Below are positions 1 to 64,000 of a stretch of DNA of 64,000 nt, piece by piece. The position numbers were made by a program, and so were the translations under genes. Within the stretch, counting starts at the first letter, position 1; the number at the start of each line of letters is the position of its first letter. The notes beneath the pieces are model-generated. The model did not search any database, was not told where the DNA came from, and saw nothing but the letters and a program-made list of their open reading frames with translations. Where the stretch lies: contig CAJJAT010000006.1 of assembly GCA_905182175.1 (NCBI GenBank), positions 1-64,000 of the forward strand, given 5' to 3'. This stretch comes from Flavobacteriales bacterium UBA1494. Lineage in GTDB: Bacteria > Bacteroidota > Bacteroidia > Flavobacteriales_E > Vicingaceae.

Positions 1-67
1 GAGAAAATTCTCTGAAAAGATTCGAATTAGAATAAAAAAAGTTTACCAACGCAAGTAAAAAATACCA

Positions 68-970
68 ATGAAAAACAAATTTCTAATTTCGATTCTAATT
101 TTCTTTTCTGCAAATTCATTTGGGCAAAGTGAGTATGCTAATTTTTTGAAAAAGTTTAAACCTAGTGATCAGCCATTAATAATTAATTCAGAAGATGTAC
201 TCAACAAAGACGATAACGGCAGACTAACTAAAGAAGAGCTTAAAAACTATCTAAATATTAGCTATGCTCCTTTTGATGAAAATGAAGATCTTTATATAGC
301 TGAATTTATAATAGAATATGAAGATTACCTTCTTTTTATCTACTCACATTTTATTAATGCATCCAAGGGCGATTACGGTATTAAAATTCATCTGGCATCA
401 ATTAATAAAGAAAGAAGGATAATTGACACTTTGTTTATAGGCCGTTACGCAGATGAGCAAGGTGCAAACTTACAAGAGCATTACACCAGCAATATTGCTT
501 TTAATATTGGTGAATTTAACATTTTCGTTGAGCGCACTCATACCGTTGAAAATGTGGATGATTATCTAAAAAAAATACCACCAGATAGTACGTTTGAAAA
601 TTGTGAATGGGGAATGTACCCTAATGGTTACTTTGAATTCTCATATAGAGAAAATCTGTCAGACACCTCCAGTGTTAGAGCTAAATTCAAAGAATTTTCT
701 ATGGGAGATGCTGTTTCTTATGATTTTGAAACTGAATCTGGGGAGAACATAGACTTTGCTGGAAAAGCGTTTATTGATGTTGAATTTGGCGTACTACTAC
801 CAGAATCTGAAATGAATTCAGAAAATCAAGGTTGGAGAACAAATACAGATTTACAAGATAAATGGTTTAAGATTTCATACATAGAAAGAGAACAACCTTT
901 GTATATTAACGGGCCAATAGGAAAAGTGAAAGTTATCATCAAAGCAGTTCCTGATGATAATGATAAATAG
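68..970 (+). CDS. Exported hypothetical protein
   Basis: 300-residue protein that I do not recognise. It starts with a clear signal peptide (MKNKFLISILIFFSANSFGQ, cleavage expected after residue 20), so it is exported to the periplasm or beyond. The mature part is acidic and mixed alpha/beta, with no Cys pair, no lipobox and no T9SS tail. The ATG is the first in-frame start after a stop-rich leader, and the hydrophobic segment directly after it supports this choice. A large inverted-repeat structure follows the stop codon at once, so gene plus palindrome may travel as one unit. The function is unknown; only the export prediction is firm. Confidence 0.75.
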   Translation: MKNKFLISILIFFSANSFGQSEYANFLKKFKPSDQPLIINSEDVLNKDDNGRLTKEELKNYLNISYAPFDENEDLYIAEFIIEYEDYLLFIYSHFINASKGDYGIKIHLASINKERRIIDTLFIGRYADEQGANLQEHYTSNIAFNIGEFNIFVERTHTVENVDDYLKKIPPDSTFENCEWGMYPNGYFEFSYRENLSDTSSVRAKFKEFSMGDAVSYDFETESGENIDFAGKAFIDVEFGVLLPESEMNSENQGWRTNTDLQDKWFKISYIEREQPLYINGPIGKVKVIIKAVPDDNDK

Positions 971-974
971 ACAT

Positions 975-1028
975 GCTACAACAAGACCTAAACTGCATTT
1001 AAACGCAGTTTAGCTAGCCGTTGTATGC
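975..1028. repeat. Nested imperfect palindrome, attC-like
   Basis: The inner arms are a perfect 9-bp inverted repeat (CTAAACTGC 988-996 and GCAGTTTAG 1005-1013) with an 8-base loop. The outer arms are GCTACAAC (975-982) and GTTGTAtGC (1020-1028), which pair except for one extra base at 1026. No T-run follows, so this is a poor terminator. The stem with unpaired spacers and an extrahelical base resembles an integron attC site, but the outer boxes do not match canonical RYYYAAC/GTTRRRY exactly. Confidence 0.5.
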
Positions 1029-1046
1029 CATTTAAAAAAAACTAAC

Positions 1047-1517
1047 TTGAAAAGAATAACAGTAAAAAAGGGACAAATTTTACAAAGGGCAGGCGACTTG
1101 AATACGAAGTTCTTTCAAGTGGAGTCAGGTTTGTTACGCAGTTATTCCATTGACAAAAAAGGAAAAGAACATATCTATCAGTTCGCTCTCGAAAATTGGG
1201 TAATTGCTGATGCTACTCCAAATGATGAACCTTGTGATTTGTTTATTGACTGTTTGGAGGATTCTATTATAATCCGACTAGAAAAAGATTTTGATACTTT
1301 GTCAAATGACCCTCTTAAATTAGCCAAAAGATTAAAAGTACTACAAAAGCGTATCGTAATGTTGATGAGCTCAGTCGCTCTTGAACGTTATGAACATTTT
1401 ATTACGACTTATCCATCTATTATTCAAAGAGTACCACAAAGAATGATAGCTTCCTATTTAGGCATCACTCCAGAAGCGTTGAGCCGTGTTCGGAAAGAGA
1501 TTTCTCTTAGAAAATAG
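1047..1517 (+). CDS. Crp/Fnr-family transcriptional regulator, short N-terminus
   Basis: 156 residues with a cyclic-nucleotide-binding-type beta-roll (about residues 5-85), a dimer helix (about 88-118) and a C-terminal winged helix (about 122-152). The recognition helix contains E143-A-L-S146-R147, the E-x-x-S-R pattern by which FNR-type proteins read TTGAT half-sites, and two TTGAT-N4-ATCAA boxes lie just downstream at 1533 and 3721. There is no N-terminal Cys cluster for an Fe-S sensor. Family members usually run to about 190-230 residues. Here the frame opens only 12 codons upstream of a TTG start, directly after a palindrome, so the N-terminal helix is missing, either by truncation or by adaptation. 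It probably controls the following three genes. Confidence 0.8.
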   Translation: MKRITVKKGQILQRAGDLNTKFFQVESGLLRSYSIDKKGKEHIYQFALENWVIADATPNDEPCDLFIDCLEDSIIIRLEKDFDTLSNDPLKLAKRLKVLQKRIVMLMSSVALERYEHFITTYPSIIQRVPQRMIASYLGITPEALSRVRKEISLRK

Positions 1518-1532
1518 GCTGCTTTTCGTTTC

Positions 1533-1546
1533 TTGATGTACATCAA
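1533..1546. promoter_or_regulatory. FNR-type operator, upstream of the 1613 gene
   Basis: TTGATGTACATCAA is a perfect dyad matching the FNR/DNR consensus TTGAT-N4-ATCAA. Its centre lies about 40 bases upstream of the start inferred from the -7-like box at 1569, the class II activator position. An identical arrangement with the same 22-base spacing occurs at 3721. Confidence 0.75.
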
Positions 1547-1568
1547 TGCACAACTTTTTTAAACACTT

Positions 1569-1576
1569 CATCTTTG
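1569..1576 (+). promoter_or_regulatory. -7 promoter element for the 1613 gene
   Basis: CATCTTTG followed by CACC is a one-base variant of the Bacteroidota -7 box TAnnTTTG. It lies exactly 22 bases after the FNR-type dyad and 36 bases before the start codon. Confidence 0.5.
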
Positions 1577-1612
1577 CACCGTCAATTATGATTTAATTTA
1601 AAAAAGAATAAA

Positions 1613-2845
1613 ATGAAAGTACAATTTAGAATTATCGCAGCACTGTCATTGGTAATGACAGGCTTTATGGCTTTTGCCAGCACACCACAAGCAGTAAACG
1701 TTATTAAGTTTGGAGACGCTAAAACATTATTTGTTGGCGACAGCAAATCTGCAACTTTGTATGCTTACACCATAGCGAGCTCCGAAAATGCTACGGCTCA
1801 ACAAGGATATAATATCCACGATTTGAGCCAAAAAATCGCCACTTTTGCCAAAATAAGTCCATTGGATATTTTGGTAAGAGATATGGCTATAAATCCTGCC
1901 AACAAAGAAGCATATATTGCTTTTGACACCAAAACTAAATCGGGCTATTTATCTCAAATTATAATTGTTAACCAATCGGGAGAAATTAGAGAGTTTGATT
2001 TGAGAAAAACAACACACAAAGAAGTTAAACTAACTGATGCTCCTACTTCTGACTTCAAATATTGGGATAAAACATCAATGCGAAGTTTTACTTTCACGGA
2101 TATTGATTTACACAAAGGGAAAGTCTATATAAGTGGAATGTCAAATGCTGAATTTTCTTCGGCTTTGAGAATGGTAGATTTTCCATTTAACGATTCAAAA
2201 GTAAGCACTACTTCGGTAGAAATTTTTCATGCTGTACACGGACAAATGGAAACTCGTGCACCCATTCAAACTTTAACGTTTGTTACCTTAGAAGATGGAG
2301 ATTATATTTTAGCGGCATACACTTGCACGCCATTGGTACTAATTCCTGTAAAAGAACTAAAAGATGGGGCACATATTGTAGGTAAAACCATTGCCGAAAT
2401 GGGCTACGGCAATACGCCAATAGATATTATAAAATTCAAATCAGCAGGTATGGATAAAGTGCCTTATGAAGGCATTATTCTTTCTAATAAAAACAAATCT
2501 GCCCAATTTGTCAAACTAAATGATATCAAAGAAAGTAATAAAGCAGAATCCATCGGATACGCAGGTATTGGAGAAGCAGGAACAGCGCGAACTACATTAC
2601 CACTTACCAATTTATTGCAATTAGACGACCAAGACGATTATCATATCACAACGATTAAAAGAAACCCTGACAATGGTAGTTTGGAATTACTTTCTTATTT
2701 AAAAAATGTGTATTTCAGATTAGATGAATTTGTTAGCGAATATGACCAACCTTCTTATATATATGAAGGACAGCAAATGCAAAGTAAAACATTTCAGAAT
2801 ATGATAATTCAGGACATAGACAAAACTGAGTTTATCAAAAAATAA
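1613..2845 (+). CDS. Exported propeller-like protein, putative FNR-box target
   Basis: 410 residues with an N-terminal signal peptide (about residues 1-23, ending near AFAS). The rest is beta-rich, with recurring short segments of the type 'xxLYAYTI', 'xxxYISGM' and 'xILAAYTC', suggesting a beta-propeller or similar repeat fold in the periplasm. I see no haem-binding CxxCH, no metal cluster and no catalytic motif. An FNR-type dyad and -7 box precede it, and a hairpin separates it from the Ig-like gene at 2914. The context suggests expression under low oxygen or NO, with an electron-transfer or sensing role possible. That is inference; I do not recognise the family. Confidence 0.7.
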   Translation: MKVQFRIIAALSLVMTGFMAFASTPQAVNVIKFGDAKTLFVGDSKSATLYAYTIASSENATAQQGYNIHDLSQKIATFAKISPLDILVRDMAINPANKEAYIAFDTKTKSGYLSQIIIVNQSGEIREFDLRKTTHKEVKLTDAPTSDFKYWDKTSMRSFTFTDIDLHKGKVYISGMSNAEFSSALRMVDFPFNDSKVSTTSVEIFHAVHGQMETRAPIQTLTFVTLEDGDYILAAYTCTPLVLIPVKELKDGAHIVGKTIAEMGYGNTPIDIIKFKSAGMDKVPYEGIILSNKNKSAQFVKLNDIKESNKAESIGYAGIGEAGTARTTLPLTNLLQLDDQDDYHITTIKRNPDNGSLELLSYLKNVYFRLDEFVSEYDQPSYIYEGQQMQSKTFQNMIIQDIDKTEFIKK

Positions 2846-2860
2846 CACTTCAATTTTCAC

Positions 2861-2900
2861 AAATCTCCTGCAACTCTACCTTTTGAGTTGAAGGAGATTT
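2861..2900 (+). terminator. Hairpin between the 1613 and 2914 genes
   Basis: AAATCTCC at 2861-2868 pairs with GGAGATTT at 2893-2900, and CAACTC at 2871-2876 with GAGTTG at 2885-2890. The stem is nearly continuous at 15 of 16 positions, around an 8-base loop. Only a short T-rich tail follows, so it may be a partial terminator or a processing site. Confidence 0.6.
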
Positions 2901-2913
2901 TACTTTAATCAGT

Positions 2914-3696
2914 ATGAGAACAATACTTTTTCTACTTGTAACTTGTCAATTATTTGCTCAAAAAAATGGTTTAACAGAAGTGATACATATTTATCCTACT
3001 GCGGATTCCCTACCTGTAAATCTTACTCGGTTTTATATAGAGTTTTCTAAACCTATGCAAGAAATGGGTATACTAAAACATATAAAACTGACCAACAAAA
3101 AAGGTGAGAACATAACAGGTGTTTTTTTTGAAAACCAATATGAATTGTGGGATGAAGACCGTATGAAGGTAACTCTTATTATAGACCCTGGCAGAGTAAA
3201 AACAGGTTTGTTGGCAAATAAAATAATGGGAAGAGCATTTGATGAAGGACAACTATACACGCTCACGGTTGATAGCCTTTTATTAGATTTTAATGATCAA
3301 AAATTGGCAACGTCTTTTTCAAAAACTTTTGTAGCGGTAAAAGAAGATAGCATTCCACCCAAAGTTGAATTATGGCATTATACTATTCCAAAAAGTAAAA
3401 GTAAACAACTATTGATTATCGATTTCAATGATAAAATAGACCATATCTCTGCTCAAACCTTCATTAGGATAACCTATGAAGGCAAAATAGTTGACGGCAA
3501 ATTTTCATTGAAACGAAACGAACAGCAATGGGTTTTTGAACCTCAAAAAAAATGGAAAAAAAGAGAATATACAATCGAAGTCAGCAACAACTTAGAAGAT
3601 ATTGCTACTAATTCTATGTATCAAGTATTTGACCACAAGTTAGGAGATTTTAAAGAGCAACAAGAAAATAGCACCTTCACTTTCAACATAAAATAA
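2914..3696 (+). CDS. Exported Ig-like (SbsA-type) domain protein
   Basis: 260 residues. It has a short signal peptide (MRTILFLLVTCQLFAQ), then two beta-sandwich segments. The first (about 20-145) has the 'IHIYPTADSLPVNLTRFYI' and 'FSKPMQE' pattern of bacterial SbsA-type Ig-like domains, in which 'F(S/N)KPM' is typical. The second begins near 'SIPPKVELW'. Such domains act in extracytoplasmic binding or as structural modules, and no catalytic site is visible. It lies 68 bases after the propeller-like gene and is probably read from the same promoter through the intervening hairpin. The exact function is unknown. Confidence 0.7.
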   Translation: MRTILFLLVTCQLFAQKNGLTEVIHIYPTADSLPVNLTRFYIEFSKPMQEMGILKHIKLTNKKGENITGVFFENQYELWDEDRMKVTLIIDPGRVKTGLLANKIMGRAFDEGQLYTLTVDSLLLDFNDQKLATSFSKTFVAVKEDSIPPKVELWHYTIPKSKSKQLLIIDFNDKIDHISAQTFIRITYEGKIVDGKFSLKRNEQQWVFEPQKKWKKREYTIEVSNNLEDIATNSMYQVFDHKLGDFKEQQENSTFTFNIK

Positions 3697-3720
3697 TGCA
3701 ATAAAACACCTTTTTATTTC

Positions 3721-3734
3721 TTGATGTATATCAA
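3721..3734. promoter_or_regulatory. FNR-type operator, upstream of the DoxX-like gene
   Basis: TTGATGTATATCAA is a second perfect TTGAT-N4-ATCAA dyad. After 22 bases comes CAATTTTA, in the same place as CATCTTTG at the 1613 gene. The preceding 'TTTC' and following 'TGCA' are also shared with the first copy. Confidence 0.75.
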
Positions 3735-3791
3735 TGCAAAGCATATTGTAAAGTACCAATTTTACAATTATTAATTAACTAAATCGAAAAA

Positions 3792-4175
3792 ATGAACACA
3801 TTACACGAAACGCAAATTAGCAAAACAAGGAAAATAGCAGGTTATACACTCTCTGTTATTCCGTCATTAATGATATTAATGGCAGGTATTATGAAAGTAA
3901 TCGGCAATGCAGAAATGCTCGAAAATATGAGTAAGATTACTAATTGGGGCGATAAAATGCTTCTAATAGGCTTAATAGAATTATCAGCTTTGACACTTTA
4001 TTGGATTCCTAAAACAAGTAATATAGGATTTTTCTTATTGGCTTCTTTTGGAGGTGGAATAATTGTAGCCGAAGTAGTAGGCGGTAATTTTCCACTACCG
4101 GGTATTATGGTAGCTTCGCTATTTTATGTAGGCACAATGCTAAGAAAGCCTTCTTTATCGGGAATGAATCTATAG
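3792..4175 (+). CDS. DoxX-like small integral membrane protein
   Basis: 127 residues with four predicted membrane helices (about 17-39, 53-70, 76-96 and 99-118) and no signal peptide. The arrangement and the phrases 'AGIMKVIGNAEMLENM' and 'FPLPGIMVASLFYVGTM' fit the DoxX-like family of small inner-membrane proteins, whose members are linked loosely to redox and thiol homeostasis. It has its own FNR-type box 58 bases upstream, so it appears to be co-regulated with the 1613 gene and not simply cotranscribed. The family call is fairly confident; the role is unknown. Confidence 0.7.
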   Translation: MNTLHETQISKTRKIAGYTLSVIPSLMILMAGIMKVIGNAEMLENMSKITNWGDKMLLIGLIELSALTLYWIPKTSNIGFFLLASFGGGIIVAEVVGGNFPLPGIMVASLFYVGTMLRKPSLSGMNL

Positions 4176-4210
4176 ACGTTAAAGAAAACAGCACACAATC
4201 GAGTAGACGG

Positions 4211-4296
4211 CTCCGTTCCTAAATAGAAACGGAGTTCGTACTTCGACAAGCTCAGCAACCACATCTCACAGCTCTGCTGAGCTTTTGTCGAAGTAC
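4211..4296. repeat. Two tandem hairpins, the second REP-like
   Basis: Hairpin 1 has arms CTCCGTT 4211-4217 and AACGGAG 4228-4234. Hairpin 2 has a 20-base left arm at 4238-4257 (core CTTCGACAAGCTCAGC) and a right arm at 4275-4296 (TGCTGAGC, TTTTGTCGAAGTAC) that pair throughout except for a 2-base bulge. The CTTCGACAAGCTCAG core is of the REP type known from many bacterial genomes. A decayed copy of the right arm occurs at 43,480-43,497. Confidence 0.7.
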
Positions 4297-4299
4297 CAC

Positions 4300-5187
4300 C
4301 GTACCCATCGTCTGCCGCTCAGGATAAACCAAGCGGGTATGTTATACGGCGGTTCGTTAACCATCATGACAATTGCTCTTTACACCAATTATCGCTATCT
4401 CATACTTTCATAAAATGCTACATTTTTACTAGAACATTGTCTTTAAACGCAAAATATGTTCCTAATCTAATTTCTGAAAGGATTGCGTTCAGTCCTTCCC
4501 TGTTTGTGAGACCTGTGTGTTTTACACACCTCGATTAGCTCACTTTCATTTTTTTACTTTTAAAGGTGTTCGTGAATGCTTTGCATTTCCCATAGGTACT
4601 ATGACTTCGGCTGACTTCTCTGTTTTGCCAACTCGTGACTTCAGAGATCTCTCTTGGTAAGGTAAATATCCCTCCGTCTAATCCCGCAGAATCTACATAG
4701 TAGCCATTTTGTTGTTCTTAGGGCTTTACAAAGATGCGATGCACTGAGTTTATCGAAGTGTTCTTGCTTAACCAAGCTATTATGCCTCGTATACTATTCC
4801 TGCTTGGTTTATTCTGAGCAGCAGGCGAAGGGTCGGTTCAGACTTTTGTAGTTTCGCTTTACTCGTTCTATGTTTTCTTTTTTTGTATTCGTGAATGCAA
4901 AGCATTTCTTTACTTCTAAGGTCACCTTTAACAAGCTTGCGTCTTGCTAATGCTTCCAGGCACGACCCTAGCGCATAAGAGACTTACACCCTTTGGAATC
5001 TATTCAATATTTAAAAGAACTATTTACCATTCAAGGCACACACAAGCTGTATAATGCATTGTGGCTTTAGCAGTTTGGTTAGCTTCTTCCCTATTTGAAA
5101 CTCCACAAAATCCGCTCGACGGATTTCGTGAAAAAGAAAAAGGCACAAAACCGCAAGCGGTTTTTATTCTTTAGTAAATTCAAAGTG
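4300..5187. other. Gene-free spacer with further palindromes
   Basis: No believable coding frame is present on either strand. Two 21-base segments, 4569-4589 and 4888-4908, share TTCGTGAATGC and GCATTTC, and differ only in the three central bases (TTT against AAA). Both are therefore palindromic AATGC-N3-GCATT units with opposite loops. Two more hairpins lie at 5108-5126 (AAATCCG/CGGATTT) and 5147-5164 (AAAACCGC/GCGGTTTT, followed by T and a T-rich tail). The latter could act as a terminator. A segment near 4740-4762 (GAGTTTATCGAAGT) resembles a worn REP arm. Confidence 0.55.
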
Positions 5188-5230
5188 TTAATTTTAATTA
5201 CATCACAATAAACCATAGAGTGACGTTAGC
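5188..5230. repeat. Cassette-boundary-like element, copy 1
   Basis: TTAATTTTA, six bases, TCACAAT, ten bases, then GTGACGTTAGC. The same parts with the same 6-base spacing occur at 6191-6234. This copy ends 11 bases before the ATG of the FkbM gene. No promoter box is visible between element and gene. Confidence 0.6.
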
Positions 5231-5241
5231 ATTAATTTTTT

Positions 5242-5967
5242 ATGCAAAAATTAAAACATTTTATATTATCGATCATAGGCAACATATTAAGACGTGTCTA
5301 TCGAAATAAAATTTAATATGGAGGTCATAAAATTTGCACCAATTCAGATTTAGTCAGTAATGCCTCCGTAGCCCTCATATATTTTAATAAGTATGAAAAA
5401 GATGAAATTGAGTTGTGTTCAAAATATATTAACTCAAAATCAGATGTTGTAGAACTAGGAACAAGTATTGGCGTTGTAGCTTCTCATCTTCAACAAAACA
5501 ATAACATAAAAAAAATGATTTGCGTAGAAGCAAACCCTTACTTGCATGAATTACTCAGACAAACATTCAGTATTAACAGCTTTAAAGAAACTACTCTATT
5601 AGAAGTTGCTATTTCTAATAACAATAAGCCGGTCTACTTTTCTATGCGATACAGCAATGAACTTGGGAAAATAGTTGAACATTCTGAAATAAAGATAAAC
5701 GCCAAGTCACTTCAACAAATAATCACAGAAAACCAAATAACCAATTACTCCCTTGTCTGTGATATCGAGGGAGCCGAATGTAGTTTTATTTTTGATGAAG
5801 AACTTACTGGTTGTCAACTAGCAATTATTGAGCTACATCCCAGCAAGTGGGAAGAAAAACATTATTCAATTAAAGAATTAAGTGACCTAATTCAAGACAA
5901 AGGTTTTGAACTGTTAGAACAAGTTAATTATACATCTGTATTTAAACGGATTGCTAACAAAACCTAA
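5242..5967 (+). pseudogene. FkbM-family SAM methyltransferase with one in-frame stop
   Basis: Reading from the ATG at 5242, one frame runs to the stop at 5967 and is interrupted only by TAA at 5314-5316 (codon 25). Downstream the protein continues in frame as YGGHKICTNSD, then EKDEIELCSKYINSKSDVVE and LGTSIG. This is the usual FkbM layout: a short lead, a conserved helix, then SAM-binding motif I (ELGTSIG) and the acidic ribose contact (CVEANP). 'SLVCDIEGAE' is the family's downstream D-x-E-G motif. The total of 241 codons fits the family. The frame is fully preserved, so a single nonsense mutation is the simplest reading. Translation could also restart at TTG 5413, giving 184 residues without the lead. 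Confidence 0.75.
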
Positions 5968-6190
5968 AACCGATTGAAACTGGTTGTACCTAACCGATAA
6001 TATACCCATCACAATCACCATTTTTCATAGTCGAAAATTTGAACTTAAGGGCATTACAATTCCTATTTTTCAATCCGTACCAAAGGACACACCTAACACA
6101 GTGGGTCGTCAGAAAAATTCAATAAATTAAATATCGGTTTCCACGATCACAGTTCTCTTGTCACAGCTTTCCTACTTCAACAGGAAAGCC

Positions 6191-6234
6191 TTAATTTTAT
6201 ATGCCTCACAATGGCACGAAAATGTGACATTGGC
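6191..6234. repeat. Cassette-boundary-like element, copy 2
   Basis: TTAATTTTA, six bases, TCACAAT, eleven bases, then GTGACATTGGC. It matches the 5188 copy at equal spacing, with two transitions in the last block. It ends 14 bases before the CYTH start codon. The inner part can also fold (AATGgCAC against GTGaCATT). The two copies are 1003-1004 bp apart and bracket exactly one gene plus its spacer. Confidence 0.6.
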
Positions 6235-6248
6235 CTCAAGTAAATAAT

Positions 6249-6719
6249 ATGGGATTAGAAATTGAAAGAAAGTTCTTGATTAAAAACGACTCCTGGAAGA
6301 ACGAAATAAAAAAAACGATCTCCATTAGACAAGGATACCTTAATTCGGAGGTCGAAAGAACCGTTCGAATAAGAATTCAAGGAGAACGAGGAGTTTTAAC
6401 AATAAAAGGAAAGAATCAGAACGTTACAAGAAAAGAGTTTGAATATCAAATCCCATTGGATGACGCACTAAATTTACTCTCCATGTGCGAAAAACCCATT
6501 ATAGAGAAAACTAGATTCTTAATCCCTTCGAATCATAGTACTTGGGAAATAGATGTTTTTGATGGAGAAAACAAAGGCCTAGTTATAGCTGAAATCGAGC
6601 TAACCTCTGAAGAGGAATCTTTTGATATTCCAAACTGGCTCGGCGAGGAAGTGTCTTCTGAATCAAAATATTATAACTCATCATTAATCACTAGCCCCTA
6701 TGGCAATTGGAAAAAGTAA
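6249..6719 (+). CDS. CYTH-domain protein
   Basis: 156 residues making up a single CYTH (triphosphate tunnel) domain. The signature E-x-E-x-K is at the start (MGLEIERKFL, residues 4-8). 'VRIRIQGERGVLTIKGK' supplies the paired basic tunnel residues, and 'VIAEIELTSEEE' near residues 115-125 is the conserved acidic strand that binds metal. The length matches bacterial single-domain members. Family members hydrolyse inorganic or organic triphosphates (tripolyphosphatase, thiamine triphosphatase) or act as class IV adenylate cyclases; the substrate cannot be told from sequence here. It is intact, in contrast to the broken FkbM gene upstream. It is preceded by the 44-bp boundary element and not by a recognisable promoter. 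Confidence 0.85.
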   Translation: MGLEIERKFLIKNDSWKNEIKKTISIRQGYLNSEVERTVRIRIQGERGVLTIKGKNQNVTRKEFEYQIPLDDALNLLSMCEKPIIEKTRFLIPSNHSTWEIDVFDGENKGLVIAEIELTSEEESFDIPNWLGEEVSSESKYYNSSLITSPYGNWKK

Positions 6720-7345
6720 TCTCAAATTTTCTAGTTCTCGTAGACTTACATTCACTGAACGTAAAGATGTATTGCCACCAGAGTAGTATACAAAGAACTT
6801 TAATTTCAGACAATTGCATTAATCACAATAGGGATTTAGGATAAAAACTAAGTAATAGAAAGTTTGCCTTCAGCCGCTGATAAAATTACAGCGACTCTCA
6901 ACTTAGGTGCTGCTTCAGAGCATTTAAATACTGTTTTAAATATGGTTATTCGTTGGACCAAATATTAAATGGTTCTTTATGGCTTATCGTTCACTTTTCG
7001 TCCAAAGAATATCGCAAATTGCCTCTTTCGGAATGAATGTCGCTTTGAAGTAAAACGAGTTTCCATCAATTAAAAAGTGGAATCGGTAAAATCGGGAGAT
7101 TCACACAGCGTTTTAGTTGGTAAAATAACTAACAAAGCGACTTAATAAAATAGTCGCATATTTTGTAAGTAGACCAAAACGTTATATTTAAGCATAGATA
7201 ACAACTAACCATTGTTATGCATTAGAGTGTATTCTCCCAAAACATCTTGCTCCGCGTTAGCTTTTGTTTGCCTACCGTCCTAGTTTTTGAACAAGTGACT
7301 TCCCCGCTAAAAAACATAAACGAAAGATATGTGTTAAACGTAGCG
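6720..7345. other. Gene-free spacer
   Basis: No supported gene. TCACAAT with an upstream TTAATTTC near 6811-6838 partly resembles the boundary element. A 15-base motif CAAAACGTTATATTT at 7175-7189 recurs exactly at 16,838-16,852. GATAACAA and TTGTTATGC near 7197-7220 form a small dyad. A frame opening at TTG 7247 reads into the next gene but has no coding character before 7346. Confidence 0.5.
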
Positions 7346-8248
7346 ATGGTATCAACAGGAAAAAATATTTTAACAAAGATTTTTAATTATTTCTTATCGG
7401 AAAAAACGGAAAAGAAAGCGGAGAGAATCATCCTGTTTATTGCGCTGGTCAGCTTTTTTATTCATTTAGCCGCCATCTACTTAGTTAAGTTTGGACTCAT
7501 AGACGTGGACACAAACTCAGAATTGCTTCAAAATCCTATTTCTGCAATTTATACTCCTTTTTCATTTATTCTTATATACGAGGTTTATCTCCTAATTTAC
7601 TATTTACCTAGGTCGTTCACCACCTACATCACCAAGCAATATGAAATTATCACTCTTATCATTATCCGTAAGTTATTTAAAGATTTAGCAGCTGTAGAAC
7701 TCACGTCCAACTGGTTTGAGATTAAGGGCGACCTTCAATTTACTTACGACATTGTAGCATCTATCTTACTTTTCTACCTGATATTTCTATTTCAAAAGCA
7801 GGGAAAAAAGAAAATGATTCGAGACGAAAATTTTAAAAATGCCATTAAAGGATTTGTCAACAAAAAGAAGATACTTGCGCTTTCCCTTATTCCTTTATTT
7901 TTCGGAATGGCAATTTATACATTTATCAATTGGACTGCCGGAATTCAGCTTTCTTCGAATGATCTAGAACCCTTTAAAAGCATTAACAACCTGTTTTTTG
8001 ACGAGTTTTTTACGATTTTGATTCTAGTGGATGTTGTATTGCTATTAATTTCTTTCTTTTATACCAATAAATTTCACAAAATTATCAGGAATTCTGGTTT
8101 CGTAATTTCTACCATTTTAATCCGTATGTCATTTGGAGTAAGTGGATTAATTAGCACCATTTTGATTGTTTCGGCTGTTCTTTTTGGCTTAGCCATACTG
8201 GTTATCCACAACAAATACGAAGAGAATAGTACAGAAAATATGGAATAA
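7346..8248 (+). CDS. Polytopic membrane protein of unknown function
   Basis: 300 residues from the first in-frame ATG (MVSTGKNILTKIF); an upstream TTG would add 33 residues without membrane or domain character. I count about seven hydrophobic segments: near residues 28-50, 68-90, 132-150, 175-195, 225-248, 253-270 and 272-290. A basic loop (KKKMIRDENFKNAIKGFVNKKK) lies between the fourth and fifth. No transporter signature, Cys pair or catalytic motif is visible. It resembles the generic 'hypothetical integral membrane' proteins of flavobacteria. It lies alone in the cassette-like region, with a long spacer on both sides. Confidence 0.65.
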   Translation: MVSTGKNILTKIFNYFLSEKTEKKAERIILFIALVSFFIHLAAIYLVKFGLIDVDTNSELLQNPISAIYTPFSFILIYEVYLLIYYLPRSFTTYITKQYEIITLIIIRKLFKDLAAVELTSNWFEIKGDLQFTYDIVASILLFYLIFLFQKQGKKKMIRDENFKNAIKGFVNKKKILALSLIPLFFGMAIYTFINWTAGIQLSSNDLEPFKSINNLFFDEFFTILILVDVVLLLISFFYTNKFHKIIRNSGFVISTILIRMSFGVSGLISTILIVSAVLFGLAILVIHNKYEENSTENME

Positions 8249-9536
8249 GTGGTTGTGGAAATGATGCTACATCGAGCATAATCTTACCTTAAGTTGACGC
8301 CAAATCAATGTAAAACCAACTCGTAACAATTCATAGCTCAATTCAACTTGCTGTCAAAAGACACAGATCTGGAATTACTTATGATCAGCATATTTACTGA
8401 TGCTAATCTAAACTACTGGTGCTTGTCAAAATAGCTCCTAAATAATCAATTGAAGTTGCAATGCTGATCTTAACTCAAGGATTAAAACCATAGAGGAATT
8501 GAATTACAATGCTTACTTCGGGGTAACCAATGCCCAATTCGATCGAAAGAAGGAAAAGTTGTATGTAAAATACGAGCAAAATTGGATACCACTTATTTTT
8601 TTGTTGTCATAGGAATGAAGCCTACAGCACAACTAGTAAAGGGAAAAACTACTACGAACCAGCGCCTACCAGCCATTATACCTGAATTAAAATCCTATCC
8701 ATACATTTCATATACAGGAAAATTAATTGATAACGACCAACACATTCTAGTTACAAGGTCAAATGCCGCTGAAGCAACAGAAAAGCATGCATATCGAGTC
8801 CATTAAGGATTTCATTATAAAATATTTACAAACGAAAAGCATGTCATATACAATTTGCATCGAATCTTTTAAAATGCTTCCCACGAGAAATAATTACCTC
8901 GTTATTTATTCTTTACAGGATAAATATCCACCCCTTATTCCATAAAAATGGAAGAGAGTAAGGTGGTCTATTTTGGGATTTAGTTCTCAAGCCAGCGCAG
9001 CATACCAGAATAATAACACTAACACCAACGGTCTTGGCGAAGCATTTATGAATCATTCTTATAATTCAAAAAATAGAACCATAATAGAAATGCTTCAAAA
9101 AGAATTAACCCACTCCGTAGCTATTAAAAACTACTGCAACGGAAAAAGCTATTTTTTTTGTTGGCCCTAAGACATTCTTCCGTGCTAATTTCTTGGCTGA
9201 TGCTACAAAATCCTATAAATTATGCACTTAAATTGGTTCAACTTCCTACAAAAACAACAAAACTTTGAAGAGATAGTAAATTTTGAACTTGAAAATTATG
9301 GCTGTCTATTTTATGTAAGTTCAAACTATGCCATTGGAGCAAATGGAAATCCTACTCTTTTTGAACCTGTTTACCCAAATAAAAAAGCTGAGGGTAACGC
9401 ACCTCCATTTGCAATTAAGAGGATGAATAAGCAAATAAACAACCTGTTAAAAAGTCTAACCTTGCTTGTAAGCTTCGTGAGCTTGGAGCATTAAGCGGGT
9501 TAAGGCGCAAGAGGCGTTTTCAATCAATCTTATGAA
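8249..9536. other. Long spacer with doubtful coding remnants
   Basis: Short open stretches occur (8582-8806, 8763-9170 with an in-frame TAA at 8943, 9222-9494), but none has a recognisable domain, a convincing start or consistent codon use. The frame 8763-9170 gives a peptide with Asn-rich 'YQNNNTNTNG' and could be the remains of a gene. I do not support any as a functional CDS. Confidence 0.4.
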
Positions 9537-9544
9537 TAAATTTG
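9537..9544 (+). promoter_or_regulatory. -7 promoter box for rlmG-like gene
   Basis: TAAATTTG followed by CACC is a perfect Bacteroidota TAnnTTTG box, 15 bases before the ATG at 9560. The untranslated leader would be under 10 bases. Confidence 0.7.
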
Positions 9545-9559
9545 CACCTTTATTTTACT

Positions 9560-10642
9560 ATGAATTCAGACCACTTGAGCCTTAATATTAAGCGTTACGA
9601 TTTATCAGACGACAAATCATTAAAAGCATCTAGTGCGGCAGATGAGCTGATTTTAAAAAGTTATACGGAGTTGAATTCAATAGACAAACTGCTTGCTATT
9701 TACAACGACCGATTTGGATATTTACGTTGTCATTTAAATCACTTGAACCCAACAAGTATTTTTACAAATAAAAGTCAGCTAAACTCGATTGAATCAAATT
9801 GTAAATCCAATCGTCTTGTTTTTAACAATTGTTCAGACCCCCTCACTTCTTTAGAAAACAAAATTGACCTTGCTGTATTAAGAATGCCAAAATCATTGGC
9901 TCTTTTTGAACTTTACCTTCAACACATTTCTAAAAACTCTACTCCCAGGGTGCAGGTAATAGTGGGATATATGACCAAGTATTTTAGCCCAAAAATGATT
10001 GAAATAGCTGAAAAGTATTTTTCCACCGTAGAACAAAGTAGAGCAGTTAAAAAGGCAAGAGTAGCAACGCTCTCAGGAAAACGAATGCTTGAAAAAGCTG
10101 AAATGATAGACTTCTTAGCCTATAACAATCGAACGTATCGACAATATTGGGGTGTCTTCTCAGCAAAACACATTGATTATGCCACTCAATATTTTCTAAA
10201 ACACATTAAAACAACACCCAAAGATTTGCATATTTTGGATTTAGCATCGGGTAATGGAGTAATTGCAAATGAGCTTTTGAAGATCCTTCCCAATTCAACA
10301 TTTCACTTAATAGACGATTCCTTCCTTGCAGTTGAATCCGCCAAATTGAACGTTGCCGGAGAAAATGTACACCATTATTTCGAAAACAACTTGTCCACTT
10401 TTACAGACCATGCCTTCGATTTAATTGTCAGCAACCCTCCCTTCCATTTTGAGCATGAAATAAACATTCAAATTCCAATTCAATTGTTCAAGGAATGTTA
10501 CCGGTGTTTGAAACCAGGAGGTAATCTACAAATGGTAGCTAATAACCACCTCAATTACAGCAGTCAATTGAAAAAAATTTTCCCAACTGTTGAAACGGTT
10601 GTACAAAACGAGAGCTTTGTGGTGATTAGGTGTCAGAAATAG
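9560..10642 (+). CDS. rlmG: RlmG-like 23S rRNA guanine-N2 methyltransferase
   Basis: 360 residues in two tandem methyltransferase-type halves. The N-terminal half (about 1-185) is degenerate and keeps 'AADELIL' and 'LAVLRMPKSLALFE', as in RlmG/RsmC proteins. The C-terminal half has SAM motif I 'ILDLASGNGVI' (near 224-234), 'IDDSFLAVESA' and the catalytic N-P-P-F motif 'IVSNPPFH', typical of enzymes methylating the exocyclic amine of guanine in rRNA. The C-terminus 'VANNHLNYSSQLKKIF' and 'VQNESFVVIR' matches RlmG (G1835 in E. coli numbering). ATG 9560 is preferred over TTG 9542, which overlaps the promoter. The family is best known from Gammaproteobacteria, so its place in a cassette-like region of a Bacteroidota chromosome suggests transfer. 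Confidence 0.85.
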   Translation: MNSDHLSLNIKRYDLSDDKSLKASSAADELILKSYTELNSIDKLLAIYNDRFGYLRCHLNHLNPTSIFTNKSQLNSIESNCKSNRLVFNNCSDPLTSLENKIDLAVLRMPKSLALFELYLQHISKNSTPRVQVIVGYMTKYFSPKMIEIAEKYFSTVEQSRAVKKARVATLSGKRMLEKAEMIDFLAYNNRTYRQYWGVFSAKHIDYATQYFLKHIKTTPKDLHILDLASGNGVIANELLKILPNSTFHLIDDSFLAVESAKLNVAGENVHHYFENNLSTFTDHAFDLIVSNPPFHFEHEINIQIPIQLFKECYRCLKPGGNLQMVANNHLNYSSQLKKIFPTVETVVQNESFVVIRCQK

Positions 10643-10763
10643 CCTGTCAGTTAGTTCAATTTACTTGCGCCACTGTTTTGTAATTTAACAGTAGCTAAGA
10701 GCCTAAAATGTTACTTTTAACTACGGTGAAACGTTACTGCACAGGAATATTTTCACAATTAAA

Positions 10764-11442
10764 TTGAAAAAGACAGTTTACATTTTATTCAGTATTTTAT
10801 GGGTCAGCCGTGGAGGCTATGCTTCTGATTATGTTCGGTTTGAAACAGCCCAATCTGATGGTCTAAAGAAATCTGATTCATTTGGCAGAAAAATCAAAGG
10901 AGAATACATCAACTACTCCAATCCAAATAACAGGTTAATCATCTCAGATAACTTGATTTTGAATGCGCAAACAGTTCACATCAAAATCCACCGAGATGAC
11001 TTAAAGTTCGACTCAACAATTTCTATAGACAAGAATGTTGATGATCAACTAACCTATTTTTTTAAAAAATAAAGGATATGGTATTGAAATAACTCATGAT
11101 ACAATAAACGCATTTCAAACCTTCTTTAATACACTCTTCAATATTTCAAAAAATCAAATACTTAAAAAATTCAAAGGAAGCTATTTTATCAACTTTAAAG
11201 TCGTCAAAAACTCTTAGAAGGTCCAAAGATTCAATCTCCAGAAAGACACTTTACTAATAGGTCAAATTACTCCTTCTGACACTTTGCTTCGCTTTAATTT
11301 TATTGTCAAAAACGAAAAGCTGAATGAATCGGATAGTTCTACAATTAATGAATACTTTGTTCATTCAAGTAAGAAAGAGTTTAAGAAGTTGCTGAAGCCT
11401 TACTCTTTTGAAGAGACAGAATGTTACTACAAAGTGAAATAA
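10764..11442 (+). pseudogene. Exported hypothetical protein, frameshift plus in-frame stop
   Basis: A TTG start is followed by a signal peptide (MKKTVYILFSILWVSRGGYA) and about 80 further residues ending at a stop near 11,072 in a T7/A6-rich stretch. A second frame takes over at once ('KNKGYGIEITHDTINAFQ') and runs to 11,442 (ending 'ECYYKVK'), interrupted only by TAG at 11,215-11,217. The two parts join into one plausible protein of about 225 residues. The break at a homopolymer could in principle be a sequencing indel, but the separate TAG argues for real decay. The family is unknown. Confidence 0.6.
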
Positions 11443-11564
11443 TAACTCGCTTCTTTGGGTTTGTTTCCTCTCTTTTAAATCTGTCTGCCTTGCCTCCGTT
11501 TTATAATTTATTCTTTTAGCTAACGGGGTTGAATTGTTATTTTTAAATAGTGCGAAACCTTACT

Positions 11565-11572
11565 TAACTTTG
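11565..11572 (+). promoter_or_regulatory. -7 promoter box for the broken gene at 11,614
   Basis: TAACTTTG is a perfect TAnnTTTG box about 40 bases upstream of the remnant start codon. Confidence 0.55.
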
Positions 11573-11613
11573 ACATTGGTAACTTTAAAAAATCACTTCA
11601 AGTGAAGATACCA

Positions 11614-12081
11614 CATGTAAAACTTCATTCTTGCTTTTGCTCTTTTTTATCTGCTACCAAGTAAATACGCAAAACCCAACGGTTGAAAGTAGTTCAACCA
11701 TAGGTTTTTATACCATTGCTCCAAAGGTTGGTCTTGGCTTTCATGACTTCTTGAACACTGAAATAGCAAGTATTTACACCAGTTTTGTTCTTCAGTAAGA
11801 AAACTGATAATTTGATATATATACTCCAGGATTTAAAGTTGGAATTCAAAATTCGTGGACCATTTTTATGTGAGGGTTTAGAGTTCAAAAAGTTATATCC
11901 TAATAATCGCAGTTACGACTGCCTGTCCCCTAAAATAGGATTAAGTCGGATGGATATTTTTAATCTAGAATATGCCTTTAATATAATCGACAAAAACAAA
12001 GATTTTGAAATAAACTCAATCCACCGAATTTCAATAAATATAAGTTTTATAAAAAAACAAGAGGTATATCGGATATTTTAA
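11614..12081 (+). pseudogene. Outer-membrane barrel-like exported protein, frameshifted
   Basis: ATG at 11,614 is followed after one extra T by an in-frame signal peptide (KTSFLLLLFFICYQVNTQ) and 'STIGFYTIAPKVGLGFHDFL'. That frame closes near 11,790, and the adjacent frame continues with 'LKLEFKIRGPFLCEGLEFKK', 'CLSPKIGLSRMDIFNLEYAF' and 'SIHRISINISFIKKQ'. The alternating beta-strand pattern and the repeated 'PKxGLxxxDxxNxE/YA' look like a small outer-membrane barrel. At least two single-base shifts are needed to read it, so it is a pseudogene with its promoter still in place. Confidence 0.6.
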
Positions 12082-12207
12082 CTCCGATTGATTTCCTCTT
12101 TAGGGGTTACGCTCCCTGCCTTAATCTTTACAAATATAGGTAGTTAACTCAATTTTCTATTAATACTTTATACGTTTTGGGCTAGTTTTAGAGTTTATAA
12201 AATCAAA

Positions 12208-13704
12208 TCACTTCAACGCCTCTTCTACCATTTCCATTTTCTCTATCATGTAAATTAAACTAGTGTCCAATCTATAGCAAGTTTGAAATCTTTCTAATGC
12301 TTCTAAAGAATCTCCTTGCATCAACAATGCATCTCCATAACTATCATAAGTATTCGCAGACTCAGGAAACTCTTTTATATTTAACTCAAAAACAACCAAA
12401 GCTTCTTCTAATCTATCACGCTGTAATAAATTATATCCCAAACTATTGAGTTCCATTTCACTTCTATAGTAATTTGCAGAGTCGTTCTTTTTTTCGCGGT
12501 AAAAATCGATGGCCTCAGCGCTATTTTTAGAATAAATAAGTTTAGTCATCGCTTTAGCAATGCTCAATTTTGGAGAATTATAAAGCGCATTCGCTCTAAT
12601 ACTATCAATAGCATCTGTTATGGTTGTAACAGCGTTTGAGGAGTTGTTGGTGAGCACAACATAACCGCTTTTCGTTTCAACTTCATTATAAAGAAAGGTT
12701 CCAAAACCAACCCAACCTCCTGCGTGAAATACTGTTTTAGGCAAGGTTTTATCTTTGGGAAATTTCCATCCAAAACCATATCTGGTCTTTTCGCCATTGT
12801 TGAGTTGTCCTCCGGACCACGCCTCGTAAAGGTATTCTTTTGGAACAAATGTATAGTTCACCAAGGCCATGTTCCATTTATACAGGTCATTTAATGTGGA
12901 GTAGATGCCACCATCGCCTCGAACATCGTTTACAATATCGTAATCATTAAGTAAAAAGTCGGTCTGATTAAAAGCTACTCGGTAACCAAATACTCGATTT
13001 GGCATGTTGGCATCAGCTTCTATTTGATAGTTATACAGCGTTGTATTTGTCATACCAATGAGATCAAAAATATTTTCTTTCAAGAAATCTCTAAAATGTT
13101 GTCCAGAAATTTTTTCGACAATTGAAGCTAGCAACAAATACCCTGTATTGCAGTACTCCCATTTTTCGCCAGGTTGAAAGTCTAATTCAGGATGAACTCT
13201 AAAAAACAGCTCCAAAATTTCATCATTGCCTAAAATATAACGTTTCGTTGAATCTTCAGGGACAAAATGATCTTCAATGATTTGCTCGTAGTCGGTAAGA
13301 CCGGAAATATGGTGTAGCAAGTGCTTCACTGTGATATTATCGTAAGGAAAATCAGTTAAAATTGAATTTACTTTTTGGTTGTAACTTAACCTCCCTTCTT
13401 CCTTAAGTTTTACAATAGACATACCTGTAAACTGCTTGCTAACTGATGCCAAACGGAATTGAGAATTTAAAGTTAAAGTGTCGAGAGGGTCAATGGAGCG
13501 TAGGCCATTGCTACTTGTAAAGACAATCTCTTCATCTTCATAAATCAAAATATTTCCTGTTTCAATTCCTTTCGCTTTCATTTCTGAAACAAACTTTTTA
13601 TATTGAGTTATTTTTGTATTTCGTTCAACATTACTTTCGGTTGCGCACCCAAAAAAGCAGGTTGTAACCATGCACACTGTAATAAAACGGATATATAATT
13701 TCAT
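12208..13704 (-). CDS. Beta-lactamase-family serine hydrolase lipoprotein
   Basis: 498 residues. The signal ends in a lipobox (CFFGC, Cys20), so it is a lipoprotein. The class C beta-lactamase/PBP fold carries all three active-site motifs: S87-x-x-K90 (SVSK), Y184-C-N186 and H327-A-G-G. The last 110 residues are helical and end in two TPR-like repeats ('YDSYGDALLMQGDSLEALER'). Such proteins in Bacteroidota are usually peptidases or family VIII esterases and not antibiotic-hydrolysing enzymes. It is divergent from the polyester hydrolase gene at 13,906, with about 200 bases between the start codons, so the two could share regulation. Confidence 0.85.
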   Translation of the reverse strand: MKLYIRFITVCMVTTCFFGCATESNVERNTKITQYKKFVSEMKAKGIETGNILIYEDEEIVFTSSNGLRSIDPLDTLTLNSQFRLASVSKQFTGMSIVKLKEEGRLSYNQKVNSILTDFPYDNITVKHLLHHISGLTDYEQIIEDHFVPEDSTKRYILGNDEILELFFRVHPELDFQPGEKWEYCNTGYLLLASIVEKISGQHFRDFLKENIFDLIGMTNTTLYNYQIEADANMPNRVFGYRVAFNQTDFLLNDYDIVNDVRGDGGIYSTLNDLYKWNMALVNYTFVPKEYLYEAWSGGQLNNGEKTRYGFGWKFPKDKTLPKTVFHAGGWVGFGTFLYNEVETKSGYVVLTNNSSNAVTTITDAIDSIRANALYNSPKLSIAKAMTKLIYSKNSAEAIDFYREKKNDSANYYRSEMELNSLGYNLLQRDRLEEALVVFELNIKEFPESANTYDSYGDALLMQGDSLEALERFQTCYRLDTSLIYMIEKMEMVEEALK

Positions 13705-13905
13705 CTTTTATGGTTAAGTCCTAATAGTTGTGGAAAGGTACATTTATAATATTTCTATGACAAAAAACTACTTCCCTCTATCGTTTTGTACAATTGTTGT
13801 TATATAAAAATTTGAGTCTTAAATTAGCACTGGAATGTGTCAGAGGACTCCTTTGATTACTCCTACTTTACAACACATCCATCAGCTCACAATACAACAA
13901 GAAAC

Positions 13906-15039
13906 ATGTTCAACAAAGTAACCTATTTAGTGCTCGTTCTGTTTTTAAGCAACACCGTTGGCTATTCACAAAACTGTGCACCCTTAACACTAGATTCTAT
14001 CTCCAATCCGGGAATATATACGACTGCTTCTTACCTAGAATCAAGTGGTATGCGAAATGGCCCTGATTATGCAGGTGCAACCGTTTATTACCCTACAAAT
14101 GCGACCCCTCCTTTTGCAAGTATTGTCATTGTTCCAGGATTTGTTTCTGCCCAATCTACCATTCAAACTTGGGGCCCTTTCTTGGCTTCGCATAGAATTG
14201 TTACCGTGACAATAGGAACAAATAGTCTTTTTGATGATCCAATCGCCAGAAAAGATGCCTTGCTTGATGCCATTGTTTCAATTTCACGAGAGAATACTCG
14301 AACTAGTTCTCCACTTAATGGCGATTTAGACACCACTAAGATGGCAGTGGCCGGTTGGTCCATGGGCGGCGGCGGCGCTCAGCTAGCGGCAGTTGCAGAC
14401 ACAACAATTAAAGCTGTTGTTGCGCTTTGCCCTTGGTTAAGCACAGCTACAACTAATGCAGCTACGTTAACACACCCTGTACCAGTATTAATTTTTAGTG
14501 GAGAGTTGGATGGAGTTGCTCCGCCAGCATTACATGCCGATGTTCATTATGGCTTCACTCCACGAACCACAAATAAATTACTTTTTGAAGTAGATAGTGC
14601 TGGACACAACGTTGCCAACAACCCAATAGGAGGTCAAGGTTTTGTTGGAAAGATTGCTCTATCTTGGCTTAAGCAATACCTTGTTGGAGATAGTTGTTAC
14701 TGTCCATTAGTACTTAATGCCCCATCTACCTCTTCCAAATACCTGACAAATGTTTCTTGTCCAGTCACTACGACCTCCCTTAACAAAGTAGAAAAAGCAA
14801 GTAATTTATCGTTTCAATTGTACCCCAACCCAAGTAAAGGAAAAATTCAACTTAAAGTTGAAAATTTAGGGGCACAAATAACTTACGAGATTATTTCTTT
14901 GAATGGCGCTAAGATATCTCAAGACAGGGTTCAAGACCGAATTACAACCATCAACATTAATAATTTTCCTTCAGGAATGTATCTCTTGAATTTGATGACA
15001 CCTAAATCTTCAGAAAGGATTAGATTTATTGTTTTGTAG
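13906..15039 (+). CDS. PETase-like polyester hydrolase with T9SS sorting domain
   Basis: 377 residues: signal peptide (1-22), alpha/beta hydrolase core (about 25-265), linker, and a T9SS C-terminal domain (about 303-377, starting 'FQLYPNPSKGKIQL'). The nucleophile elbow GWSMGGGG holds Ser152, the acid is Asp202 in 'GELDGVAP', and the base is His234 in 'SAGHNVANN'. 'CPW' gives Trp177, where PETase has its wobbling Trp, and 'PGFVSAQSTI' puts Phe79 at the oxyanion aromatic (Tyr in Ideonella PETase). Cys264 and Cys285 can form the C-terminal disulfide; the extra active-site disulfide of Ideonella PETase is absent. The domain layout matches the marine Bacteroidota PET hydrolases. ATG 13,906 is chosen because the signal peptide begins there. 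Activity on cutin-like or other polyesters is likely; PET activity is untested. Confidence 0.85.
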   Translation: MFNKVTYLVLVLFLSNTVGYSQNCAPLTLDSISNPGIYTTASYLESSGMRNGPDYAGATVYYPTNATPPFASIVIVPGFVSAQSTIQTWGPFLASHRIVTVTIGTNSLFDDPIARKDALLDAIVSISRENTRTSSPLNGDLDTTKMAVAGWSMGGGGAQLAAVADTTIKAVVALCPWLSTATTNAATLTHPVPVLIFSGELDGVAPPALHADVHYGFTPRTTNKLLFEVDSAGHNVANNPIGGQGFVGKIALSWLKQYLVGDSCYCPLVLNAPSTSSKYLTNVSCPVTTTSLNKVEKASNLSFQLYPNPSKGKIQLKVENLGAQITYEIISLNGAKISQDRVQDRITTININNFPSGMYLLNLMTPKSSERIRFIVL

Positions 15040-15129
15040 CGGGAAATATATCACACAGTTCATTGATACATCGCAAGCGGCAAGCCTGCAAAAGAATGAA
15101 CAGAAATTTATCGTTTAAAATTACATACC

Positions 15130-15303
15130 ATGGGAAGTACAAACTGGGTAAAATTTTTGTTAGGAGTTGGCATAGCAGCCGTGCTTAGCGGAGTCTATTT
15201 TATCGTTCAAGGCGATTCTGTTGAAGGAATCACAAATATGATCATTGGAGTATTTGTCGTTTTTTTAAGCAGAAAGCAACTAAAAGACAACAACAGTAAG
15301 TAG
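15130..15303 (+). CDS. Small two-helix membrane protein
   Basis: 57 residues starting MGSTNWVKFLLGVGIAAVLS. Two hydrophobic helices (about 8-26 and 34-47) are joined by the turn 'QGDSVEGIT', and the C-terminus is basic (SRKQLKDNNSK). It starts 91 bases after the hydrolase gene and could be cotranscribed with it. The hydrophobicity pattern is coherent and the stop is clean, but I know no family for it, so it is a plausible small gene and no more. Confidence 0.5.
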   Translation: MGSTNWVKFLLGVGIAAVLSGVYFIVQGDSVEGITNMIIGVFVVFLSRKQLKDNNSK

Positions 15304-15491
15304 GGTTCTTTGCGTTTCTGCATTTAAACTGACCGAAAAACAAATGGCTTCTTTTTCTCCCAAACAATTGCTAGTCAAATTTATGAAAAGTTAGACTTCC
15401 TTAATAAACATTAACATAGCGCTTACTCTTCGCACTCAACCTGTTCGTTATCTTTGGTGGAAATGACAAAAGGCCTAACCAATTACAGCAA

Positions 15492-15803
15492 ATGATCAGT
15501 ATTTCGTTTCTCACATTGCAAGAAAACGATGCCGTGGAATTAGCATCAATTCTAAACGAACATCGCTTACTTATGTTTGGTACCCTTGAGAATCACGTGG
15601 ACCTTCTTTGGGATGGAAATACAACGGAGCGCAGACACTTGACTCACCTAAGTGGTTTTACCAAGGCGTTACTTTATTCGACTGTGGAGAATAAGGCAAT
15701 TGAAGTTTTAGGAGATCGCTTGGTGCGGATGTGGGCTCAACCCGTTACCAATTTAGACCCAAAGAGCACCAAGCAATTAATGTCTTCGTTGGCCAAAGCA
15801 TAA
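15492..15803 (+). CDS. Small cytoplasmic protein of unknown function
   Basis: 103 residues without signal peptide or membrane segment. The alternating strand/helix pattern ('MISISFLTLQENDAVELASI', 'LMFGTLENHVDLLW', 'AIEVLGDRLVRMWAQPV') would fit a small ferredoxin-like fold such as the PII/CutA group, but no signature motif is present. Codon use and the lack of interruptions favour a real gene. It stands alone between two spacers. The function is unknown. Confidence 0.5.
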   Translation: MISISFLTLQENDAVELASILNEHRLLMFGTLENHVDLLWDGNTTERRHLTHLSGFTKALLYSTVENKAIEVLGDRLVRMWAQPVTNLDPKSTKQLMSSLAKA

Positions 15804-16900
15804 AGTCGGCTAAAACAATACTGCTACATTAGGTTTTATGCAGCGGCAATTTTACTTTTTGCGCATGTTGTAATTTCCTTTCAAATAGCTATTTTACTAC
15901 TTTGTTACTGTTAATTATTTCACACTTATTTAATGCAATTGTGACCTTTACATTCAAGTCTGTTTAACTTGAATAAATTATCATTTTAGGCAGTTCAAGG
16001 AGAGCTGGAGACATTAAAAAAAGTCGTCGCTGAGTTAATAAAAGTGTCAGATTGGGAATTAATTGACCTAACGATTTTAATATTTCATATTAGAATTGTG
16101 AACATTCCAAAAGGAATGACGACTGCATCGACTTTATAAAGCAGGAATCTCTTAGGTATACTGCTATTATTTTCAAAACACCTGTTTATGGGTATTTAAT
16201 GAATGAAATTAGGAGAGTATTTTTTAACAGGCTCACTGATTTATTGCCAATAGAAAAAAATATTTGATCAAAACTACGAAACAAGTTTCTAGGCGTTAAC
16301 AGTTACTCGAGTGAAGCTAATTTTTAGCTACCGTTCAAATAACAGCTGAATGTTTAGGAATGAACTATATTGCAAATCTGCGTGCTATTCAAGATAAAAT
16401 CAATTCAAAAGAAGTGCTTGAATTTGCCCAATCTATTGACTATTCAGCACACCCTAACGCACAAGATCGAAAATAACAGGTAACGCGAAGTAAGTTTTTA
16501 ACATGCTTCTCTCCTCTGCGTTTTCCAAACAGATTTTCTAGTTCACTATCCGCTATTTTCTTTTTATAATTTGGCAGTTTACAACTCAAGCGAACCCTAC
16601 TAGAGCGCATAGAAGATGGGCGGCCGGTTTATAAAAGTGCTGCGTATTGAATTGATCACACTTTGCTCTATAGTATTGACTTATTCATGGATCATTCTAC
16701 TGTTTTGTCTCAATGAAAAAAGGCGAACAGGAGGAGTAAAAAACAGAAAATACTGTACTCTATATCCAATCAAAAAAATAAAAAGTAGCCCTAAATTTAT
16801 AAGATCGCCCTACTATTCACTGTAAAATACTATTATACAAAACGTTATATTTTAATTTTTGTAAGTACGGTAATAATCTAAGTCGTTGTTTTAATTATTG
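15804..16900. other. Gene-free spacer with a small remnant
   Basis: One short open stretch, 16,360-16,476, encodes 'MNYIANLRAIQDKINSKEVL' and a few further residues. It is open upstream to 16,321 and looks like the tail of a lost helical protein. The frame at 16,616-16,825 is not credible. The 15-base motif CAAAACGTTATATTT at 16,838-16,852 repeats the one at 7175, flanked by TACAAAA (16,836) and TTTTGTA as inverted arms. Confidence 0.45.
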
Positions 16901-16908
16901 TACATTTG
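16901..16908 (+). promoter_or_regulatory. -7 promoter box, probable ohrR operon promoter
   Basis: TACATTTG is a perfect TAnnTTTG box and the nearest upstream of ohrR. It implies a leader of about 300 bases. TATCGT (16,909-16,914) and ACGATA (16,932-16,937) form an inverted repeat right at the expected transcription start and are candidates for an operator. Confidence 0.5.
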
Positions 16909-17216
16909 TATCGTGAGCGATATAAACGCAAACGATATTATAAAACAACTCCAATTCTAGCCATGTTTAGAACCCTCCTAGTGCCTTTATAATTTATACG
17001 AGAATAATCCACCTAACTTTTAGCAGAGTTGAATTTCAAGTGAAAGTTCTAAACCAGATTCCACGTAGTGAAAGGTTGATGGTGATTTTATCTGGCAATA
17101 TAGAAACGGCGCTTGGAAACGGATTAGCACAATGGAAAAGCCAATCAAAAAAATTGTTTGGCCAGCTTGTTTGGCCAGCTCTTAAAAAACATCAAGAATT
17201 AAAAAACAAACTTACT

Positions 17217-17690
17217 ATGGACGACTCAAATCTAAAGCTAAACAATCAGATTTGCTTTCCAATTTACTCCACCTCAAGACTTATAACGAAGGCATACAAA
17301 CCTTTTTTGGAAAAAATGGGCATTACCTACCCACAGTATTTGGTACTTATGGTATTGTGGGAAGACGATGAGCTATCCGTAAATAAAATAACAGAAAAGC
17401 TACTGTTGAACACCAACACACTGTCGCCGTTGCTGAAGCGAATGGAGAAAATAGAGCTGGTAAACCGGACCCGTTCCAGTAAAGATGAACGCAGTGTGGT
17501 GGTGAAACTGACAGAAAAAGGGAAAAAATTAAAAAGTGAAGCACGTCCTATTCCCGAAAAATTGCTTGGATCGCTATTAACGGAGAACATTGAGTTATCT
17601 GATGTATTGCAGTTAAGAGAAATGCTCGGAGAATGGATAAAAGTACTCTCAAGCAAGACTAAAAATATAGACGGGCCTCAACTTATTTGA
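17217..17690 (+). CDS. ohrR: OhrR, organic-hydroperoxide-sensing MarR repressor
   Basis: 157 residues from ATG 17,217. 'LKLNNQICFPIYSTSRL' aligns with the N-terminus of Bacillus OhrR, in which this Cys (here Cys13) is the peroxide-sensing residue. 'MGITYPQYLVLMVLWE' holds the conserved Tyr that hydrogen-bonds to it. The winged helix follows ('NTLSPLLKRMEK') with the wing 'RSSKDERSVVVKLTEKG', a MarR signature. Cys13 is the only Cys, so it is the one-Cys type, which relies on an external thiol to lock the oxidised state. A longer frame from GTG 17,040 would add 59 residues with no family support. It opens a seven-gene operon that contains ohr. Confidence 0.9.
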   Translation: MDDSNLKLNNQICFPIYSTSRLITKAYKPFLEKMGITYPQYLVLMVLWEDDELSVNKITEKLLLNTNTLSPLLKRMEKIELVNRTRSSKDERSVVVKLTEKGKKLKSEARPIPEKLLGSLLTENIELSDVLQLREMLGEWIKVLSSKTKNIDGPQLI

Positions 17691-17769
17691 GATCTAGAAA
17701 AAAGCAAAGACACAAGCAAATTGGGATACACTCAGCTGCTTTAATCACATACCTAAACTAAAACGTATT

Positions 17770-18753
17770 ATGAAAGTATTACAAATAGAAAAATACGGTG
17801 AATTGAAAGATGCGTTATCTTTTACCGAAACTAAAAAGCCAACCGTTAGCACTACAGATATTCTTATTGAAACTAAAGCTGCAAGCCTCAACCCTATCGA
17901 TTATAAATTGGTGAGCGGAGGTTTAAAAGATATGGTTCCGTTGGATCTGCCGATTACTATTGGCTTTGATGTAAGTGGTATAATTTTAGAGAAAGGAGAA
18001 GGTGTAACTGGCTTTGAAATAGGTGACGAGGTATATACCCGAGTACCTCAAAATCAGATGGGAACAATAGCAGAATATGTTGCTGTGGACAGTATGGTAG
18101 TTTCTAAAAAGCCGGAAAACATCTCATTTGAAGCAGCAGCTAGTTTGCCCCTAATTGGACTCACCTCTTTTCAAGCGTTGGAACGGGTAGGTTTGAAAGC
18201 AGGCGATAAAATACTGATTCACGCAGGTTCGGGCGGTGTGGGTAGTTTTGCCATACAATATGCAAAGGCCAAAGGAGCTTATGTTTACACCACTACAAGC
18301 ACTAAAAATGTAGAATGGGTTAAAGCACTTGGCGCAGATCGTGTAATTGACTATAAAAAAGAAGATTACAAGACTGTTGTATCAGAATTAGATATTGTTT
18401 TTGATACACTTGGAGGTGACTACACACTTGATGCATTTAAGATCATAAAAGAGGGTGGTAAAGTAAGTAGTATCGCTAGCATACCCGATGAGGAAACAGC
18501 TGCAATGATGGGCATGGAAGGTTATAAATTACCTGAAAACTTCTCTACATTGATAAAAGAAAAATCAGCTAATTATAAGCTAACCTGGATGCAGCCAAAT
18601 GGGAAGCAACTAGATTCGATATCAGACATGGTAAAAGAAGATAAAATTAAAGCTGTAATAGATACCGTTTATTCTTTCGAAGATGCAATTAAAGCTTACT
18701 TATATCTAGCTGAAGGAAGAGCAAAAGGAAAAGTAATCGTCAGCATGTCCTAA
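17770..18753 (+). CDS. Zinc-free NADP-dependent quinone oxidoreductase (MDR family)
   Basis: 327 residues in two domains: a GroES-like catalytic domain (about 1-130) and a Rossmann domain (about 130-260) with the nucleotide motif 'AGSGGVGSFAIQYAKAKG'. The zinc-ligand Cys and His residues of alcohol dehydrogenases are absent, as in the quinone oxidoreductase/enone reductase branch. 'ALGADRVIDYKKEDY' is the typical NADP-selecting region. It starts 79 bases after ohrR in the same direction. Enzymes of this branch reduce quinones or alpha,beta-unsaturated carbonyls with NADPH, which fits removal of lipid-peroxidation products. Confidence 0.85.
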   Translation: MKVLQIEKYGELKDALSFTETKKPTVSTTDILIETKAASLNPIDYKLVSGGLKDMVPLDLPITIGFDVSGIILEKGEGVTGFEIGDEVYTRVPQNQMGTIAEYVAVDSMVVSKKPENISFEAAASLPLIGLTSFQALERVGLKAGDKILIHAGSGGVGSFAIQYAKAKGAYVYTTTSTKNVEWVKALGADRVIDYKKEDYKTVVSELDIVFDTLGGDYTLDAFKIIKEGGKVSSIASIPDEETAAMMGMEGYKLPENFSTLIKEKSANYKLTWMQPNGKQLDSISDMVKEDKIKAVIDTVYSFEDAIKAYLYLAEGRAKGKVIVSMS

Positions 18754-18802
18754 GTAATAGGAGCACTGAAACAATTAATACCTATTAAAAGAGGGAGATA
18801 AT

Positions 18803-19438
18803 ATGAAGAAGGAAAAAGAAAATATATTAGTGGCCGGAGCGAACGGTACCACAGGAAGAATCATTGTAACATTATTAAGCGAATCTGATTCTTATAGACC
18901 TGTTGCCATGGTAAGAAAGCAGGAACAAAAAGATCATTTTGAAAAAGAAGGTATTTCGACAGTGCTTAGCGACCTAGAAGGTGACGTAAGTTTCGCCGTT
19001 AAAAACGTGGATAAGGTAATTTTTGCTGCAGGATCAAAAGGTAAAAATGTAATCGGAGTTGATCAGGAAGGAGCAAAGCGACTAACGGATGCTGCAAAAA
19101 GATATGGAGCAAAGAAGTTTGTTATGTTAAGTACCATGGGAGCTGACAACCCTGCTGTAAGCGAAAATCTTGAAGATTACCTAAGCGCAAAACAAAATGC
19201 AGACGATTATCTAAAGATCAGTGGACTAAACTATACCATAGTGAGGCCAGGAGCCCTAACCGATGAAGAAGGCACAGGAAAAATTGAGCTGAAAGAAAAA
19301 ATTAATACCCACGGAAGTATTACAAGATCCGATGTTGCCAAAACCCTTGTCGAGGTGCTGAAAGACGCTGTAAAGGAAAATCACGTTTTTGAAATTTTAG
19401 CAGGTGAGACACTCATTATAAACGCAATTACTCAATAA
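18803..19438 (+). CDS. NAD(P)-binding SDR/NmrA-like protein
   Basis: 211 residues. The N-terminal Rossmann motif 'VAGANGTTGRIIV' (G-x-x-G-x-x-G) and 'MVRKQEQ' are of the atypical/extended SDR type, and 'VMLSTMGADNP' with 'YLSAKQNADDYLKISGLNYT' matches the YwnB/YtfG-like small epimerase group. 'YTIVRPGALTDEEGTG' is the usual motif closing the fold. Many members are NADPH sensors or reductases without a complete catalytic triad. It lies 49 bases after the reductase gene and 34 bases before ohr, clearly within the operon. The substrate is unknown. Confidence 0.8.
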   Translation: MKKEKENILVAGANGTTGRIIVTLLSESDSYRPVAMVRKQEQKDHFEKEGISTVLSDLEGDVSFAVKNVDKVIFAAGSKGKNVIGVDQEGAKRLTDAAKRYGAKKFVMLSTMGADNPAVSENLEDYLSAKQNADDYLKISGLNYTIVRPGALTDEEGTGKIELKEKINTHGSITRSDVAKTLVEVLKDAVKENHVFEILAGETLIINAITQ

Positions 19439-19472
19439 TAAATAAAATACACACAACTTTAACTATTTAAGA

Positions 19473-19895
19473 ATGAAAATAATGTACACAGCAGAAGCAA
19501 CTGCAACGGGTGGTAGAAATGGCCACGTAAAAAGTAGCAATGACATTTTAGACCTACAAGTAAGAGCCCCCAAAGATTTGGGCGGAGCAAATAACGACTA
19601 TGCAAATCCTGAAATGCTTTTTGCCGCAGGATATTCGGCTTGTTTCGATAGTGCCTTAAACTTGGTTATCAAAAAAGGTAACGTAAAAACAGGCGAAACC
19701 ACTGTAACTGCAAAAGTCAGCATCGGACAAATTGAGAACGGTGGATTTGGTCTGGCAGCTGAATTGGCGATAAATATTCCAGGAGTAGGTGCAGAACAAG
19801 CAAAGGAGTTAGCAGAACAAGCGCACCAAGTATGTCCTTACTCCAACGCAACTCGCGGTAATGTGGAAGTAAAACTATCTGTCACCACCACTTAA
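19473..19895 (+). CDS. ohr: Organic hydroperoxide resistance protein Ohr
   Basis: 140 residues, the full length of Ohr/OsmC-family thiol peroxidases. Catalytic Cys57 lies in 'GYSACFDSAL' and resolving Cys121 in 'HQVCPYSNATRGN'. 'TGGRNGHV' provides the conserved Arg (Arg15), and 'NPEMLFAAGY' the Glu (Glu47) that orders the active site. The enzyme reduces fatty-acid and other alkyl hydroperoxides in the cytoplasm, using dihydrolipoyl thiols in characterised members. Its place four genes after OhrR makes the regulator assignment secure, although two reductase-type genes separate them, which is unusual because ohr and ohrR are normally adjacent. Confidence 0.95.
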   Translation: MKIMYTAEATATGGRNGHVKSSNDILDLQVRAPKDLGGANNDYANPEMLFAAGYSACFDSALNLVIKKGNVKTGETTVTAKVSIGQIENGGFGLAAELAINIPGVGAEQAKELAEQAHQVCPYSNATRGNVEVKLSVTTT

Positions 19896-20021
19896 TAATG
19901 GCAAATCTCAATGCATATTTTATAGAATGTGCAACAACATGGCCTTTTTAGATTTAACTAAGGCCGAGTGCATCAAGCCTACGAAATAGCTAGGAATACT
20001 ATCAAATTCTAACAGACAACT

Positions 20022-21023
20022 ATGAATAGTACAAAAACAATTAATTTAAAAAATAGGCCCAATGGAATGCCTGAGTTAAAAGATTTTGACTTTATTACGA
20101 CAGAAGTTCCTGAACTACAAAAAGGAGAAGTATTGCTCAGCACAAAGTATATTTCAGTAGACCCTTACTTAAGAGGAAGAATGAGTGATGCACCGTCCTA
20201 TATCGCACCTTTTGAAATCAACCAGCCTATTGTATCGGGCATGATTGCTGAAGTAATCGAATCTAAAAACAGCAACTTCAGCGCAGGAGAATTTGTTTCT
20301 GGAATGCTAGAATGGAAAGAAACTCAGGTAGCAACGACCGATGGTTTACTGAAAGTTGATGCAAATCAAGCACCACTTTCTACCTACCTCGGTATATTGG
20401 GCATGACAGGGCTTACTGCCTATTTAGGACTAACCGAGATAGGGAAACCAAAAAAGGGTGAAACGCTATTGGTCTCCGGTGCAGCCGGAGCAGTTGGAAG
20501 TGTTGTCGGACAAATTGGTAAAATCCTTGGGCTCAGAGTAGTCGGCATTGCAGGAACAGATGAAAAGGTAGAAATGCTAAAATCTGAGTTCGGTTTTGAC
20601 GAAGGAATTAATTACAAGACAACCGAAAACATGACAAAAGCAATTGCCGAAGCTTGTCCAAACGGTGTGGATGTATACTTCGACAATGTAGGTGGCAAAA
20701 TCTCTGAAGCTGCATTCTTTAACATTAATAAGTTTTCAAGAACCATCAACTGTGGGGCGATCTCTGTGTACAACAACACCGAAGCTCCAAAGAGTATAAG
20801 CGTACAACCCTTTCTGATAAAGAAAAGCTCTTCGATGCAAGGCTTTGTGATTTTTGATTTTGTAGACAAACACCCTGCCGGTGTAAAACAATTAACAGAA
20901 TGGTTAAGCGCTGGTAAGTTAACCTATAGTGAAACAATTAGAGAAGGGTTTGAAACCATACCCCAAGCCTTTTTGGATCTTTTCGTAGGAAAGAACAAAG
21001 GAAAAATGGTAGTTAAACTTTAA
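20022..21023 (+). CDS. NADP-dependent enone/curcumin-type reductase
   Basis: 333 residues of the MDR superfamily, in the leukotriene B4 12-hydroxydehydrogenase/CurA branch. The N-terminus 'NRPNGMPELKDFDF', 'YISVDPYLRGRM' and 'GMTGLTAYLGL' are hallmarks of this branch. The Rossmann motif is 'VSGAAGAVGSVVGQIGKILG', and 'DVYFDNVGGKISEAAF' follows. Family enzymes reduce the C=C bond of alpha,beta-unsaturated aldehydes and ketones with NADPH and are known to detoxify 4-hydroxynonenal-type compounds. It lies 126 bases after ohr and 14 bases before the next gene. Confidence 0.85.
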   Translation: MNSTKTINLKNRPNGMPELKDFDFITTEVPELQKGEVLLSTKYISVDPYLRGRMSDAPSYIAPFEINQPIVSGMIAEVIESKNSNFSAGEFVSGMLEWKETQVATTDGLLKVDANQAPLSTYLGILGMTGLTAYLGLTEIGKPKKGETLLVSGAAGAVGSVVGQIGKILGLRVVGIAGTDEKVEMLKSEFGFDEGINYKTTENMTKAIAEACPNGVDVYFDNVGGKISEAAFFNINKFSRTINCGAISVYNNTEAPKSISVQPFLIKKSSSMQGFVIFDFVDKHPAGVKQLTEWLSAGKLTYSETIREGFETIPQAFLDLFVGKNKGKMVVKL

Positions 21024-21037
21024 AATAAAATACAATT

Positions 21038-21838
21038 ATGAAAAATATTAAATTAATAGTGTTAGCATTAACTGTCTTTGGATTTACAGCATGCGACCAA
21101 AAGGAAAAACCAGAAGCTGAAAATAGTACAGCAGAAACTGAAAAACAGTTAACTGTATTGTTGGTACTCACCTCGCATGATCAATTGGGAGACACGGATG
21201 AAAAAACCGGATTCTGGGTAGAAGAATTTGCTGCTCCATATTATGCCCTACTTGATGAGGGAGTAATAATAACCGTTGCTTCTCCTAAAGGAGGAAAAGC
21301 TCCAATCGACCCAAGAAGTAAATCTGAAGCAAGTCAAACAGAAGCTACAAAGCGTTTCAACGGTGATAAGACCGCACAACAACTCATTGAAAACACAGTA
21401 AAACTGGAAGGAATAAAGGCAGCAGATTTTGATGCTGTATTTTACCCTGGCGGACACGGTCCATTGTGGGATCTTGCAGAAAGTACCACCTCCATTGCGC
21501 TAATTGAAGCGTTTAATAAACAAGACAAACCAATGGCCTTTGTATGTCATGCTCCTGCTGTTTTAAAAGAAGTTAAAAACCCAGAAGGAGAGCCACTTGT
21601 AAAAGGCAAAAAAGTAACAGGGTTTACCAATACGGAGGAGGAAGCGGTTCAGCTGACTGATATTGTGCCATTCTTAGTAGAAAATATGCTGAAAGAAAAT
21701 GGAGGGATCTATTCCAAAGGAGATAACTGGAGTGTTCATGTGGTTAAAGATGGGAATTTAATTACTGGACAAAACCCTGCTTCTTCGAAGTTAGCAGCAG
21801 AACTTTTATTAAAACAATTGAAGCAAAACAACTCTTAA
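21038..21838 (+). CDS. DJ-1/PfpI-family lipoprotein (class I GATase-like)
   Basis: 266 residues. The signal ends in a lipobox (VFGFTAC, Cys19), then an acidic linker (about 20-40) and a DJ-1/PfpI domain. The nucleophile elbow is 'AFVCHAPAVL' with the reactive Cys, and 'YPGGHGPLWDL' gives the conserved Gly-His. The size and insertions match the Hsp31/HchA-like branch, whose members are deglycase/glyoxalase III-type proteins acting on methylglyoxal-type carbonyls. Most relatives are cytoplasmic; the lipobox puts this one on the periplasmic side. It lies 14 bases after the reductase and 15 bases before the VOC gene. Confidence 0.85.
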   Translation: MKNIKLIVLALTVFGFTACDQKEKPEAENSTAETEKQLTVLLVLTSHDQLGDTDEKTGFWVEEFAAPYYALLDEGVIITVASPKGGKAPIDPRSKSEASQTEATKRFNGDKTAQQLIENTVKLEGIKAADFDAVFYPGGHGPLWDLAESTTSIALIEAFNKQDKPMAFVCHAPAVLKEVKNPEGEPLVKGKKVTGFTNTEEEAVQLTDIVPFLVENMLKENGGIYSKGDNWSVHVVKDGNLITGQNPASSKLAAELLLKQLKQNNS

Positions 21839-21853
21839 TAAAAATAACGCGCT

Positions 21854-22363
21854 ATGAATAAAACCAATTACCCCAAATCATTTTCCCACATCGGAATTAC
21901 GGTACCAAATATTAAAAAGGCAGTTGAGTTTTATGAAGAAGTCATGGGATGGTACATCATAATGCAGCCTTCTACCGTAAAAAAGGAAAAAGAAACTGCC
22001 ATTGGTCAAATGTGCATCGACGTTTTCGGTGAAGATTGGGAGACATTCGAAATCGCACACATGTCCACCTCTGATGGAATTGGAATCGAATTGTTTTCGT
22101 TTCCGAATGGAATTAAAGAAGCTCCGGAATTTAACCCTTTCAATACAGGACTGTTTCACTTTTGTATTCAAGACCCCAACATTGAAGAATTGACAAGCGA
22201 GATTGTGGCGCATGGAGGAAAACAACGCATGCCAATTCGGGAGTACTATCCAAATGAAAAGCCGTTTAAAATGGTCTACGTAGAAGATCCTTTCGGAATT
22301 GTTTTTGAAATTTACACCCACAGCTATGAATTAACCTATTCATCAGGGGCTTACACATCATAA
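21854..22363 (+). CDS. VOC-family (glyoxalase/dioxygenase-like) protein
   Basis: 169 residues forming two beta-alpha-beta-beta-beta modules of the vicinal-oxygen-chelate fold. 'SHIGITVPNIKKAVEFYEEV' opens module 1 with a metal-ligand His, 'GIELFSF' supplies a Glu, 'LFHFCIQDPNIEEL' opens module 2, and 'YVEDPFGIVFEIYTHSY' ends with the last Glu. The ligand set fits a metal-dependent enzyme such as lactoylglutathione lyase or an extradiol-type dioxygenase. It is the last gene of the OhrR operon, and a strong terminator follows 18 bases after the stop. Processing of a reactive carbonyl or dialdehyde is the most likely role. Confidence 0.8.
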   Translation: MNKTNYPKSFSHIGITVPNIKKAVEFYEEVMGWYIIMQPSTVKKEKETAIGQMCIDVFGEDWETFEIAHMSTSDGIGIELFSFPNGIKEAPEFNPFNTGLFHFCIQDPNIEELTSEIVAHGGKQRMPIREYYPNEKPFKMVYVEDPFGIVFEIYTHSYELTYSSGAYTS

Positions 22364-22381
22364 GAAAAGTAAGCAAGAAAC

Positions 22382-22416
22382 AAAAGCGGCTCAGGTTCAT
22401 CTTGAGCCGCTTTTTT
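22382..22416 (+). terminator. Rho-independent terminator of the ohrR operon
   Basis: AAAAGCGGCTCA (22,382-22,393) pairs perfectly with TGAGCCGCTTTT (22,403-22,414) around a 9-base loop, and T6 runs to 22,416. Confidence 0.95.
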
Positions 22417-22450
22417 GTGTTTACTAACAAAAATTTTTATTTACTAAAAC

Positions 22451-22469
22451 AGACTACAATTTGTAGTCT
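22451..22469. repeat. Perfect palindrome around TACAATTTGTA
   Basis: AGACTACA-ATT-TGTAGTCT has 8-bp arms and a 3-base centre. The core TACAATTTGTA resembles MarR/OhrR-type operators (TACAATT-N-AATTGTA in Bacillus). It lies downstream of the ohrR operon terminator and is not next to a start codon. The rest of the spacer to 23,016 holds no supported gene. Confidence 0.5.
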
Positions 22470-23016
22470 ACTGCTTTTAAACTAGCTGTTCCTACTGCTA
22501 CATCCTCATCTTTATAGTGAATTAAAAATATAACACTTATAGATGTAGACAACAATAAAAACCAATTGAGAGGAATAGCATTCCTTGCGGTTCTTTTTAC
22601 CGGTATTCAAGATTTATCAACAAAGAATTAAAAAAAATAGTTTCCCTTGAATACAGAAATCTCAGTCACCATTCCAGAAGAATCAATGGTTGAATTTATA
22701 GACTGTAAAACGAACATATATCACTTGAAAAACAATGGTTTAATTTTGGACTTGTGGTACTGCAGGACTACTGAATTTATTTTTAACTAGAAGATCCCAA
22801 TGGCCCTATTCTTTCGCTTCAATTGTGGTTTAAAAAATAATTCACCCTACAATTTAAACAATCCAAAAACAATGCACAGCACTGTGAATGACTAAATAAA
22901 TTATCCTGTATTATTTAGTGTAGGAAACAAAATAAGATAGAAGGTCCTTGGAATTAATTAACTAAAGTAGAACAAGTATTTTTTTTAAAAAATCGATTGC
23001 TAAAAAACTATTGCGT

Positions 23017-23024
23017 TAAATTTG
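23017..23024 (+). promoter_or_regulatory. Promoter of the FKBP gene
   Basis: TAAATTTG is a perfect -7 box, with TTG at 22,997-22,999 seventeen bases upstream as the -33 element. Transcription would begin about 5 bases before the ATG, so the mRNA is almost leaderless. Confidence 0.7.
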
Positions 23025-23032
23025 CTTAAAAA

Positions 23033-23485
23033 ATGAGAAATGCCTTACTTCTATTCGCAATACTTGTTATGACTGCTTGCAGTAAAGAAGATGAGAAAAC
23101 CGACTATACTGCCGAAAATGATGCTGAGATCCTGGCCTATCTAGCTTCTAACAATTTAATTGCGAAGAGCACTGGTTCAGGCTTGTATTACATTATAGAA
23201 ACTGAAGGAACCGGCGATCAGCCCAGAAACAGCGATAATGTAACGGTTGCTTATAAAGGCTACTATGCGAACGGGGTCGAATTTGACAAGAGTAATTCCA
23301 GTGGTATTTCTTTTAACTTGCAAGGTGTCATTGAGGGTTGGACAGAGGGTATTCCCTATTTCAAGGAGGGTGGAAGAGGTCAACTCTTTATTCCTTCACA
23401 CTTGGGTTATGGAAGTCAAGACAGCAGAGGTATTCCCGGTGGCTCCGTCTTAATTTTTGACATTCACCTCATTCAAATTAACTAA
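23033..23485 (+). CDS. FKBP-type peptidyl-prolyl isomerase lipoprotein
   Basis: 150 residues. The signal peptide ends in a lipobox (VMTAC, Cys16), followed by an acidic linker, a short helix ('NDAEILAYLASNNLIA') and a complete FKBP domain (about 58-150). 'VTVAYKGYYANGVEFDKS', 'GVIEGWTEGIPYFKEGGRG' and 'IPSHLGYG' contain the conserved active-site aromatics (Tyr, Phe, Trp, Tyr). It catalyses cis/trans proline isomerisation in periplasmic or outer-membrane protein folding. The single-domain lipoprotein form is common in Bacteroidota, where such proteins often help gliding and T9SS components fold. It is monocistronic, with its own promoter. Confidence 0.9.
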   Translation: MRNALLLFAILVMTACSKEDEKTDYTAENDAEILAYLASNNLIAKSTGSGLYYIIETEGTGDQPRNSDNVTVAYKGYYANGVEFDKSNSSGISFNLQGVIEGWTEGIPYFKEGGRGQLFIPSHLGYGSQDSRGIPGGSVLIFDIHLIQIN

Positions 23486-23689
23486 ACTAGCACTGCTAAA
23501 CTTAACTCCGCCTACTTTTCTAAAAATATATAAATAAGCTAGTTAACAATACTTCACCTCCCTTGCTATAGTCTACCATTCTTTGAATATCTCGTAGTTT
23601 ACATCTCAGAAGATGACTAATCAATAACTTATTCCTAATGAAAATAACACTTCTAAATCAAATTAGAAAACATTAGAAATCCAAAAGAT

Positions 23690-24185
23690 GCTATTTTTGG
23701 AACTCAAACAAAAATTATTGAGCTAAGAAAGAATGATTTCTTACTTCCTCCCACCAAGGTAGAAAAGTACTTGTATTTTATAGTTTCAGGAATTCTAGGA
23801 AGCCTTGTAAAACTCAATGGTGAGTAATCCTGCACAGGATTCTATACCCCAAAGAACTACTTTAAAAATACGCTTTATTCTTTGCCTAAGAACCCAGCGC
23901 AACGTATTCAAAAATTATTCGAAATTACAAAAAAGATGGGTCACAATTGGATTATACGACTTCAATTGAGCACCAAATATTAGGAAGAAAAATAAGAAGA
24001 CTGCTATTTATTCGACTTCAAAAAAGAAATATAGATCTACTCACTATTTCGGCAAAAGCGCGCTCTCTTAAATTTATTATATAAAGACCCTAGGAAATTC
24101 AAAAAGTCCTCAAAAATATATCGTCTCTTACTTAGGTATAACTCCTTTAAGTTTGAGTTGAATTAGGAAAGAGCAAATTTCTTAA
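23690..24185 (+). pseudogene. Decayed Crp/Fnr-family regulator
   Basis: A stretch in one frame reads 'KIIELRKNDFLLPPTKVEKY' then 'LYFIVSGILGSLVKLNGE', the beta-roll of a Crp/Fnr protein, and ends at TAA 23,825. After several shifts the tail reads 'YIVSYLGITPLSLS', TGA (24,159-24,161), 'IRKEQIS' and stop. That is the family's winged helix, with the expected Arg codon (CGA) changed to TGA. Multiple stops and shifts between the two parts make it non-functional. The end of the helix resembles that of the regulator at 1047. The spacers 23,486-23,689 and 24,186-24,602 hold nothing else I can support. Confidence 0.75.
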
Positions 24186-24602
24186 CGTAGGCTAAATTTA
24201 CTTGTAATCGGATACTTGACATCCACTGAAAATTGTTCTATTAAAAGTAATCTTTCATTGTGTTTTACTATTTCCACAACGTTTTTCTGCAATAAATTTT
24301 ATCCGCATCAGCTAAAGCAGATGGAAGTGCTCCGCAGTTCACACTTGCACATTCTGTCTAAAAAGTAACTGCGAGATAGTAATTCTAATCATCGATAATT
24401 TACTCTTGGTTTTAACTTTCAAAATAAATCCCCAAAAAGTAAAACCTTTGGCTTGTGGCACTCGAATTTGACCGTATCGGAAAACTCAAAATCACTCACA
24501 AACTCCATAATATTCTCACTGAATGTGACTTAATGAATAATTAGTACATTTACTTCATTCAGTTTTAACTTGACTACTACGGTAGCAAAATCAAGAATTT
24601 AT

Positions 24603-25505
24603 ATGAAACAACTCTTCTTCTTTTCTCTACTGCTTGCAACACTTAGCTCAGTCGGGCAAACAACTACCTATCATAGTTTCCCCGATAGCAATGCCATTTG
24701 GAATTTTCATTACCAAGCGTATTGCTTTGCAAACGGAAGTGGGAATGAATACTACTCCATCACTATTAACGGAGACACATTAATTAACAATCAAACCTAT
24801 CGCCAACTTAAGACACCTAGTGTTCTTTCTTTCTCAACGGGTAATTGCGGCGGTTTTCATTCGGGTTACAGGGGAGCAATTAGAAATGACGCAGCAAATA
24901 AAAAAGTTTTTTATGTTCCGCCAACAGACAGCACAGAACAACTACTTTACGATTTTAACATGCAAGTTGGAGACACTTTGAAAAGATATATAGCATCCTT
25001 TGCAATCCAAACAGATACAGTTCAATCGATTGATTCAGTATTGGTAGGGAATACTTATCGTAAACGTTGGATCATTAACAATTGCTACAATGTGCACTTT
25101 ATCGAAGGCATTGGTTCTGTTTATGGACTACTCGAGCGTTCGCCAGGTTGCGTTACAGATTTGCCCGACTACTCCCTGACTTGCTTTCAACAAACTGGTC
25201 AGGTAATTTATCCAACTTCAACAATTAATTGCCAAATTATTACATCTGCAAAGACACTTAAAAACCAATCACACCAAATTCAAATTTTCCCAAACCCTTC
25301 AAATGGTTCGTTTAAAATAAATTTTGAGAGCAATGACATTCATACTATTAACCTAACAGACTTAGTAGGAAAAGCCATACTAGAACGACAGGTAGTTAAT
25401 GAACAAAACGTGAACATTGATCACTTGAAGAGCGGAACGTATATTCTTACGCTTTTCCATAAAAATGGAAAAACAACGAAAAGAAAAATAATAAGTGCTC
25501 CTTAA
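24603..25505 (+). CDS. Exported protein with T9SS C-terminal sorting domain
   Basis: 300 residues from ATG 24,603: signal peptide (MKQLFFFSLLLATLSSVGQ), an unrecognised beta-rich passenger (about 20-222) with several Cys ('CQIITS', 'NNCYNVHF'), and a type A T9SS tail (about 230-300). The tail shows the usual order 'QIFPNPSNGSFKINF', 'INLTDLVGKAIL', 'LKSGTYILTLFHKNGKTTKR'. The passenger has the layout of the generic secreted Bacteroidota proteins that record a 'NxTYRQLK' and 'VGNTYRKRW' pair of strands. An ATG at the signal peptide is preferred over a longer frame from 24,570. The function is unknown; secretion through the outer membrane is well supported. Confidence 0.8.
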   Translation: MKQLFFFSLLLATLSSVGQTTTYHSFPDSNAIWNFHYQAYCFANGSGNEYYSITINGDTLINNQTYRQLKTPSVLSFSTGNCGGFHSGYRGAIRNDAANKKVFYVPPTDSTEQLLYDFNMQVGDTLKRYIASFAIQTDTVQSIDSVLVGNTYRKRWIINNCYNVHFIEGIGSVYGLLERSPGCVTDLPDYSLTCFQQTGQVIYPTSTINCQIITSAKTLKNQSHQIQIFPNPSNGSFKINFESNDIHTINLTDLVGKAILERQVVNEQNVNIDHLKSGTYILTLFHKNGKTTKRKIISAP

Positions 25506-26327
25506 TGGATTGCCGATATAAACGATCCGCTCTAGACCGAATTGAACCTGATGTAGTAACTCTCTATTGATATCCAATTCAATCTTTAAAGTAAACCACT
25601 GTACTTGTCACCATTTCTTCAACCTAAAGACATAAACGACACTCAGCGGAACGGAGCTTTTCACACCGACATATTTCGATTGTTTTCTTTATTTGAGATT
25701 CTACTCCGTTAGTCAGTTACCAACTTATTTACTCAACCCGTTGAATCCTTAAATCACATTGAGTTTACGAGGACAATACATTTCAAAGAGAAGAGAGATA
25801 CATCGACGACACAAGCTTTAATCCTACATTTTATAAAAAATTTAGATTTACTGATACTACGAGGGGAAAAAAGTACAAGTGGGAAGAAGTTGCTGCTTTC
25901 AATATTGACAACCACGTTTACGAGGGTTTCTATTTTCAACAATAGACTACAGGTCTATCTGTTTTTAGCCCAATTTACGACATTCCAGTAAATTGCGATA
26001 AATACTTTTAAGAGTGGTTCAAAAGGGAGAATTGAGTCCTTATTTACTCGAATAATTGCAACAAATTGAACGGACAGTTTCTTGCATGGGTTTACTTAAA
26101 ATATAAAATGACACATTCTTCATCAAGGCCACACAACGCTTTTTAGGCTTAAAGAAAAAGACATTGGCTGAATACCTTTTAAACGCACCAACCTCAAGCG
26201 AAAAATAGCTAAAACACATTAAAACAGCATCAGGAGTAGTTCACTTTTACAATACCAATTGCTTTTAGAACCACTTGTTAGCCCATAGTTTACGAAATGT
26301 TAACTTCTATTTTCAGACTCTGCCATT
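25506..26327. other. Spacer with a coding remnant
   Basis: From 25,838 to 26,011 one frame reads 'KFRFTDTTRGKKYKWEEVAA', 'FNIDNHVYEGFYFQQ', TAG (25,943-25,945), then 'TTGLSVFSPIYDIPVNCDKYF' with a final stop. This looks like protein but is incomplete. A second piece near 26,127-26,208 ('FLGLKKKTLAEYLLNAP') is also out of context. I recognise neither. Confidence 0.4.
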
Positions 26328-26335
26328 TATCTTTG
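26328..26335 (+). promoter_or_regulatory. -7 promoter box for the 26,356 gene
   Basis: TATCTTTG followed by TCC is a perfect TAnnTTTG box, 20 bases before the ATG. Confidence 0.65.
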
Positions 26336-26355
26336 TCCAAATACATTCTTAAATT

Positions 26356-27264
26356 ATGACAAATTTAATCCTCGCCCTAGATTGGACCCCAAACATAAAC
26401 CACATCGGTTTTTTTGTGGCACATACAAAAGGGTTTTACAAAGACCAAGAATTAAACCTACGTATTATTGACCCGTCCGAAGACAATTATGCGATAACTC
26501 CTGCAAAAAAGCTCGAATTGGGAGCAGCGGACTTTGCTTTGTGCCCAACAGAAAGTATTTTAAGCTACAGAACTAAAGAAATACCTTTTCCAATGATTTC
26601 GATTGCTGCAATCTTGCAAAAAGACTTAAGTGCAATTGCAGTAATGGCTGAGAGTAACATTGAATCCCCAAAAAGTTTAGATGGTAAAAGCTACGCTTCA
26701 TACAAAGCGCGTTATGAAGATCAGATTGTGAAACAAATGATTAAAAACGATGGCGGTAACGGAAATATCCATGTTGTTTACCCTGATAAATTGGGAATTT
26801 GGGATACATTAACCAAGCAAAAGTTTGATTCCACGTGGATTTTTACCAATTGGGAAGGCGTTGAGGCAGAACAAAATGGAATTGATTTACGGTTATTTAA
26901 AATGGAAGATTACACCATTCCATACTCCTACTCGCCTATGCTAGTGGCCAATGAAACAATGCTCGACTCAAAAAAAGAAGCATACACTAATTTCTTAGCC
27001 GCAACTAAAAAAGGCTTCCTTTACACCATAGAGAAACCTGTTGAAGCAGCAGAAATTTTAAAAAGGTTCCTCTCCGAAAAAGACAAGGACATTAATGTCG
27101 TTAAGGCAATTGAGAGATCTGCTCACAGTTTTGGTGAGCTTAAGACTTGGGGAAAAATGGACGAAAAGGTGATTACAGCTTTTTTAGATTGGATTTATGA
27201 GCACAAATTAGAAGATCAGCAAATTTCTGTTTCAGAGATGATGACAAATGCCTTAAATTCGTAG
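26356..27264 (+). CDS. NMT1/THI5-like periplasmic-binding-fold protein, cytoplasmic
   Basis: 302 residues of the NMT1/THI5-like (ABC substrate-binding SsuA/THI5) fold. The N-terminus 'LILALDWTPNINHIGFFVAH' is the typical pyrimidine-precursor-binding start (D-W-x-P-N-x-x-H), with 'LGAADFALCPTESILSYR' and 'PKSLDGKSYASY' following in family order. There is no signal peptide or lipobox, so it stays in the cytoplasm, unlike transporter-linked binding proteins. The CCCFC cluster of yeast THI5 is absent. No ABC permease or ATPase gene is nearby. A role in hydroxymethylpyrimidine (thiamine precursor) binding or salvage is possible but not shown. Confidence 0.75.
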   Translation: MTNLILALDWTPNINHIGFFVAHTKGFYKDQELNLRIIDPSEDNYAITPAKKLELGAADFALCPTESILSYRTKEIPFPMISIAAILQKDLSAIAVMAESNIESPKSLDGKSYASYKARYEDQIVKQMIKNDGGNGNIHVVYPDKLGIWDTLTKQKFDSTWIFTNWEGVEAEQNGIDLRLFKMEDYTIPYSYSPMLVANETMLDSKKEAYTNFLAATKKGFLYTIEKPVEAAEILKRFLSEKDKDINVVKAIERSAHSFGELKTWGKMDEKVITAFLDWIYEHKLEDQQISVSEMMTNALNS

Positions 27265-27269
27265 CCTTT

Positions 27270-28700
27270 ATGGCTGCAAGTTGGAACAAAAATCAGTGGA
27301 AAATTTTCACCCTACTTTATTGGGTAGCCTGTTTATTTATTCTTTTCAACTTTAACGGCACAGGAAAAGAAGCTGATAGTATTCATCACTTCTTATACGC
27401 CAAATATGCAGCACTTCATCCAGAACTGTATCTAAACCATTGGGCTAAACCTGTTTTCACTTTACTAGCATCTCCATTTGCTCAATTTGGCTTTATTGGA
27501 GTGAAACTATTTAACCTGCTCTGTGCTTTTGGCGCTTCTTATTTTTCATTCAAGATTGTGTCGAAACTGGGGTTGAAACAGGCCATCCTAACTCCCTTAT
27601 TTTATTTCATTTTTCCCATTAGCTTTCTCACTTCTTTTTCGGGTTTAACGGAACCGCTGTGCGCATTAGTGTTAACAAGCAGCATCTATTTATTTCAGAA
27701 TAAAAACTACCTCATTACGGCCTTACTGATTTCTTTCACGCCTTTTATACGGTCTGAAGGTTTACTTTTTCTAGGTGTTTTTGCCTTATTTTTCATCCAT
27801 CTAAAAAATTGGAAAGCACTTTTGCTTCTTACTGCAGGACATGTCATTTACTCTGTTGTTGGCTTTTATCATGATCAGGATATTTTGTGGGTATTTACCA
27901 AAATACCGTACGCTCATTTAAGTTCACATTACGGTAGCGGAGGTTTGTTTCACTTTACCGAAAAATTGAATTACCTCTTGGGACTTCCGCTTTTAATATT
28001 TTTTATTCTAGGCTCATTGAGAATAATTACGACGTTCAAAAAAGCTCAAATTACAGTCCAGCTGCTATTTGCAACATTCTTGTGCTTTTTTATCGCACAC
28101 AGTCTTTTTTGGTACCTAGAGGTTTTCAATTCCATGGGGTTAAAAAGGGTGTTCGCAGCAGTAACCCCTTTGATGGCAATTATTACTCTATTGGGATTTG
28201 ATTTGATTCAAAAACTAAATTATACTGCCGTTAGAAAAGGAATTACTGTGGCCTGCATCATGGTAATAGTGATTTTTCCCTTTACCTCCAATCCAGCTGC
28301 GGTAGATTGGGAGGATTTAAATCTTACAAAAGCTCAGGAAAATGCGACAGCGGTTGCAACATTTGTAAAACAACAAAAACTTGTACCACAGCGATTTATA
28401 TATACCGATCCATTCTTAAGTGAGGCCTTAAACGTTGATCCGTTCAACAGCGAAATACATCAAATTTTAGCACAAAAACACGGTACGATTAGCCCAAAAC
28501 TAAAAAACGGAGATTTAATTATTTGGGACAGCTGGCATTCTGTAATTGACTACGGCGTTACCCCAGAGTTCCTCTCCAGCCTAGAAATGTACAAAGAGTT
28601 CAAGAATGGAAATTCTATTTACAGGCTATATCTTTATAAATCTGAGCAAACCAAAATAAAATCTAACCCAATAAAGGAAACGGCGTTACTTATACGTTGA
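27270..28700 (+). CDS. GT-C-type membrane glycosyltransferase-like protein
   Basis: 476 residues with about ten membrane helices and a soluble C-terminal region (about 350-476). The first extracytoplasmic loop has an acidic motif ('GTGKEADSIHHFLYAKYAAL') in the place where GT-C enzymes carry their catalytic Asp/Glu. 'FPISFLTSFSGLTEPLCALV' and 'PFIRSEGLLFLGVF' resemble the ALG/PIG-M-like mannosyltransferase layout. Such enzymes use polyprenyl-phosphate sugars. It begins 5 bases after the THI5-like gene, so the two are cotranscribed, though no functional link is evident. The 3' end overlaps the convergent ychF by 11 bases. Confidence 0.7.
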   Translation: MAASWNKNQWKIFTLLYWVACLFILFNFNGTGKEADSIHHFLYAKYAALHPELYLNHWAKPVFTLLASPFAQFGFIGVKLFNLLCAFGASYFSFKIVSKLGLKQAILTPLFYFIFPISFLTSFSGLTEPLCALVLTSSIYLFQNKNYLITALLISFTPFIRSEGLLFLGVFALFFIHLKNWKALLLLTAGHVIYSVVGFYHDQDILWVFTKIPYAHLSSHYGSGGLFHFTEKLNYLLGLPLLIFFILGSLRIITTFKKAQITVQLLFATFLCFFIAHSLFWYLEVFNSMGLKRVFAAVTPLMAIITLLGFDLIQKLNYTAVRKGITVACIMVIVIFPFTSNPAAVDWEDLNLTKAQENATAVATFVKQQKLVPQRFIYTDPFLSEALNVDPFNSEIHQILAQKHGTISPKLKNGDLIIWDSWHSVIDYGVTPEFLSSLEMYKEFKNGNSIYRLYLYKSEQTKIKSNPIKETALLIR

Positions 28701-29787
28701 ATTTAAAGTGCATTACATCGCCGTCTTGGACAATGTAATCCTTACCCTCCATGTTCATTTTTCCTGCTTCTTTAGCTGCTTGTTCTGAACCGAGATCAAC
28801 CCAATCGTTAAACTTAATTACTTCAGCTTTTATAAATCCACGTTCAAAATCACCGTGAATTACACCGGCTGCTTGAGGCGCTGTAAATCCTTTTTTAATG
28901 GTCCAAGCTCTCACCTCTTTCTTACCTGCGGTGAAGTATGTCTCTAAGTTCAACAATGAATAAGCAGCTTTTATTAACTTATTTACTCCTGGCTCACTTA
29001 AACCTGCATCTTCCAAAAATTCTTTTCTTTCGTCTGCGTCTTCCAATTCAGCAATGTCAGCTTCCAAACCTGCAGCAACCATCAATACCATGGCTTCTTC
29101 GTCTTTTACTGCATTTTTAACAGCTTCTACATGCTTGTTTCCATTGGCAATTGAACCTTCGTCGACATTACATACATATAAAACCGGCTTTGCCGTTAAT
29201 AAAAATAAATCTTCAACTTCTTTTTTGTCATCATCAGATAGTTCGATTGAACGAGCCGACTTTCCATCTTCAAAATGTTTCTTGTATTGATCTAAAATAC
29301 CTTGTGCCTTCAATGCTGCTTTATCTCCCGTCTTTGCAGCTCTTCTAATCTTTTCCAGCTTCTTTTCTACAGCTTCTAGATCTTTCAAAATCAATTCAAA
29401 ATCAATTGTTTCTTTGTCTCTTACAGGGTCAACTGAACCGTCAACGTGAACAATGTTACCATCGTCAAAACATCTTAAAACATGGATGATAGCATCCGTT
29501 TCTCTAATGTTTCCCAAAAATTTATTCCCTAAACCTTCTCCTTTACTTGCTCCTTTCACCAAACCAGCAATGTCCACAATGTCGATGGTTGTTGGCTGAG
29601 TATTCTCAGGGTCGACTATTTCCGCCAGTTTACTTAAACGCTCATCTGGCACGGTTATCACACCAATGTTTGGTTCTATAGTACAAAATGGAAAATTTGC
29701 CGACTGTGCTTTTGCATTAGACAAACAATTAAAAAGAGTCGATTTTCCTACATTCGGTAATCCTACAATTCCACACTTTAAAGCCAT
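28690..29787 (-). CDS. ychF: Redox-regulated ATPase/GTPase YchF
   Basis: 365 residues, the full length of the universally conserved Obg-family YchF/OLA1 protein. G1 is 'GLPNVGKST' (8-16), switch I is 'NFPFCTIEPNIG', G3 is 'DIAGLVKGAS' and G4 is 'NVDE', the altered NKxD that favours ATP over GTP. A coiled coil (about 130-200) and a C-terminal TGS domain ('LETYFTAGKKEVRAWTIKKG' to 'VMHFKFNV') follow. It binds ribosomes and takes part in stress responses. Its promoter box lies at 29,810 on the same strand. Confidence 0.97.
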   Translation of the reverse strand: MALKCGIVGLPNVGKSTLFNCLSNAKAQSANFPFCTIEPNIGVITVPDERLSKLAEIVDPENTQPTTIDIVDIAGLVKGASKGEGLGNKFLGNIRETDAIIHVLRCFDDGNIVHVDGSVDPVRDKETIDFELILKDLEAVEKKLEKIRRAAKTGDKAALKAQGILDQYKKHFEDGKSARSIELSDDDKKEVEDLFLLTAKPVLYVCNVDEGSIANGNKHVEAVKNAVKDEEAMVLMVAAGLEADIAELEDADERKEFLEDAGLSEPGVNKLIKAAYSLLNLETYFTAGKKEVRAWTIKKGFTAPQAAGVIHGDFERGFIKAEVIKFNDWVDLGSEQAAKEAGKMNMEGKDYIVQDGDVMHFKFNV

Positions 29788-29809
29788 AACTATCGTTTTT
29801 TTCGGTCGG

Positions 29810-29817
29810 CAAAGATA
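29810..29817 (-). promoter_or_regulatory. -7 promoter box of ychF
   Basis: On the minus strand the sequence reads TATCTTTG, a perfect TAnnTTTG box, 22 bases before the start codon. Confidence 0.7.
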
Positions 29818-29912
29818 GAAATAGAATAGGAATTAAGAATGATAAAATTGAACTAAGCTTTTTAAAGTATTCAGCTATCAATTTGAATAGAATAAATGAA
29901 TACATTTGAAGT

Positions 29913-30566
29913 ATGCTACTAAAAATCAAACTATTGAAATTATTTAAACGTTTTATAACCCTACTCGGTATACTTCAAAGTATATTGGTTTATTCACAAG
30001 GTAGCAATCTGCCTCTTGTCATATCTCCAAATCCTTTTGATTCTATTCTACAGTATGACATAACCGTTAAGGAAAACGATACCATCAATCTCGAAGTTTT
30101 TAACGGGACAGGAAAAAATACATTTAAGATTCAAAATTTGATTTGTACCGAGACTTCTAGCAAGTTATTTACACTTGACTCTGTAAAAACAGGAGTTCAC
30201 ATTGGTAGATTCGAATTGAATGAAACAATGGAAGTCCATAAGTGGATTTACAACGGTACTGCAAATAGTCCAAAATTCCGACTCAATGTAAAAGTCATAA
30301 AAAACAATGAGAGCACGCTAATTTCTTATCCAAATCCCGTTACAACAGAATTTTTAACCCTAGGTATAGAAAGTACGAGCAACGAAATAGAATATCAAAT
30401 TTTTTCTATTGAAGGAAAATTAATTGTACGACAGAAAGTGACCAATCCTTATGGTACCGTGCAACATAAAATAAACACCACCGGCTGGGAAACTGGACAG
30501 TACATTGTAAAGCTGAAAGCCGGAAACGAAAAATTAGAGCAAACTATCCTTAAACTAGCACAATAA
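29913..30566 (+). CDS. Small exported protein with T9SS sorting domain
   Basis: 217 residues: signal peptide (about 1-29, ending VYSQ), a short beta-sandwich-like passenger (about 30-130; 'SNLPLVISPNPFDSILQYDI' and 'NLEVFNGTGKNTFK'), and a C-terminal sorting domain from about residue 140 ('LISYPNPVTTEFLTLGIEST', 'YQIFSIEGKLIVRQ', 'TGWETGQYIVKLKAG'). The passenger itself resembles a second degenerate sorting-domain-like module, so the mature protein may be little more than two Ig-like units. It is secreted through the outer membrane; the function is unknown. Confidence 0.75.
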   Translation: MLLKIKLLKLFKRFITLLGILQSILVYSQGSNLPLVISPNPFDSILQYDITVKENDTINLEVFNGTGKNTFKIQNLICTETSSKLFTLDSVKTGVHIGRFELNETMEVHKWIYNGTANSPKFRLNVKVIKNNESTLISYPNPVTTEFLTLGIESTSNEIEYQIFSIEGKLIVRQKVTNPYGTVQHKINTTGWETGQYIVKLKAGNEKLEQTILKLAQ

Positions 30567-30648
30567 ATCAATTTCTATTTCTTGGTTTACAACACAAAAT
30601 GGTTTTCAATTTTTATTAACATTCCATAGTAAATCCTACAATTTCAGT

Positions 30649-30656
30649 TATTTTTG
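30649..30656 (+). promoter_or_regulatory. -7 promoter box of the transketolase genes
   Basis: TATTTTTG fits TAnnTTTG and lies 24 bases before ATG 30,681. Confidence 0.6.
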
Positions 30657-30680
30657 AGGCTTACGAAAAACACAATTTTC

Positions 30681-31523
30681 ATGGCTTCAATTCAAGAATT
30701 AGAAAACACAGCATCCCAAGTTAGACGAGACATTGTTAGAATGGTGCATGCTGTTAATTCAGGTCACCCAGGTGGCTCTTTGGGCTGTGCAGATTATTTT
30801 ACCGCGTTGTATTTCGAAATTATGGACCACTCCATTGATTTTAAAATGAATGGCGAAAATGAAGATTTGTGCTTCTTATCAAACGGTCACATATCTCCTG
30901 TGTGGTACAGTGTTTTAGCAAGAAGCGGATACTTTCCTATTCCTGAGTTAAAAACATTTAGAAAAATTGATTCTAGGTTACAGGGCCACCCGACTACACA
31001 TGAAGGTTTACCTGGAATTAGAATTGCTTCAGGTTCTTTAGGACAGGGAATGTCTGCTGCCGTTGGAGCTGCCATTGCCAAAAAAATGAACGGAGACAAT
31101 AAAACTGTTTTTTGTTTACATGGAGATGGTGAATTACAAGAAGGTCAAATTTGGGAAGCCGCAATGTTTGCAGCGCATAACAAAGTAGACAACCTTATTT
31201 GCACGGTAGATTATAACAAACGACAAATCGATGGAGATACGGACGATGTTCTTTCATTAGGAGATTTAAGAGCAAAGTTTGAAGCTTTTGGATGGGATGT
31301 GATGGAAATGGATGGCAATAACATGGAAGCCACTGTAAATGGCTTAAAGGCAGCAAAAGCAAAGACAGGAAATGGTCAGCCTATTTGCATTTTAATGAAG
31401 ACAGAAATGGGAGCCGGTGTGGATTTCATGATGGGATCTCATAAATGGCATGGTGTTGCACCTAACGACGAACAGCTAGCAGACGCATTGGGTCAATTAG
31501 CTGAGACAGCAGGAGATTATTAA
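30681..31523 (+). CDS. Transketolase, N-terminal (TPP-binding) subunit
   Basis: 280 residues from ATG 30,681 (MASIQELENTASQVRRDIVR). It is the pyrophosphate-binding half of a split transketolase: 'VNSGHPGGSLGCADY' holds the conserved cofactor His, 'GSLGQGMSAAVGAAIA' the Gly-rich segment, and 'GDGELQEGQIWEAAMFAAHN' the G-D-G...N diphosphate/Mg motif. It transfers two-carbon ketol units in the non-oxidative pentose phosphate pathway together with the C-terminal subunit encoded at 32,947. The split form is widespread in Bacteroidota, with the halves normally adjacent. Here a von Willebrand A gene sits between them. Confidence 0.93.
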   Translation: MASIQELENTASQVRRDIVRMVHAVNSGHPGGSLGCADYFTALYFEIMDHSIDFKMNGENEDLCFLSNGHISPVWYSVLARSGYFPIPELKTFRKIDSRLQGHPTTHEGLPGIRIASGSLGQGMSAAVGAAIAKKMNGDNKTVFCLHGDGELQEGQIWEAAMFAAHNKVDNLICTVDYNKRQIDGDTDDVLSLGDLRAKFEAFGWDVMEMDGNNMEATVNGLKAAKAKTGNGQPICILMKTEMGAGVDFMMGSHKWHGVAPNDEQLADALGQLAETAGDY

Positions 31524-31570
31524 TAGGTACGGTTGTTGTTTTACAACTGCCAAATCCTAAAAATCAAAGC

Positions 31571-32944
31571 ATGAGCGTATTCAAAAACATCGCCCTTCTT
31601 TTAACTTTTTTAGTGTCTTTTGCTTTTGCAGAAGCGCAAACTTCACCTCAAAAAACTAGAATATTATTTGTTTTTGATGCTTCACAAAGTATGTATGGCA
31701 GATGGGATGAAGGTCAGAAAATACAAGTTGCCACCAAGTTATTGCGAGAAATTGTTGATAGCTTAAAGTCTACAGAGAATGTTGAAGTAGCTCTTCGAGT
31801 TTACGGTCATCAAAATAGTGTCAGTTCTGATGGTAGAAATTGCAAAGACACCAAATTAGAAGTTCCATTTTCCGCCAAAAATCACGATAAAATTATAGAG
31901 CATTTAGGTTCCATTCGGCCAAAAGGGACCACTCTTATCGCCTACTCTTTAGAACAAGCAGCGAACGATTTTCCGAAAGATAAAAACGCCCGAAACGTTA
32001 TTATCTTAATTACCGATGGCATTGAAGAATGCGATGGAGATCCTTGTGCTGTTTCTTTAGCATTGCAAAAACGTGGTGTTGTCTTAAAACCATTTGTTAT
32101 TGGAATGGGCTTAGAACCTGAGGTTATTGACGCCTTCAAATGTGTTGGTAATTACTACGATGCAACCTCGGCTGAAACCTTCAGGGATGTTTTAAACATT
32201 GTTATCTCACAAGCACTTAACAATACAACAGCTCAAGTAAATCTTCTAGACGTTTTAAACCGACCATCGGAAACCAACGTTCCAATGACTTTTTACGATT
32301 CATTTTCGAAGCAAATCCGGTACAACTTTGTACATACAATAGACAGCAGAGGAAATCCTGATACACTGCCTATCGATCCTCTTGGTTCTTACGATTTAGT
32401 AGTTCACACCATCCCCCCTGTTATTAAAAAGGACATTAAATTAGTTGCCGGGAAGCACACTGTTATCGCTTTAGATGCCCCACAAGGAAACTTGGAGTTG
32501 AAAATGAACGGCTACAACGAATACAAGGATTTAAAAGCAATTGTAAGAAGAGGAAACGAAGTTGAAGTATTAGTTGTTCAAGACTTTAGTGACCTTCAGA
32601 AATACATTACCGGCAAGTACGATTTAGAAATATTGACCCTTCCAAGAACTAATATTACAGGAGTTAACATCTTGCAAAGCAGAACAACAACAGTAGAAAT
32701 TCCCCAAGCAGGTTTACTTTCGATTGGCATGAGCTCAAAGGGTTATGGTGGTATTTTCCAGCTAAAAGGCGAAGAGATGGTGTGGGTCTGTAATATCAGC
32801 TCTACAAGTACAAGAGAATCAATTGTGCTACAACCCGGAAACTATCGGTTAGTTTTTAGACCGATTAACTCAAGGTTGAGTATTTATACAAAAGAAGAAT
32901 CATTTGAAATTCAATCGGGACAAAGCACCCAAGTAAAATTGTAA
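31571..32944 (+). CDS. Exported von Willebrand factor A domain protein
   Basis: 457 residues with a signal peptide (about 1-22, ending FAEAQ). The vWA domain (about 30-215) has an intact MIDAS metal site: D-A-S-Q-S in 'FVFDASQSMYGRWDEGQK', a Thr in 'RPKGTTLIAYSL', and Asp in 'ILITDGIEECDGD'. The rest (about 220-457) is beta-rich, probably repeated Ig-like units ('IPLVVHTIP'-type strands). vWA proteins bind other proteins through the metal site. It lies 47 bases after the transketolase N-half and only 2 bases before the C-half, so the three are one transcript and probably translationally coupled. A functional tie to transketolase is not obvious. Confidence 0.85.
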   Translation: MSVFKNIALLLTFLVSFAFAEAQTSPQKTRILFVFDASQSMYGRWDEGQKIQVATKLLREIVDSLKSTENVEVALRVYGHQNSVSSDGRNCKDTKLEVPFSAKNHDKIIEHLGSIRPKGTTLIAYSLEQAANDFPKDKNARNVIILITDGIEECDGDPCAVSLALQKRGVVLKPFVIGMGLEPEVIDAFKCVGNYYDATSAETFRDVLNIVISQALNNTTAQVNLLDVLNRPSETNVPMTFYDSFSKQIRYNFVHTIDSRGNPDTLPIDPLGSYDLVVHTIPPVIKKDIKLVAGKHTVIALDAPQGNLELKMNGYNEYKDLKAIVRRGNEVEVLVVQDFSDLQKYITGKYDLEILTLPRTNITGVNILQSRTTTVEIPQAGLLSIGMSSKGYGGIFQLKGEEMVWVCNISSTSTRESIVLQPGNYRLVFRPINSRLSIYTKEESFEIQSGQSTQVKL

Positions 32945-32946
32945 GC

Positions 32947-33897
32947 ATGGCAAAATACGAATACACTGAAATGAAGGATACCAGATCTGGTTTTGGAGAC
33001 GGTTTACTAGAAGCAGGAAAGAGAAATGAGAATGTTGTTGCACTTTGTGCTGATTTAACGGGCTCTTTAAAAATGAATGCATTTAAAGATGCTTTCCCTG
33101 ATCGTTTTATTCAAGCAGGAATTGCTGAAGCAAATATGATGGGTGTTGCAGCCGGCTTGACAATTGGAGGAAAAATTCCCTTCACCGGTACTTTCGCTAA
33201 CTTTTCAACAGGAAGAGTCTACGATCAAATCAGGCAATCAATTGCTTACAGCAATAAGAACGTAAAAATCGCTGCTTCGCATGCGGGATTAACATTAGGC
33301 GAAGACGGTGCAACGCATCAAATTTTAGAAGACATTGGATTAATGAAGATGCTACCTGGAATGGTGGTAATTAATCCTTGCGATTACGAGCAAACAAAAG
33401 CCGCAACAATAGCAATTGCTGAATACGAAGGTCCTGTTTATTTAAGATTTGGCAGACCAAAATGGCCGGTATTTACACCTAAAAATCAAAAATTCGAAAT
33501 TGGTAAAGCAGTTACTTTCCAGGAAGGGAACGATGTTACTATTATAGCAACTGGACATTGTGTTTGGGAAAGTTTAAAAGCTGCAGAAGACTTAGAAGCT
33601 GAAGGCCTAAGTGTTGAAGTAATAAACATTCACACCATTAAACCGCTTGATAATGAAGCTATTCTAAAATCTGCTGCAAAAACGGGGAGAGTAGTTACTG
33701 CAGAAGAACACCAAATGAATGGTGGTTTAGGAGATGCTGTTGCTCAACTATTATCACGAAACAACCCTACGCCAATGGAGTTTGTAGCGGTTAACGATAG
33801 TTTTGGTGAAAGTGGAAAACCTGAAGAGTTATTTGAAAAGTACGGTTTAGGAAAAAGTAGTATTATTGAAGCTGTTAAAAGAGTGATGAAGCGATAA
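32947..33897 (+). CDS. Transketolase, C-terminal (pyrimidine-binding) subunit
   Basis: 316 residues completing the split transketolase. 'FIQAGIAEANMMGVAAGL' holds the catalytic Glu that activates the TPP aminopyrimidine, 'FANFSTGRVYDQIRQSIAY' is the cofactor-ring pocket, and 'SHAGLTLGEDGATHQ' is the substrate-phosphate loop. The C-terminal transketolase domain (about 190-316) is complete ('VVTAEEHQMNGGLGDAVAQL'). The start is 2 bases after the vWA stop. A strong terminator follows the gene. It works in the cytoplasm with the subunit at 30,681. Confidence 0.93.
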   Translation: MAKYEYTEMKDTRSGFGDGLLEAGKRNENVVALCADLTGSLKMNAFKDAFPDRFIQAGIAEANMMGVAAGLTIGGKIPFTGTFANFSTGRVYDQIRQSIAYSNKNVKIAASHAGLTLGEDGATHQILEDIGLMKMLPGMVVINPCDYEQTKAATIAIAEYEGPVYLRFGRPKWPVFTPKNQKFEIGKAVTFQEGNDVTIIATGHCVWESLKAAEDLEAEGLSVEVINIHTIKPLDNEAILKSAAKTGRVVTAEEHQMNGGLGDAVAQLLSRNNPTPMEFVAVNDSFGESGKPEELFEKYGLGKSSIIEAVKRVMKR

Positions 33898-33919
33898 ATC
33901 CAAAAAATACATTGATTTA

Positions 33920-33947
33920 AAAAGCCCGTTTTTACGGGCTTTTTTTA
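33920..33947 (+). terminator. Rho-independent terminator after transketolase
   Basis: AAAAGCCCGT (33,920-33,929) pairs perfectly with ACGGGCTTTT (33,934-33,943) around a TTTT loop, followed by further T. It may also serve the convergent paa operon from the other side (A-run on the left). Confidence 0.92.
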
Positions 33948-33957
33948 TGTCAGATAA

Positions 33958-34446
33958 TTACTTCAGACACTTAAAGTAATCAAATGGCTCATGGCAGTCG
34001 TTACATTGAAATAAGGCTTTACAAGCAGTTGATCCAAAACGACTTACCATTTTAGTATCTTTCGAACCGCAGTTGGTGCAATTAATAGTGTTTGGTTTCC
34101 CCAACAATGCCTCTTTATCAACTTCAGCAGATCTTGGAGCCGCTATTCCATATTTTTCTAAATCAGCTCTGCCTTTTGGTGTAATCCAGTCGGTGGTCCA
34201 AGCCGGCGCTAGAACTAATTTTATTTTTACTTTTAACCCTTCTTTTTCGAAGGCTGAAATCACATCATCCCCAATCGTATCCATAGCAGGACAACCGGAG
34301 TAAGTGGGAGTTAAGTTAATGTGGTACACGTCTTCTACCAATTTTACTTCCCGTACAATTCCCATATCCATGATGGACAGTACAGGGATTTCAGGGTCGT
34401 TTACCGAAGCTAATAATTGATGTATTTCAGGAGAAACTTCAAGCAT
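33958..34446 (-). CDS. paaD: Phenylacetyl-CoA epoxidase assembly protein PaaD
   Basis: 162 residues. The MIP18/DUF59 domain is at the N-terminus ('VNDPEIPVLSIMDMGIVREV' and 'LTPTYSGCPAMDTIGDDV', with the conserved Cys), and a C-terminal zinc-ribbon-like segment follows ('CTNCGSKDTKMVSRFGSTAC' then 'FQCNDCHEPF'). This is the architecture of PaaD (PaaJ), needed to mature the epoxidase complex, probably through Fe-S or metal insertion. I choose the ATG at 34,446; a TTG two codons upstream is possible. It is the last gene of the paaEABCD operon and is nearly fused to paaC. Confidence 0.93.
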   Translation of the reverse strand: MLEVSPEIHQLLASVNDPEIPVLSIMDMGIVREVKLVEDVYHINLTPTYSGCPAMDTIGDDVISAFEKEGLKVKIKLVLAPAWTTDWITPKGRADLEKYGIAAPRSAEVDKEALLGKPNTINCTNCGSKDTKMVSRFGSTACKALFQCNDCHEPFDYFKCLK

Positions 34447-34452
34447 GACCAA

Positions 34453-35208
34453 CTACCATTTCATATTTGGATATGCTCTTTGCATGTATTGAAATTCAGC
34501 TAAGATAAAGCCCATATTTTCAGAATGCATGCCTGTTTTTGCTCCGTATTGAAAAACAGTATCTTCATGTATTGTCAGATTCGCTTCCGCTAAAACTTCT
34601 TTAACTGTTTCTAAGTAAGCAGACTTTAGCTTTTCTAAATCAGGTCCTACTCCAGTTTCTGCTGCCCACAATTCAGTATCCGTTGGTTTAAACAACTCCA
34701 TTGAATACCTCCACAATGTATTTACCGCTTCTTGCATTTTGGAATGACTTTCATCTGTTCCATCGCCAAGGCGTTTCATCCACGTTGATGAAAATTCAAC
34801 ATGATAATCAACCTCTTTAATTGATTTATTAGCAATCGCTACTAAGGTATCATTTTTACTTGATTGTAGTTCTCGCAAGACCAATTGGTGGTAAACATCA
34901 AAAAAGAACTGACGAACAATTACATGTGCAAAGTCCGTATTTGGTTGTTCTACCAAATATGTATTCCGATATTCATTCTCATAACGCAGCATTGCAGTAC
35001 TATCCTCAGTTGCGCCTTCACCTTTAATTTCGGCAGCGGCTTGAAAGTAGTTCCTTACTTGACCGAAAAGATCCAATGAAATATTAGTCAATGCAATGTC
35101 AGTCTCCAATTCAGGACCATGTCCACAGAGTTCTCCTAAGCGCTGGCCCAGAATCATTGAATTATCGCCAAGATGTAATAAGTAATCGTATAGTTTTTCT
35201 TGTAACAT
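34453..35208 (-). CDS. paaC: Phenylacetyl-CoA epoxidase structural subunit PaaC
   Basis: 251 residues, all-helical ferritin-like fold. 'YLLHLGDNSMILGQRLGELC' opens the protein as in known PaaC, and 'ALTNISLDLFGQVRNYFQAA', 'DFAHVIVRQFFFDVYHQLVL' and 'ANKSIKEVDYHVEFSSTWMK' follow in family order. The subunit keeps the fold of the catalytic subunit but holds no di-iron centre; it forms the heterodimer that shapes the PaaA active site. It lies between paaB (3 bases) and paaD, with almost no spacing. Confidence 0.95.
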   Translation of the reverse strand: MLQEKLYDYLLHLGDNSMILGQRLGELCGHGPELETDIALTNISLDLFGQVRNYFQAAAEIKGEGATEDSTAMLRYENEYRNTYLVEQPNTDFAHVIVRQFFFDVYHQLVLRELQSSKNDTLVAIANKSIKEVDYHVEFSSTWMKRLGDGTDESHSKMQEAVNTLWRYSMELFKPTDTELWAAETGVGPDLEKLKSAYLETVKEVLAEANLTIHEDTVFQYGAKTGMHSENMGFILAEFQYMQRAYPNMKW

Positions 35209-35211
35209 AAA

Positions 35212-35496
35212 TTACATGTGCTTTATTTCGTCAGGCAATTCGTAAAAAGTTGGATGGCGGTACACCTTATCGGCTGCCGGTTCAAACATTTCACCATTCT
35301 TGGCAGGGTTTGAAGCTGTAATTTCTTTTGATTCTACGACCCAAATACTTACACCTTCTTGTCTTCTGGTGTATACATCTCTAGCATTTTGAATTGCCAT
35401 TTCGGCATCCGCAGCATGTAAACTTCCACAATGACGGTGCTCTAAACCGTTTTTACTTCTGATAAAGATTTCCCAAATGGGCCATTCTTGATTCAT
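35212..35496 (-). CDS. paaB: Phenylacetyl-CoA epoxidase subunit PaaB
   Basis: 94 residues, the usual length. 'WEIFIRSKNGLEHRHCGSLH', 'ADAEMAIQNARDVYTRRQEG' and 'VWVVES'-type strand ('ISIWVVESKEI' region) are characteristic of this small subunit, which bridges PaaAC units into the larger complex. The C-terminus 'DKVYRHPTFYELPDEIKHM' is the conserved tail. A 92-base gap separates it from paaA; no independent promoter is evident. Confidence 0.95.
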   Translation of the reverse strand: MNQEWPIWEIFIRSKNGLEHRHCGSLHAADAEMAIQNARDVYTRRQEGVSIWVVESKEITASNPAKNGEMFEPAADKVYRHPTFYELPDEIKHM

Positions 35497-35588
35497 CTTT
35501 TTATTATTTTGGTTGGTTTACATTTCAACTTTACTTAGTTTACCAAACTTAGAAATGTCTAACTATGAGAAGTCGAATTCAACATTCA

Positions 35589-36542
35589 TTAAGCTGACTT
35601 CTTTGCTCTCTTTTCCGCTTGCTTGTTGGCATATGCTGTAGCAGCATCTCTTACCCAATCGCCATTATCCCAAGCAGTATTTCTATCTTTTAAACGCTTT
35701 TCATTCATCAAACCGTTTCCTTTCACAACATTCCAAAATTCCTCCCAATTAATTGGGCCGAAATCGTAATGTCCTGTTTCTTCATTCCATTTAATGTCTT
35801 TATCAGGCATCGTTAAGCCTAACAATTCTGCTTGAGGAACTGTTTGGTCAATAAATTGCTGACGCAGCTCATCGTTTGTTTTTTTCTTGATCTTCCACTT
35901 CATTGACTGCTCAGTATTCGGAGACTCTTCGTCTCGTGGACCGAACATCATCATGCTTGGCCACCACCATCTATTCAATGAGTCTTGTGCCATTTGCTTT
36001 TGAACAGCCGTTCCGTTGCAAAGTGACAACATAATCTCATATCCTTGTCTTTGGTGAAAACTTTCTTCTTTACAAATTCTCACCATCGCTCTAGCGTATG
36101 GTCCATAAGAAGTTTTGGTCAACATTACTTGATTGATGATGGCTGCACCATCAACTAACCAACCTACAGCACCCATATCTGCCCAAGAGACAGTTGGATA
36201 ATTGAAAATGCTTGAATATTTTGCTTTTCCCGAATTCAATTGCTCCATCAACTGATCCCTAGAAATACCTAAGGTTTCTGCTGCACTGTATAGATATAAA
36301 CCGTGACCTGCTTCATCTTGAACCTTTGCCAATAATGCAACCTTTCTTCTTAAGGAAGGAGCTCTTGTAATCCAATTTCCTTCAGGTAACATCCCAATTA
36401 TTTCAGAATGACCGTGTTGTGAAATCTGACGGATGTGAGTTTTTCTGTATTTCTCCGGCATCCAATCTTTCGCTTCGATACTGTCGCCTTGATCAATTCT
36501 GCTTTGAAACTGCTCTTCTAAACTTAATGTCTTATTTTCCAT
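35589..36542 (-). CDS. paaA: Phenylacetyl-CoA epoxidase catalytic subunit PaaA
   Basis: 317 residues of the bacterial multicomponent mono-oxygenase type. Di-iron ligands come from helices holding '[20 protein letters not shown]' (E-x-x-H) and '[18 protein letters not shown]' (E-x-x-H). '[20 protein letters not shown]' and '[20 protein letters not shown]' are signatures of PaaA. With PaaB, C and E it converts phenylacetyl-CoA to ring-1,2-epoxyphenylacetyl-CoA, the committed aerobic step. It lies 11 bases after paaE. Confidence 0.96.
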
Positions 36543-36553
36543 AACTTAAATTT

Positions 36554-37621
36554 TTAACTGTCGAAATCGACAACAATTTTACTTGACTTTGGAACCGCTT
36601 GGCAAGTTAATATATATCCTTGTTCTACTTCATCTTTTTCCAACGCGTAGTTTACATTCATTGGTGCTATACCTTCAATAAGTTTAGCTTTGCAAGTGCA
36701 ACAAACTCCTCCTTTACAGGCAAAGGGTAAATCTGCATTGTTTCTCATTGCAGCGTCTAAAATGTTTTCTCCATTTTGGTTCATTTTAAACGATACTTGA
36801 ATTCCATTTGTTATAATCGAAACATCCGAAACGTCCTTATTGTTCACGTCCAACACCTTCTTTTTGGCAGTTTTTGTCGGCGTTCCAAATAATTCAAAGT
36901 GAACTTTAGATTCCTCAACTCCTTGCGCATACAAGAAGTCACGAATCATAAAAATCATTTCAATTGGCCCACAAAGAAAAAATTCATCAACTGATTTAAA
37001 GTCAATTATTTTTTCAGAAATTGTATGAAGTTTTTCTTCCGTAAAGCGCCCATTAAATAACGGCGCATCTCTCATTTCTTTCGTTAAGAAATGGTATAAT
37101 TCATAGCGACCTAAAAACTGATTTTTAAGCCCTTCAATCTCCTCTCGCAAAATCATAGTCTGCACAGATTGATTCAAATAAAACAAACTAAATTTAGAAT
37201 CAGGCTCTTGGTTTAAATGAGTTTTAATAATTGAGTTTATTGGAGTAATTCCACTACCTGCTGCAAATGCAACATATCTTTTTTTCTTTTCGGGGTTCAT
37301 CTCGGTAAAAAAACGGCCGTTCGGTGGCATTACTTCTATGGTATCCCCTACTTTCAAAACATCGTTCACAAAGGTTGAAAAGCGCCCATCTTCTATTTTT
37401 TTAACAGCCACCTGCCATTGATTATCAATTGGACTACTGCACAATGAATACGAACGACGTACTTCCTCTCCCTTAATGTTGGCCTTCAATGTAAGGTACT
37501 GACCTTGCTTGTAAGCAAAAGCTTCTTTTAGCTCATCTGAAATATCAAAGGTCACAACTGAACAATCAGGTGTTGTTTTAACTATATCGCTTATTTGAAT
37601 GGAGTGAAATTGTTGAGACAT
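36554..37621 (-). CDS. paaE: Phenylacetyl-CoA epoxidase reductase PaaE
   Basis: 355 residues from ATG 37,621 (MSQQFHSIQISDIVKTTPDC); the longer frame from 37,645 adds eight unlikely residues. The FAD domain has 'RRSYSLCSSP' (R-x-Y-S), the NAD domain has 'FAAGSGITPINSII' and ends 'FFLCGPIEMIFMIR', and the C-terminal plant-type 2Fe-2S domain has 'CKGGVCCTCKAKLIEG' plus a distal Cys ('ILTCQAV'). It passes electrons from NADPH to the PaaA di-iron site. Here it leads the operon (E-A-B-C-D) and not the end, as it does in the proteobacterial order. Confidence 0.95.
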   Translation of the reverse strand: MSQQFHSIQISDIVKTTPDCSVVTFDISDELKEAFAYKQGQYLTLKANIKGEEVRRSYSLCSSPIDNQWQVAVKKIEDGRFSTFVNDVLKVGDTIEVMPPNGRFFTEMNPEKKKRYVAFAAGSGITPINSIIKTHLNQEPDSKFSLFYLNQSVQTMILREEIEGLKNQFLGRYELYHFLTKEMRDAPLFNGRFTEEKLHTISEKIIDFKSVDEFFLCGPIEMIFMIRDFLYAQGVEESKVHFELFGTPTKTAKKKVLDVNNKDVSDVSIITNGIQVSFKMNQNGENILDAAMRNNADLPFACKGGVCCTCKAKLIEGIAPMNVNYALEKDEVEQGYILTCQAVPKSSKIVVDFDS

Positions 37622-37642
37622 ACCAAATTTTATGATTCTTAA

Positions 37643-37650
37643 CAAAGTTA
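37643..37650 (-). promoter_or_regulatory. -7 promoter box of the paa operon
   Basis: On the minus strand the sequence reads TAACTTTG, a perfect TAnnTTTG box, 21 bases before the paaE start codon. No TetR/PaaR-type dyad is obvious near it. Confidence 0.65.
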
Positions 37651-37697
37651 AATAAAGATGTTCTTAAAAAACTACTATTCAGCAATTTTGATAGATT

Positions 37698-38381
37698 CTA
37701 TATTGTAGCCTCTCCATTTAGATCAGTCGTTAGGTAAGAGGTCATTACCTTAAAAAATGGTTGAATGGCCTTATATACATCTATCACTTTTTCTTCAAAA
37801 TGGTCTGCTAAGACTTCTTCATCTGTGAATGACTTAACAACATAAAAACTTTTGTACCTCAGCAAATCAATATTGGGGTCGTCTTTTTCAAAACCCCTAG
37901 GAGCGGTTTTTAATTGCGCACCTAATATTTTGCCGAAAGTGCTTTTAAATTCCTTGTCATTTAGTATTTCTCTCAAAGGAGATGCATCCATTTCAATTTG
38001 CTTTCTAATCAGGTTTAAATCCTCCGCATTTGGCTGATAAAACCCTCCGCCAACAATAGAATTTCCCGGCTGAATGCTAAAATAATATCCTCCCCGCTTA
38101 TCTGCACCTTGCCTCGAAAAGGAACCACTCCTATTTATTTTGTAAGGAACTTTATTTTTTGAAAAACGAACGTCGCGATAAATCCGATACAAGCTTTTCT
38201 TTCCACTTGGCGTTGCAATAGTATCAAATTCATTAAGCCTTTGAATCAAACCTTTGCAAAAAGTGTGCATTTCATTGTGCGATTTTTCATAAAATGGCTT
38301 ATTTTCCGTAAACCAATCTCGGTTGTTATTTTGTGCTAAATCAGACAAGAAATTAAATGTAAAATTTGTTATTTGCGCCAT
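37698..38381 (-). CDS. DUF2461 family protein
   Basis: 227 residues from ATG 38,381. 'FLSDLAQNNNRDWFTENKPF' near the start, 'RIYRDVRFSKNKVPYKINRS' and 'GGYYFSIQPGNSIVGGGFYQ' are the hallmarks of the DUF2461/TIGR02453 family, found widely in bacteria and fungi and without known biochemical function. The protein is cytoplasmic, mixed alpha/beta and full length. It is upstream of paaE on the same strand with a 76-base gap that holds the paa promoter, so it is likely a separate transcription unit. Confidence 0.88.
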   Translation of the reverse strand: MAQITNFTFNFLSDLAQNNNRDWFTENKPFYEKSHNEMHTFCKGLIQRLNEFDTIATPSGKKSLYRIYRDVRFSKNKVPYKINRSGSFSRQGADKRGGYYFSIQPGNSIVGGGFYQPNAEDLNLIRKQIEMDASPLREILNDKEFKSTFGKILGAQLKTAPRGFEKDDPNIDLLRYKSFYVVKSFTDEEVLADHFEEKVIDVYKAIQPFFKVMTSYLTTDLNGEATI

Positions 38382-38547
38382 AAATAGGTTCTGTTTTGAC
38401 TGTTGAAAATAATACATTTAAGCGAAGTAAATCTTGAATAACTCGCGATATGTTCAATTGCTAAAATTAGGTATCAATTCCAACAATTATATCCGAAATC
38501 TTCGTGAATTAACAAATATAACAGTTCCACTTGGGGGTAAGCATTCT

Positions 38548-39021
38548 AATCTTTTGGAATTCCACTTTCGAATACCAGAGGACATTGCAGTTGAGTTCAG
38601 AACGGAAAAGACAGAATAATCGTAGCAATTTTCAACAATCAAGTAAAAAAATCATCCTACAATAATGCCTTCACTCAAAGGACCTTTTATTATGCTCAAT
38701 GAACAACTTGTACAGCAATTAAACATTGAAGAAGGAAATCTGGTTAATCTTCATATTGAAAAGGACAATTCAGAGTTCGGTAAACCAATTTGTGAAGAAT
38801 TTGAAGCAATAAATTTAGGACACAAGTCAGTTTTTGAACACTTTAAACGCTTTACTCCTAGCAAACAGCAAACTTATTTCACTTGCTAAATAAAATCAAA
38901 AACACAGACCTAAAGATGATCTGTTCCATAACTATTACGCTTCATTTATCATGCAAAAGGCAAGTTGGAGTTTAAACAATTCACTCAAAGAATTAAAGAG
39001 TTTAACAAAAAGAAAAATTAA
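38548..39021 (+). pseudogene. YdeI/OmpD-associated (DUF1905) protein remnant
   Basis: Pieces in different frames line up in family order: 'LLEFHFRIPEDIAVEF', then 'NGKDRIIVAIFNN' in a second frame, 'MPSLKGPFIMLNEQLVQQLN' with 'EEFEAINLGHKSVFEHFKRF' in a third (open 38,665-38,889), and finally 'KGKLEFKQFTQRIKEFNKKK' ending at 39,021. At least three shifts are needed, so the gene is dead. The intact middle piece alone lacks both ends of the fold. The family includes proteins linked to bacteriocin protection. Confidence 0.7.
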
Positions 39022-39780
39022 CTGAATGCTTTTACGGCGTGATGAGGTTTTCCTATTTTTTAATGCACCCACTATTTCATTGTTTTCTTGTTAAAAAGAG
39101 GGGGAATAGTAGATTCAACTCTCGAAAAGATGTTCAACTTGAAGGACGCATATTCCGAAACTTTTTATTTTACAATTTATAATTATGACGTTGCAGGTGA
39201 AAAGTATCTAAATACTTCTGCATTCAAGGGGGTATTCGAACTGATGCTTAATTATAGAATGCAATATGTGTCAATTACTGAATAAAATGATAGTGCAGGC
39301 GGATATTCATACCTAACTATCTTGTTACTCATTAAACTGAGAACGAGCTGATAAAATTTCAGCAAGATGATAATGCCGGCAGCTTTTCTTATTCAACCGA
39401 TTTAAACTTGTAAGGTTATTATGGCAGAGGTTCCCTGTTTTAGCAAAACTGATAGTTGAACCTAGAGATCCTCGACGTTAGCCAAATTTAATTCGTTGCA
39501 GCTACCATCCATATTTTGTATCCATAATAAAGTATAACAAAAACCATAGACCTGCATTTCAAGCACTATTCTTAACAAATTCAGCCATTAACCTCAAGAA
39601 CGGTGGGCGCCCAATCATATTTTTTAATTAATAAATTTGTAATTTCATTTTCATCCGAACATTACCTTAATTTTTGTCGTTTAATCTTTTGAATGTTAAA
39701 TTAAAGTTACTAAATAGATGTACCTACATATATTCTTAAAAATAATTCTATTTTTGAACATCATTAATAAATTAACGAAA
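39022..39780. other. Gene-free spacer
   Basis: A frame at 39,088-39,285 gives 'MLKRGGIVDSTLEKMFNLKD' and 45 more residues without recognisable features; I do not support it. Otherwise AT-rich sequence with no clear promoter box, repeat or RNA before the YceI gene. Confidence 0.45.
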
Positions 39781-39781
39781 C

Positions 39782-40423
39782 ATGAAAAAATTACTAAAAC
39801 CAGCTTTAGGTTTAGCATTAGTGGCAACTATTGTAGCTTGCGGTGCACCAGCTGACAAAGCAAACGATACTGCATCAGATTCAACTGATGCAACAACTGA
39901 AAAAGTTGAGGAGATAACAGAAAAAACTGTTGCTGTCAAACTTGATGAAAGCAATGTATTGTGGACAGGTCAAATTCTAGGTGGATTGAAGTCTCACAAT
40001 GGAACATTGAAAATTGCTGATGGTAGTTTAGATATGAGCGGAACTGCAATTGTAGGTGGTAAATTCACAATTGATATGAAATCAATTAACCCTACTGATT
40101 CTAACTATACTGCAGACCAAACTGCTGCCGATCTTGTTGGTCATTTATCAACAGGGGATTTCTTTTTGGTAGATTCTTTTCCAACTGCATCTTTCGTAAT
40201 TAGATCTGCAGACATGACAGCTAAAACACTTACTGGAGATTTAACAGTAAGAGGAACTACAAAAGAAGAAACGATTAAAGATTTGAATGTGGATTTAACG
40301 GACGGTTCTGCAATCGGTTCTTTAACTTTTAACAGACAAGATTATGGCGTAACATTCGATACAGGTGCTAAAGACTTTGTCTTATCTGACGATATTGAGT
40401 TGACAATAAAATTGAAAATGTAG
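39782..40423 (+). CDS. YceI-family lipoprotein
   Basis: 213 residues. The signal ends in a lipobox (ATIVAC, Cys20), followed by an acidic Ser/Thr/Asp linker (about 21-50) and a YceI domain (about 55-213). 'VLWTGQILGGLKSHNGTLKI', 'TIDMKSINPTDSNY', 'HLSTGDFFLVDSFPTASF' and 'LTVRGTTKEETI' follow the family's lipocalin-like strand order. YceI proteins bind polyisoprenoid-type lipids in the periplasm and are often stress-induced. Lipid anchoring of YceI is common in Bacteroidota. It is a single-gene unit with a strong terminator after it. Confidence 0.9.
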   Translation: MKKLLKPALGLALVATIVACGAPADKANDTASDSTDATTEKVEEITEKTVAVKLDESNVLWTGQILGGLKSHNGTLKIADGSLDMSGTAIVGGKFTIDMKSINPTDSNYTADQTAADLVGHLSTGDFFLVDSFPTASFVIRSADMTAKTLTGDLTVRGTTKEETIKDLNVDLTDGSAIGSLTFNRQDYGVTFDTGAKDFVLSDDIELTIKLKM

Positions 40424-40440
40424 TAGAACTATATCTCAAT

Positions 40441-40477
40441 AAAAAAAGCCTTGCAACTGAGCTGCAAGGCTTTTTTT
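40441..40477 (+). terminator. Rho-independent terminator of the yceI-like gene
   Basis: A perfect 15-bp stem: A7-GCCTTGCA (40,441-40,455) pairs with TGCAAGGC-T7 (40,463-40,477) around a 7-base loop. Confidence 0.95.
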
Positions 40478-40544
40478 GTTTTTAACCGCTTATAACCGAA
40501 CAATTAAATTGTAGCAACCGTTTTAAAAAATACTGAGCAGTAAC

Positions 40545-41263
40545 TTATTTTGATAAATAATAACTCAATCCTAGTAGGAATAAACTTTCTGACCTTGATC
40601 CTAATTCGTCAATTCTTATTTCTAGCAGCACTTCGCCCTTGTTGGTGTTTCTGAATAAAAAACCGAATTGAAAGGCCAACCTTAATTCTGGAGTGTACTT
40701 GCTGTCTTGAAATTTAACTAAGTATTCTGCTAAAACCGCAAAGTAGTGCTCTCCCGGATCTGTTCTAAAACCACTTCGAGGCAACTCGGCTCCTACGCTA
40801 TACCGGTAACGGAATTCTGTTGCCTTAGCAGAAAATGTTTGATCGAACCTTACCCTGTGAACAATTTTAACCCGAGTTAAAGTTTGTTGAACATACCCTA
40901 TCTGTTGGTACAAGCGTTGTTCTGATGTGCGGCTTACAAATACAAATCGATACATGCCACCAACAGCAGTCGTAAATGAAGAATTTAGCTTTCGCTGGAG
41001 TCCAGTAGTGAAGTCTGTTCTCGCTCTTACTTTTTCCGTAAAAAAGATAGGTCCTTAAAAATGAAAGGGATCCGTTGCTCAATGCTTGATTTCAGATGGT
41101 AACGATTCGAAATTTTTAAAGAATGGTTGAGCATTAAAACATCGCTAGATAGGTTATCTTGCTTTTTTCCTTGCGCAATTGCCACTACAGTGGAACAAAT
41201 TAATAGCGCTAATAAATTGGCAGCTTTTTCAAAATAATAAATTATCAGTATTCTGTTCAGCAT
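40545..41263 (-). pseudogene. DUF2490-like outer-membrane protein, one frameshift
   Basis: The N-terminal frame starts at ATG 41,263 with a signal-like segment ('KAANLLALLICSTVVAIAQG') and runs to 'HLKSSIEQRIPFIFKD'. It then shifts at an A6 run (41,040-41,045 on the plus strand) into 'KVRARTDFTTGLQRKLNSSF' and continues to 40,545 ('RVKIVHRVRFDQTFSAKATE' and 'FRYRYSVGAELP'). Joined, it is about 238 residues with the alternating strands and 'HRVRFDQ..FRYRY' pattern of DUF2490 barrels. A single-base indel in a homopolymer could be a sequencing error, but the partner gene just upstream is broken too. Confidence 0.65.
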
Positions 41264-41805
41264 TCATTAAACGCTCTACAAAATCGCCATCCAAGGAAAA
41301 GATGTATTCAAAAGAATGAATCTCTTTGTCCTTTATTCCATACACCACCATTTCGAATAACTGAGAAATAAAGCGAAAGTTTGCCTCTCCTGTTTTGTAA
41401 TAATTTAAAATCTCCTCCTTATCTCCTGAATAATGATGCTATATCTTTTTGATTCTATATCGATCAAAATCATTTGATAATGTTGATTTTATCTTTAAAG
41501 CAACAGCTTTTTCGAGATCCGAAACAAGCACTTGTTCCTCCACGTCTTCAAAAGCCCCTTTCCTATTGAACTCAATACTAATTCGCCTTTTATTCACCTT
41601 TAGCTTCACTTCTAATTTATTGCCGAGGTTGCTGCGCTCCATCCATCATCCATTTTCCTTTTGCATTTGGGAATAATTCGCAAACATAATCTTTGGCTAC
41701 ATTGGTCACCTGATTTTCCGTAAAGGGCCGCTCTATCTCAACCTTTTGCTGAGCAAATAAATAAAAAGTAGCTAAAAGCAGCAGAAATGTAAGATAATAC
41801 TTCAT
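41229..41805 (-). pseudogene. Exported PepSY-like protein, frameshift and in-frame TAG
   Basis: From ATG 41,805 the frame gives a signal peptide (MKYYLTFLLLLATFYLFAQ) and 'ENQVTNVAKDYVCELFPNAK', then shifts near 41,625 (ATGATGGATGG repeat) into 'NLGNKLEVKLKVNKRRISIE'. It meets TAG at 41,439-41,441 and continues in the same frame ('HHYSGDKEEILNYYKTGEAN', 'MVVYGIKDKEIHSFEYIFSL') to a TGA at 41,229. The total is about 192 residues with a PepSY/beta-lactamase-inhibitor-like alpha/beta pattern. The last 35 bases overlap the start of the DUF2490-like gene, so the two formed an operon before both were damaged. Confidence 0.65.
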
Positions 41806-41914
41806 AGTTTAAAGTTAATTCTTCTATTAACGAAGGATAAAGATTACTTTTATTTTTTTATTATAAATAAGGATCGACGGACAAAAATGTTGGTTCTATT
41901 TCCAAAACCTTCAT

Positions 41915-43252
41915 ATGAAATTTAAAGACTTCGATTTTACCGAAGAAATGCTACAAGGCTTAGATGCTATGCGTTTCGAAGAACCAACTCCAGTTCAAGA
42001 ACAAGCTATTCCTATTATTCAAAAAGGCAACGACGTAATCGCTGTAGCTCAAACAGGAACAGGGAAAACAGCTGCTTTCTTGTTACCAATTTTAAACAAA
42101 ATTCAACGTTCGGGTGGAGGAAAACTGAATACCCTAATCCTCGCTCCAACTAGAGAGTTGGCCATGCAAATTGACCAGCAAATGGAAGGATTTTCCTATT
42201 TTACGGGAACGTCTTCTATTGCTATTTATGGCGGTGGCACAGGTTCCTCTTTTGATGCTGAACGTACAGCCTTAACGCAAGGAGCAGATTTAATTGTTGC
42301 TACTCCTGGTCGTTTGTTATCGCATTTAAATTTGAAATACGTAAAAATTGACCAACTAGAGCACTTCATTTTAGATGAAGCAGATCGAATGATGGATATG
42401 GGATTTTCTGATGATATTCAAAAAATATCTGAATACCTGCCAAAAAAGAGACAGACAATTATGTTTTCTGCGACCATGCCTCCTAAAATTCGAAAGTTGG
42501 CTAAAGCAATTATGAATGATCCTCAAGAAGTTAACATCGCTATTTCCATCACTGCTGAAGGCATCACTCAACTTGCTTACAACACACATGACAACCAAAA
42601 AATCCCCCTATTAAAGCACCTTTTAAAAGGAAAACAAGATTTAAGTAGCATTATCATTTTCACTTCTCGAAAGTCGAATGTAAAAGACATTGTACGAGAT
42701 TTGAAAAAACTGGGATTAGATGCTGCAGGAATTTCCTCAGACCTAAGCCAAGACGAGCGAGAAGAAGTATTGAGAATGTTCCGCAACAAAAGACTTAGAA
42801 TTCTAGTAGGAACGGATATCATTTCTCGTGGAATTGACATTGATTCCATTGACATGGTCATCAACTATGACGTACCAAATGATCCGGAAGATTATGTTCA
42901 CAGAGTTGGACGAACTGCTCGGGCAAAATCTACAGGAACTGCATTAACTTTTATTGATGGAAGAGGCCAACAAGACTTTCAGAAAATTGAAGAGTTAATT
43001 AAGAAAGAAGTTGAAAAATTGCCGAACCCCGAAGATATAGGTCCAGGTCCTGAATACAAACCAGGAAGTGGAAGCGCAAGAAATGGCGGTGGAGATAAAA
43101 GATCATTCCAGAAAAAGAAACCTTTTAATAACAAAAAATCTAGTAGCAGCGATGGTTCTAAAAGCAACGGATCTTCACCTAAAAGTGAAGTAAAAAAGAA
43201 ATTTTACCCGAAGCGACCTCCAACCCAAACAGGACATTTAAGCAACAAATAA
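41915..43252 (+). CDS. DEAD-box RNA helicase, RhlE-like
   Basis: 445 residues. All core motifs are present: F and Q-motif ('FEEPTPVQEQAIP'), I 'AQTGTGKT', Ia 'PTRELA', II 'DEAD', III 'SAT', IV 'IIFTSRK', V 'GTDIISRGID' and VI 'HRVGRTARA'. The C-terminal tail (about 370-445) is rich in Lys, Ser, Gly and Asn and disordered, as in RhlE/CshA-type helicases that act in ribosome assembly and mRNA turnover at low temperature. Bacteroidota carry several paralogues, so I give no finer symbol. No promoter box is obvious in the 110 bases upstream. Confidence 0.93.
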   Translation: MKFKDFDFTEEMLQGLDAMRFEEPTPVQEQAIPIIQKGNDVIAVAQTGTGKTAAFLLPILNKIQRSGGGKLNTLILAPTRELAMQIDQQMEGFSYFTGTSSIAIYGGGTGSSFDAERTALTQGADLIVATPGRLLSHLNLKYVKIDQLEHFILDEADRMMDMGFSDDIQKISEYLPKKRQTIMFSATMPPKIRKLAKAIMNDPQEVNIAISITAEGITQLAYNTHDNQKIPLLKHLLKGKQDLSSIIIFTSRKSNVKDIVRDLKKLGLDAAGISSDLSQDEREEVLRMFRNKRLRILVGTDIISRGIDIDSIDMVINYDVPNDPEDYVHRVGRTARAKSTGTALTFIDGRGQQDFQKIEELIKKEVEKLPNPEDIGPGPEYKPGSGSARNGGGDKRSFQKKKPFNNKKSSSSDGSKSNGSSPKSEVKKKFYPKRPPTQTGHLSNK

Positions 43253-43433
43253 TTACGATAAGTCCAGGTGAAGAATTACCAATTACAAATCCCTTAAATA
43301 CACCCAACGTTGAGATTTAAGGACTTTGTAATTCATTAAAATAATAGATCCTATTCTTCGTAATTCAAAATTTTGTCTACTTCGACTACTCTCATTGTGA
43401 CAAAAACTAACCCTTTAACTGTAAACTTTGCCC

Positions 43434-43533
43434 AGTGTAAACTTTGCCGCTCAGTATGACAAAAATGGACAAAAAATTATGCTGAATTTGTTGAAGTACT
43501 AAGTGTAAACTTTGCCGCTCTGTATGACAAAAA
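43434..43533. repeat. 32-bp direct repeats with a worn REP arm between
   Basis: The 32-base segments 43,434-43,465 and 43,502-43,533 differ at one position; both contain AGTGTAAACTTTGCCGCTC. A third partial copy (GTAAACTTTGCC) is at 43,421-43,432. Between the full copies, GCTGAATTTGTTGAAGTAC (about 43,480-43,498) matches the right arm of the REP-like hairpin at 4275-4296 with a few changes. This lies between convergent genes. Confidence 0.75.
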
Positions 43534-43541
43534 CTGAACAT

Positions 43542-44384
43542 TTATCTGTCGAATACATCTTGAAACGTAAACACTTCGTTTAAGCGCGCACCTTTCTCAG
43601 TATCTTTCAACGTAATTATTTCGTTTTGGGCATCGTGCTCCATAAATAAGTATAAATCTTCAGCTATCGCTTTCTTGTAAAAACGCTTGCGGTCTTCTAA
43701 GGTCAGCAACGGTCTTGTATCATATCCCATTACGTATGGCATTGGAATGTGACCTGCAGAAGGTAAAAGATCTGCCATAAATGCCATCTTTCTCCCCTGG
43801 TAATTCAACAAAGGAATCATCATCGCATCGGTATGGCCATCTGCATAAAAAATATCAAAGAAGTCGAATCCATCTTCTACAAACTTTAACTGACCAAATT
43901 CTTGCATCGGCAAAATGTTCTCTTTTAAAAACGAGGCCTTCTCCCTATCATTCGGTTCTGTAGCCCATTGCCAATGCTTCCTGTTGCTCCAATACGTTGC
44001 GTTCTTAAAAGTAGGTTCATAAGCTGTTTTGTCTTTGTTCCACTTTACTCCTCCCCCACAATGATCAAAGTGCAGGTGCGTTAAAAATACGTCGGTAATA
44101 TCATCAGGGTGGAATCCGTGCTTTTTCAAGGATCCGTTCAAACTCCCTTCACCATGCAAATAGTAATATCCAAAGAATTTCTCAGACTGCTTCTGCCCCA
44201 TTCCATTGTCAACTAACATAAGGCGATCTCCGTCCTCAATTAGCATGCAACGCAGTGCCCAAGAACACATATTGCTGCTATCTGCAGGATTGGTTCGTTG
44301 CCAAATAGATTTTGGAACTACCCCAAACATTGCACCGCCATCTAATTTAAAGTTTCCTGTTTCTATCGGATATATTTTCATCAT
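43542..44384 (-). CDS. MBL-fold metallo-hydrolase
   Basis: 280 residues with a complete metallo-beta-lactamase fold. The metal site is H-x-H-x-D-H in 'VFLTHLHFDHCGGGVKW', then the downstream His in 'FYADGHTDAM', the bridging Asp in 'MAFMADLLPSAGHIP' and a final His in 'LFMEHDAQNEI'. The layout resembles the quorum-lactonase/methyl-parathion-hydrolase-like branch. No signal peptide is present, so it is cytoplasmic. The substrate is unknown. The gene is monocistronic or first of a short unit on the minus strand; REP-type repeats lie directly after its stop. Confidence 0.85.
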   Translation of the reverse strand: MMKIYPIETGNFKLDGGAMFGVVPKSIWQRTNPADSSNMCSWALRCMLIEDGDRLMLVDNGMGQKQSEKFFGYYYLHGEGSLNGSLKKHGFHPDDITDVFLTHLHFDHCGGGVKWNKDKTAYEPTFKNATYWSNRKHWQWATEPNDREKASFLKENILPMQEFGQLKFVEDGFDFFDIFYADGHTDAMMIPLLNYQGRKMAFMADLLPSAGHIPMPYVMGYDTRPLLTLEDRKRFYKKAIAEDLYLFMEHDAQNEIITLKDTEKGARLNEVFTFQDVFDR

Positions 44385-44484
44385 GCTAAGGTAATCAATA
44401 GAAAGACGGAGAGTCTCCGAAAGGGAGACGATATCGTGTTATAATTCACCACTTTTCAATGGTTAGCTAATTGCTAATAACAAA

Positions 44485-45363
44485 TCAATCTAGTCTCGTC
44501 ATGCAATAGGTTCTCGACCATTCTTTTGACTCACCCGGTAACAATGAGATGTTATGAAACAACTCAGGGCTAATTACATGTTGGTTGCCCCAAAGATTGA
44601 CCTTAGAAGTTTGAAAGCTTCCAATCTCTTTCATTCCAATGTTACTTTTCACATGAATCAATTCCCATGCTGAAGTAACGCTAGTCATTCCATTGAGATG
44701 ACTAAAGAAAAAAGGCTGTTTTGGTGTATCATTAAACTCAATTTTTTCAACTCCAATCTCTACTTTATTTTCAGGATTAACGGTCTCTCCGAATAACCTT
44801 GGATTCAACGGAAAAAGAAATTTTAATTGATAACTATCACCAATTTCCTCTTGATTAATCGCTAAAAAATTATGGACATATTCATCTGTTTCAATTTTCT
44901 TGACTCCTGTATTTTCCAAGTGATATGTTATCACAAAACCGCTTTCTAACACTCTAATCTCTTTTTTCAATACATACGAATAACCATTATTATCGTCCGA
45001 CCTGCAATCCATCACAATCCTGTCATTTTCGAATCTACTTTTAAACTGTGCGGGTCTAATTTCATAGGTTTTTGAGAAATCGTAGCTCCCAGTGTCTTTT
45101 TTCAATAACCCAACACCAATTTTATGAAACCACTCTCCTATTTTTGCTTCATGAAAACCTACTGCGGTATCAATCCCAAATTCATTGTAACACCCTTTTC
45201 CTAAATCGTTCCTAGATTCTAATTTCTCGGAAGTCGAAACTGGAATGTCTTGAAATTTCACCTCAGAAATTTTTCCTGTCCAATCAAATCGGGAAGAGTT
45301 GTAGTTCTCTAGCGGAAAATCAATTGTAAGCTCTACGTTTTTACTTTTAAGAATCTGACTCAT
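44485..45363 (-). CDS. Aldose-epimerase-like (galactose mutarotase fold) protein
   Basis: 292 residues, nearly all beta, in the pattern of the galactose-mutarotase-like supersandwich. 'SRFDWTGKISEVKFQDIPVS' and 'GIDTAVGFHEAKIGEWFHKI' are typical of the branch annotated as hypothetical proteins near aldose 1-epimerases. 'VHNFLAINQEEIG' supplies a His where epimerases hold one catalytic His. Intracellular, with no signal peptide. It could be a sugar epimerase or a non-catalytic carbohydrate-binding relative. About 100 bases separate it from the MBL gene downstream. Confidence 0.7.
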   Translation of the reverse strand: MSQILKSKNVELTIDFPLENYNSSRFDWTGKISEVKFQDIPVSTSEKLESRNDLGKGCYNEFGIDTAVGFHEAKIGEWFHKIGVGLLKKDTGSYDFSKTYEIRPAQFKSRFENDRIVMDCRSDDNNGYSYVLKKEIRVLESGFVITYHLENTGVKKIETDEYVHNFLAINQEEIGDSYQLKFLFPLNPRLFGETVNPENKVEIGVEKIEFNDTPKQPFFFSHLNGMTSVTSAWELIHVKSNIGMKEIGSFQTSKVNLWGNQHVISPELFHNISLLPGESKEWSRTYCMTRLD

Positions 45364-45760
45364 ATAATCTAACTACAAAAATTAAGAAATGGCAAGTAGA
45401 AACTTTCATTACTCCTATTCTAATTACAATATTAATGTAGAATAAAATTAGAAACAATAACAAAGGCTTTTTAAACTGCAAGCTCAAGCATTCGCTTTTA
45501 AATTTCTTCCAACAAAACAACACCATTTATGCATCTTGTCACACCTCTGTGGCTGATACATACACCCAAAAAAGAAGAGCAGACTGTTTAATGACAAAAA
45601 TTCAGAGCAAATCAATACTCTTTATTAACGAATATCTAAGAAAAACCTAAAAATATAACATATACTCAGAAATAATAACAAAACTGCACACAAATGACAA
45701 TTATGGGGATTGATTCAATATTTTTCCGCGATTAAAATTTACAGTTTTTATACTTGCACC
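45364..45760. other. Divergent intergenic region
   Basis: No gene. TATACTTG at 45,749-45,756 is a one-base variant of the -7 box, 5 bases before the amt start, and would give an almost leaderless mRNA. The remaining 380 bases are AT-rich without clear repeats. Confidence 0.45.
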
Positions 45761-47038
45761 ATGAGCAAAAAAGTTAATTTTATTTTTCTTGCAATTTTAG
45801 TCACCGTCAGTGCTTTAAGCGCAACAAGCTATCCTGAGCTAACCTCCGAAATAGATAAAGGCGATACCGCATGGATGTTAGTTTCCTGTGCTTTTGTGCT
45901 GCTAATGACTCCCGGCCTTTCTTTTTTTTACGGAGGAATGATGAATAAAAAGAATGTCATTTCAACCATGCTTCAGAGTTTTGTTGCGCTTGGTGTAATT
46001 AGCGTTCTTTGGGTAGTAATCGGTTTTAGTTTAGCCTTTGGAGATAGTCTCGGTGGAATTATTGGAAATCCTTTTACCTATCTTAATTTCAAAAATGTAG
46101 GAATTGAGCCCAATCCAAATTTTTCGTCAACTATTCCCTTTTTATTGTATGCCCTGTTCCAGTTAAAGTTTGCGATTATTACACCGGCTCTCATCACGGG
46201 AAGCTTTGCAGGTCGTATTCGTTTCAGAAGCTACATTTTATTCATGGTGCTTTTTAGTCTATTTATTTATAGTCCGCTGGCACACATGACCTGGCACCCT
46301 GATGGTTTGTTTAGAAAATGGGGCGTACTCGATTTTGCAGGCGGAACTGTAGTTCACATGTCTGCCGGGTTTGCAGCACTAGCCGGTGCGCTATTTTTAG
46401 GAAAAAGAAAAATAGCAATTGAAAATCATGCAAATGTTCCTTTTGTAATTTTAGGAACAGGCCTGCTATGGTTTGGGTGGTTTGGTTTTAACGCGGGGTC
46501 TGCTCTTGGTGCAAATGGTGATGCCGTAATTGCTTTTGCGAATACCAACATTGCATCGGCCACTGCCATGATTACGTGGCTATTTTATGAAAGAATGTTG
46601 GGACGTAAGATGTCTGCAGTTGGAGCTTGTATTGGAGCAATTGTGGGTCTTGTAGCGATAACACCTGCTGCAGGATTTGTAAACATTGGACAGTCTATGC
46701 TTATTGGATTTATTGCATCAATAGTTTCCAATCGAATGATTCACCTAAAAAACAAATCTGGTATTGATGATACATTAGATGTTTTCCCAAGCCACGGAAT
46801 AGGCGGCGTTGTAGGAATGATTTTAACGGGAGTTTTCGCCTCTGAAGTGGGACTTATTTACGGAGAAACCACCACCTTTTTTTACCACATTATAGCACTT
46901 GTCATTACAGCAATTTTTACTTTTGGAGGGAGCTATCTACTGTTCAAATTAGTAGATATCCTCTTAAAGTTAAGGGTACGAGAAGATCAAGAAGAAAGAG
47001 GCCTTGACCTAAGCCAACATGGTGAACAAATTGAATGA
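45761..47038 (+). CDS. amt: Ammonium transporter Amt
   Basis: 425 residues from ATG 45,761; a longer frame adds 17 residues without signal character. After an N-terminal signal-like segment, 11 membrane helices follow. 'MLVSCAFVLLMTPGLSFFYG' is the family start, and the twin-His pore is formed by 'GGTVVHMSAGFAALAGALFL' and 'VFPSHGIGGVVGMILTG'. 'WFGWFGFNAGSAL' is the signature. It imports ammonium across the inner membrane as a trimer. No glnK/glnB gene follows, although many bacterial amt genes are paired with one. Confidence 0.96.
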   Translation: MSKKVNFIFLAILVTVSALSATSYPELTSEIDKGDTAWMLVSCAFVLLMTPGLSFFYGGMMNKKNVISTMLQSFVALGVISVLWVVIGFSLAFGDSLGGIIGNPFTYLNFKNVGIEPNPNFSSTIPFLLYALFQLKFAIITPALITGSFAGRIRFRSYILFMVLFSLFIYSPLAHMTWHPDGLFRKWGVLDFAGGTVVHMSAGFAALAGALFLGKRKIAIENHANVPFVILGTGLLWFGWFGFNAGSALGANGDAVIAFANTNIASATAMITWLFYERMLGRKMSAVGACIGAIVGLVAITPAAGFVNIGQSMLIGFIASIVSNRMIHLKNKSGIDDTLDVFPSHGIGGVVGMILTGVFASEVGLIYGETTTFFYHIIALVITAIFTFGGSYLLFKLVDILLKLRVREDQEERGLDLSQHGEQIE

Positions 47039-47470
47039 GCAAAATAACGAGCACTCTAATACAGGGTTACGTTGTACACTTTGCTACTTGATTCACCAAA
47101 ATTTACTTTTTAATTCGTTGACTCAAATGTTATTTATTTTCGAGTACAAATTACTTTACAAGCAACTTAGGGCTAGCAGCAACCAAAGTAAAAGCTTTTG
47201 GTTTACTGCCTCAACAAATAAAGAAAGCCAACGGTAGAGGCAATTGCTGAAAATAAATTATACCGATCTAATCAACTAATATCGCACACTTCGGTTTTAA
47301 GACCACTCGTATCAAACAAATTAAAAATTAACAGCATTGCTCCTATCGCGAGGACTGGGATTAAAATAATCTGTAGTAGATTTTTGCCAGTATTAAGTTT
47401 TATTCCGATATATAACTAATACAATTTCAGTTTTTTAACATACGGTATCCTCTAGTGACAAGAAAATCGA
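47039..47470. other. Convergent intergenic region
   Basis: A frame overlapping the amt end (47,019-47,237) has no coding features. I see no strong terminator stem and no repeat. Confidence 0.4.
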
Positions 47471-48181
47471 CTACTTCCTAGCTTTTACATCTCCCATGTT
47501 AATGTCTAAGAACAAAAATTGGTGAGTAGATGGAAATAGGGCTCCGCTTTCTGAAGCTTCCCACGACTGCCATGTTGCCTCTAACCCACCTATAGGAATA
47601 ACACTGACCCACATTTTAAATGCTTTTGGCAGTCCCGTTTCATCCAACAACCACAAGTAAGAATCTCCAGGAGTATTTCCGCCGGAGGAATAGCTAACCA
47701 AGAGGGCTTTTTTGCCATTTTCAAGCGAAACAATGCGCCTTTCTGTTCCTAGGTCAAATGCTTTATGAGGAGCAATTAACCAAAATGAATCGTTGTTAAA
47801 ATGCGCAACAGCCTGTTCTATCTTTTCTAATCGAGCAGCGCCCGTAACTTTGCTATTATTCACGGTTACGGTACTGGAGTCAGTATGTTGGATGTTTAGG
47901 TTAACGACAGTCTCTCCCCATTTAACCTCTACCAACTGTTGCTGCTTGTTCCACTTGTAATGTTGCCTTCCAACAAATGACCACTCAATGTAGCTAGTCT
48001 GTTTGTATGCTTCATGATTGATGGCACGCAACATTTTTTCAGCTAACTGATCTGCCTCAATTGACTGCTCCCCTTCCGGCAACTTTTCGTTGTACAAAAA
48101 GAAAATGCTTAGTAAAACAACTGCTAACAGCAGTATTAAAGCGAGCAGTACCTTGCCTGTTATTTTGAGCATTCGAATCAT
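47471..48181 (-). CDS. Membrane-anchored protein of unknown function
   Basis: 236 residues. One N-terminal hydrophobic helix (about 9-31) anchors it, with the rest in the periplasm. 'SIEWSFVGRQHYKWNKQQ'-type strands, 'LIAPHKAFDLGTERRIV', 'LLVSYSSGGNTPGDSYLWLL' and 'LPKAFKMWVSVIPIGGLEAT' are found in a common Bacteroidota family of uncharacterised lipoprotein-like or anchored proteins. This fold resembles the LolA/LppX-like binding barrels, but the match is only by pattern. There is no lipobox. A gene-free stretch with repeats follows. Confidence 0.7.
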   Translation of the reverse strand: MIRMLKITGKVLLALILLLAVVLLSIFFLYNEKLPEGEQSIEADQLAEKMLRAINHEAYKQTSYIEWSFVGRQHYKWNKQQQLVEVKWGETVVNLNIQHTDSSTVTVNNSKVTGAARLEKIEQAVAHFNNDSFWLIAPHKAFDLGTERRIVSLENGKKALLVSYSSGGNTPGDSYLWLLDETGLPKAFKMWVSVIPIGGLEATWQSWEASESGALFPSTHQFLFLDINMGDVKARK

Positions 48182-48353
48182 AATGTTAATTGTATTTAAA
48201 TCAAGTGTAATCTAGTTTCAGCCTTTTACCAAAACTAAGTTTTAGTTCTACGTAAGCACCTTTAACAGTTGCATTTTAATACAATTGCGTTCCATTCTTC
48301 TTCTATCTAAGCCGCTCCGATGAGTTTGCAAGCCTGCGGTTATTTAGTACTAA

Positions 48354-48396
48354 CGCTTTACTTTTCTACAGGATTGCAAATCCTACGGAGCAGATA
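48354..48396. repeat. 43-bp dispersed repeat, copy A
   Basis: Contains CGCTTTACTTTTC at its left and CGGAGCAGATA at its right. The centre is an imperfect palindrome around ATTGCAAAT. It matches 49,584-49,626 at 40 of 43 positions. A partial relative (AGTTTGCAAGCCTGCGG) lies at 48,323-48,339. It is downstream of the gene ending at 48,615. Confidence 0.8.
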
Positions 48397-48614
48397 TCTT
48401 TAGTAGTATGCGTATTGGCTTCTTTATATTCGCTGTAACTAATTTTTTTACTGTTAGTTGCACTGTCTAGAACTAAATTAGCAAAAGAAAACAAACCAGA
48501 GGAAAATCCATAGGATTTTCCGAGTACACACAGAATAAGCAATTGATTAGACACGTTGTTGCCAAATGTGTTTTTGTTTTTAAATAGCCTATTGAGAAAG
48601 ACTTATAGCGTTTT

Positions 48615-49115
48615 TTACTTAAAAACTATCGCAGTAGTACCGTTTGTTAAATTTGTATTTATCAATGTTCCGAAACCTAATTTATCATTTGCACAAGCAG
48701 CTAAAATCTTCACAGGCATTCTTTCATTGCCTATATAAGCAAATATTGCATCTTTTTTTTTAGATATTCTCATAGTCCCATACATATTACCAATAGAAAC
48801 TAAAGGTAAAGAGTTTATGTTTGTGAATTTAATTACAGAATTTGCATTTATGGTATCATTTCCTGTTTCCCATAAAATATCACTTTCATCAAAACCAAAA
48901 TAATTTCCATTCCATTCGGAATCAGTGAAATGAATTTTGGTTCTTGGAAGAAGATTCACAGAAGTACTAATTGAAAAACCATCATTATCTGAAGAATTCA
49001 TGGATACAAAAGAAATATCTCCAACTTTTAGGGAGTTCTCATTGCTATTTATTTCTATTATTAATACACTTATAACCAATAATGTTAAAACGGATATTGC
49101 TTTAAGTACTTTCAC
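48615..49115 (-). CDS. Exported protein of the 'lamin-tail-like' T9SS passenger type
   Basis: 166 residues with an N-terminal signal or anchor (about 1-24). 'VGDISFVSMNSSDNDGFSIS', 'RTKIHFTDSEWNGNYFGFDE' and 'ESDILWETGNDTINANSVIK' match a module frequent at the start of large secreted Bacteroidota proteins ('GDIAFxGxNxDxxDxFxxV', 'IxFTDxEWNG'). Here it stops after one module, without a C-terminal sorting domain. A detached sorting domain lies 180 bases upstream on the same strand, so this may be a surviving piece of a broken larger gene. It could still be a small stand-alone exported protein. Confidence 0.6.
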   Translation of the reverse strand: MKVLKAISVLTLLVISVLIIEINSNENSLKVGDISFVSMNSSDNDGFSISTSVNLLPRTKIHFTDSEWNGNYFGFDESDILWETGNDTINANSVIKFTNINSLPLVSIGNMYGTMRISKKKDAIFAYIGNERMPVKILAACANDKLGFGTLINTNLTNGTTAIVFK

Positions 49116-49293
49116 TTCAATTAAAATATTTTGGGTGAAATTACCTTGTATATTTTTTTATGAAGTTATTGATTACTTATTAAATTGTTAACTTAAACAA
49201 GGTAGTGTTTAATTAATGTTACCTACTAAACTTCAGCCTCATTTAGATGTTTTCTAATGCTTCTTATATAAGCAGTTGCATCCCGGAAGCTGC

Positions 49294-49580
49294 TATTGCT
49301 TATACACTTTGTTGACGGTAGTTTTTGTTTTGAGATAGTACATTCCAGTAGTTAAAATTGACAAATCAATCACTGATATTGATTCTCTGTCACTAATTAT
49401 TTCTGTAACATTAATTACATCTTGCCCTAACACATTGTAAATTTTGCTTTGCTCTAATTCCAATGTATTACCTATAATATTAATTTGGTCTTGAGTAGGG
49501 TTTAGAAATATTTCTGTAAACGGTAAGACCAGTGGGTGTTGTTGTAGCTATATTGAAATAAGCAGCGTTGGCAGCCGTAC
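49294..49580 (-). pseudogene. Detached T9SS sorting domain fragment
   Basis: Read on the minus strand, 'TAANAAYFNIATTTPTGLT' in one frame is followed after a shift by 'TEIFLNPTQDQINIIGN', 'YNVLGQDVINVTEI' and 'LTTGMYYLKTKTTVNKVYKQ', ending at TAG 49,294. This is the order of a T9SS C-terminal domain. No start codon, signal or passenger precedes it; the 43-bp repeat copy B begins where the coding match stops. Confidence 0.7.
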
Positions 49581-49583
49581 TAT

Positions 49584-49626
49584 CGCTTTACTTTTCCACA
49601 GGTTTGCAAATCCTGCGGAGCAGATA
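49584..49626. repeat. 43-bp dispersed repeat, copy B
   Basis: Matches copy A at 48,354-48,396 in the same orientation with three substitutions. The centre CAGGTTTGCAAATCCTG is palindromic. It lies 36 bases after the stop of the thioredoxin-like gene and at the broken upstream edge of the T9SS fragment. Confidence 0.8.
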
Positions 49627-49661
49627 ATAATTAGAAAATATCTGAACAAAAATATTTCGCA

Positions 49662-50177
49662 CTATTTATAGCGAACATTAAGTGTATTTTTCATTTCCTT
49701 TTCTACTTTTCTTCGAAGCTTCTTTTCATTATTTCCAAACCATTTTTCGCACACTATCCCCTCTTTATTGATTAAGTAAAAAAAAGGAAAACCATCAACT
49801 TGATATTCGTCAAATATTTTCTTCGTTATTTCTGAAGACCAGATAGAAACAAGGTCTGACTTAACATTATATTTCTCTGCTAATTTGTACCATTTTGATT
49901 TGTTAGAGTCTAAATGAATAACTATTATTTGAAGTTCATCTTCATATTTTTTTTGTAGGTCATTCATTGGATTATATGTTGACCAACATGGACCACAAAA
50001 AGTTGCAGTGAAATTTAATAAAACAGCTTTATGGCTTTCGTAGCTCACAGAAGCAATTGTGTCACCTTTTTCTGATATTCCATAAATCGCGGGCGCTTTT
50101 TGACCTACAAATTTATTTTGTGAATAACCAATTTGGAAAAGAAAAACGGTCAGTATCGTCAAAATAACTTTTAGCAT
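49662..50177 (-). CDS. TlpA-like exported thioredoxin-family protein
   Basis: 171 residues from ATG 50,177 (signal MLKVILTILTVFLFQIGYSQ); an upstream start would add nine residues before the signal. The thioredoxin fold has the active site C-G-P-C in 'NFTATFCGPCWSTYNPMNDL', and the cis-Pro region is 'YQVDGFPFFYLINKEG'. The domain begins 'VGQKAPAIYGISEKGDTIAS', as in AhpC/TSA-Redoxin-type TlpA proteins. It probably reduces or oxidises thiols in the periplasm, for example in cytochrome c maturation or envelope redox control. Single gene. Confidence 0.88.
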   Translation of the reverse strand: MLKVILTILTVFLFQIGYSQNKFVGQKAPAIYGISEKGDTIASVSYESHKAVLLNFTATFCGPCWSTYNPMNDLQKKYEDELQIIVIHLDSNKSKWYKLAEKYNVKSDLVSIWSSEITKKIFDEYQVDGFPFFYLINKEGIVCEKWFGNNEKKLRRKVEKEMKNTLNVRYK

Positions 50178-50204
50178 AGAATGTTTTTTAATTCTGATTA
50201 GCAT

Positions 50205-50628
50205 TTTTTTTGTTGTTAAAATTCAAATAACAAGATAGCAAAAAACCACCCAAAGTACCACTAATAAGCAACTTGTTGAAAATAAAAAAATGTAGTTTGC
50301 AGTTGTACCTTAAAAGTGGTGCCGAAAGAGTGACAGTTGTTCCGCAACAGAGCTGCAAGAACAGCTGGCTTCGCTGGGTTAATTAGAAGTACACGACGCT
50401 TTGCATTACAGCGTCAGAAAGAAATTCTGCAGGATAAAACTGCCCGCAGAAAATTGGTTTATCTCTTTATCAGTTTCAACGTTTTTATTTTGGAAGCTGT
50501 CTGTCATTTTGATGGAGGAACATTTGGAAATTAATTGAACCAATTATTTTAAGGGAACATTCCAAGGTGTTGAAATTAACAAGAGCCGTTGCATGCAGCG
50601 TCTCTCCTTCTCGGGCTGCGCAGTTACA
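50205..50628. other. Gene-free spacer
   Basis: Short hairpins only, such as GACGCT and AGCGTC near 50,388-50,414, and a GC-rich patch near 50,590-50,625. No supported gene. Confidence 0.4.
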
Positions 50629-52428
50629 CTACGTTTTAAACCTTTTAATCACCTCCATAAATTTTGTTCCATACTGCTCCATTTTATTCATTCCAACTCC
50701 TGAAATTGCCAAGAATTCATTTTCTGTACCGGGTAAATCACTCGCCATTGCTTTCAATGATTTATCATTAAAAATAATGTAAGCCGGCAACTTTTTTTTC
50801 TGAGAAATGGAATACCTCAGCTTCTTTAGTTCAGTAAATAAGTCTGCGTTAACTTTCTCCTCGGCTGCCATTTTCATACTCCTTGGCTCCCTCTTGTTTT
50901 TCTCTTTGGCACTTACTGGCAAAGTCAACTTTATGGTCTCCTCCCCTTTTAGCACTTTCCAGCCAATTGGTGAAATCTTTAAAGCTGACCCTTCACTGTA
51001 CATGATCTCAATCAACCCTTGATTTGCCAATTGAACGATATAATCTCGCCAATTAAAAAAACTAACTTCCGCGCCTACTCCATAAGTTTTAAGTTGAAAG
51101 TAACCTGCGGCATGCACCTCAGCGTTGTTAGAACCCCTCAATACATTAATCAACATTGTAATGCCTTCCTTCTCTCTCATTCTAGCAATTCCAGAAAGTG
51201 CTTTCTGCGCCAACAAGGTGCCGTCAAAATCCTTTGGCGGATTGTCACAAACATCACAGTTTCCACAATCCTTTGTCAAGTGTTCTCCAAAATAAGAGAG
51301 CAGTATTTTTCTCCTACACGATTTTGCTTCAGCGAATTGCAACATTCGGCTCAACTTGTCCTTTTGCATTGTTGGATTTGCACCATCATCCGCAAACTGG
51401 CTGTACAACACAAAATCTCTCATGTTGTAATACAACCTTGTTTCGGAAGGCAATCCGTCACGACCAGCTCTTCCAATTTCTTGGTAATACCCTTCCAGAT
51501 TTTTCGGCAAATTATAATGAATCACCCAGCGTACATTCGATTTGTCAATTCCCATCCCAAACGCAATCGTAGCCACAATTATTTTGGTGTTGTCATGTAT
51601 AAATTCAGTTTGTACTCGCTCTCTTTCCTCCGGATTCATTCCGGCATGGTAAAACGCTACCGAGTGTCCATCGGCTTTCAAGTAATCGGCTACCTCCTCT
51701 GTATTCTTTCTGCTTAGGCAATAAATGATGCCGCTTTCATTCTCTTTTTGTCCAACGAATTGCCCAATTTCTTGCAACTTTTTCTTTTTGGGAACTTGTC
51801 CTCTTACCTCAATACTTAAGTTTTTTCTATCAAAAGAAGAAATAAACAACTTGGATTTTTTCAATCCCAATTGTTCTTCAATATCCGTTCTTGCCGACTT
51901 ATCCGCTGTGGCAGTCAAGGCCATAAATGGAACATCGGGCAATGAATTTCTAAATACTTTTAGCTGCGTATATTCCGGTCTAAAATCGTGGCCCCACATG
52001 CTAACACAATGTGCTTCGTCAATGGCGACTAATTTTATGTTCAATTTTTTCAACCACGTATTACTTACCGCAATCAATTTTTCGGGCGATAAATAAAGCA
52101 ACTGAATTTCGCCTTTTGTCGCTCGTTCAATTACGTTGCTTTCCTCTTGCGGAGATATTGAACTGTTAAAAAAATCTGCTTTTACTCCGTTTGATTGCAA
52201 TGCCTGTACCTGATCTTTCATCAAAGAAATAAGGGGTGAGACCACCAATGTAATTCCATCAAAACACAGGGCAGGAATCTGAAAGCACATCGATTTCCCT
52301 CCCCCAGTTGGCATCAACACAAAACTATCGTTTCCCGATAAAGTGCGGTCAATAATTTCTTGTTGCAACGGACGAAATTCATCGTAACCAAATACATTTT
52401 TTAATAGCGTTTGTGGGCTCTTTAGCAT
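50629..52428 (-). CDS. recQ: ATP-dependent DNA helicase RecQ
   Basis: 599 residues. Helicase core motifs: 0 'FGYDEFRPLQQEII', I 'MPTGGGKSMCFQIPAL', II 'DEAH' in 'VAIDEAHCVSMWGHDFRPEY' (the aromatic-rich loop typical of RecQ), III 'ALTATAD', V 'ATIAFGMGIDKSNVRWVIHY' and VI 'YYQEIGRAGRDGLPS'. The zinc subdomain follows ('CRRKILLSYFGE', 'DCGNCDVC'), then the winged RQC domain, then an HRDC domain (about 525-599, 'LFTELKKLRYSISQKKKLPA'). It unwinds recombination and replication intermediates in the 3'-5' direction. The length is typical of bacterial RecQ. Confidence 0.96.
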   Translation of the reverse strand: MLKSPQTLLKNVFGYDEFRPLQQEIIDRTLSGNDSFVLMPTGGGKSMCFQIPALCFDGITLVVSPLISLMKDQVQALQSNGVKADFFNSSISPQEESNVIERATKGEIQLLYLSPEKLIAVSNTWLKKLNIKLVAIDEAHCVSMWGHDFRPEYTQLKVFRNSLPDVPFMALTATADKSARTDIEEQLGLKKSKLFISSFDRKNLSIEVRGQVPKKKKLQEIGQFVGQKENESGIIYCLSRKNTEEVADYLKADGHSVAFYHAGMNPEERERVQTEFIHDNTKIIVATIAFGMGIDKSNVRWVIHYNLPKNLEGYYQEIGRAGRDGLPSETRLYYNMRDFVLYSQFADDGANPTMQKDKLSRMLQFAEAKSCRRKILLSYFGEHLTKDCGNCDVCDNPPKDFDGTLLAQKALSGIARMREKEGITMLINVLRGSNNAEVHAAGYFQLKTYGVGAEVSFFNWRDYIVQLANQGLIEIMYSEGSALKISPIGWKVLKGEETIKLTLPVSAKEKNKREPRSMKMAAEEKVNADLFTELKKLRYSISQKKKLPAYIIFNDKSLKAMASDLPGTENEFLAISGVGMNKMEQYGTKFMEVIKRFKT

Positions 52429-52436
52429 GGTCAGCT

Positions 52437-52880
52437 TTATTTTAATTTTATGTTACTAGGTATTTTGCAGAAAATTTTGCTACTCCTACAATTCAGTTGA
52501 ATAGGAATGAATTTTCTACATACGGTTGCTCGTTCTACTCTATTGTTGAATTCATACGTTTTTTCGCCGATGTAAGGTTTAGTTAGGGCTTTGCAAAGGT
52601 ACTGCCTGCGTTCAATTAAATCCAAGAAACTGTCTTCAGTTTTGGAATTCTTACCTGCTTTGGATGAAGCAGGCGCAGCTTTGATTAGGGATATGAAGCC
52701 AATGATTAGACCAATTAAACCTAAAATAGAGGAGTCTAATCTATCAAGATTTGCTAGTCCAAATAACGCACGAGTCTTTCCACTTGCAGTTAAATAGTCA
52801 AGTGCTATGTGATAATTTATACCAATTGCAATACCTAAACAAACCGCACTAAACAGTATAGAAATTCTAAATAGATTCAT
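52437..52880 (-). CDS. Small membrane protein of unknown function
   Basis: 147 residues with two hydrophobic helices: about 5-28 ('ISILFSAVCLGIAIGINYHI') and 50-67 ('SSILGLIGLIIGFISLIKAA'). A hydrophilic tail with several Cys and basic residues follows and looks less constrained after about residue 110. There is no known motif. The start is eight bases upstream of a change in composition, and the gene ends just before recQ in the same direction. I consider the N-terminal two-helix part credible and the tail uncertain; a frameshift near residue 110 is possible. Confidence 0.45.
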   Translation of the reverse strand: MNLFRISILFSAVCLGIAIGINYHIALDYLTASGKTRALFGLANLDRLDSSILGLIGLIIGFISLIKAAPASSKAGKNSKTEDSFLDLIERRQYLCKALTKPYIGEKTYEFNNRVERATVCRKFIPIQLNCRSSKIFCKIPSNIKLK

Positions 52881-53366
52881 TTTTTATGAATGCCCCTAAC
52901 GCCCAAATATGGTGCGCATTGCGGTAAGTAAAGATACATTTTGCTAAAAATGAATTCGTAAAAATCGCAATGTAATTTTGCACATTTTCTTTTCTACAAA
53001 ATTTGCAAGCGAGTTTTATGGAGTATCAAAAAGTAAATAAATCTTATTAAACTACTGATTTACTGTGTACTAAACTTAATGTAGTAGGGCCTTTTTTTTA
53101 TCGGCCTTGTTCTCGGTCAATAAATTTGAGTCTTGTAATTAGTCGAACCGATAAAACGAAGAGAAGTAGGAGCAAGTTTGCAGAACAGAAACGTCAGTAT
53201 TGTAGTCCGTTCGATAAATATGTTTGAGCTATGTAAGTTGCTGAATTGAAAAATTGCAATTGGCTGATTTTGTCTCTTCAAAATATAATTTGCTCCATTT
53301 TGCTTCGACATTATGTTCTAACTGTTATAGATGTTAATTGACCCTGTATAAGATTAACTGACGTGA
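52881..53366. other. Gene-free spacer
   Basis: No supported gene on either strand. A frame at 53,117-53,311 on the minus strand has no coding character. T8 at 53,092-53,099 is preceded by a weak GGCC-type dyad only. Confidence 0.4.
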
Positions 53367-53863
53367 TTATAATCCGTCAAGGAATATATTGATTTCACAT
53401 ATTTCAGAAATTCCATCTACCGTTCTTGTAGAAACCTTGATTGTTCCTTTCCCATTTTTGAACCTGCATTTGTATTGGATCTCAAACCAATCTGCTCCTT
53501 TGCCTTGTCCATCATAAGTATGATGCGAATATGCATACGTTTCTATTTTGCCTGTAACAGGTGTCAGTTTTTGAAACTCATTTTCGATTTGTTCAATATC
53601 GATTTGAACCTTTGCATATTCTCCAAAATAGTGTGAATTTCCTCCCAATTAGAACGATTAAATTCAGTTTTTATCTTGTACACAGTTTTGTCAAGTAACT
53701 CTCTAGTAACATCATTTGGCAATTTTTTTAATTCTTCACTTTCAATATCAGTTACTGAAACTGTCACCGATTGATGCATTAAAAAAACTGTTACCAAATT
53801 AATTAAAGTAAGAATTGAGAACCCAATTAGTATGATTTCAATTCGTTTTAGTCTTTTTTCCAT
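53367..53863 (-). pseudogene. Anchored DUF3887/4019-like protein, one frameshift
   Basis: The first frame starts at ATG 53,863 with a membrane anchor ('IEIILIGFSILTLINLVTVF') and runs to 'IKTEFNRSNWEEIHTI'. The second frame continues exactly there with 'FGEYAKVQIDIEQIENEFQK', 'GKGADWFEIQYKCRFKNGKG' and 'EICEINIFLDGL', ending at 53,367. One base gained in an A4 run (53,625-53,628, plus strand) would restore a single protein of about 165 residues. The helix-plus-cone-like sheet fits the DUF3887/DUF4019 type. It could be a true frameshift or a sequencing indel; everything else in the gene is intact. Confidence 0.6.
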
Positions 53864-54005
53864 CGTCTAATTTAATCCTGCTAACGCTTGAATAGAAGGA
53901 AAGGTGAGTTATTTCAATTTTATTTGCTGCCGGATATATACTCCTAAAAGTACCTCATAAAACGAACCATCAAAAGTATAAGTCGAAGTAATTTAATTGA
54001 TTAAT

Positions 54006-55145
54006 CTACTTCACTACTTCTTCGCTCAATTTAGCTTTGTCCGAATACAGTAAAACCCGATCCAAATAAATCAATATTAATTGAGTTAGTGGAAGTGCCA
54101 AAATAGTTCCATTAAAGCCTCCAAAAATGGGAACCCAAAGCGCAAAAGATAGCACAATGACTGCAGGATTCATTCCGTTTACACTCTTCATTATTTTGTC
54201 TTCATAAATGGTTTCTTCTAAAATAGAAATGAGGACATAAATGAACAGGACAATTCCAAAATAAATGAAAAAGTTATGGCCCTGCTCTACCGACAGAACC
54301 CAACAACTAATACTTGCTAGCGGAAGACTCAAATAATGAAATTGCGAAGCATAGGACAGTACTCCTGTCAGAATTCCAATAATAATTGCTCCCGGAAGAT
54401 CCAAGATTGAAAAGGCAACGGTGCAAATGAGCAAATTAATGAGGACTAGCTTGCCTCGCTGCTTGAAATAGTTCACAAAAACGATATTAAAATCAGCAAA
54501 AACTGCTTTTAATCGGCTGTTTACCGTTTTCCGATTGGCAAAATAAGTTTTGTACTTGCCCTCAAAGTAGTCGTAAGTATACAAGATGAAGAAAACATAC
54601 AAAAGGGTGTAAAACAACATGTAAATCGAACTCCAAGAATTGGTGATTTCTGCTTCCCCACTGGGTTCTTTTTGTTGAAAAAAGGAATACACACTTTTAA
54701 TGCTCGACATCACATCTTCTTGGTTTACCTCATTCGCTCCTGAGTTCAATTCCTCTAATTGCCCCTTAACGTATTCGTTCTCATTAATTTTTCCGAAATA
54801 AAACAGTGCACTGTTCTTTACTTCTTCTATTTTATGTTCGTTTTTCTGGGTAAAAACTTCTACTGCATTTACCAAGCGCTTGCTGTCATTGATTATATGT
54901 CCGCCAAAAAAGAAGGTTGCACTCACAAAAAACAACGTCAGCAACAACAAAAAACTAGTGGTAGCAACTGTTCTGTTTTTTATTTTCTTTTGAATTTTCA
55001 GAATAATGGGGTTCAGTAAGTAAGCAATAAAAAGCGCTAAGATAAAGGGCAAGAGTATTTCCCCAATAAAAAACAGCAACACCAAAATGAGAACAAATGG
55101 CAATAAATCAATTATGAAATTCTTGTTTTTTTCGGATAAGGTCAT
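54006..55145 (-). CDS. AI-2E family transporter (PerM/UPF0118)
   Basis: 379 residues with about eight membrane helices in the usual arrangement: two hairpins at the N-terminus, a soluble domain (about 90-165), then five or more helices. 'FILALFIAYLLNPIILKIQK' is the conserved region after the first helices, and 'LDLPGAIIIGILTGVLSYAS', 'IYVLISILEETIYEDKIMKS' and 'NPAVIVLSFALWVPIFGGFN' are family signatures. Members transport autoinducer-2, or act as sodium/proton antiporters in some species, so the substrate is open. Single gene on the minus strand. Confidence 0.9.
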   Translation of the reverse strand: MTLSEKNKNFIIDLLPFVLILVLLFFIGEILLPFILALFIAYLLNPIILKIQKKIKNRTVATTSFLLLLTLFFVSATFFFGGHIINDSKRLVNAVEVFTQKNEHKIEEVKNSALFYFGKINENEYVKGQLEELNSGANEVNQEDVMSSIKSVYSFFQQKEPSGEAEITNSWSSIYMLFYTLLYVFFILYTYDYFEGKYKTYFANRKTVNSRLKAVFADFNIVFVNYFKQRGKLVLINLLICTVAFSILDLPGAIIIGILTGVLSYASQFHYLSLPLASISCWVLSVEQGHNFFIYFGIVLFIYVLISILEETIYEDKIMKSVNGMNPAVIVLSFALWVPIFGGFNGTILALPLTQLILIYLDRVLLYSDKAKLSEEVVK

Positions 55146-55954
55146 TTCCTGTTCGGTTTATGGTGATGTGTATCAAAGGAAGAGTTTTTTTTCTAACTAA
55201 CATACCGGGCAAAACTAATAATCAAAAAAGTGAAACATCTATTTTATATGTATGCAGGTGTTTAAAATTTTGCAAACAACACTCAGCTAATGTTCGAAAC
55301 AATATCAAGCCATCCTTTTAGTAGTTTAATATTCGGTCTGCTTGAATTGTATGTTAACAAAACACAGGTTAAAAAATAGTTGATAACACTGTTTAAAGCA
55401 TGTAAATCATGAGCAGCTTACGAAATTTTAACTTTCCTATAAAACTCACTTGGCGAATTGTGTAAAAAACCCTGCTTGCTTTTCCCGAAACAGGTGGGCG
55501 AATAGCAAGGGTGACATTACCAAAAGCAGTTTTTGTTCCTTAACGCAATTGAAATTGTATCTTTATCAAGTGTCCAAAGGCATCCTACAACGAAGTTAAA
55601 GACGAGCTATAAAATTAAACTTCTGCAAAATAGATCCAACTCTTCTGCGATAAGTATACACTTGTCTCAACTGAAAAAATGAATTTTATACTGTTACTAA
55701 AAACCAAATCATTCAACGAATAAAATTATGCTCTTCATACGCCTCAAGTAAAATTACTTTTAAAAACCTATGGCTACCTAACTATTTTAAAACCTGTTTT
55801 AGAGAACTTTAGAAAGAGTGTTAAGCGAACTACGAACCGAGGGGATTGCGAGCAAATTTTAAGAATTGAAAATTAATATTTCAAAGGAAAACAAACCATA
55901 AGCGCTTTACATGCATTTTATATAGACTGCGTTGAATTGCAATAAATAATAACA
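55146..55954. other. Gene-free spacer
   Basis: About 800 AT-rich bases with no believable frame, no strong stem and no perfect -7 box in front of the MBL gene. Confidence 0.45.
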
Positions 55955-56998
55955 ATGAAGAACTTTCAGCTACAATTTGGAGGCAAAATAACGAATAAAC
56001 TCCAACACCAATACAAACAATCAGAAAATTGGAAAAAAGGGGCTTTCCAAAACTTAGAAAAAACTGAAATGGATATGTCTTTAGGAAAAATCCCTGCCGT
56101 TATCTACAAACAGCTGACTAAGAAAGGACAGAAACCCAAAACCAATTTACCTATTATTCCTTTTGATAAAGCTGCGTTTTTAACACCTACTGAGAAAGCA
56201 AAATTCGTATGGTACGGGCACTCTGTAGTGTTGATGAATTTGAATGGAAAAACCATATTAATTGATCCCATGTTAGGTTCTGATACAACACCAATTGCAC
56301 CTTTTGATAACAAACGATTTTCGAAAAGTAGTCTTGATTTAATTGATGACTTTCCTGAAATAGATCTTATTTTATTGACACATGATCATTACGACCACTT
56401 GGATTATGATAGCATTCAAAAGCTAAAACATAAAACCAAGAAGTACTTCGTTGCCTTGGGTTTAAAGCGGCATCTCGTTCGATGGGGTGTTGATGCCGAA
56501 TTAATTAAGGAATTTGACTGATGGAATGACACCATGCTAGAAGAGATTCAAATTACGTTTACTCCGACCCGCCATTTTTCGGGACGTGGTTTAACAGATA
56601 AAGCCAAATGCCTTTGAAGAGGTTGGGTATTTAAAACTGAAAGCGAGAACATTTGGTTTAGTGGTGACAGTGGCTACGGCGAACATTTTAAGTCTGTAGG
56701 CGAAAGATTGGGACCATTTGACTTTGCCTTTATGGAATGCGGTCAATACAATGATGATTGGCGATCAATCCACATGTTTCCTGACGAAAGCGTGCAAGCT
56801 GCATTAGATGCTCAGGTAAAAAAAGCGATGCCTGTTCATTGGTCGGGTTTCGCACTTTCTTATCAGCATACGTGGACAGAACCCGCGGACGAGTTCGTGG
56901 AATTTTCGAAAGAACAAAAGTTAGATTATTTACTACCCCCAATAGGAAAATTATTTACCTATTCTGACACCATCCAAGACAAGTGGTGGCAAGAGTAA
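55955..56998 (+). pseudogene. UlaG/NAPE-PLD-like MBL hydrolase with two in-frame TGA codons
   Basis: One continuous frame of 347 sense-or-TGA codons and a final TAA, interrupted only by TGA at codons 189 (56,519-56,521) and 221 (56,615-56,617). The metal site H143-D-H145-x-D147-H148 is in 'LILLTHDHYDHLDYDS', and later 'PTRHFSGRGLTDK' and 'WFSGDSGYGEHF' follow the NAPE-PLD-like MBL order. Relatives are expected to have Trp at both TGA positions: 'EFD-W-WND' and 'KCL-W-RGW' (compare the L-W-G-S-W segment of NAPE-PLD proteins). Both are explained by TGG to TGA. No frameshift or gap is present. Either a young nonsense pseudogene or a read-through gene; other genes here end in TGA, so the code is not changed in general. 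Confidence 0.75.
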
Positions 56999-58280
56999 GG
57001 GATCGAAAAAGAACAGTAATAACAAAATACGATTCAGAACGTCCTACAATTCGGATTTCTATTTGACCAACACAAGTGGCCACAAATGGGGCTGGTAAGG
57101 TCATTTTACAGCACTTCGCAAAGTGTGCTCAAGCTTAATTAGGAAGAGCTTTTGACACAGAAGAATTTCACGAGAACTGTTTGAGATATAGTGCTTGTCG
57201 TGACTGGTATTTTGAGTGTACTGCAACTAAACAACTGGAACAAGGAATAGAACAGTACCAAACAAGAATTGAATTTGCTAATTAAAATGCCTGAGAACCT
57301 TAAGAACGATTTGAAAGATGCTCAATACAACAGAGGTATGAATAAAAGACCTATGCTTGGTAATAAAATGGAACCGAAGTATTTATTAGAGCAAACGCCT
57401 TTTCATGAGTCGCTTCGGTTACACTACAGCTATTTATTCGGAGGCACACATAAAACTACCAATTCATCAGACTTTTACAATTTAAAAAGTACAGGATTTA
57501 ACTTTATTCGGAACAACCAAAAACGGAGGAACATTACCAGCTTATATTCTGACAATACACATTTTACACAGTCAATAAATTAATTTTTTAGGGTAGGTTC
57601 TATTGAATAATACGAGCAATAAAATCCATGACAAAGTAATAATCGATGCGCTTTGGAAGATCGCCTAGACAGTATGGCGAAGATGTAATTTTACAAGAAT
57701 TCAAAAAATCATACTAAATTCTGCAAATCAAAGTAGGTTTAGCATTGTTCACATTCCCATTTCTTAAGTTTAAGGTTAGATTAGTTTAATACTTATGTTT
57801 TAAGCCCCCACTCTAAAGTAGATTTTGACTCTGCACCATTTGAATCCACCTTGAAAGGTCTGAAAGACGAAACAACATTGCAGTTTCCCTCTTTTTAATT
57901 TGGCTTTTTAATTGATTCGAAATCCTCTATCGGACCGTTACAACGCCAGAAATTAATGAGCTGTAAGCAAGACTTGACAACAATGAATGCCCAAATGCAT
58001 CAACCCTACTTTTACTACCGCACTCAAGTTAGCTTCAAGACTATTTTCTAAATTCACAGAACCCGTTGACAAATTTTGCGCAAAAAGAAAAGTTAAAAGC
58101 CGCATTAATAGATAACGGGACTGCATTTATTATTTATAAATCAACTCCTACCTTGCGAAAAAGCAGCATTTTTTCCCATTGTAACACGGTACCTAATAGT
58201 CGTTAAATGTCATTCAATGACTTAAAGACGGCTGTTTACACACTAAAGTAAATTTCAATTTTAATATTAGGATATAATAC
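56999..58280. other. Long spacer with unrecognised coding remnants
   Basis: Pieces such as 'GRAFDTEEFHENCLRYSACR' with 'DWYFECTATKQLEQGIEQYQ' (about 57,145-57,270) and the frame 57,269-57,583 look like the ruins of one or two genes; I recognise neither. From 57,600 to 58,280 I see nothing supported. Confidence 0.4.
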
Positions 58281-58288
58281 TAACTTTG
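58281..58288 (+). promoter_or_regulatory. -7 promoter box of the cold-shock gene
   Basis: TAACTTTG is a perfect TAnnTTTG box, 25 bases before the ATG. Confidence 0.7.
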
Positions 58289-58313
58289 TACTTTATTTAA
58301 AAACAACATTATT

Positions 58314-58505
58314 ATGAGCAACGGAACAGTAAAATTTTTTAACACTTCAAAAGGATTTGGATTTATTACACCAGAAGATGGTAGTAAAGATGTATTTGTA
58401 CACCAAAATGGATTGAAGGAAGACATCAACGAAGGAGACAAAGTAAGTTACGATGTTGAGGAAAGCCCAAAAGGTTTAAACGCTACTAATGTAACTGTAG
58501 ATTAA
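58314..58505 (+). CDS. CspA-family cold-shock protein
   Basis: 63 residues, the typical single cold-shock domain. '[20 protein letters not shown]' contains RNP1 (K-G-F-G-F-I), and '[10 protein letters not shown]' is RNP2. It binds single-stranded RNA and DNA as an RNA chaperone. It has its own promoter and terminator. The short leader (about 20 bases) lacks the long structured 5' region of E. coli cspA, so thermosensing by the leader is unlikely. Confidence 0.96.
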
Positions 58506-58530
58506 TTCCACATTACGTTATTACATCCTA

Positions 58531-58568
58531 AAAAGCCTATCATAAAATATGATGGGCTTTTTTTTTAT
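58531..58568 (+). terminator. Rho-independent terminator of the cold-shock gene
   Basis: AAAAGCCTATCATA (58,531-58,544) pairs with TATGATGGGCTTTT (58,549-58,562), with one T-G wobble and a 4-base loop, followed by more T. Confidence 0.92.
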
Positions 58569-58713
58569 AAAAACAATAAATTAAGTTACAAAGTAGCGCA
58601 CTGTGAATTATTTATACTGCTTAAAGTCTGATTTTCTCTTAGATAATAAATGAGCAATCGCAGAACAAAAGCCGCTATCTGTATGGTATTCGTTTAGCTA
58701 CTCATACTCCCTT

Positions 58714-59442
58714 CTACCCCAACTGTCTTCTAAATTCTCCCAACATTATTGCTGTTGCAATGGATACATTGAATGATTCTGCGTCTCCACTCATCGGAAT
58801 TTTTAATTTCTCAGTAACCTTTGCTGTTAGCTCATTGCTCATTCCCTGTGATTCATTGCCAACAACTAAAACACATGGAGCAGTAATTGTAGCTTCATAT
58901 AAATTCTCACCACTCAGGTGTGCTGCATAAATAGGAGTAGATTTTGACAATTCCTCCACATATTTAAACAAATCTTGTACTACTATATTTATTCTAAAGA
59001 TAGAGCCCATAGTCGCTTGTACCACTTTAGGACTAAAGTGATCAACACAATCAAATGAACAAATCATCGTTTTTACTCCAAAAGCATCAGCGGTGCGAAT
59101 AATGGTTCCTAAATTACCGGGGTCTTGTACTTTTTCTACCATCAATGTAATGGGCGAATCAGTTACTGTGCCTTGCTTAGGAATTTCTATTACTGCTAAA
59201 ATACCCGGTGCTGTTTTAAAGGCCGAGATTCGCTGCATGGCTCGCTCATCACATAACCTTACTTCTATCCCATCCGATTCAAAGTCTGCCACTGAAACAA
59301 CAAACTTCACAGTAAAATTGTATAAAATAGCTTCCCTTACCATTTTATCGCCTTCAACAAAAAACAAACCCACGGTTTTGCGAAACTTCTTCTGCTGTAA
59401 CGAAACGATTAATTTTTCTTCCTTTTTAGTTAAGCTTGCCAT
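58714..59442 (-). CDS. TrmH/SpoU-family RNA 2'-O-methyltransferase
   Basis: 242 residues. A substrate-binding N-domain (about 1-90, 'RKTVGLFFVEGDKMVREAI') is followed by the SPOUT knot domain with all three motifs: 1 'EKVQDPGNLGTIIRTADAFG', 2 'VLVVGNESQGMS' and 3 'IPMSGDAESFNVSIATAIML'. It methylates a ribose 2'-OH in rRNA or tRNA with SAM, and the exact site is unknown. It is divergent from the tamL gene with only 22 bases between start codons. Confidence 0.93.
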   Translation of the reverse strand: MASLTKKEEKLIVSLQQKKFRKTVGLFFVEGDKMVREAILYNFTVKFVVSVADFESDGIEVRLCDERAMQRISAFKTAPGILAVIEIPKQGTVTDSPITLMVEKVQDPGNLGTIIRTADAFGVKTMICSFDCVDHFSPKVVQATMGSIFRINIVVQDLFKYVEELSKSTPIYAAHLSGENLYEATITAPCVLVVGNESQGMSNELTAKVTEKLKIPMSGDAESFNVSIATAIMLGEFRRQLG

Positions 59443-59464
59443 ATTCGCTAATTTCGCTTTTTTT

Positions 59465-61798
59465 ATGAAGATTTTTCAATCCTCTTCTTTACTATTACGT
59501 TTCAAAAATACCTTTTTGTTAGGGCTTGTAGTATTGTTTTTTTTTACTGCTTGCCGCCCTACAAAACACTTAGAAGAAGGAGAACTCCTTTTAACCAACA
59601 TAACAATTGAAACAAAGGGAAAAGCGAAATTCAATGACGATTTAAAAAGTATTTCTAAACAGCAGCCAAACAGAAAACTACTAGGAATATTTAGACTCTA
59701 TTTAGGAATTCACAACTTATTTTACAATAAAGAAGATTCAAAAATAAAAGACAAACTTGGAGAGTCTCCTGTAATTTACGATTCCAGCTTAACTCAGCCC
59801 TCGATAGATTTAATGCACCGCTTTTTAAAGAATAAAGGATATTATGAAAACGAAGTTAGCATTGAAGCAGACACACAAAAACGTTGGTTTTCAGTAAAAC
59901 CATTAAATAAAGTTAAACTCAAATTTAAAATTAATAAAGGAAAAGAATATCTGATTGCCAGTTTAAATCAGACTATTACAGATCCATCTATTAATAAAAT
60001 AGTAGCCAATGCAAAAAACAAAAGCGCACTTAATGTTTACGACCCTTTCAACTTAGATGATCTTCAATATGAGCGACTTAGAATTGAACGCCTCATGAAA
60101 AATAATGGTTATTATGAATTTTCTCGAGAGTATATTTTATTCGAAGCGGACACTTCTCAAAAAACAAAATCAGCTTCAATTACAGTAAAAATTAAAAACC
60201 CTACTTTCAATTATTTTAATACAGATTCACTAATAGAAGGGAATCATAAAACTTTTCAAATAAAAAACGTTTATGTGAGTATGGAGTTGCCTGGAGGAAC
60301 AGTAGTAACTGAAGACACTACCTACTCTGACAACATGATTTTTATAGGTTTAGCAGGAAAGTACAAGGAAAAAGCGATTTCAAGAATTACCTATTTAAGG
60401 CCCGGTCAACTGTTCAGTTTAAAAAACCAAGAAGAAACATACCGAAACCTCTCAAGTCTAAGGGTCTTCTCCTATGTCAACATTCAATACACTCCAGATT
60501 ATTACTCGAATGGAAAAGGTTTAAATGCAATAATAACCGTTCGACCAAGAAAGCAAAAATCTATAACTATTGAAACAGAGGGAACCAACAACGGAGGTAA
60601 TTTAGGAATTAACGGAGCAATTAATTTTCAAAATAACAACACCTTCAAAGGTGCCGAAATACTAAACATAAGTATGAGTGGCGGATTAGAAGCTCAGACT
60701 ATTTTTACCGATGATGAGCAACGTCAAATCGGAAATGGAACCTTGCCTTTTAACACCTTAGAGTTTGGTCCGAAAGCTAGCTTGGAAGTTCCTCGGTTCT
60801 TATTGCCTTTTGTTTCCAATAAGGTTTCTCCAAAAGGAAATCCAAGAACATCCTTTAATGCATCTTACAACTTGCAAGACAGACCTGATTACAGAAGAAA
60901 CGTAACTAAAACATACGTATCGTATACCTGGAATGAATCACCAACAAAAACACATGTGGTTCAACCATTTGATTTGAGTTATATAAAATTAGATCCTTCA
61001 GAAAGTTTTTTAACAGTGTTGAATAATATTCAGAATCCATTCTTAAAAAACAGTTATACCGATAACTTTATATTGGCATCCAAGTATAGTTTTATCCTAA
61101 ACACCCAAAATTCAAATAATTTAAAAAACCACATTTACTTTCGTGGAAATATTGAAACAGCAGGTAACCTTCTAGCAGCATCTTCCAACACTTGGAACTC
61201 CAATACAAACGATGATGGTTCTAGAAACATAGGCGGGATTCGTTTTGCACAATACGTGAGAGCAGATGTGGACTTTCGTTATTATCAAAAATTCAATTGG
61301 AACAAAATCGTCTATCGCTTTGCCTCGGGTTTAGGCTTACCTTACGGGAATAGCATTGCCATGCCATTTGAAAAAAGCTTCTACGCAGGCGGAGCAAATG
61401 GTATAAGGGCATGGAGAGCTAGAGAATTAGGGCCAGGAAACTTGGCAGATTCAATTGAAAGAAATGTAGACCAAATTGGAAATGTCAGTTTAGAAGGCAA
61501 TGTGGAATGGAGAATACCTGTAACAAGTATATTAGAAGGAGCGTTATTTGTGGATGCTGGGAACATTTGGAATTACCAACAGAAAGGTACACGAGACGAA
61601 ACTGAATTTCAATTTGATCGCTTATGGGATGGCACTGCTATTGGCTTTGGAATCGGATTACGTCTAAACTTTAGCTTTTTTATTCTACGATTTGATGGAG
61701 CAACAAAACTAAAAGATCCTTCCAGCGAAAAGCCCAATGATTTTAACCCACAGTGGGGAGACACCAATTTAAACTTAGGGATAGGGTATCCCTTCTAA
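59465..61798 (+). CDS. tamL: TamL-type Omp85 outer-membrane lipoprotein
   Basis: 777 residues from ATG 59,465; the frame is open much further upstream but runs antisense through the methyltransferase gene. A signal with lipobox ('VVLFFFTAC', Cys29) is followed by 'RPTKHLEEGELLLTNITIE', the usual start of TamL. POTRA-like repeats occupy about 45-400 and a 16-strand Omp85 barrel about 430-777 ('NGIRAWRARELGPGN' is the conserved lid-loop R-G-W/A-R type motif). TamL replaces TamA in Bacteroidota and assists outer-membrane protein or lipid transport together with TamB, whose gene is not in this window. Confidence 0.9.
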   Translation: MKIFQSSSLLLRFKNTFLLGLVVLFFFTACRPTKHLEEGELLLTNITIETKGKAKFNDDLKSISKQQPNRKLLGIFRLYLGIHNLFYNKEDSKIKDKLGESPVIYDSSLTQPSIDLMHRFLKNKGYYENEVSIEADTQKRWFSVKPLNKVKLKFKINKGKEYLIASLNQTITDPSINKIVANAKNKSALNVYDPFNLDDLQYERLRIERLMKNNGYYEFSREYILFEADTSQKTKSASITVKIKNPTFNYFNTDSLIEGNHKTFQIKNVYVSMELPGGTVVTEDTTYSDNMIFIGLAGKYKEKAISRITYLRPGQLFSLKNQEETYRNLSSLRVFSYVNIQYTPDYYSNGKGLNAIITVRPRKQKSITIETEGTNNGGNLGINGAINFQNNNTFKGAEILNISMSGGLEAQTIFTDDEQRQIGNGTLPFNTLEFGPKASLEVPRFLLPFVSNKVSPKGNPRTSFNASYNLQDRPDYRRNVTKTYVSYTWNESPTKTHVVQPFDLSYIKLDPSESFLTVLNNIQNPFLKNSYTDNFILASKYSFILNTQNSNNLKNHIYFRGNIETAGNLLAASSNTWNSNTNDDGSRNIGGIRFAQYVRADVDFRYYQKFNWNKIVYRFASGLGLPYGNSIAMPFEKSFYAGGANGIRAWRARELGPGNLADSIERNVDQIGNVSLEGNVEWRIPVTSILEGALFVDAGNIWNYQQKGTRDETEFQFDRLWDGTAIGFGIGLRLNFSFFILRFDGATKLKDPSSEKPNDFNPQWGDTNLNLGIGYPF

Positions 61799-61927
61799 CT
61801 ACTAATTTTTAATCCAGTAAATATCCCCTGTCAATTGCCCTTAATCCCCATTAAAATGCAAGTCCTTAAACGAAAAGAACCGATAATTAAAAACTAAAAG
61901 TTTAGAATTTAAAGTTTATATTTTTAT

Positions 61928-61935
61928 TAGCTTTG
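61928..61935 (+). promoter_or_regulatory. -7 promoter box of the aldolase gene
   Basis: TAGCTTTG followed by TCC is a perfect TAnnTTTG box, 24 bases before the ATG. Confidence 0.65.
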
Positions 61936-61959
61936 TCCTCCTTTTAACAATGATTATAT

Positions 61960-63018
61960 ATGTCTATCAACAACATTGAAGAACTTTTAGGGGCCGATTC
62001 AGATGCCCTATTAAACCACACTTGTTCAACCATTTCAAAAGAAATGCTTCATTTACCTGGAGCAAATTTTGTTGACAGAATTTTTAAAGACACAAATAGA
62101 AGTAATCAAGTTTTAAAAAGTGTGCAAGCACTTTACGGTAACGGAAGACTAGCGAATACAGGTTATTTATCAATTTTACCTGTTGATCAAGGAATTGAAC
62201 ACACTGCAGGTGCTTCTTTTGCTCCAAACCCTATTTATTTTGACCCTGAAAATATTGTCAAATTGGCAATTGAAGGTGGCTGTAATGCGGTAGCCTCAAC
62301 ATTTGGTTCTTTGGCATCAGTTTCAAGAAAATATGCACACAAAATTCCTTTTGTGGTGAAGTTGAATCACAATGAATTATTGACTTACCCAAATACTTTT
62401 TCTCAGATTTCTTTTGGGTCCGTTGATGATGCATGGAATTTAGGAGCAACTGCTGTTGGAGCAACTATCTACTTCGGTTCTGAAGACAGTAGTAGACAAA
62501 TTATAGAAATTGCTCAAGCGTTTGAAAGAGCTCACGAATTAGGAATGGCCACTATATTATGGTGCTATTTACGAAACAGTGGTTTCAAAAAAGATGGCGC
62601 AGATTACCATACATCAACAGACATTACTGCTCAAGCAAATCATTTGGGAGTAACCATTCAGGCAGATATTATAAAGCAAAAACTACCCACAAATAATGGA
62701 GGGTTTAATGCCATCCAATTTGCAAAAACACACCCAAAAGTTTATTCTGAGCTAACAACTGATAATCCAATTGATTTATGCCGATACCAAGTAGCTAATT
62801 GCTACATGGGCCGTGCAGGATTAATTAACTCTGGTGGTGCTTCTGAAGGTGCTTCCGATTTAGCTAACGCAGTCATCACTGCAGTAATAAACAAAAGAGC
62901 AGGTGGACATGGTTTAATTACAGGAAGAAAAGCTTTCCAAAAACCAATGGAGGAAGGAATTCAAATTTTAAACGCAGTTCAAGACGTTTATTTAGACAAT
63001 AAAATATCTATAGCTTAA
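61960..63018 (+). CDS. fbaB: Class I fructose-bisphosphate aldolase (FbaB/DhnA type)
   Basis: 352 residues of the DhnA-like class I aldolase family. '[20 protein letters not shown]' holds the conserved Asp and phosphate loop, '[16 protein letters not shown]' a catalytic Lys, and '[20 protein letters not shown]' a Tyr/Arg-rich active-site strand. '[20 protein letters not shown]' and '[20 protein letters not shown]' form the C1-phosphate site at the barrel end. It cleaves fructose 1,6-bisphosphate in glycolysis, or makes it in gluconeogenesis, through a Schiff base and without metal. The stop overlaps the start of accD (TAATG), so the two are translationally coupled. Confidence 0.92.
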
Positions 63019-63890
63019 TGAGTAAAGAAAAAAAAGCTTCTATGGGTTGGTTTAAAAGAATAAAACACGGTATTTTAACTCCGACAAAGGAGAAAAAAGA
63101 AACTCCAGAAGGCTTGTGGTACAAGTGTCCAAGTTGTAATTCCGTAGTTCCCCAAGACGATCATATAGACAATATGTGGGTTTGTAAAGAGTGCAACCAT
63201 CATGAAAGAGTTACCGCTGAAAACTACTTCAATCTAATTTTTGACAACCAAAAATGGTCTGAAATAAACAAAAACTTAACTTCAGGTGATCCTCTGAATT
63301 TTGAGGATACCAAGAAATATACCGACAGAGTTGTAGCAACCCAGAAGAAAACAAAATTGAAAGATGCTTGCAGAACTGCGCATGGAACTGTAGGAGAAGA
63401 GCAATTAATGATCGCTGCGATGGACTTTGGCTTCATTGGTGGATCTATGGGCTCTGTTGTTGGAGAAAAAATTGCACGAGCAATAGACTATTCTATCAAA
63501 CACGACATGCCCTTCATGATAATCTCAAAATCTGGTGGAGCAAGAATGATGGAAGCAGCTTTTTCCTTAATGCAAATGGCTAAAACCTCTGCAAAACTGA
63601 CACAACTAGCACAAGCAAAACTGCCTTACCTCTCTTTTTTAACAGATCCTACAACAGGTGGAGTTACTGCTTCATTCGCAATGTTAGGTGACTTAAACTT
63701 CTCTGAACCCAAGGCCTTAATTGGTTTCGCAGGCCCTAGGGTTGTTAAAGAAACAATTGGCAAAGACTTGCCTGAAGGATTTCAACGTTCCGAATTTTTG
63801 TTAGAGCATGGTTTCCTTGATTTCATTGTAGAAAGAAAGAACCTAAAAACAAAAATGGAACAACTATTAAGAATGTTCAAAAAAGGATAA
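63018..63890 (+). CDS. accD: Acetyl-CoA carboxylase carboxyltransferase subunit beta
   Basis: 290 residues. The N-terminal zinc ribbon has four Cys in two C-x-x-C pairs ('[14 protein letters not shown]' and '[13 protein letters not shown]'). The crotonase-like carboxyltransferase domain follows, with '[20 protein letters not shown]', '[20 protein letters not shown]' and '[20 protein letters not shown]', which build the acyl-CoA oxyanion site. With AccA it forms the transcarboxylase that makes malonyl-CoA for fatty-acid synthesis. Coupled to the aldolase gene by a one-base overlap, an arrangement common in Flavobacteriales. Confidence 0.97.
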
Positions 63891-63910
63891 AAACTAACGC
63901 AAAAATTTAA

Positions 63911-63918
63911 TACATTTG
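63911..63918 (+). promoter_or_regulatory. -7 promoter box of rpsO
   Basis: TACATTTG followed by CACC is a perfect TAnnTTTG box, 31 bases before the rpsO ATG. Confidence 0.75.
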
Positions 63919-63941
63919 CACCCTCAAAAATATAGCAAGAA

Positions 63942-64000
63942 ATGACGCTAAGTACAGAAAATAAACAAGAAATTTTCGAAAAATTCGGAAATTCAAAGAC
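63942..64000 (+). CDS. rpsO: Ribosomal protein S15, 5' end only
   Basis: The first 19 complete codons read MTLSTENKQEIFEKFGNSK, which match the N-terminus of Bacteroidota S15 (helix 1). The gene runs off the window edge. S15 binds the central domain of 16S rRNA early in small-subunit assembly. It has its own promoter at 63,911 and is a separate transcription unit from accD. Confidence 0.88.
   Translation, partial: MTLSTENKQEIFEKFGNSK

Follow-up and report, generated by a model that had tools for sequence, protein, structure and literature searches.

In the window, the whole stretch of 64,000 nucleotides analysed here from a Flavobacteriales bacterium, a gene was identified for a 377-residue protein which, as judged from its sequence, is very probably a secreted serine esterase or polyesterase of the PET27/PET30 branch of Bacteroidota. 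Sequence comparison places it in the T9SS branch of Bacteroidota, just beside the subclade formed by PET27 to PET30, and the gene was probably acquired by this Flavobacteriales lineage on an insertion of about 4.4 kb. The architecture, the fold, the motif and the export tail have already been described for this enzyme family (PMC8767016). New are a member from a long-loop group in which no assayed enzyme was found, a correction and extension of the disulfide assignment, and the comparison of the insertion site.

The reading frame encodes 377 amino acids with zero internal stops in translation (Table 1). The mechanical open reading frame starts further upstream, at a GTG (13837). With the ATG at 13906 as start, the hydrophobic leader is N-terminal and the start matches those of the relatives. 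For PET27 to PET30, cleavage of the signal peptide was predicted at residues 23-24 (PMC8767016). A lipoprotein anchor via Cys24 was considered and dismissed by eye, with Asn preceding the Cys (Gln in the relatives) and a lipobox being absent.

Table 1. Features of the PETase-family gene, its product and the surrounding segment, in window positions.
Feature	Position	Strand	Evidence
377-aa secreted PETase-family hydrolase with T9SS tail	13906..15039	+	PF12740 5e-53, PF18962 2.5e-11, PDB 7PZJ 4e-108
Probable Sec signal peptide, residues 1-21, cut near GYS|QNC	13906..13968	+	Hydrophobic leader read from sequence
PETase alpha/beta-hydrolase domain, residues 36-278	14011..14739	+	PF12740; AlphaFold2 mean pLDDT 93.2; VIA-align 2 to 7PZJ
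Catalytic Ser152 in GWSMG	14359..14361	+	Aligns with IsPETase Ser160
Clamp Trp177 and extended loop behind it, residues 178-192	14434..14481	+	Alignment: 15 aa versus 10 aa in PET27-30
Catalytic Asp202	14509..14511	+	Aligns with IsPETase Asp206
Catalytic His234	14605..14607	+	Aligns with IsPETase His237
Cys24, inferred partner of Cys264	13975..13977	+	Joint presence/loss in informative alignment rows
Cys264-Tyr-Cys266; Cys266 = PET30 C262, pairs with Cys285	14695..14703	+	Residue numbering and alignment
Cys285 = PET30 C285	14758..14760	+	Alignment
Type A T9SS C-terminal sorting domain, residues 305-377	14818..15036	+	PF18962, TIGR04183
Segment of about 4.4 kb with the PETase gene, missing here in three congeners, edges approximate	10645..15089	.	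Congener locus comparison
Divergently oriented neighbour of the PETase gene: serine hydrolase of the beta-lactamase fold (PF00144), TPR-like tail	12208..13704	-	Pfam; inside the same inserted segment

In Pfam, the PETase model PF12740 matched the protein with 180.6 bits (E 5e-53), compared to 18.4 bits for DLH and 17.8 bits for Abhydrolase_1, and every model for a general lipase, DLH, AXE1 or Abhydrolase identity remained under its cut-off. The NCBIfam model for BHET hydrolases gave 133.7 bits, far under its cut-off of 520. The predicted T9SS sorting domain was recovered both by the Por_Secre_tail model PF18962 (E 2.5e-11) and by TIGR04183 (42.6 bits versus a cut-off of 23). A dienelactone hydrolase-like enzyme, as represented by PET93 and PET94 of marine flavobacteria, would be in line with the weak DLH match, which did not reach the cut-off of 21 bits, but this identity is very improbable: PETase is ahead of DLH by 160 bits, and PET93 and PET94, compared here by description, lack the PorC tail (PMC13188925) which is present in the 377-residue protein.

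Among PDB sequences, the best match of the protein was 7PZJ, PET30 of Kaistella jeonii (E 4e-108). An AlphaFold2 model was calculated with 63 aligned sequences as input and reached a mean pLDDT of 93.2. With this model, 7PZJ ranked first in Foldseek and also in VIA-align 2 (Z 41.9, rmsd 1.5 A over 259 residues), where the IsPETase entries followed near Z 38. Identities of the protein over residues 24-285 amount to 61.5% with PET30, 63.0% with PET27, 64.6% with PET29 and 60.7% with PET28, compared to 36.3% for IsPETase and 34.5% for LCC. The rows of PET27 to PET30 were assigned by the species or strain stated in PMC8767016, and the reference sequences of IsPETase and LCC agree exactly with the PDB chains. 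The nearest relative among the best 80 of 140 is a protein from a Saprospiraceae MAG (L014) with 69.5% identity over the same residues.

The original prediction had named Ser152 in GWSMG, Asp202 in ELDGVAP, His234 in SAGHNVAN and Trp177 in CPW, and each was found at the number given. The Phe predicted at the oxyanion position is Phe79 (PGF), at the oxyanion/clamp position, and Met153 is also present. In the alignment, Trp177 corresponds to IsPETase Trp185, Phe79 to Tyr87 and Met153 to Met161. The triad and the clamp align with those of IsPETase, LCC and PET27 to PET30 (with a Tyr for the Trp in PET30). Binding residues of the type Phe-Met-(Trp/Tyr/Ala) are the motif of the PET27/PET30-type enzymes from Bacteroidota (PMC8767016). 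The protein has the PETase domain, the Ser-His-Asp triad, F79/M153/W177 and the T9SS tail of these enzymes.

For 7PZJ, one disulfide was reported, C262-C285 (PMC8767016), which by residue numbering maps to Cys266-Cys285 of the protein described here. A C-terminal disulfide between Cys264 and Cys285 had been predicted; both residues are present, but the pairing is probably wrong, since in the C-Y-C motif it is the second Cys that corresponds to C262 of PET30, making Cys266 the partner of Cys285. Cysteines 24, 264, 266 and 285 occur together in 75 of the 88 aligned rows. The Neolewinella row L084 is devoid of 24 and 264 and retains 266 and 285, and L093 retains 24 and 264 and is devoid of 266 and 285. 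As the cysteines are lost or kept in these combinations, the pairs 24-264 and 266-285 are suggested, and Cys24-Cys264 is probably a second conserved pair of the branch, on the basis of two rows. The sequence thus has the cysteines of the C-terminal disulfide (C266, C285), while those of the active-site disulfide are absent (G199/V236). The lack of a second disulfide that had been stated for the branch therefore applies to the active-site pair of IsPETase, but not to the branch as such, which has its own conserved pair of C24 and C264.

In one genome scan, 140 relatives were confirmed, of which the best 80 were taken, with 75 of the 80 labelled as Bacteroidota; a separate scan of viral contigs found no relatives. 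A careful tree was built from 58 rows. In it, IsPETase, LCC and their kin were separated from the branch at 100/100, and the Bacteroidota rows formed a single group (99/98). Planctomycetes, Poribacteria and gammaproteobacterial MAG proteins (L081, L082, L083, L091 and L092) are located near the branch, fall outside of the Bacteroidota group and lack the four cysteines. A T9SS tail was identified by Pfam in 47 of the 63 members of alignment A2. The nearest row to the 377-residue protein is L014 (89/87), and a set of 16 rows that includes the protein and the Saprospiraceae proteins was obtained at 95/86. PET27 to PET30 are all contained in a subclade of 28 rows (100/99) to which the protein does not belong. 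Forcing it into this subclade was disfavoured (AU p = 0.022), which is only moderate evidence because the groups were picked after the tree was viewed. A clade of the protein with all Saprospiraceae rows was neither shown nor rejected (AU p = 0.255). Thus, the predicted membership in the Bacteroidota polyester-hydrolase branch is supported, with the qualification that the protein is placed outside of the PET27-PET30 subclade. A placement among general lipases or dienelactone hydrolases is not supported.

Between the clamp residue and the strand that follows, the loop has a length of 15 residues in the protein and in 25 other rows, 13 in the other Saprospiraceae rows, 11 in IsPETase and 10 in PET27 to PET30. 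In the cleft, V80, S81, T85 and N235 are present in place of T, A, S and S in PET27. Since PET27 to PET30 all lie outside of the long-loop group, the substrate range of the protein could differ from theirs; in the literature found, no assayed long-loop member of the branch was identified. It is tentatively considered, as a rather doubtful extension, that Saprospiraceae and other non-Flavobacteriaceae Bacteroidota might share a distinct group of long-loop, two-disulfide T9SS polyesterases, with substrates unlike those of PET27/PET30, and that the 377-residue protein might represent this group and have crossed from one order to another with a small insertion. In the literature found, four enzymes of the branch are shown to be active, all from one short-loop subclade, and the 377-residue protein and its sisters sample the remaining long-loop part. 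Testing one long-loop enzyme would tell whether polyester activity spans the whole branch.

PET27 to PET30, with 61-65% identity to the protein, were all shown to hydrolyse pNP esters, tributyrin, PCL, BHET and Impranil DLN (PMC8767016). By analogy, the protein is likely to act on polyesters in the broad sense, namely PCL, BHET and Impranil, and its sequence gives it a high likelihood of being a T9SS-secreted promiscuous polyesterase. TPA was released from PET by PET27 and PET30 only, at about 1/5 and 1/250 of the level of IsPETase, and PET28 and PET29 were negative on PET foil despite their Phe-Met-Trp layout (PMC8767016). PET27, PET28 and PET29 were mostly obtained in inclusion bodies (PMC8767016), so that negatives of the PET29 type may partly reflect expression. 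The catalytic domains of PET29 and PET27 are 95.5% identical, with the same Phe-Met-Trp residues, and none of the differences is located at the IsPETase cleft positions checked; PET activity is therefore not assignable to a diagnostic residue. Nor can it be inferred from the motif, since PET28 and PET29 share the layout but were negative on PET foil; the layout by itself is no predictor of PET activity. The contrast between PET27 and PET29 implies that motif-based PETase calls over-predict, which matters for metagenome surveys.

That the protein is a true PET hydrolase with a PET27-like turnover on amorphous PET is quite possible, without being the favoured reading. The Phe-Met-Trp residues of PET27, the identity of 63% to this enzyme and the same fold argue for such an activity, whereas the negative results on PET foil for PET28 and PET29, the clamp-side loop extended by 5 residues and the differences at V80, S81, T85 and N235 argue against it. 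In addition, a ring-hydroxylating dioxygenase alpha subunit (PF00848), which would be needed for the use of terephthalate, was not found in the 96%-complete host assembly, with the controls matching in 4 genomes, and for this reason the terephthalate dioxygenase route looks absent. A search of the host genome for tannase/MHETase returned nothing, with the controls being silent too. That the protein is a general lipase or short-chain esterase, secreted but inactive on polymers, is unlikely: the PDB entry calls PET30 a lipase, and the authors of PMC8767016 doubt a preference for PET, but the four soluble assayed relatives all clear PCL and Impranil plates and the general hydrolase models score far under the PETase model. 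A promiscuous polyesterase is preferred here, most likely with an aliphatic polyester or a lipid-like ester as its natural substrate; PET would be a slow side reaction at best.

The gene for SprA, the T9SS translocon, was identified in the host genome (sprA, 3.5e-169), with a match in 0 of 14 control genomes, and further genes with similar C-terminal tails are present. The genome also codes for another PF12740 protein, divergent in sequence and likewise with a T9SS tail (L002, G000:C14:149482-153057; C14:150982-151557), which scored 59.6 bits and is also chlorophyllase-like. In the proposed pathway, Sec would take the protein to the periplasm, where C266-C285 and probably C24-C264 would oxidise; the T9SS would then recognise and cleave off the tail, and the enzyme would be released or fixed on the cell surface. 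Outside, Ser152 is predicted to attack esters of polymeric or oligomeric substrates gripped by Phe79 and Trp177.

The PETase gene was not found at E 1e-25 in five congeneric genomes (84-93% complete) and fifteen listed family members. In the congeners G002, G003 and G004, a methyltransferase gene (window 9542-10642) is located within about 130 bases of a gene for a 57-residue protein (window 15130-15303), and in the host the same two flanking genes are about 4.4 kb apart. The segment between them contains two short open reading frames, the PF00144 hydrolase gene and the PETase gene. Its absence from the site in three congeners and that of the gene from all five congeneric genomes (0/5) indicate that the PETase gene was probably acquired, with repeated loss as a possible alternative. 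Contamination is argued against by both flanks being the host's own. Direct repeats of more than 9 bases were not found between the segment edges, and the segment contains no recognisable mobility gene. The GC content of the PETase gene is 0.408 and its GC3 is 0.304, with 0.354-0.403 and 0.287-0.403 for the neighbours, giving no clear foreign mark. At the level of RpoB, the host shares 97% identity with a congener, 74-78% with most of the non-Weeksellaceae Flavobacteriales tested, and 69-70% with Saprospiraceae and Lewinellaceae. The identity of 69.5% to the Saprospiraceae protein L014 is as high as that of RpoB between these groups, although secreted enzymes usually diverge faster, which makes horizontal transfer the simpler reading; RpoB was not found in the MAG of L014, and its Saprospiraceae host name is the record label.

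At 10645-12100, the open reading frames 10764-11072 and 11785-12081 lie in a stretch resembling broken genes, and a Pfam match was not obtained. Further downstream, the genes at 17040-22363 code for a MarR regulator (Pfam-checked), two quinone-oxidoreductase-like proteins, an NAD(P)-binding protein, and OsmC/Ohr-like, DJ-1/PfpI-like and glyoxalase-like proteins, and probably represent an oxidative or electrophile stress operon. At 33958-37645, paaD, paaC, paaA and a paaE-like gene are consecutive; these phenylacetate degradation genes were named by eye.

Compared to the known systems, PET30 (7PZJ) has the same fold, triad, cleft Phe and Met, C-terminal disulfide cysteines and T9SS tail, but carries a Tyr at the position of Trp177 and a loop of 10 residues instead of 15. 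The Phe-Met-Trp cleft, the four cysteines and the T9SS tail are all common to PET27 from Aequorivita sp. CIP111184, the loop of which is 5 residues shorter and which belongs to the separate subclade (100/99). PET28 from A. viscosa and PET29 from A. vladivostokensis likewise share the motif and the architecture, with a shorter loop. IsPETase, a type II enzyme, has the fold, the triad and the Trp clamp in common with the protein at an identity of 36%, but has no T9SS tail. Its Tyr87 is replaced by Phe79, and its active-site disulfide C203-C239 by G199/V236, so that the second disulfide beside the active site which characterises type II PETases is not present. IsPETase C273 corresponds to L270, the C-terminal disulfide beginning at C266 instead. 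The type III PETases HaloPETase1, dsPETase05 and R75estA contain a five-residue loop insertion after the clamp position, combined with a Thr/Gln/Tyr subsite I and GHSQG (PMC13396203). In the 377-residue protein, Phe/Met/Trp and GWSMG are found instead of these type III residues, and because the cleft residues differ, its long loop is a resemblance to type III and not a sign of membership.
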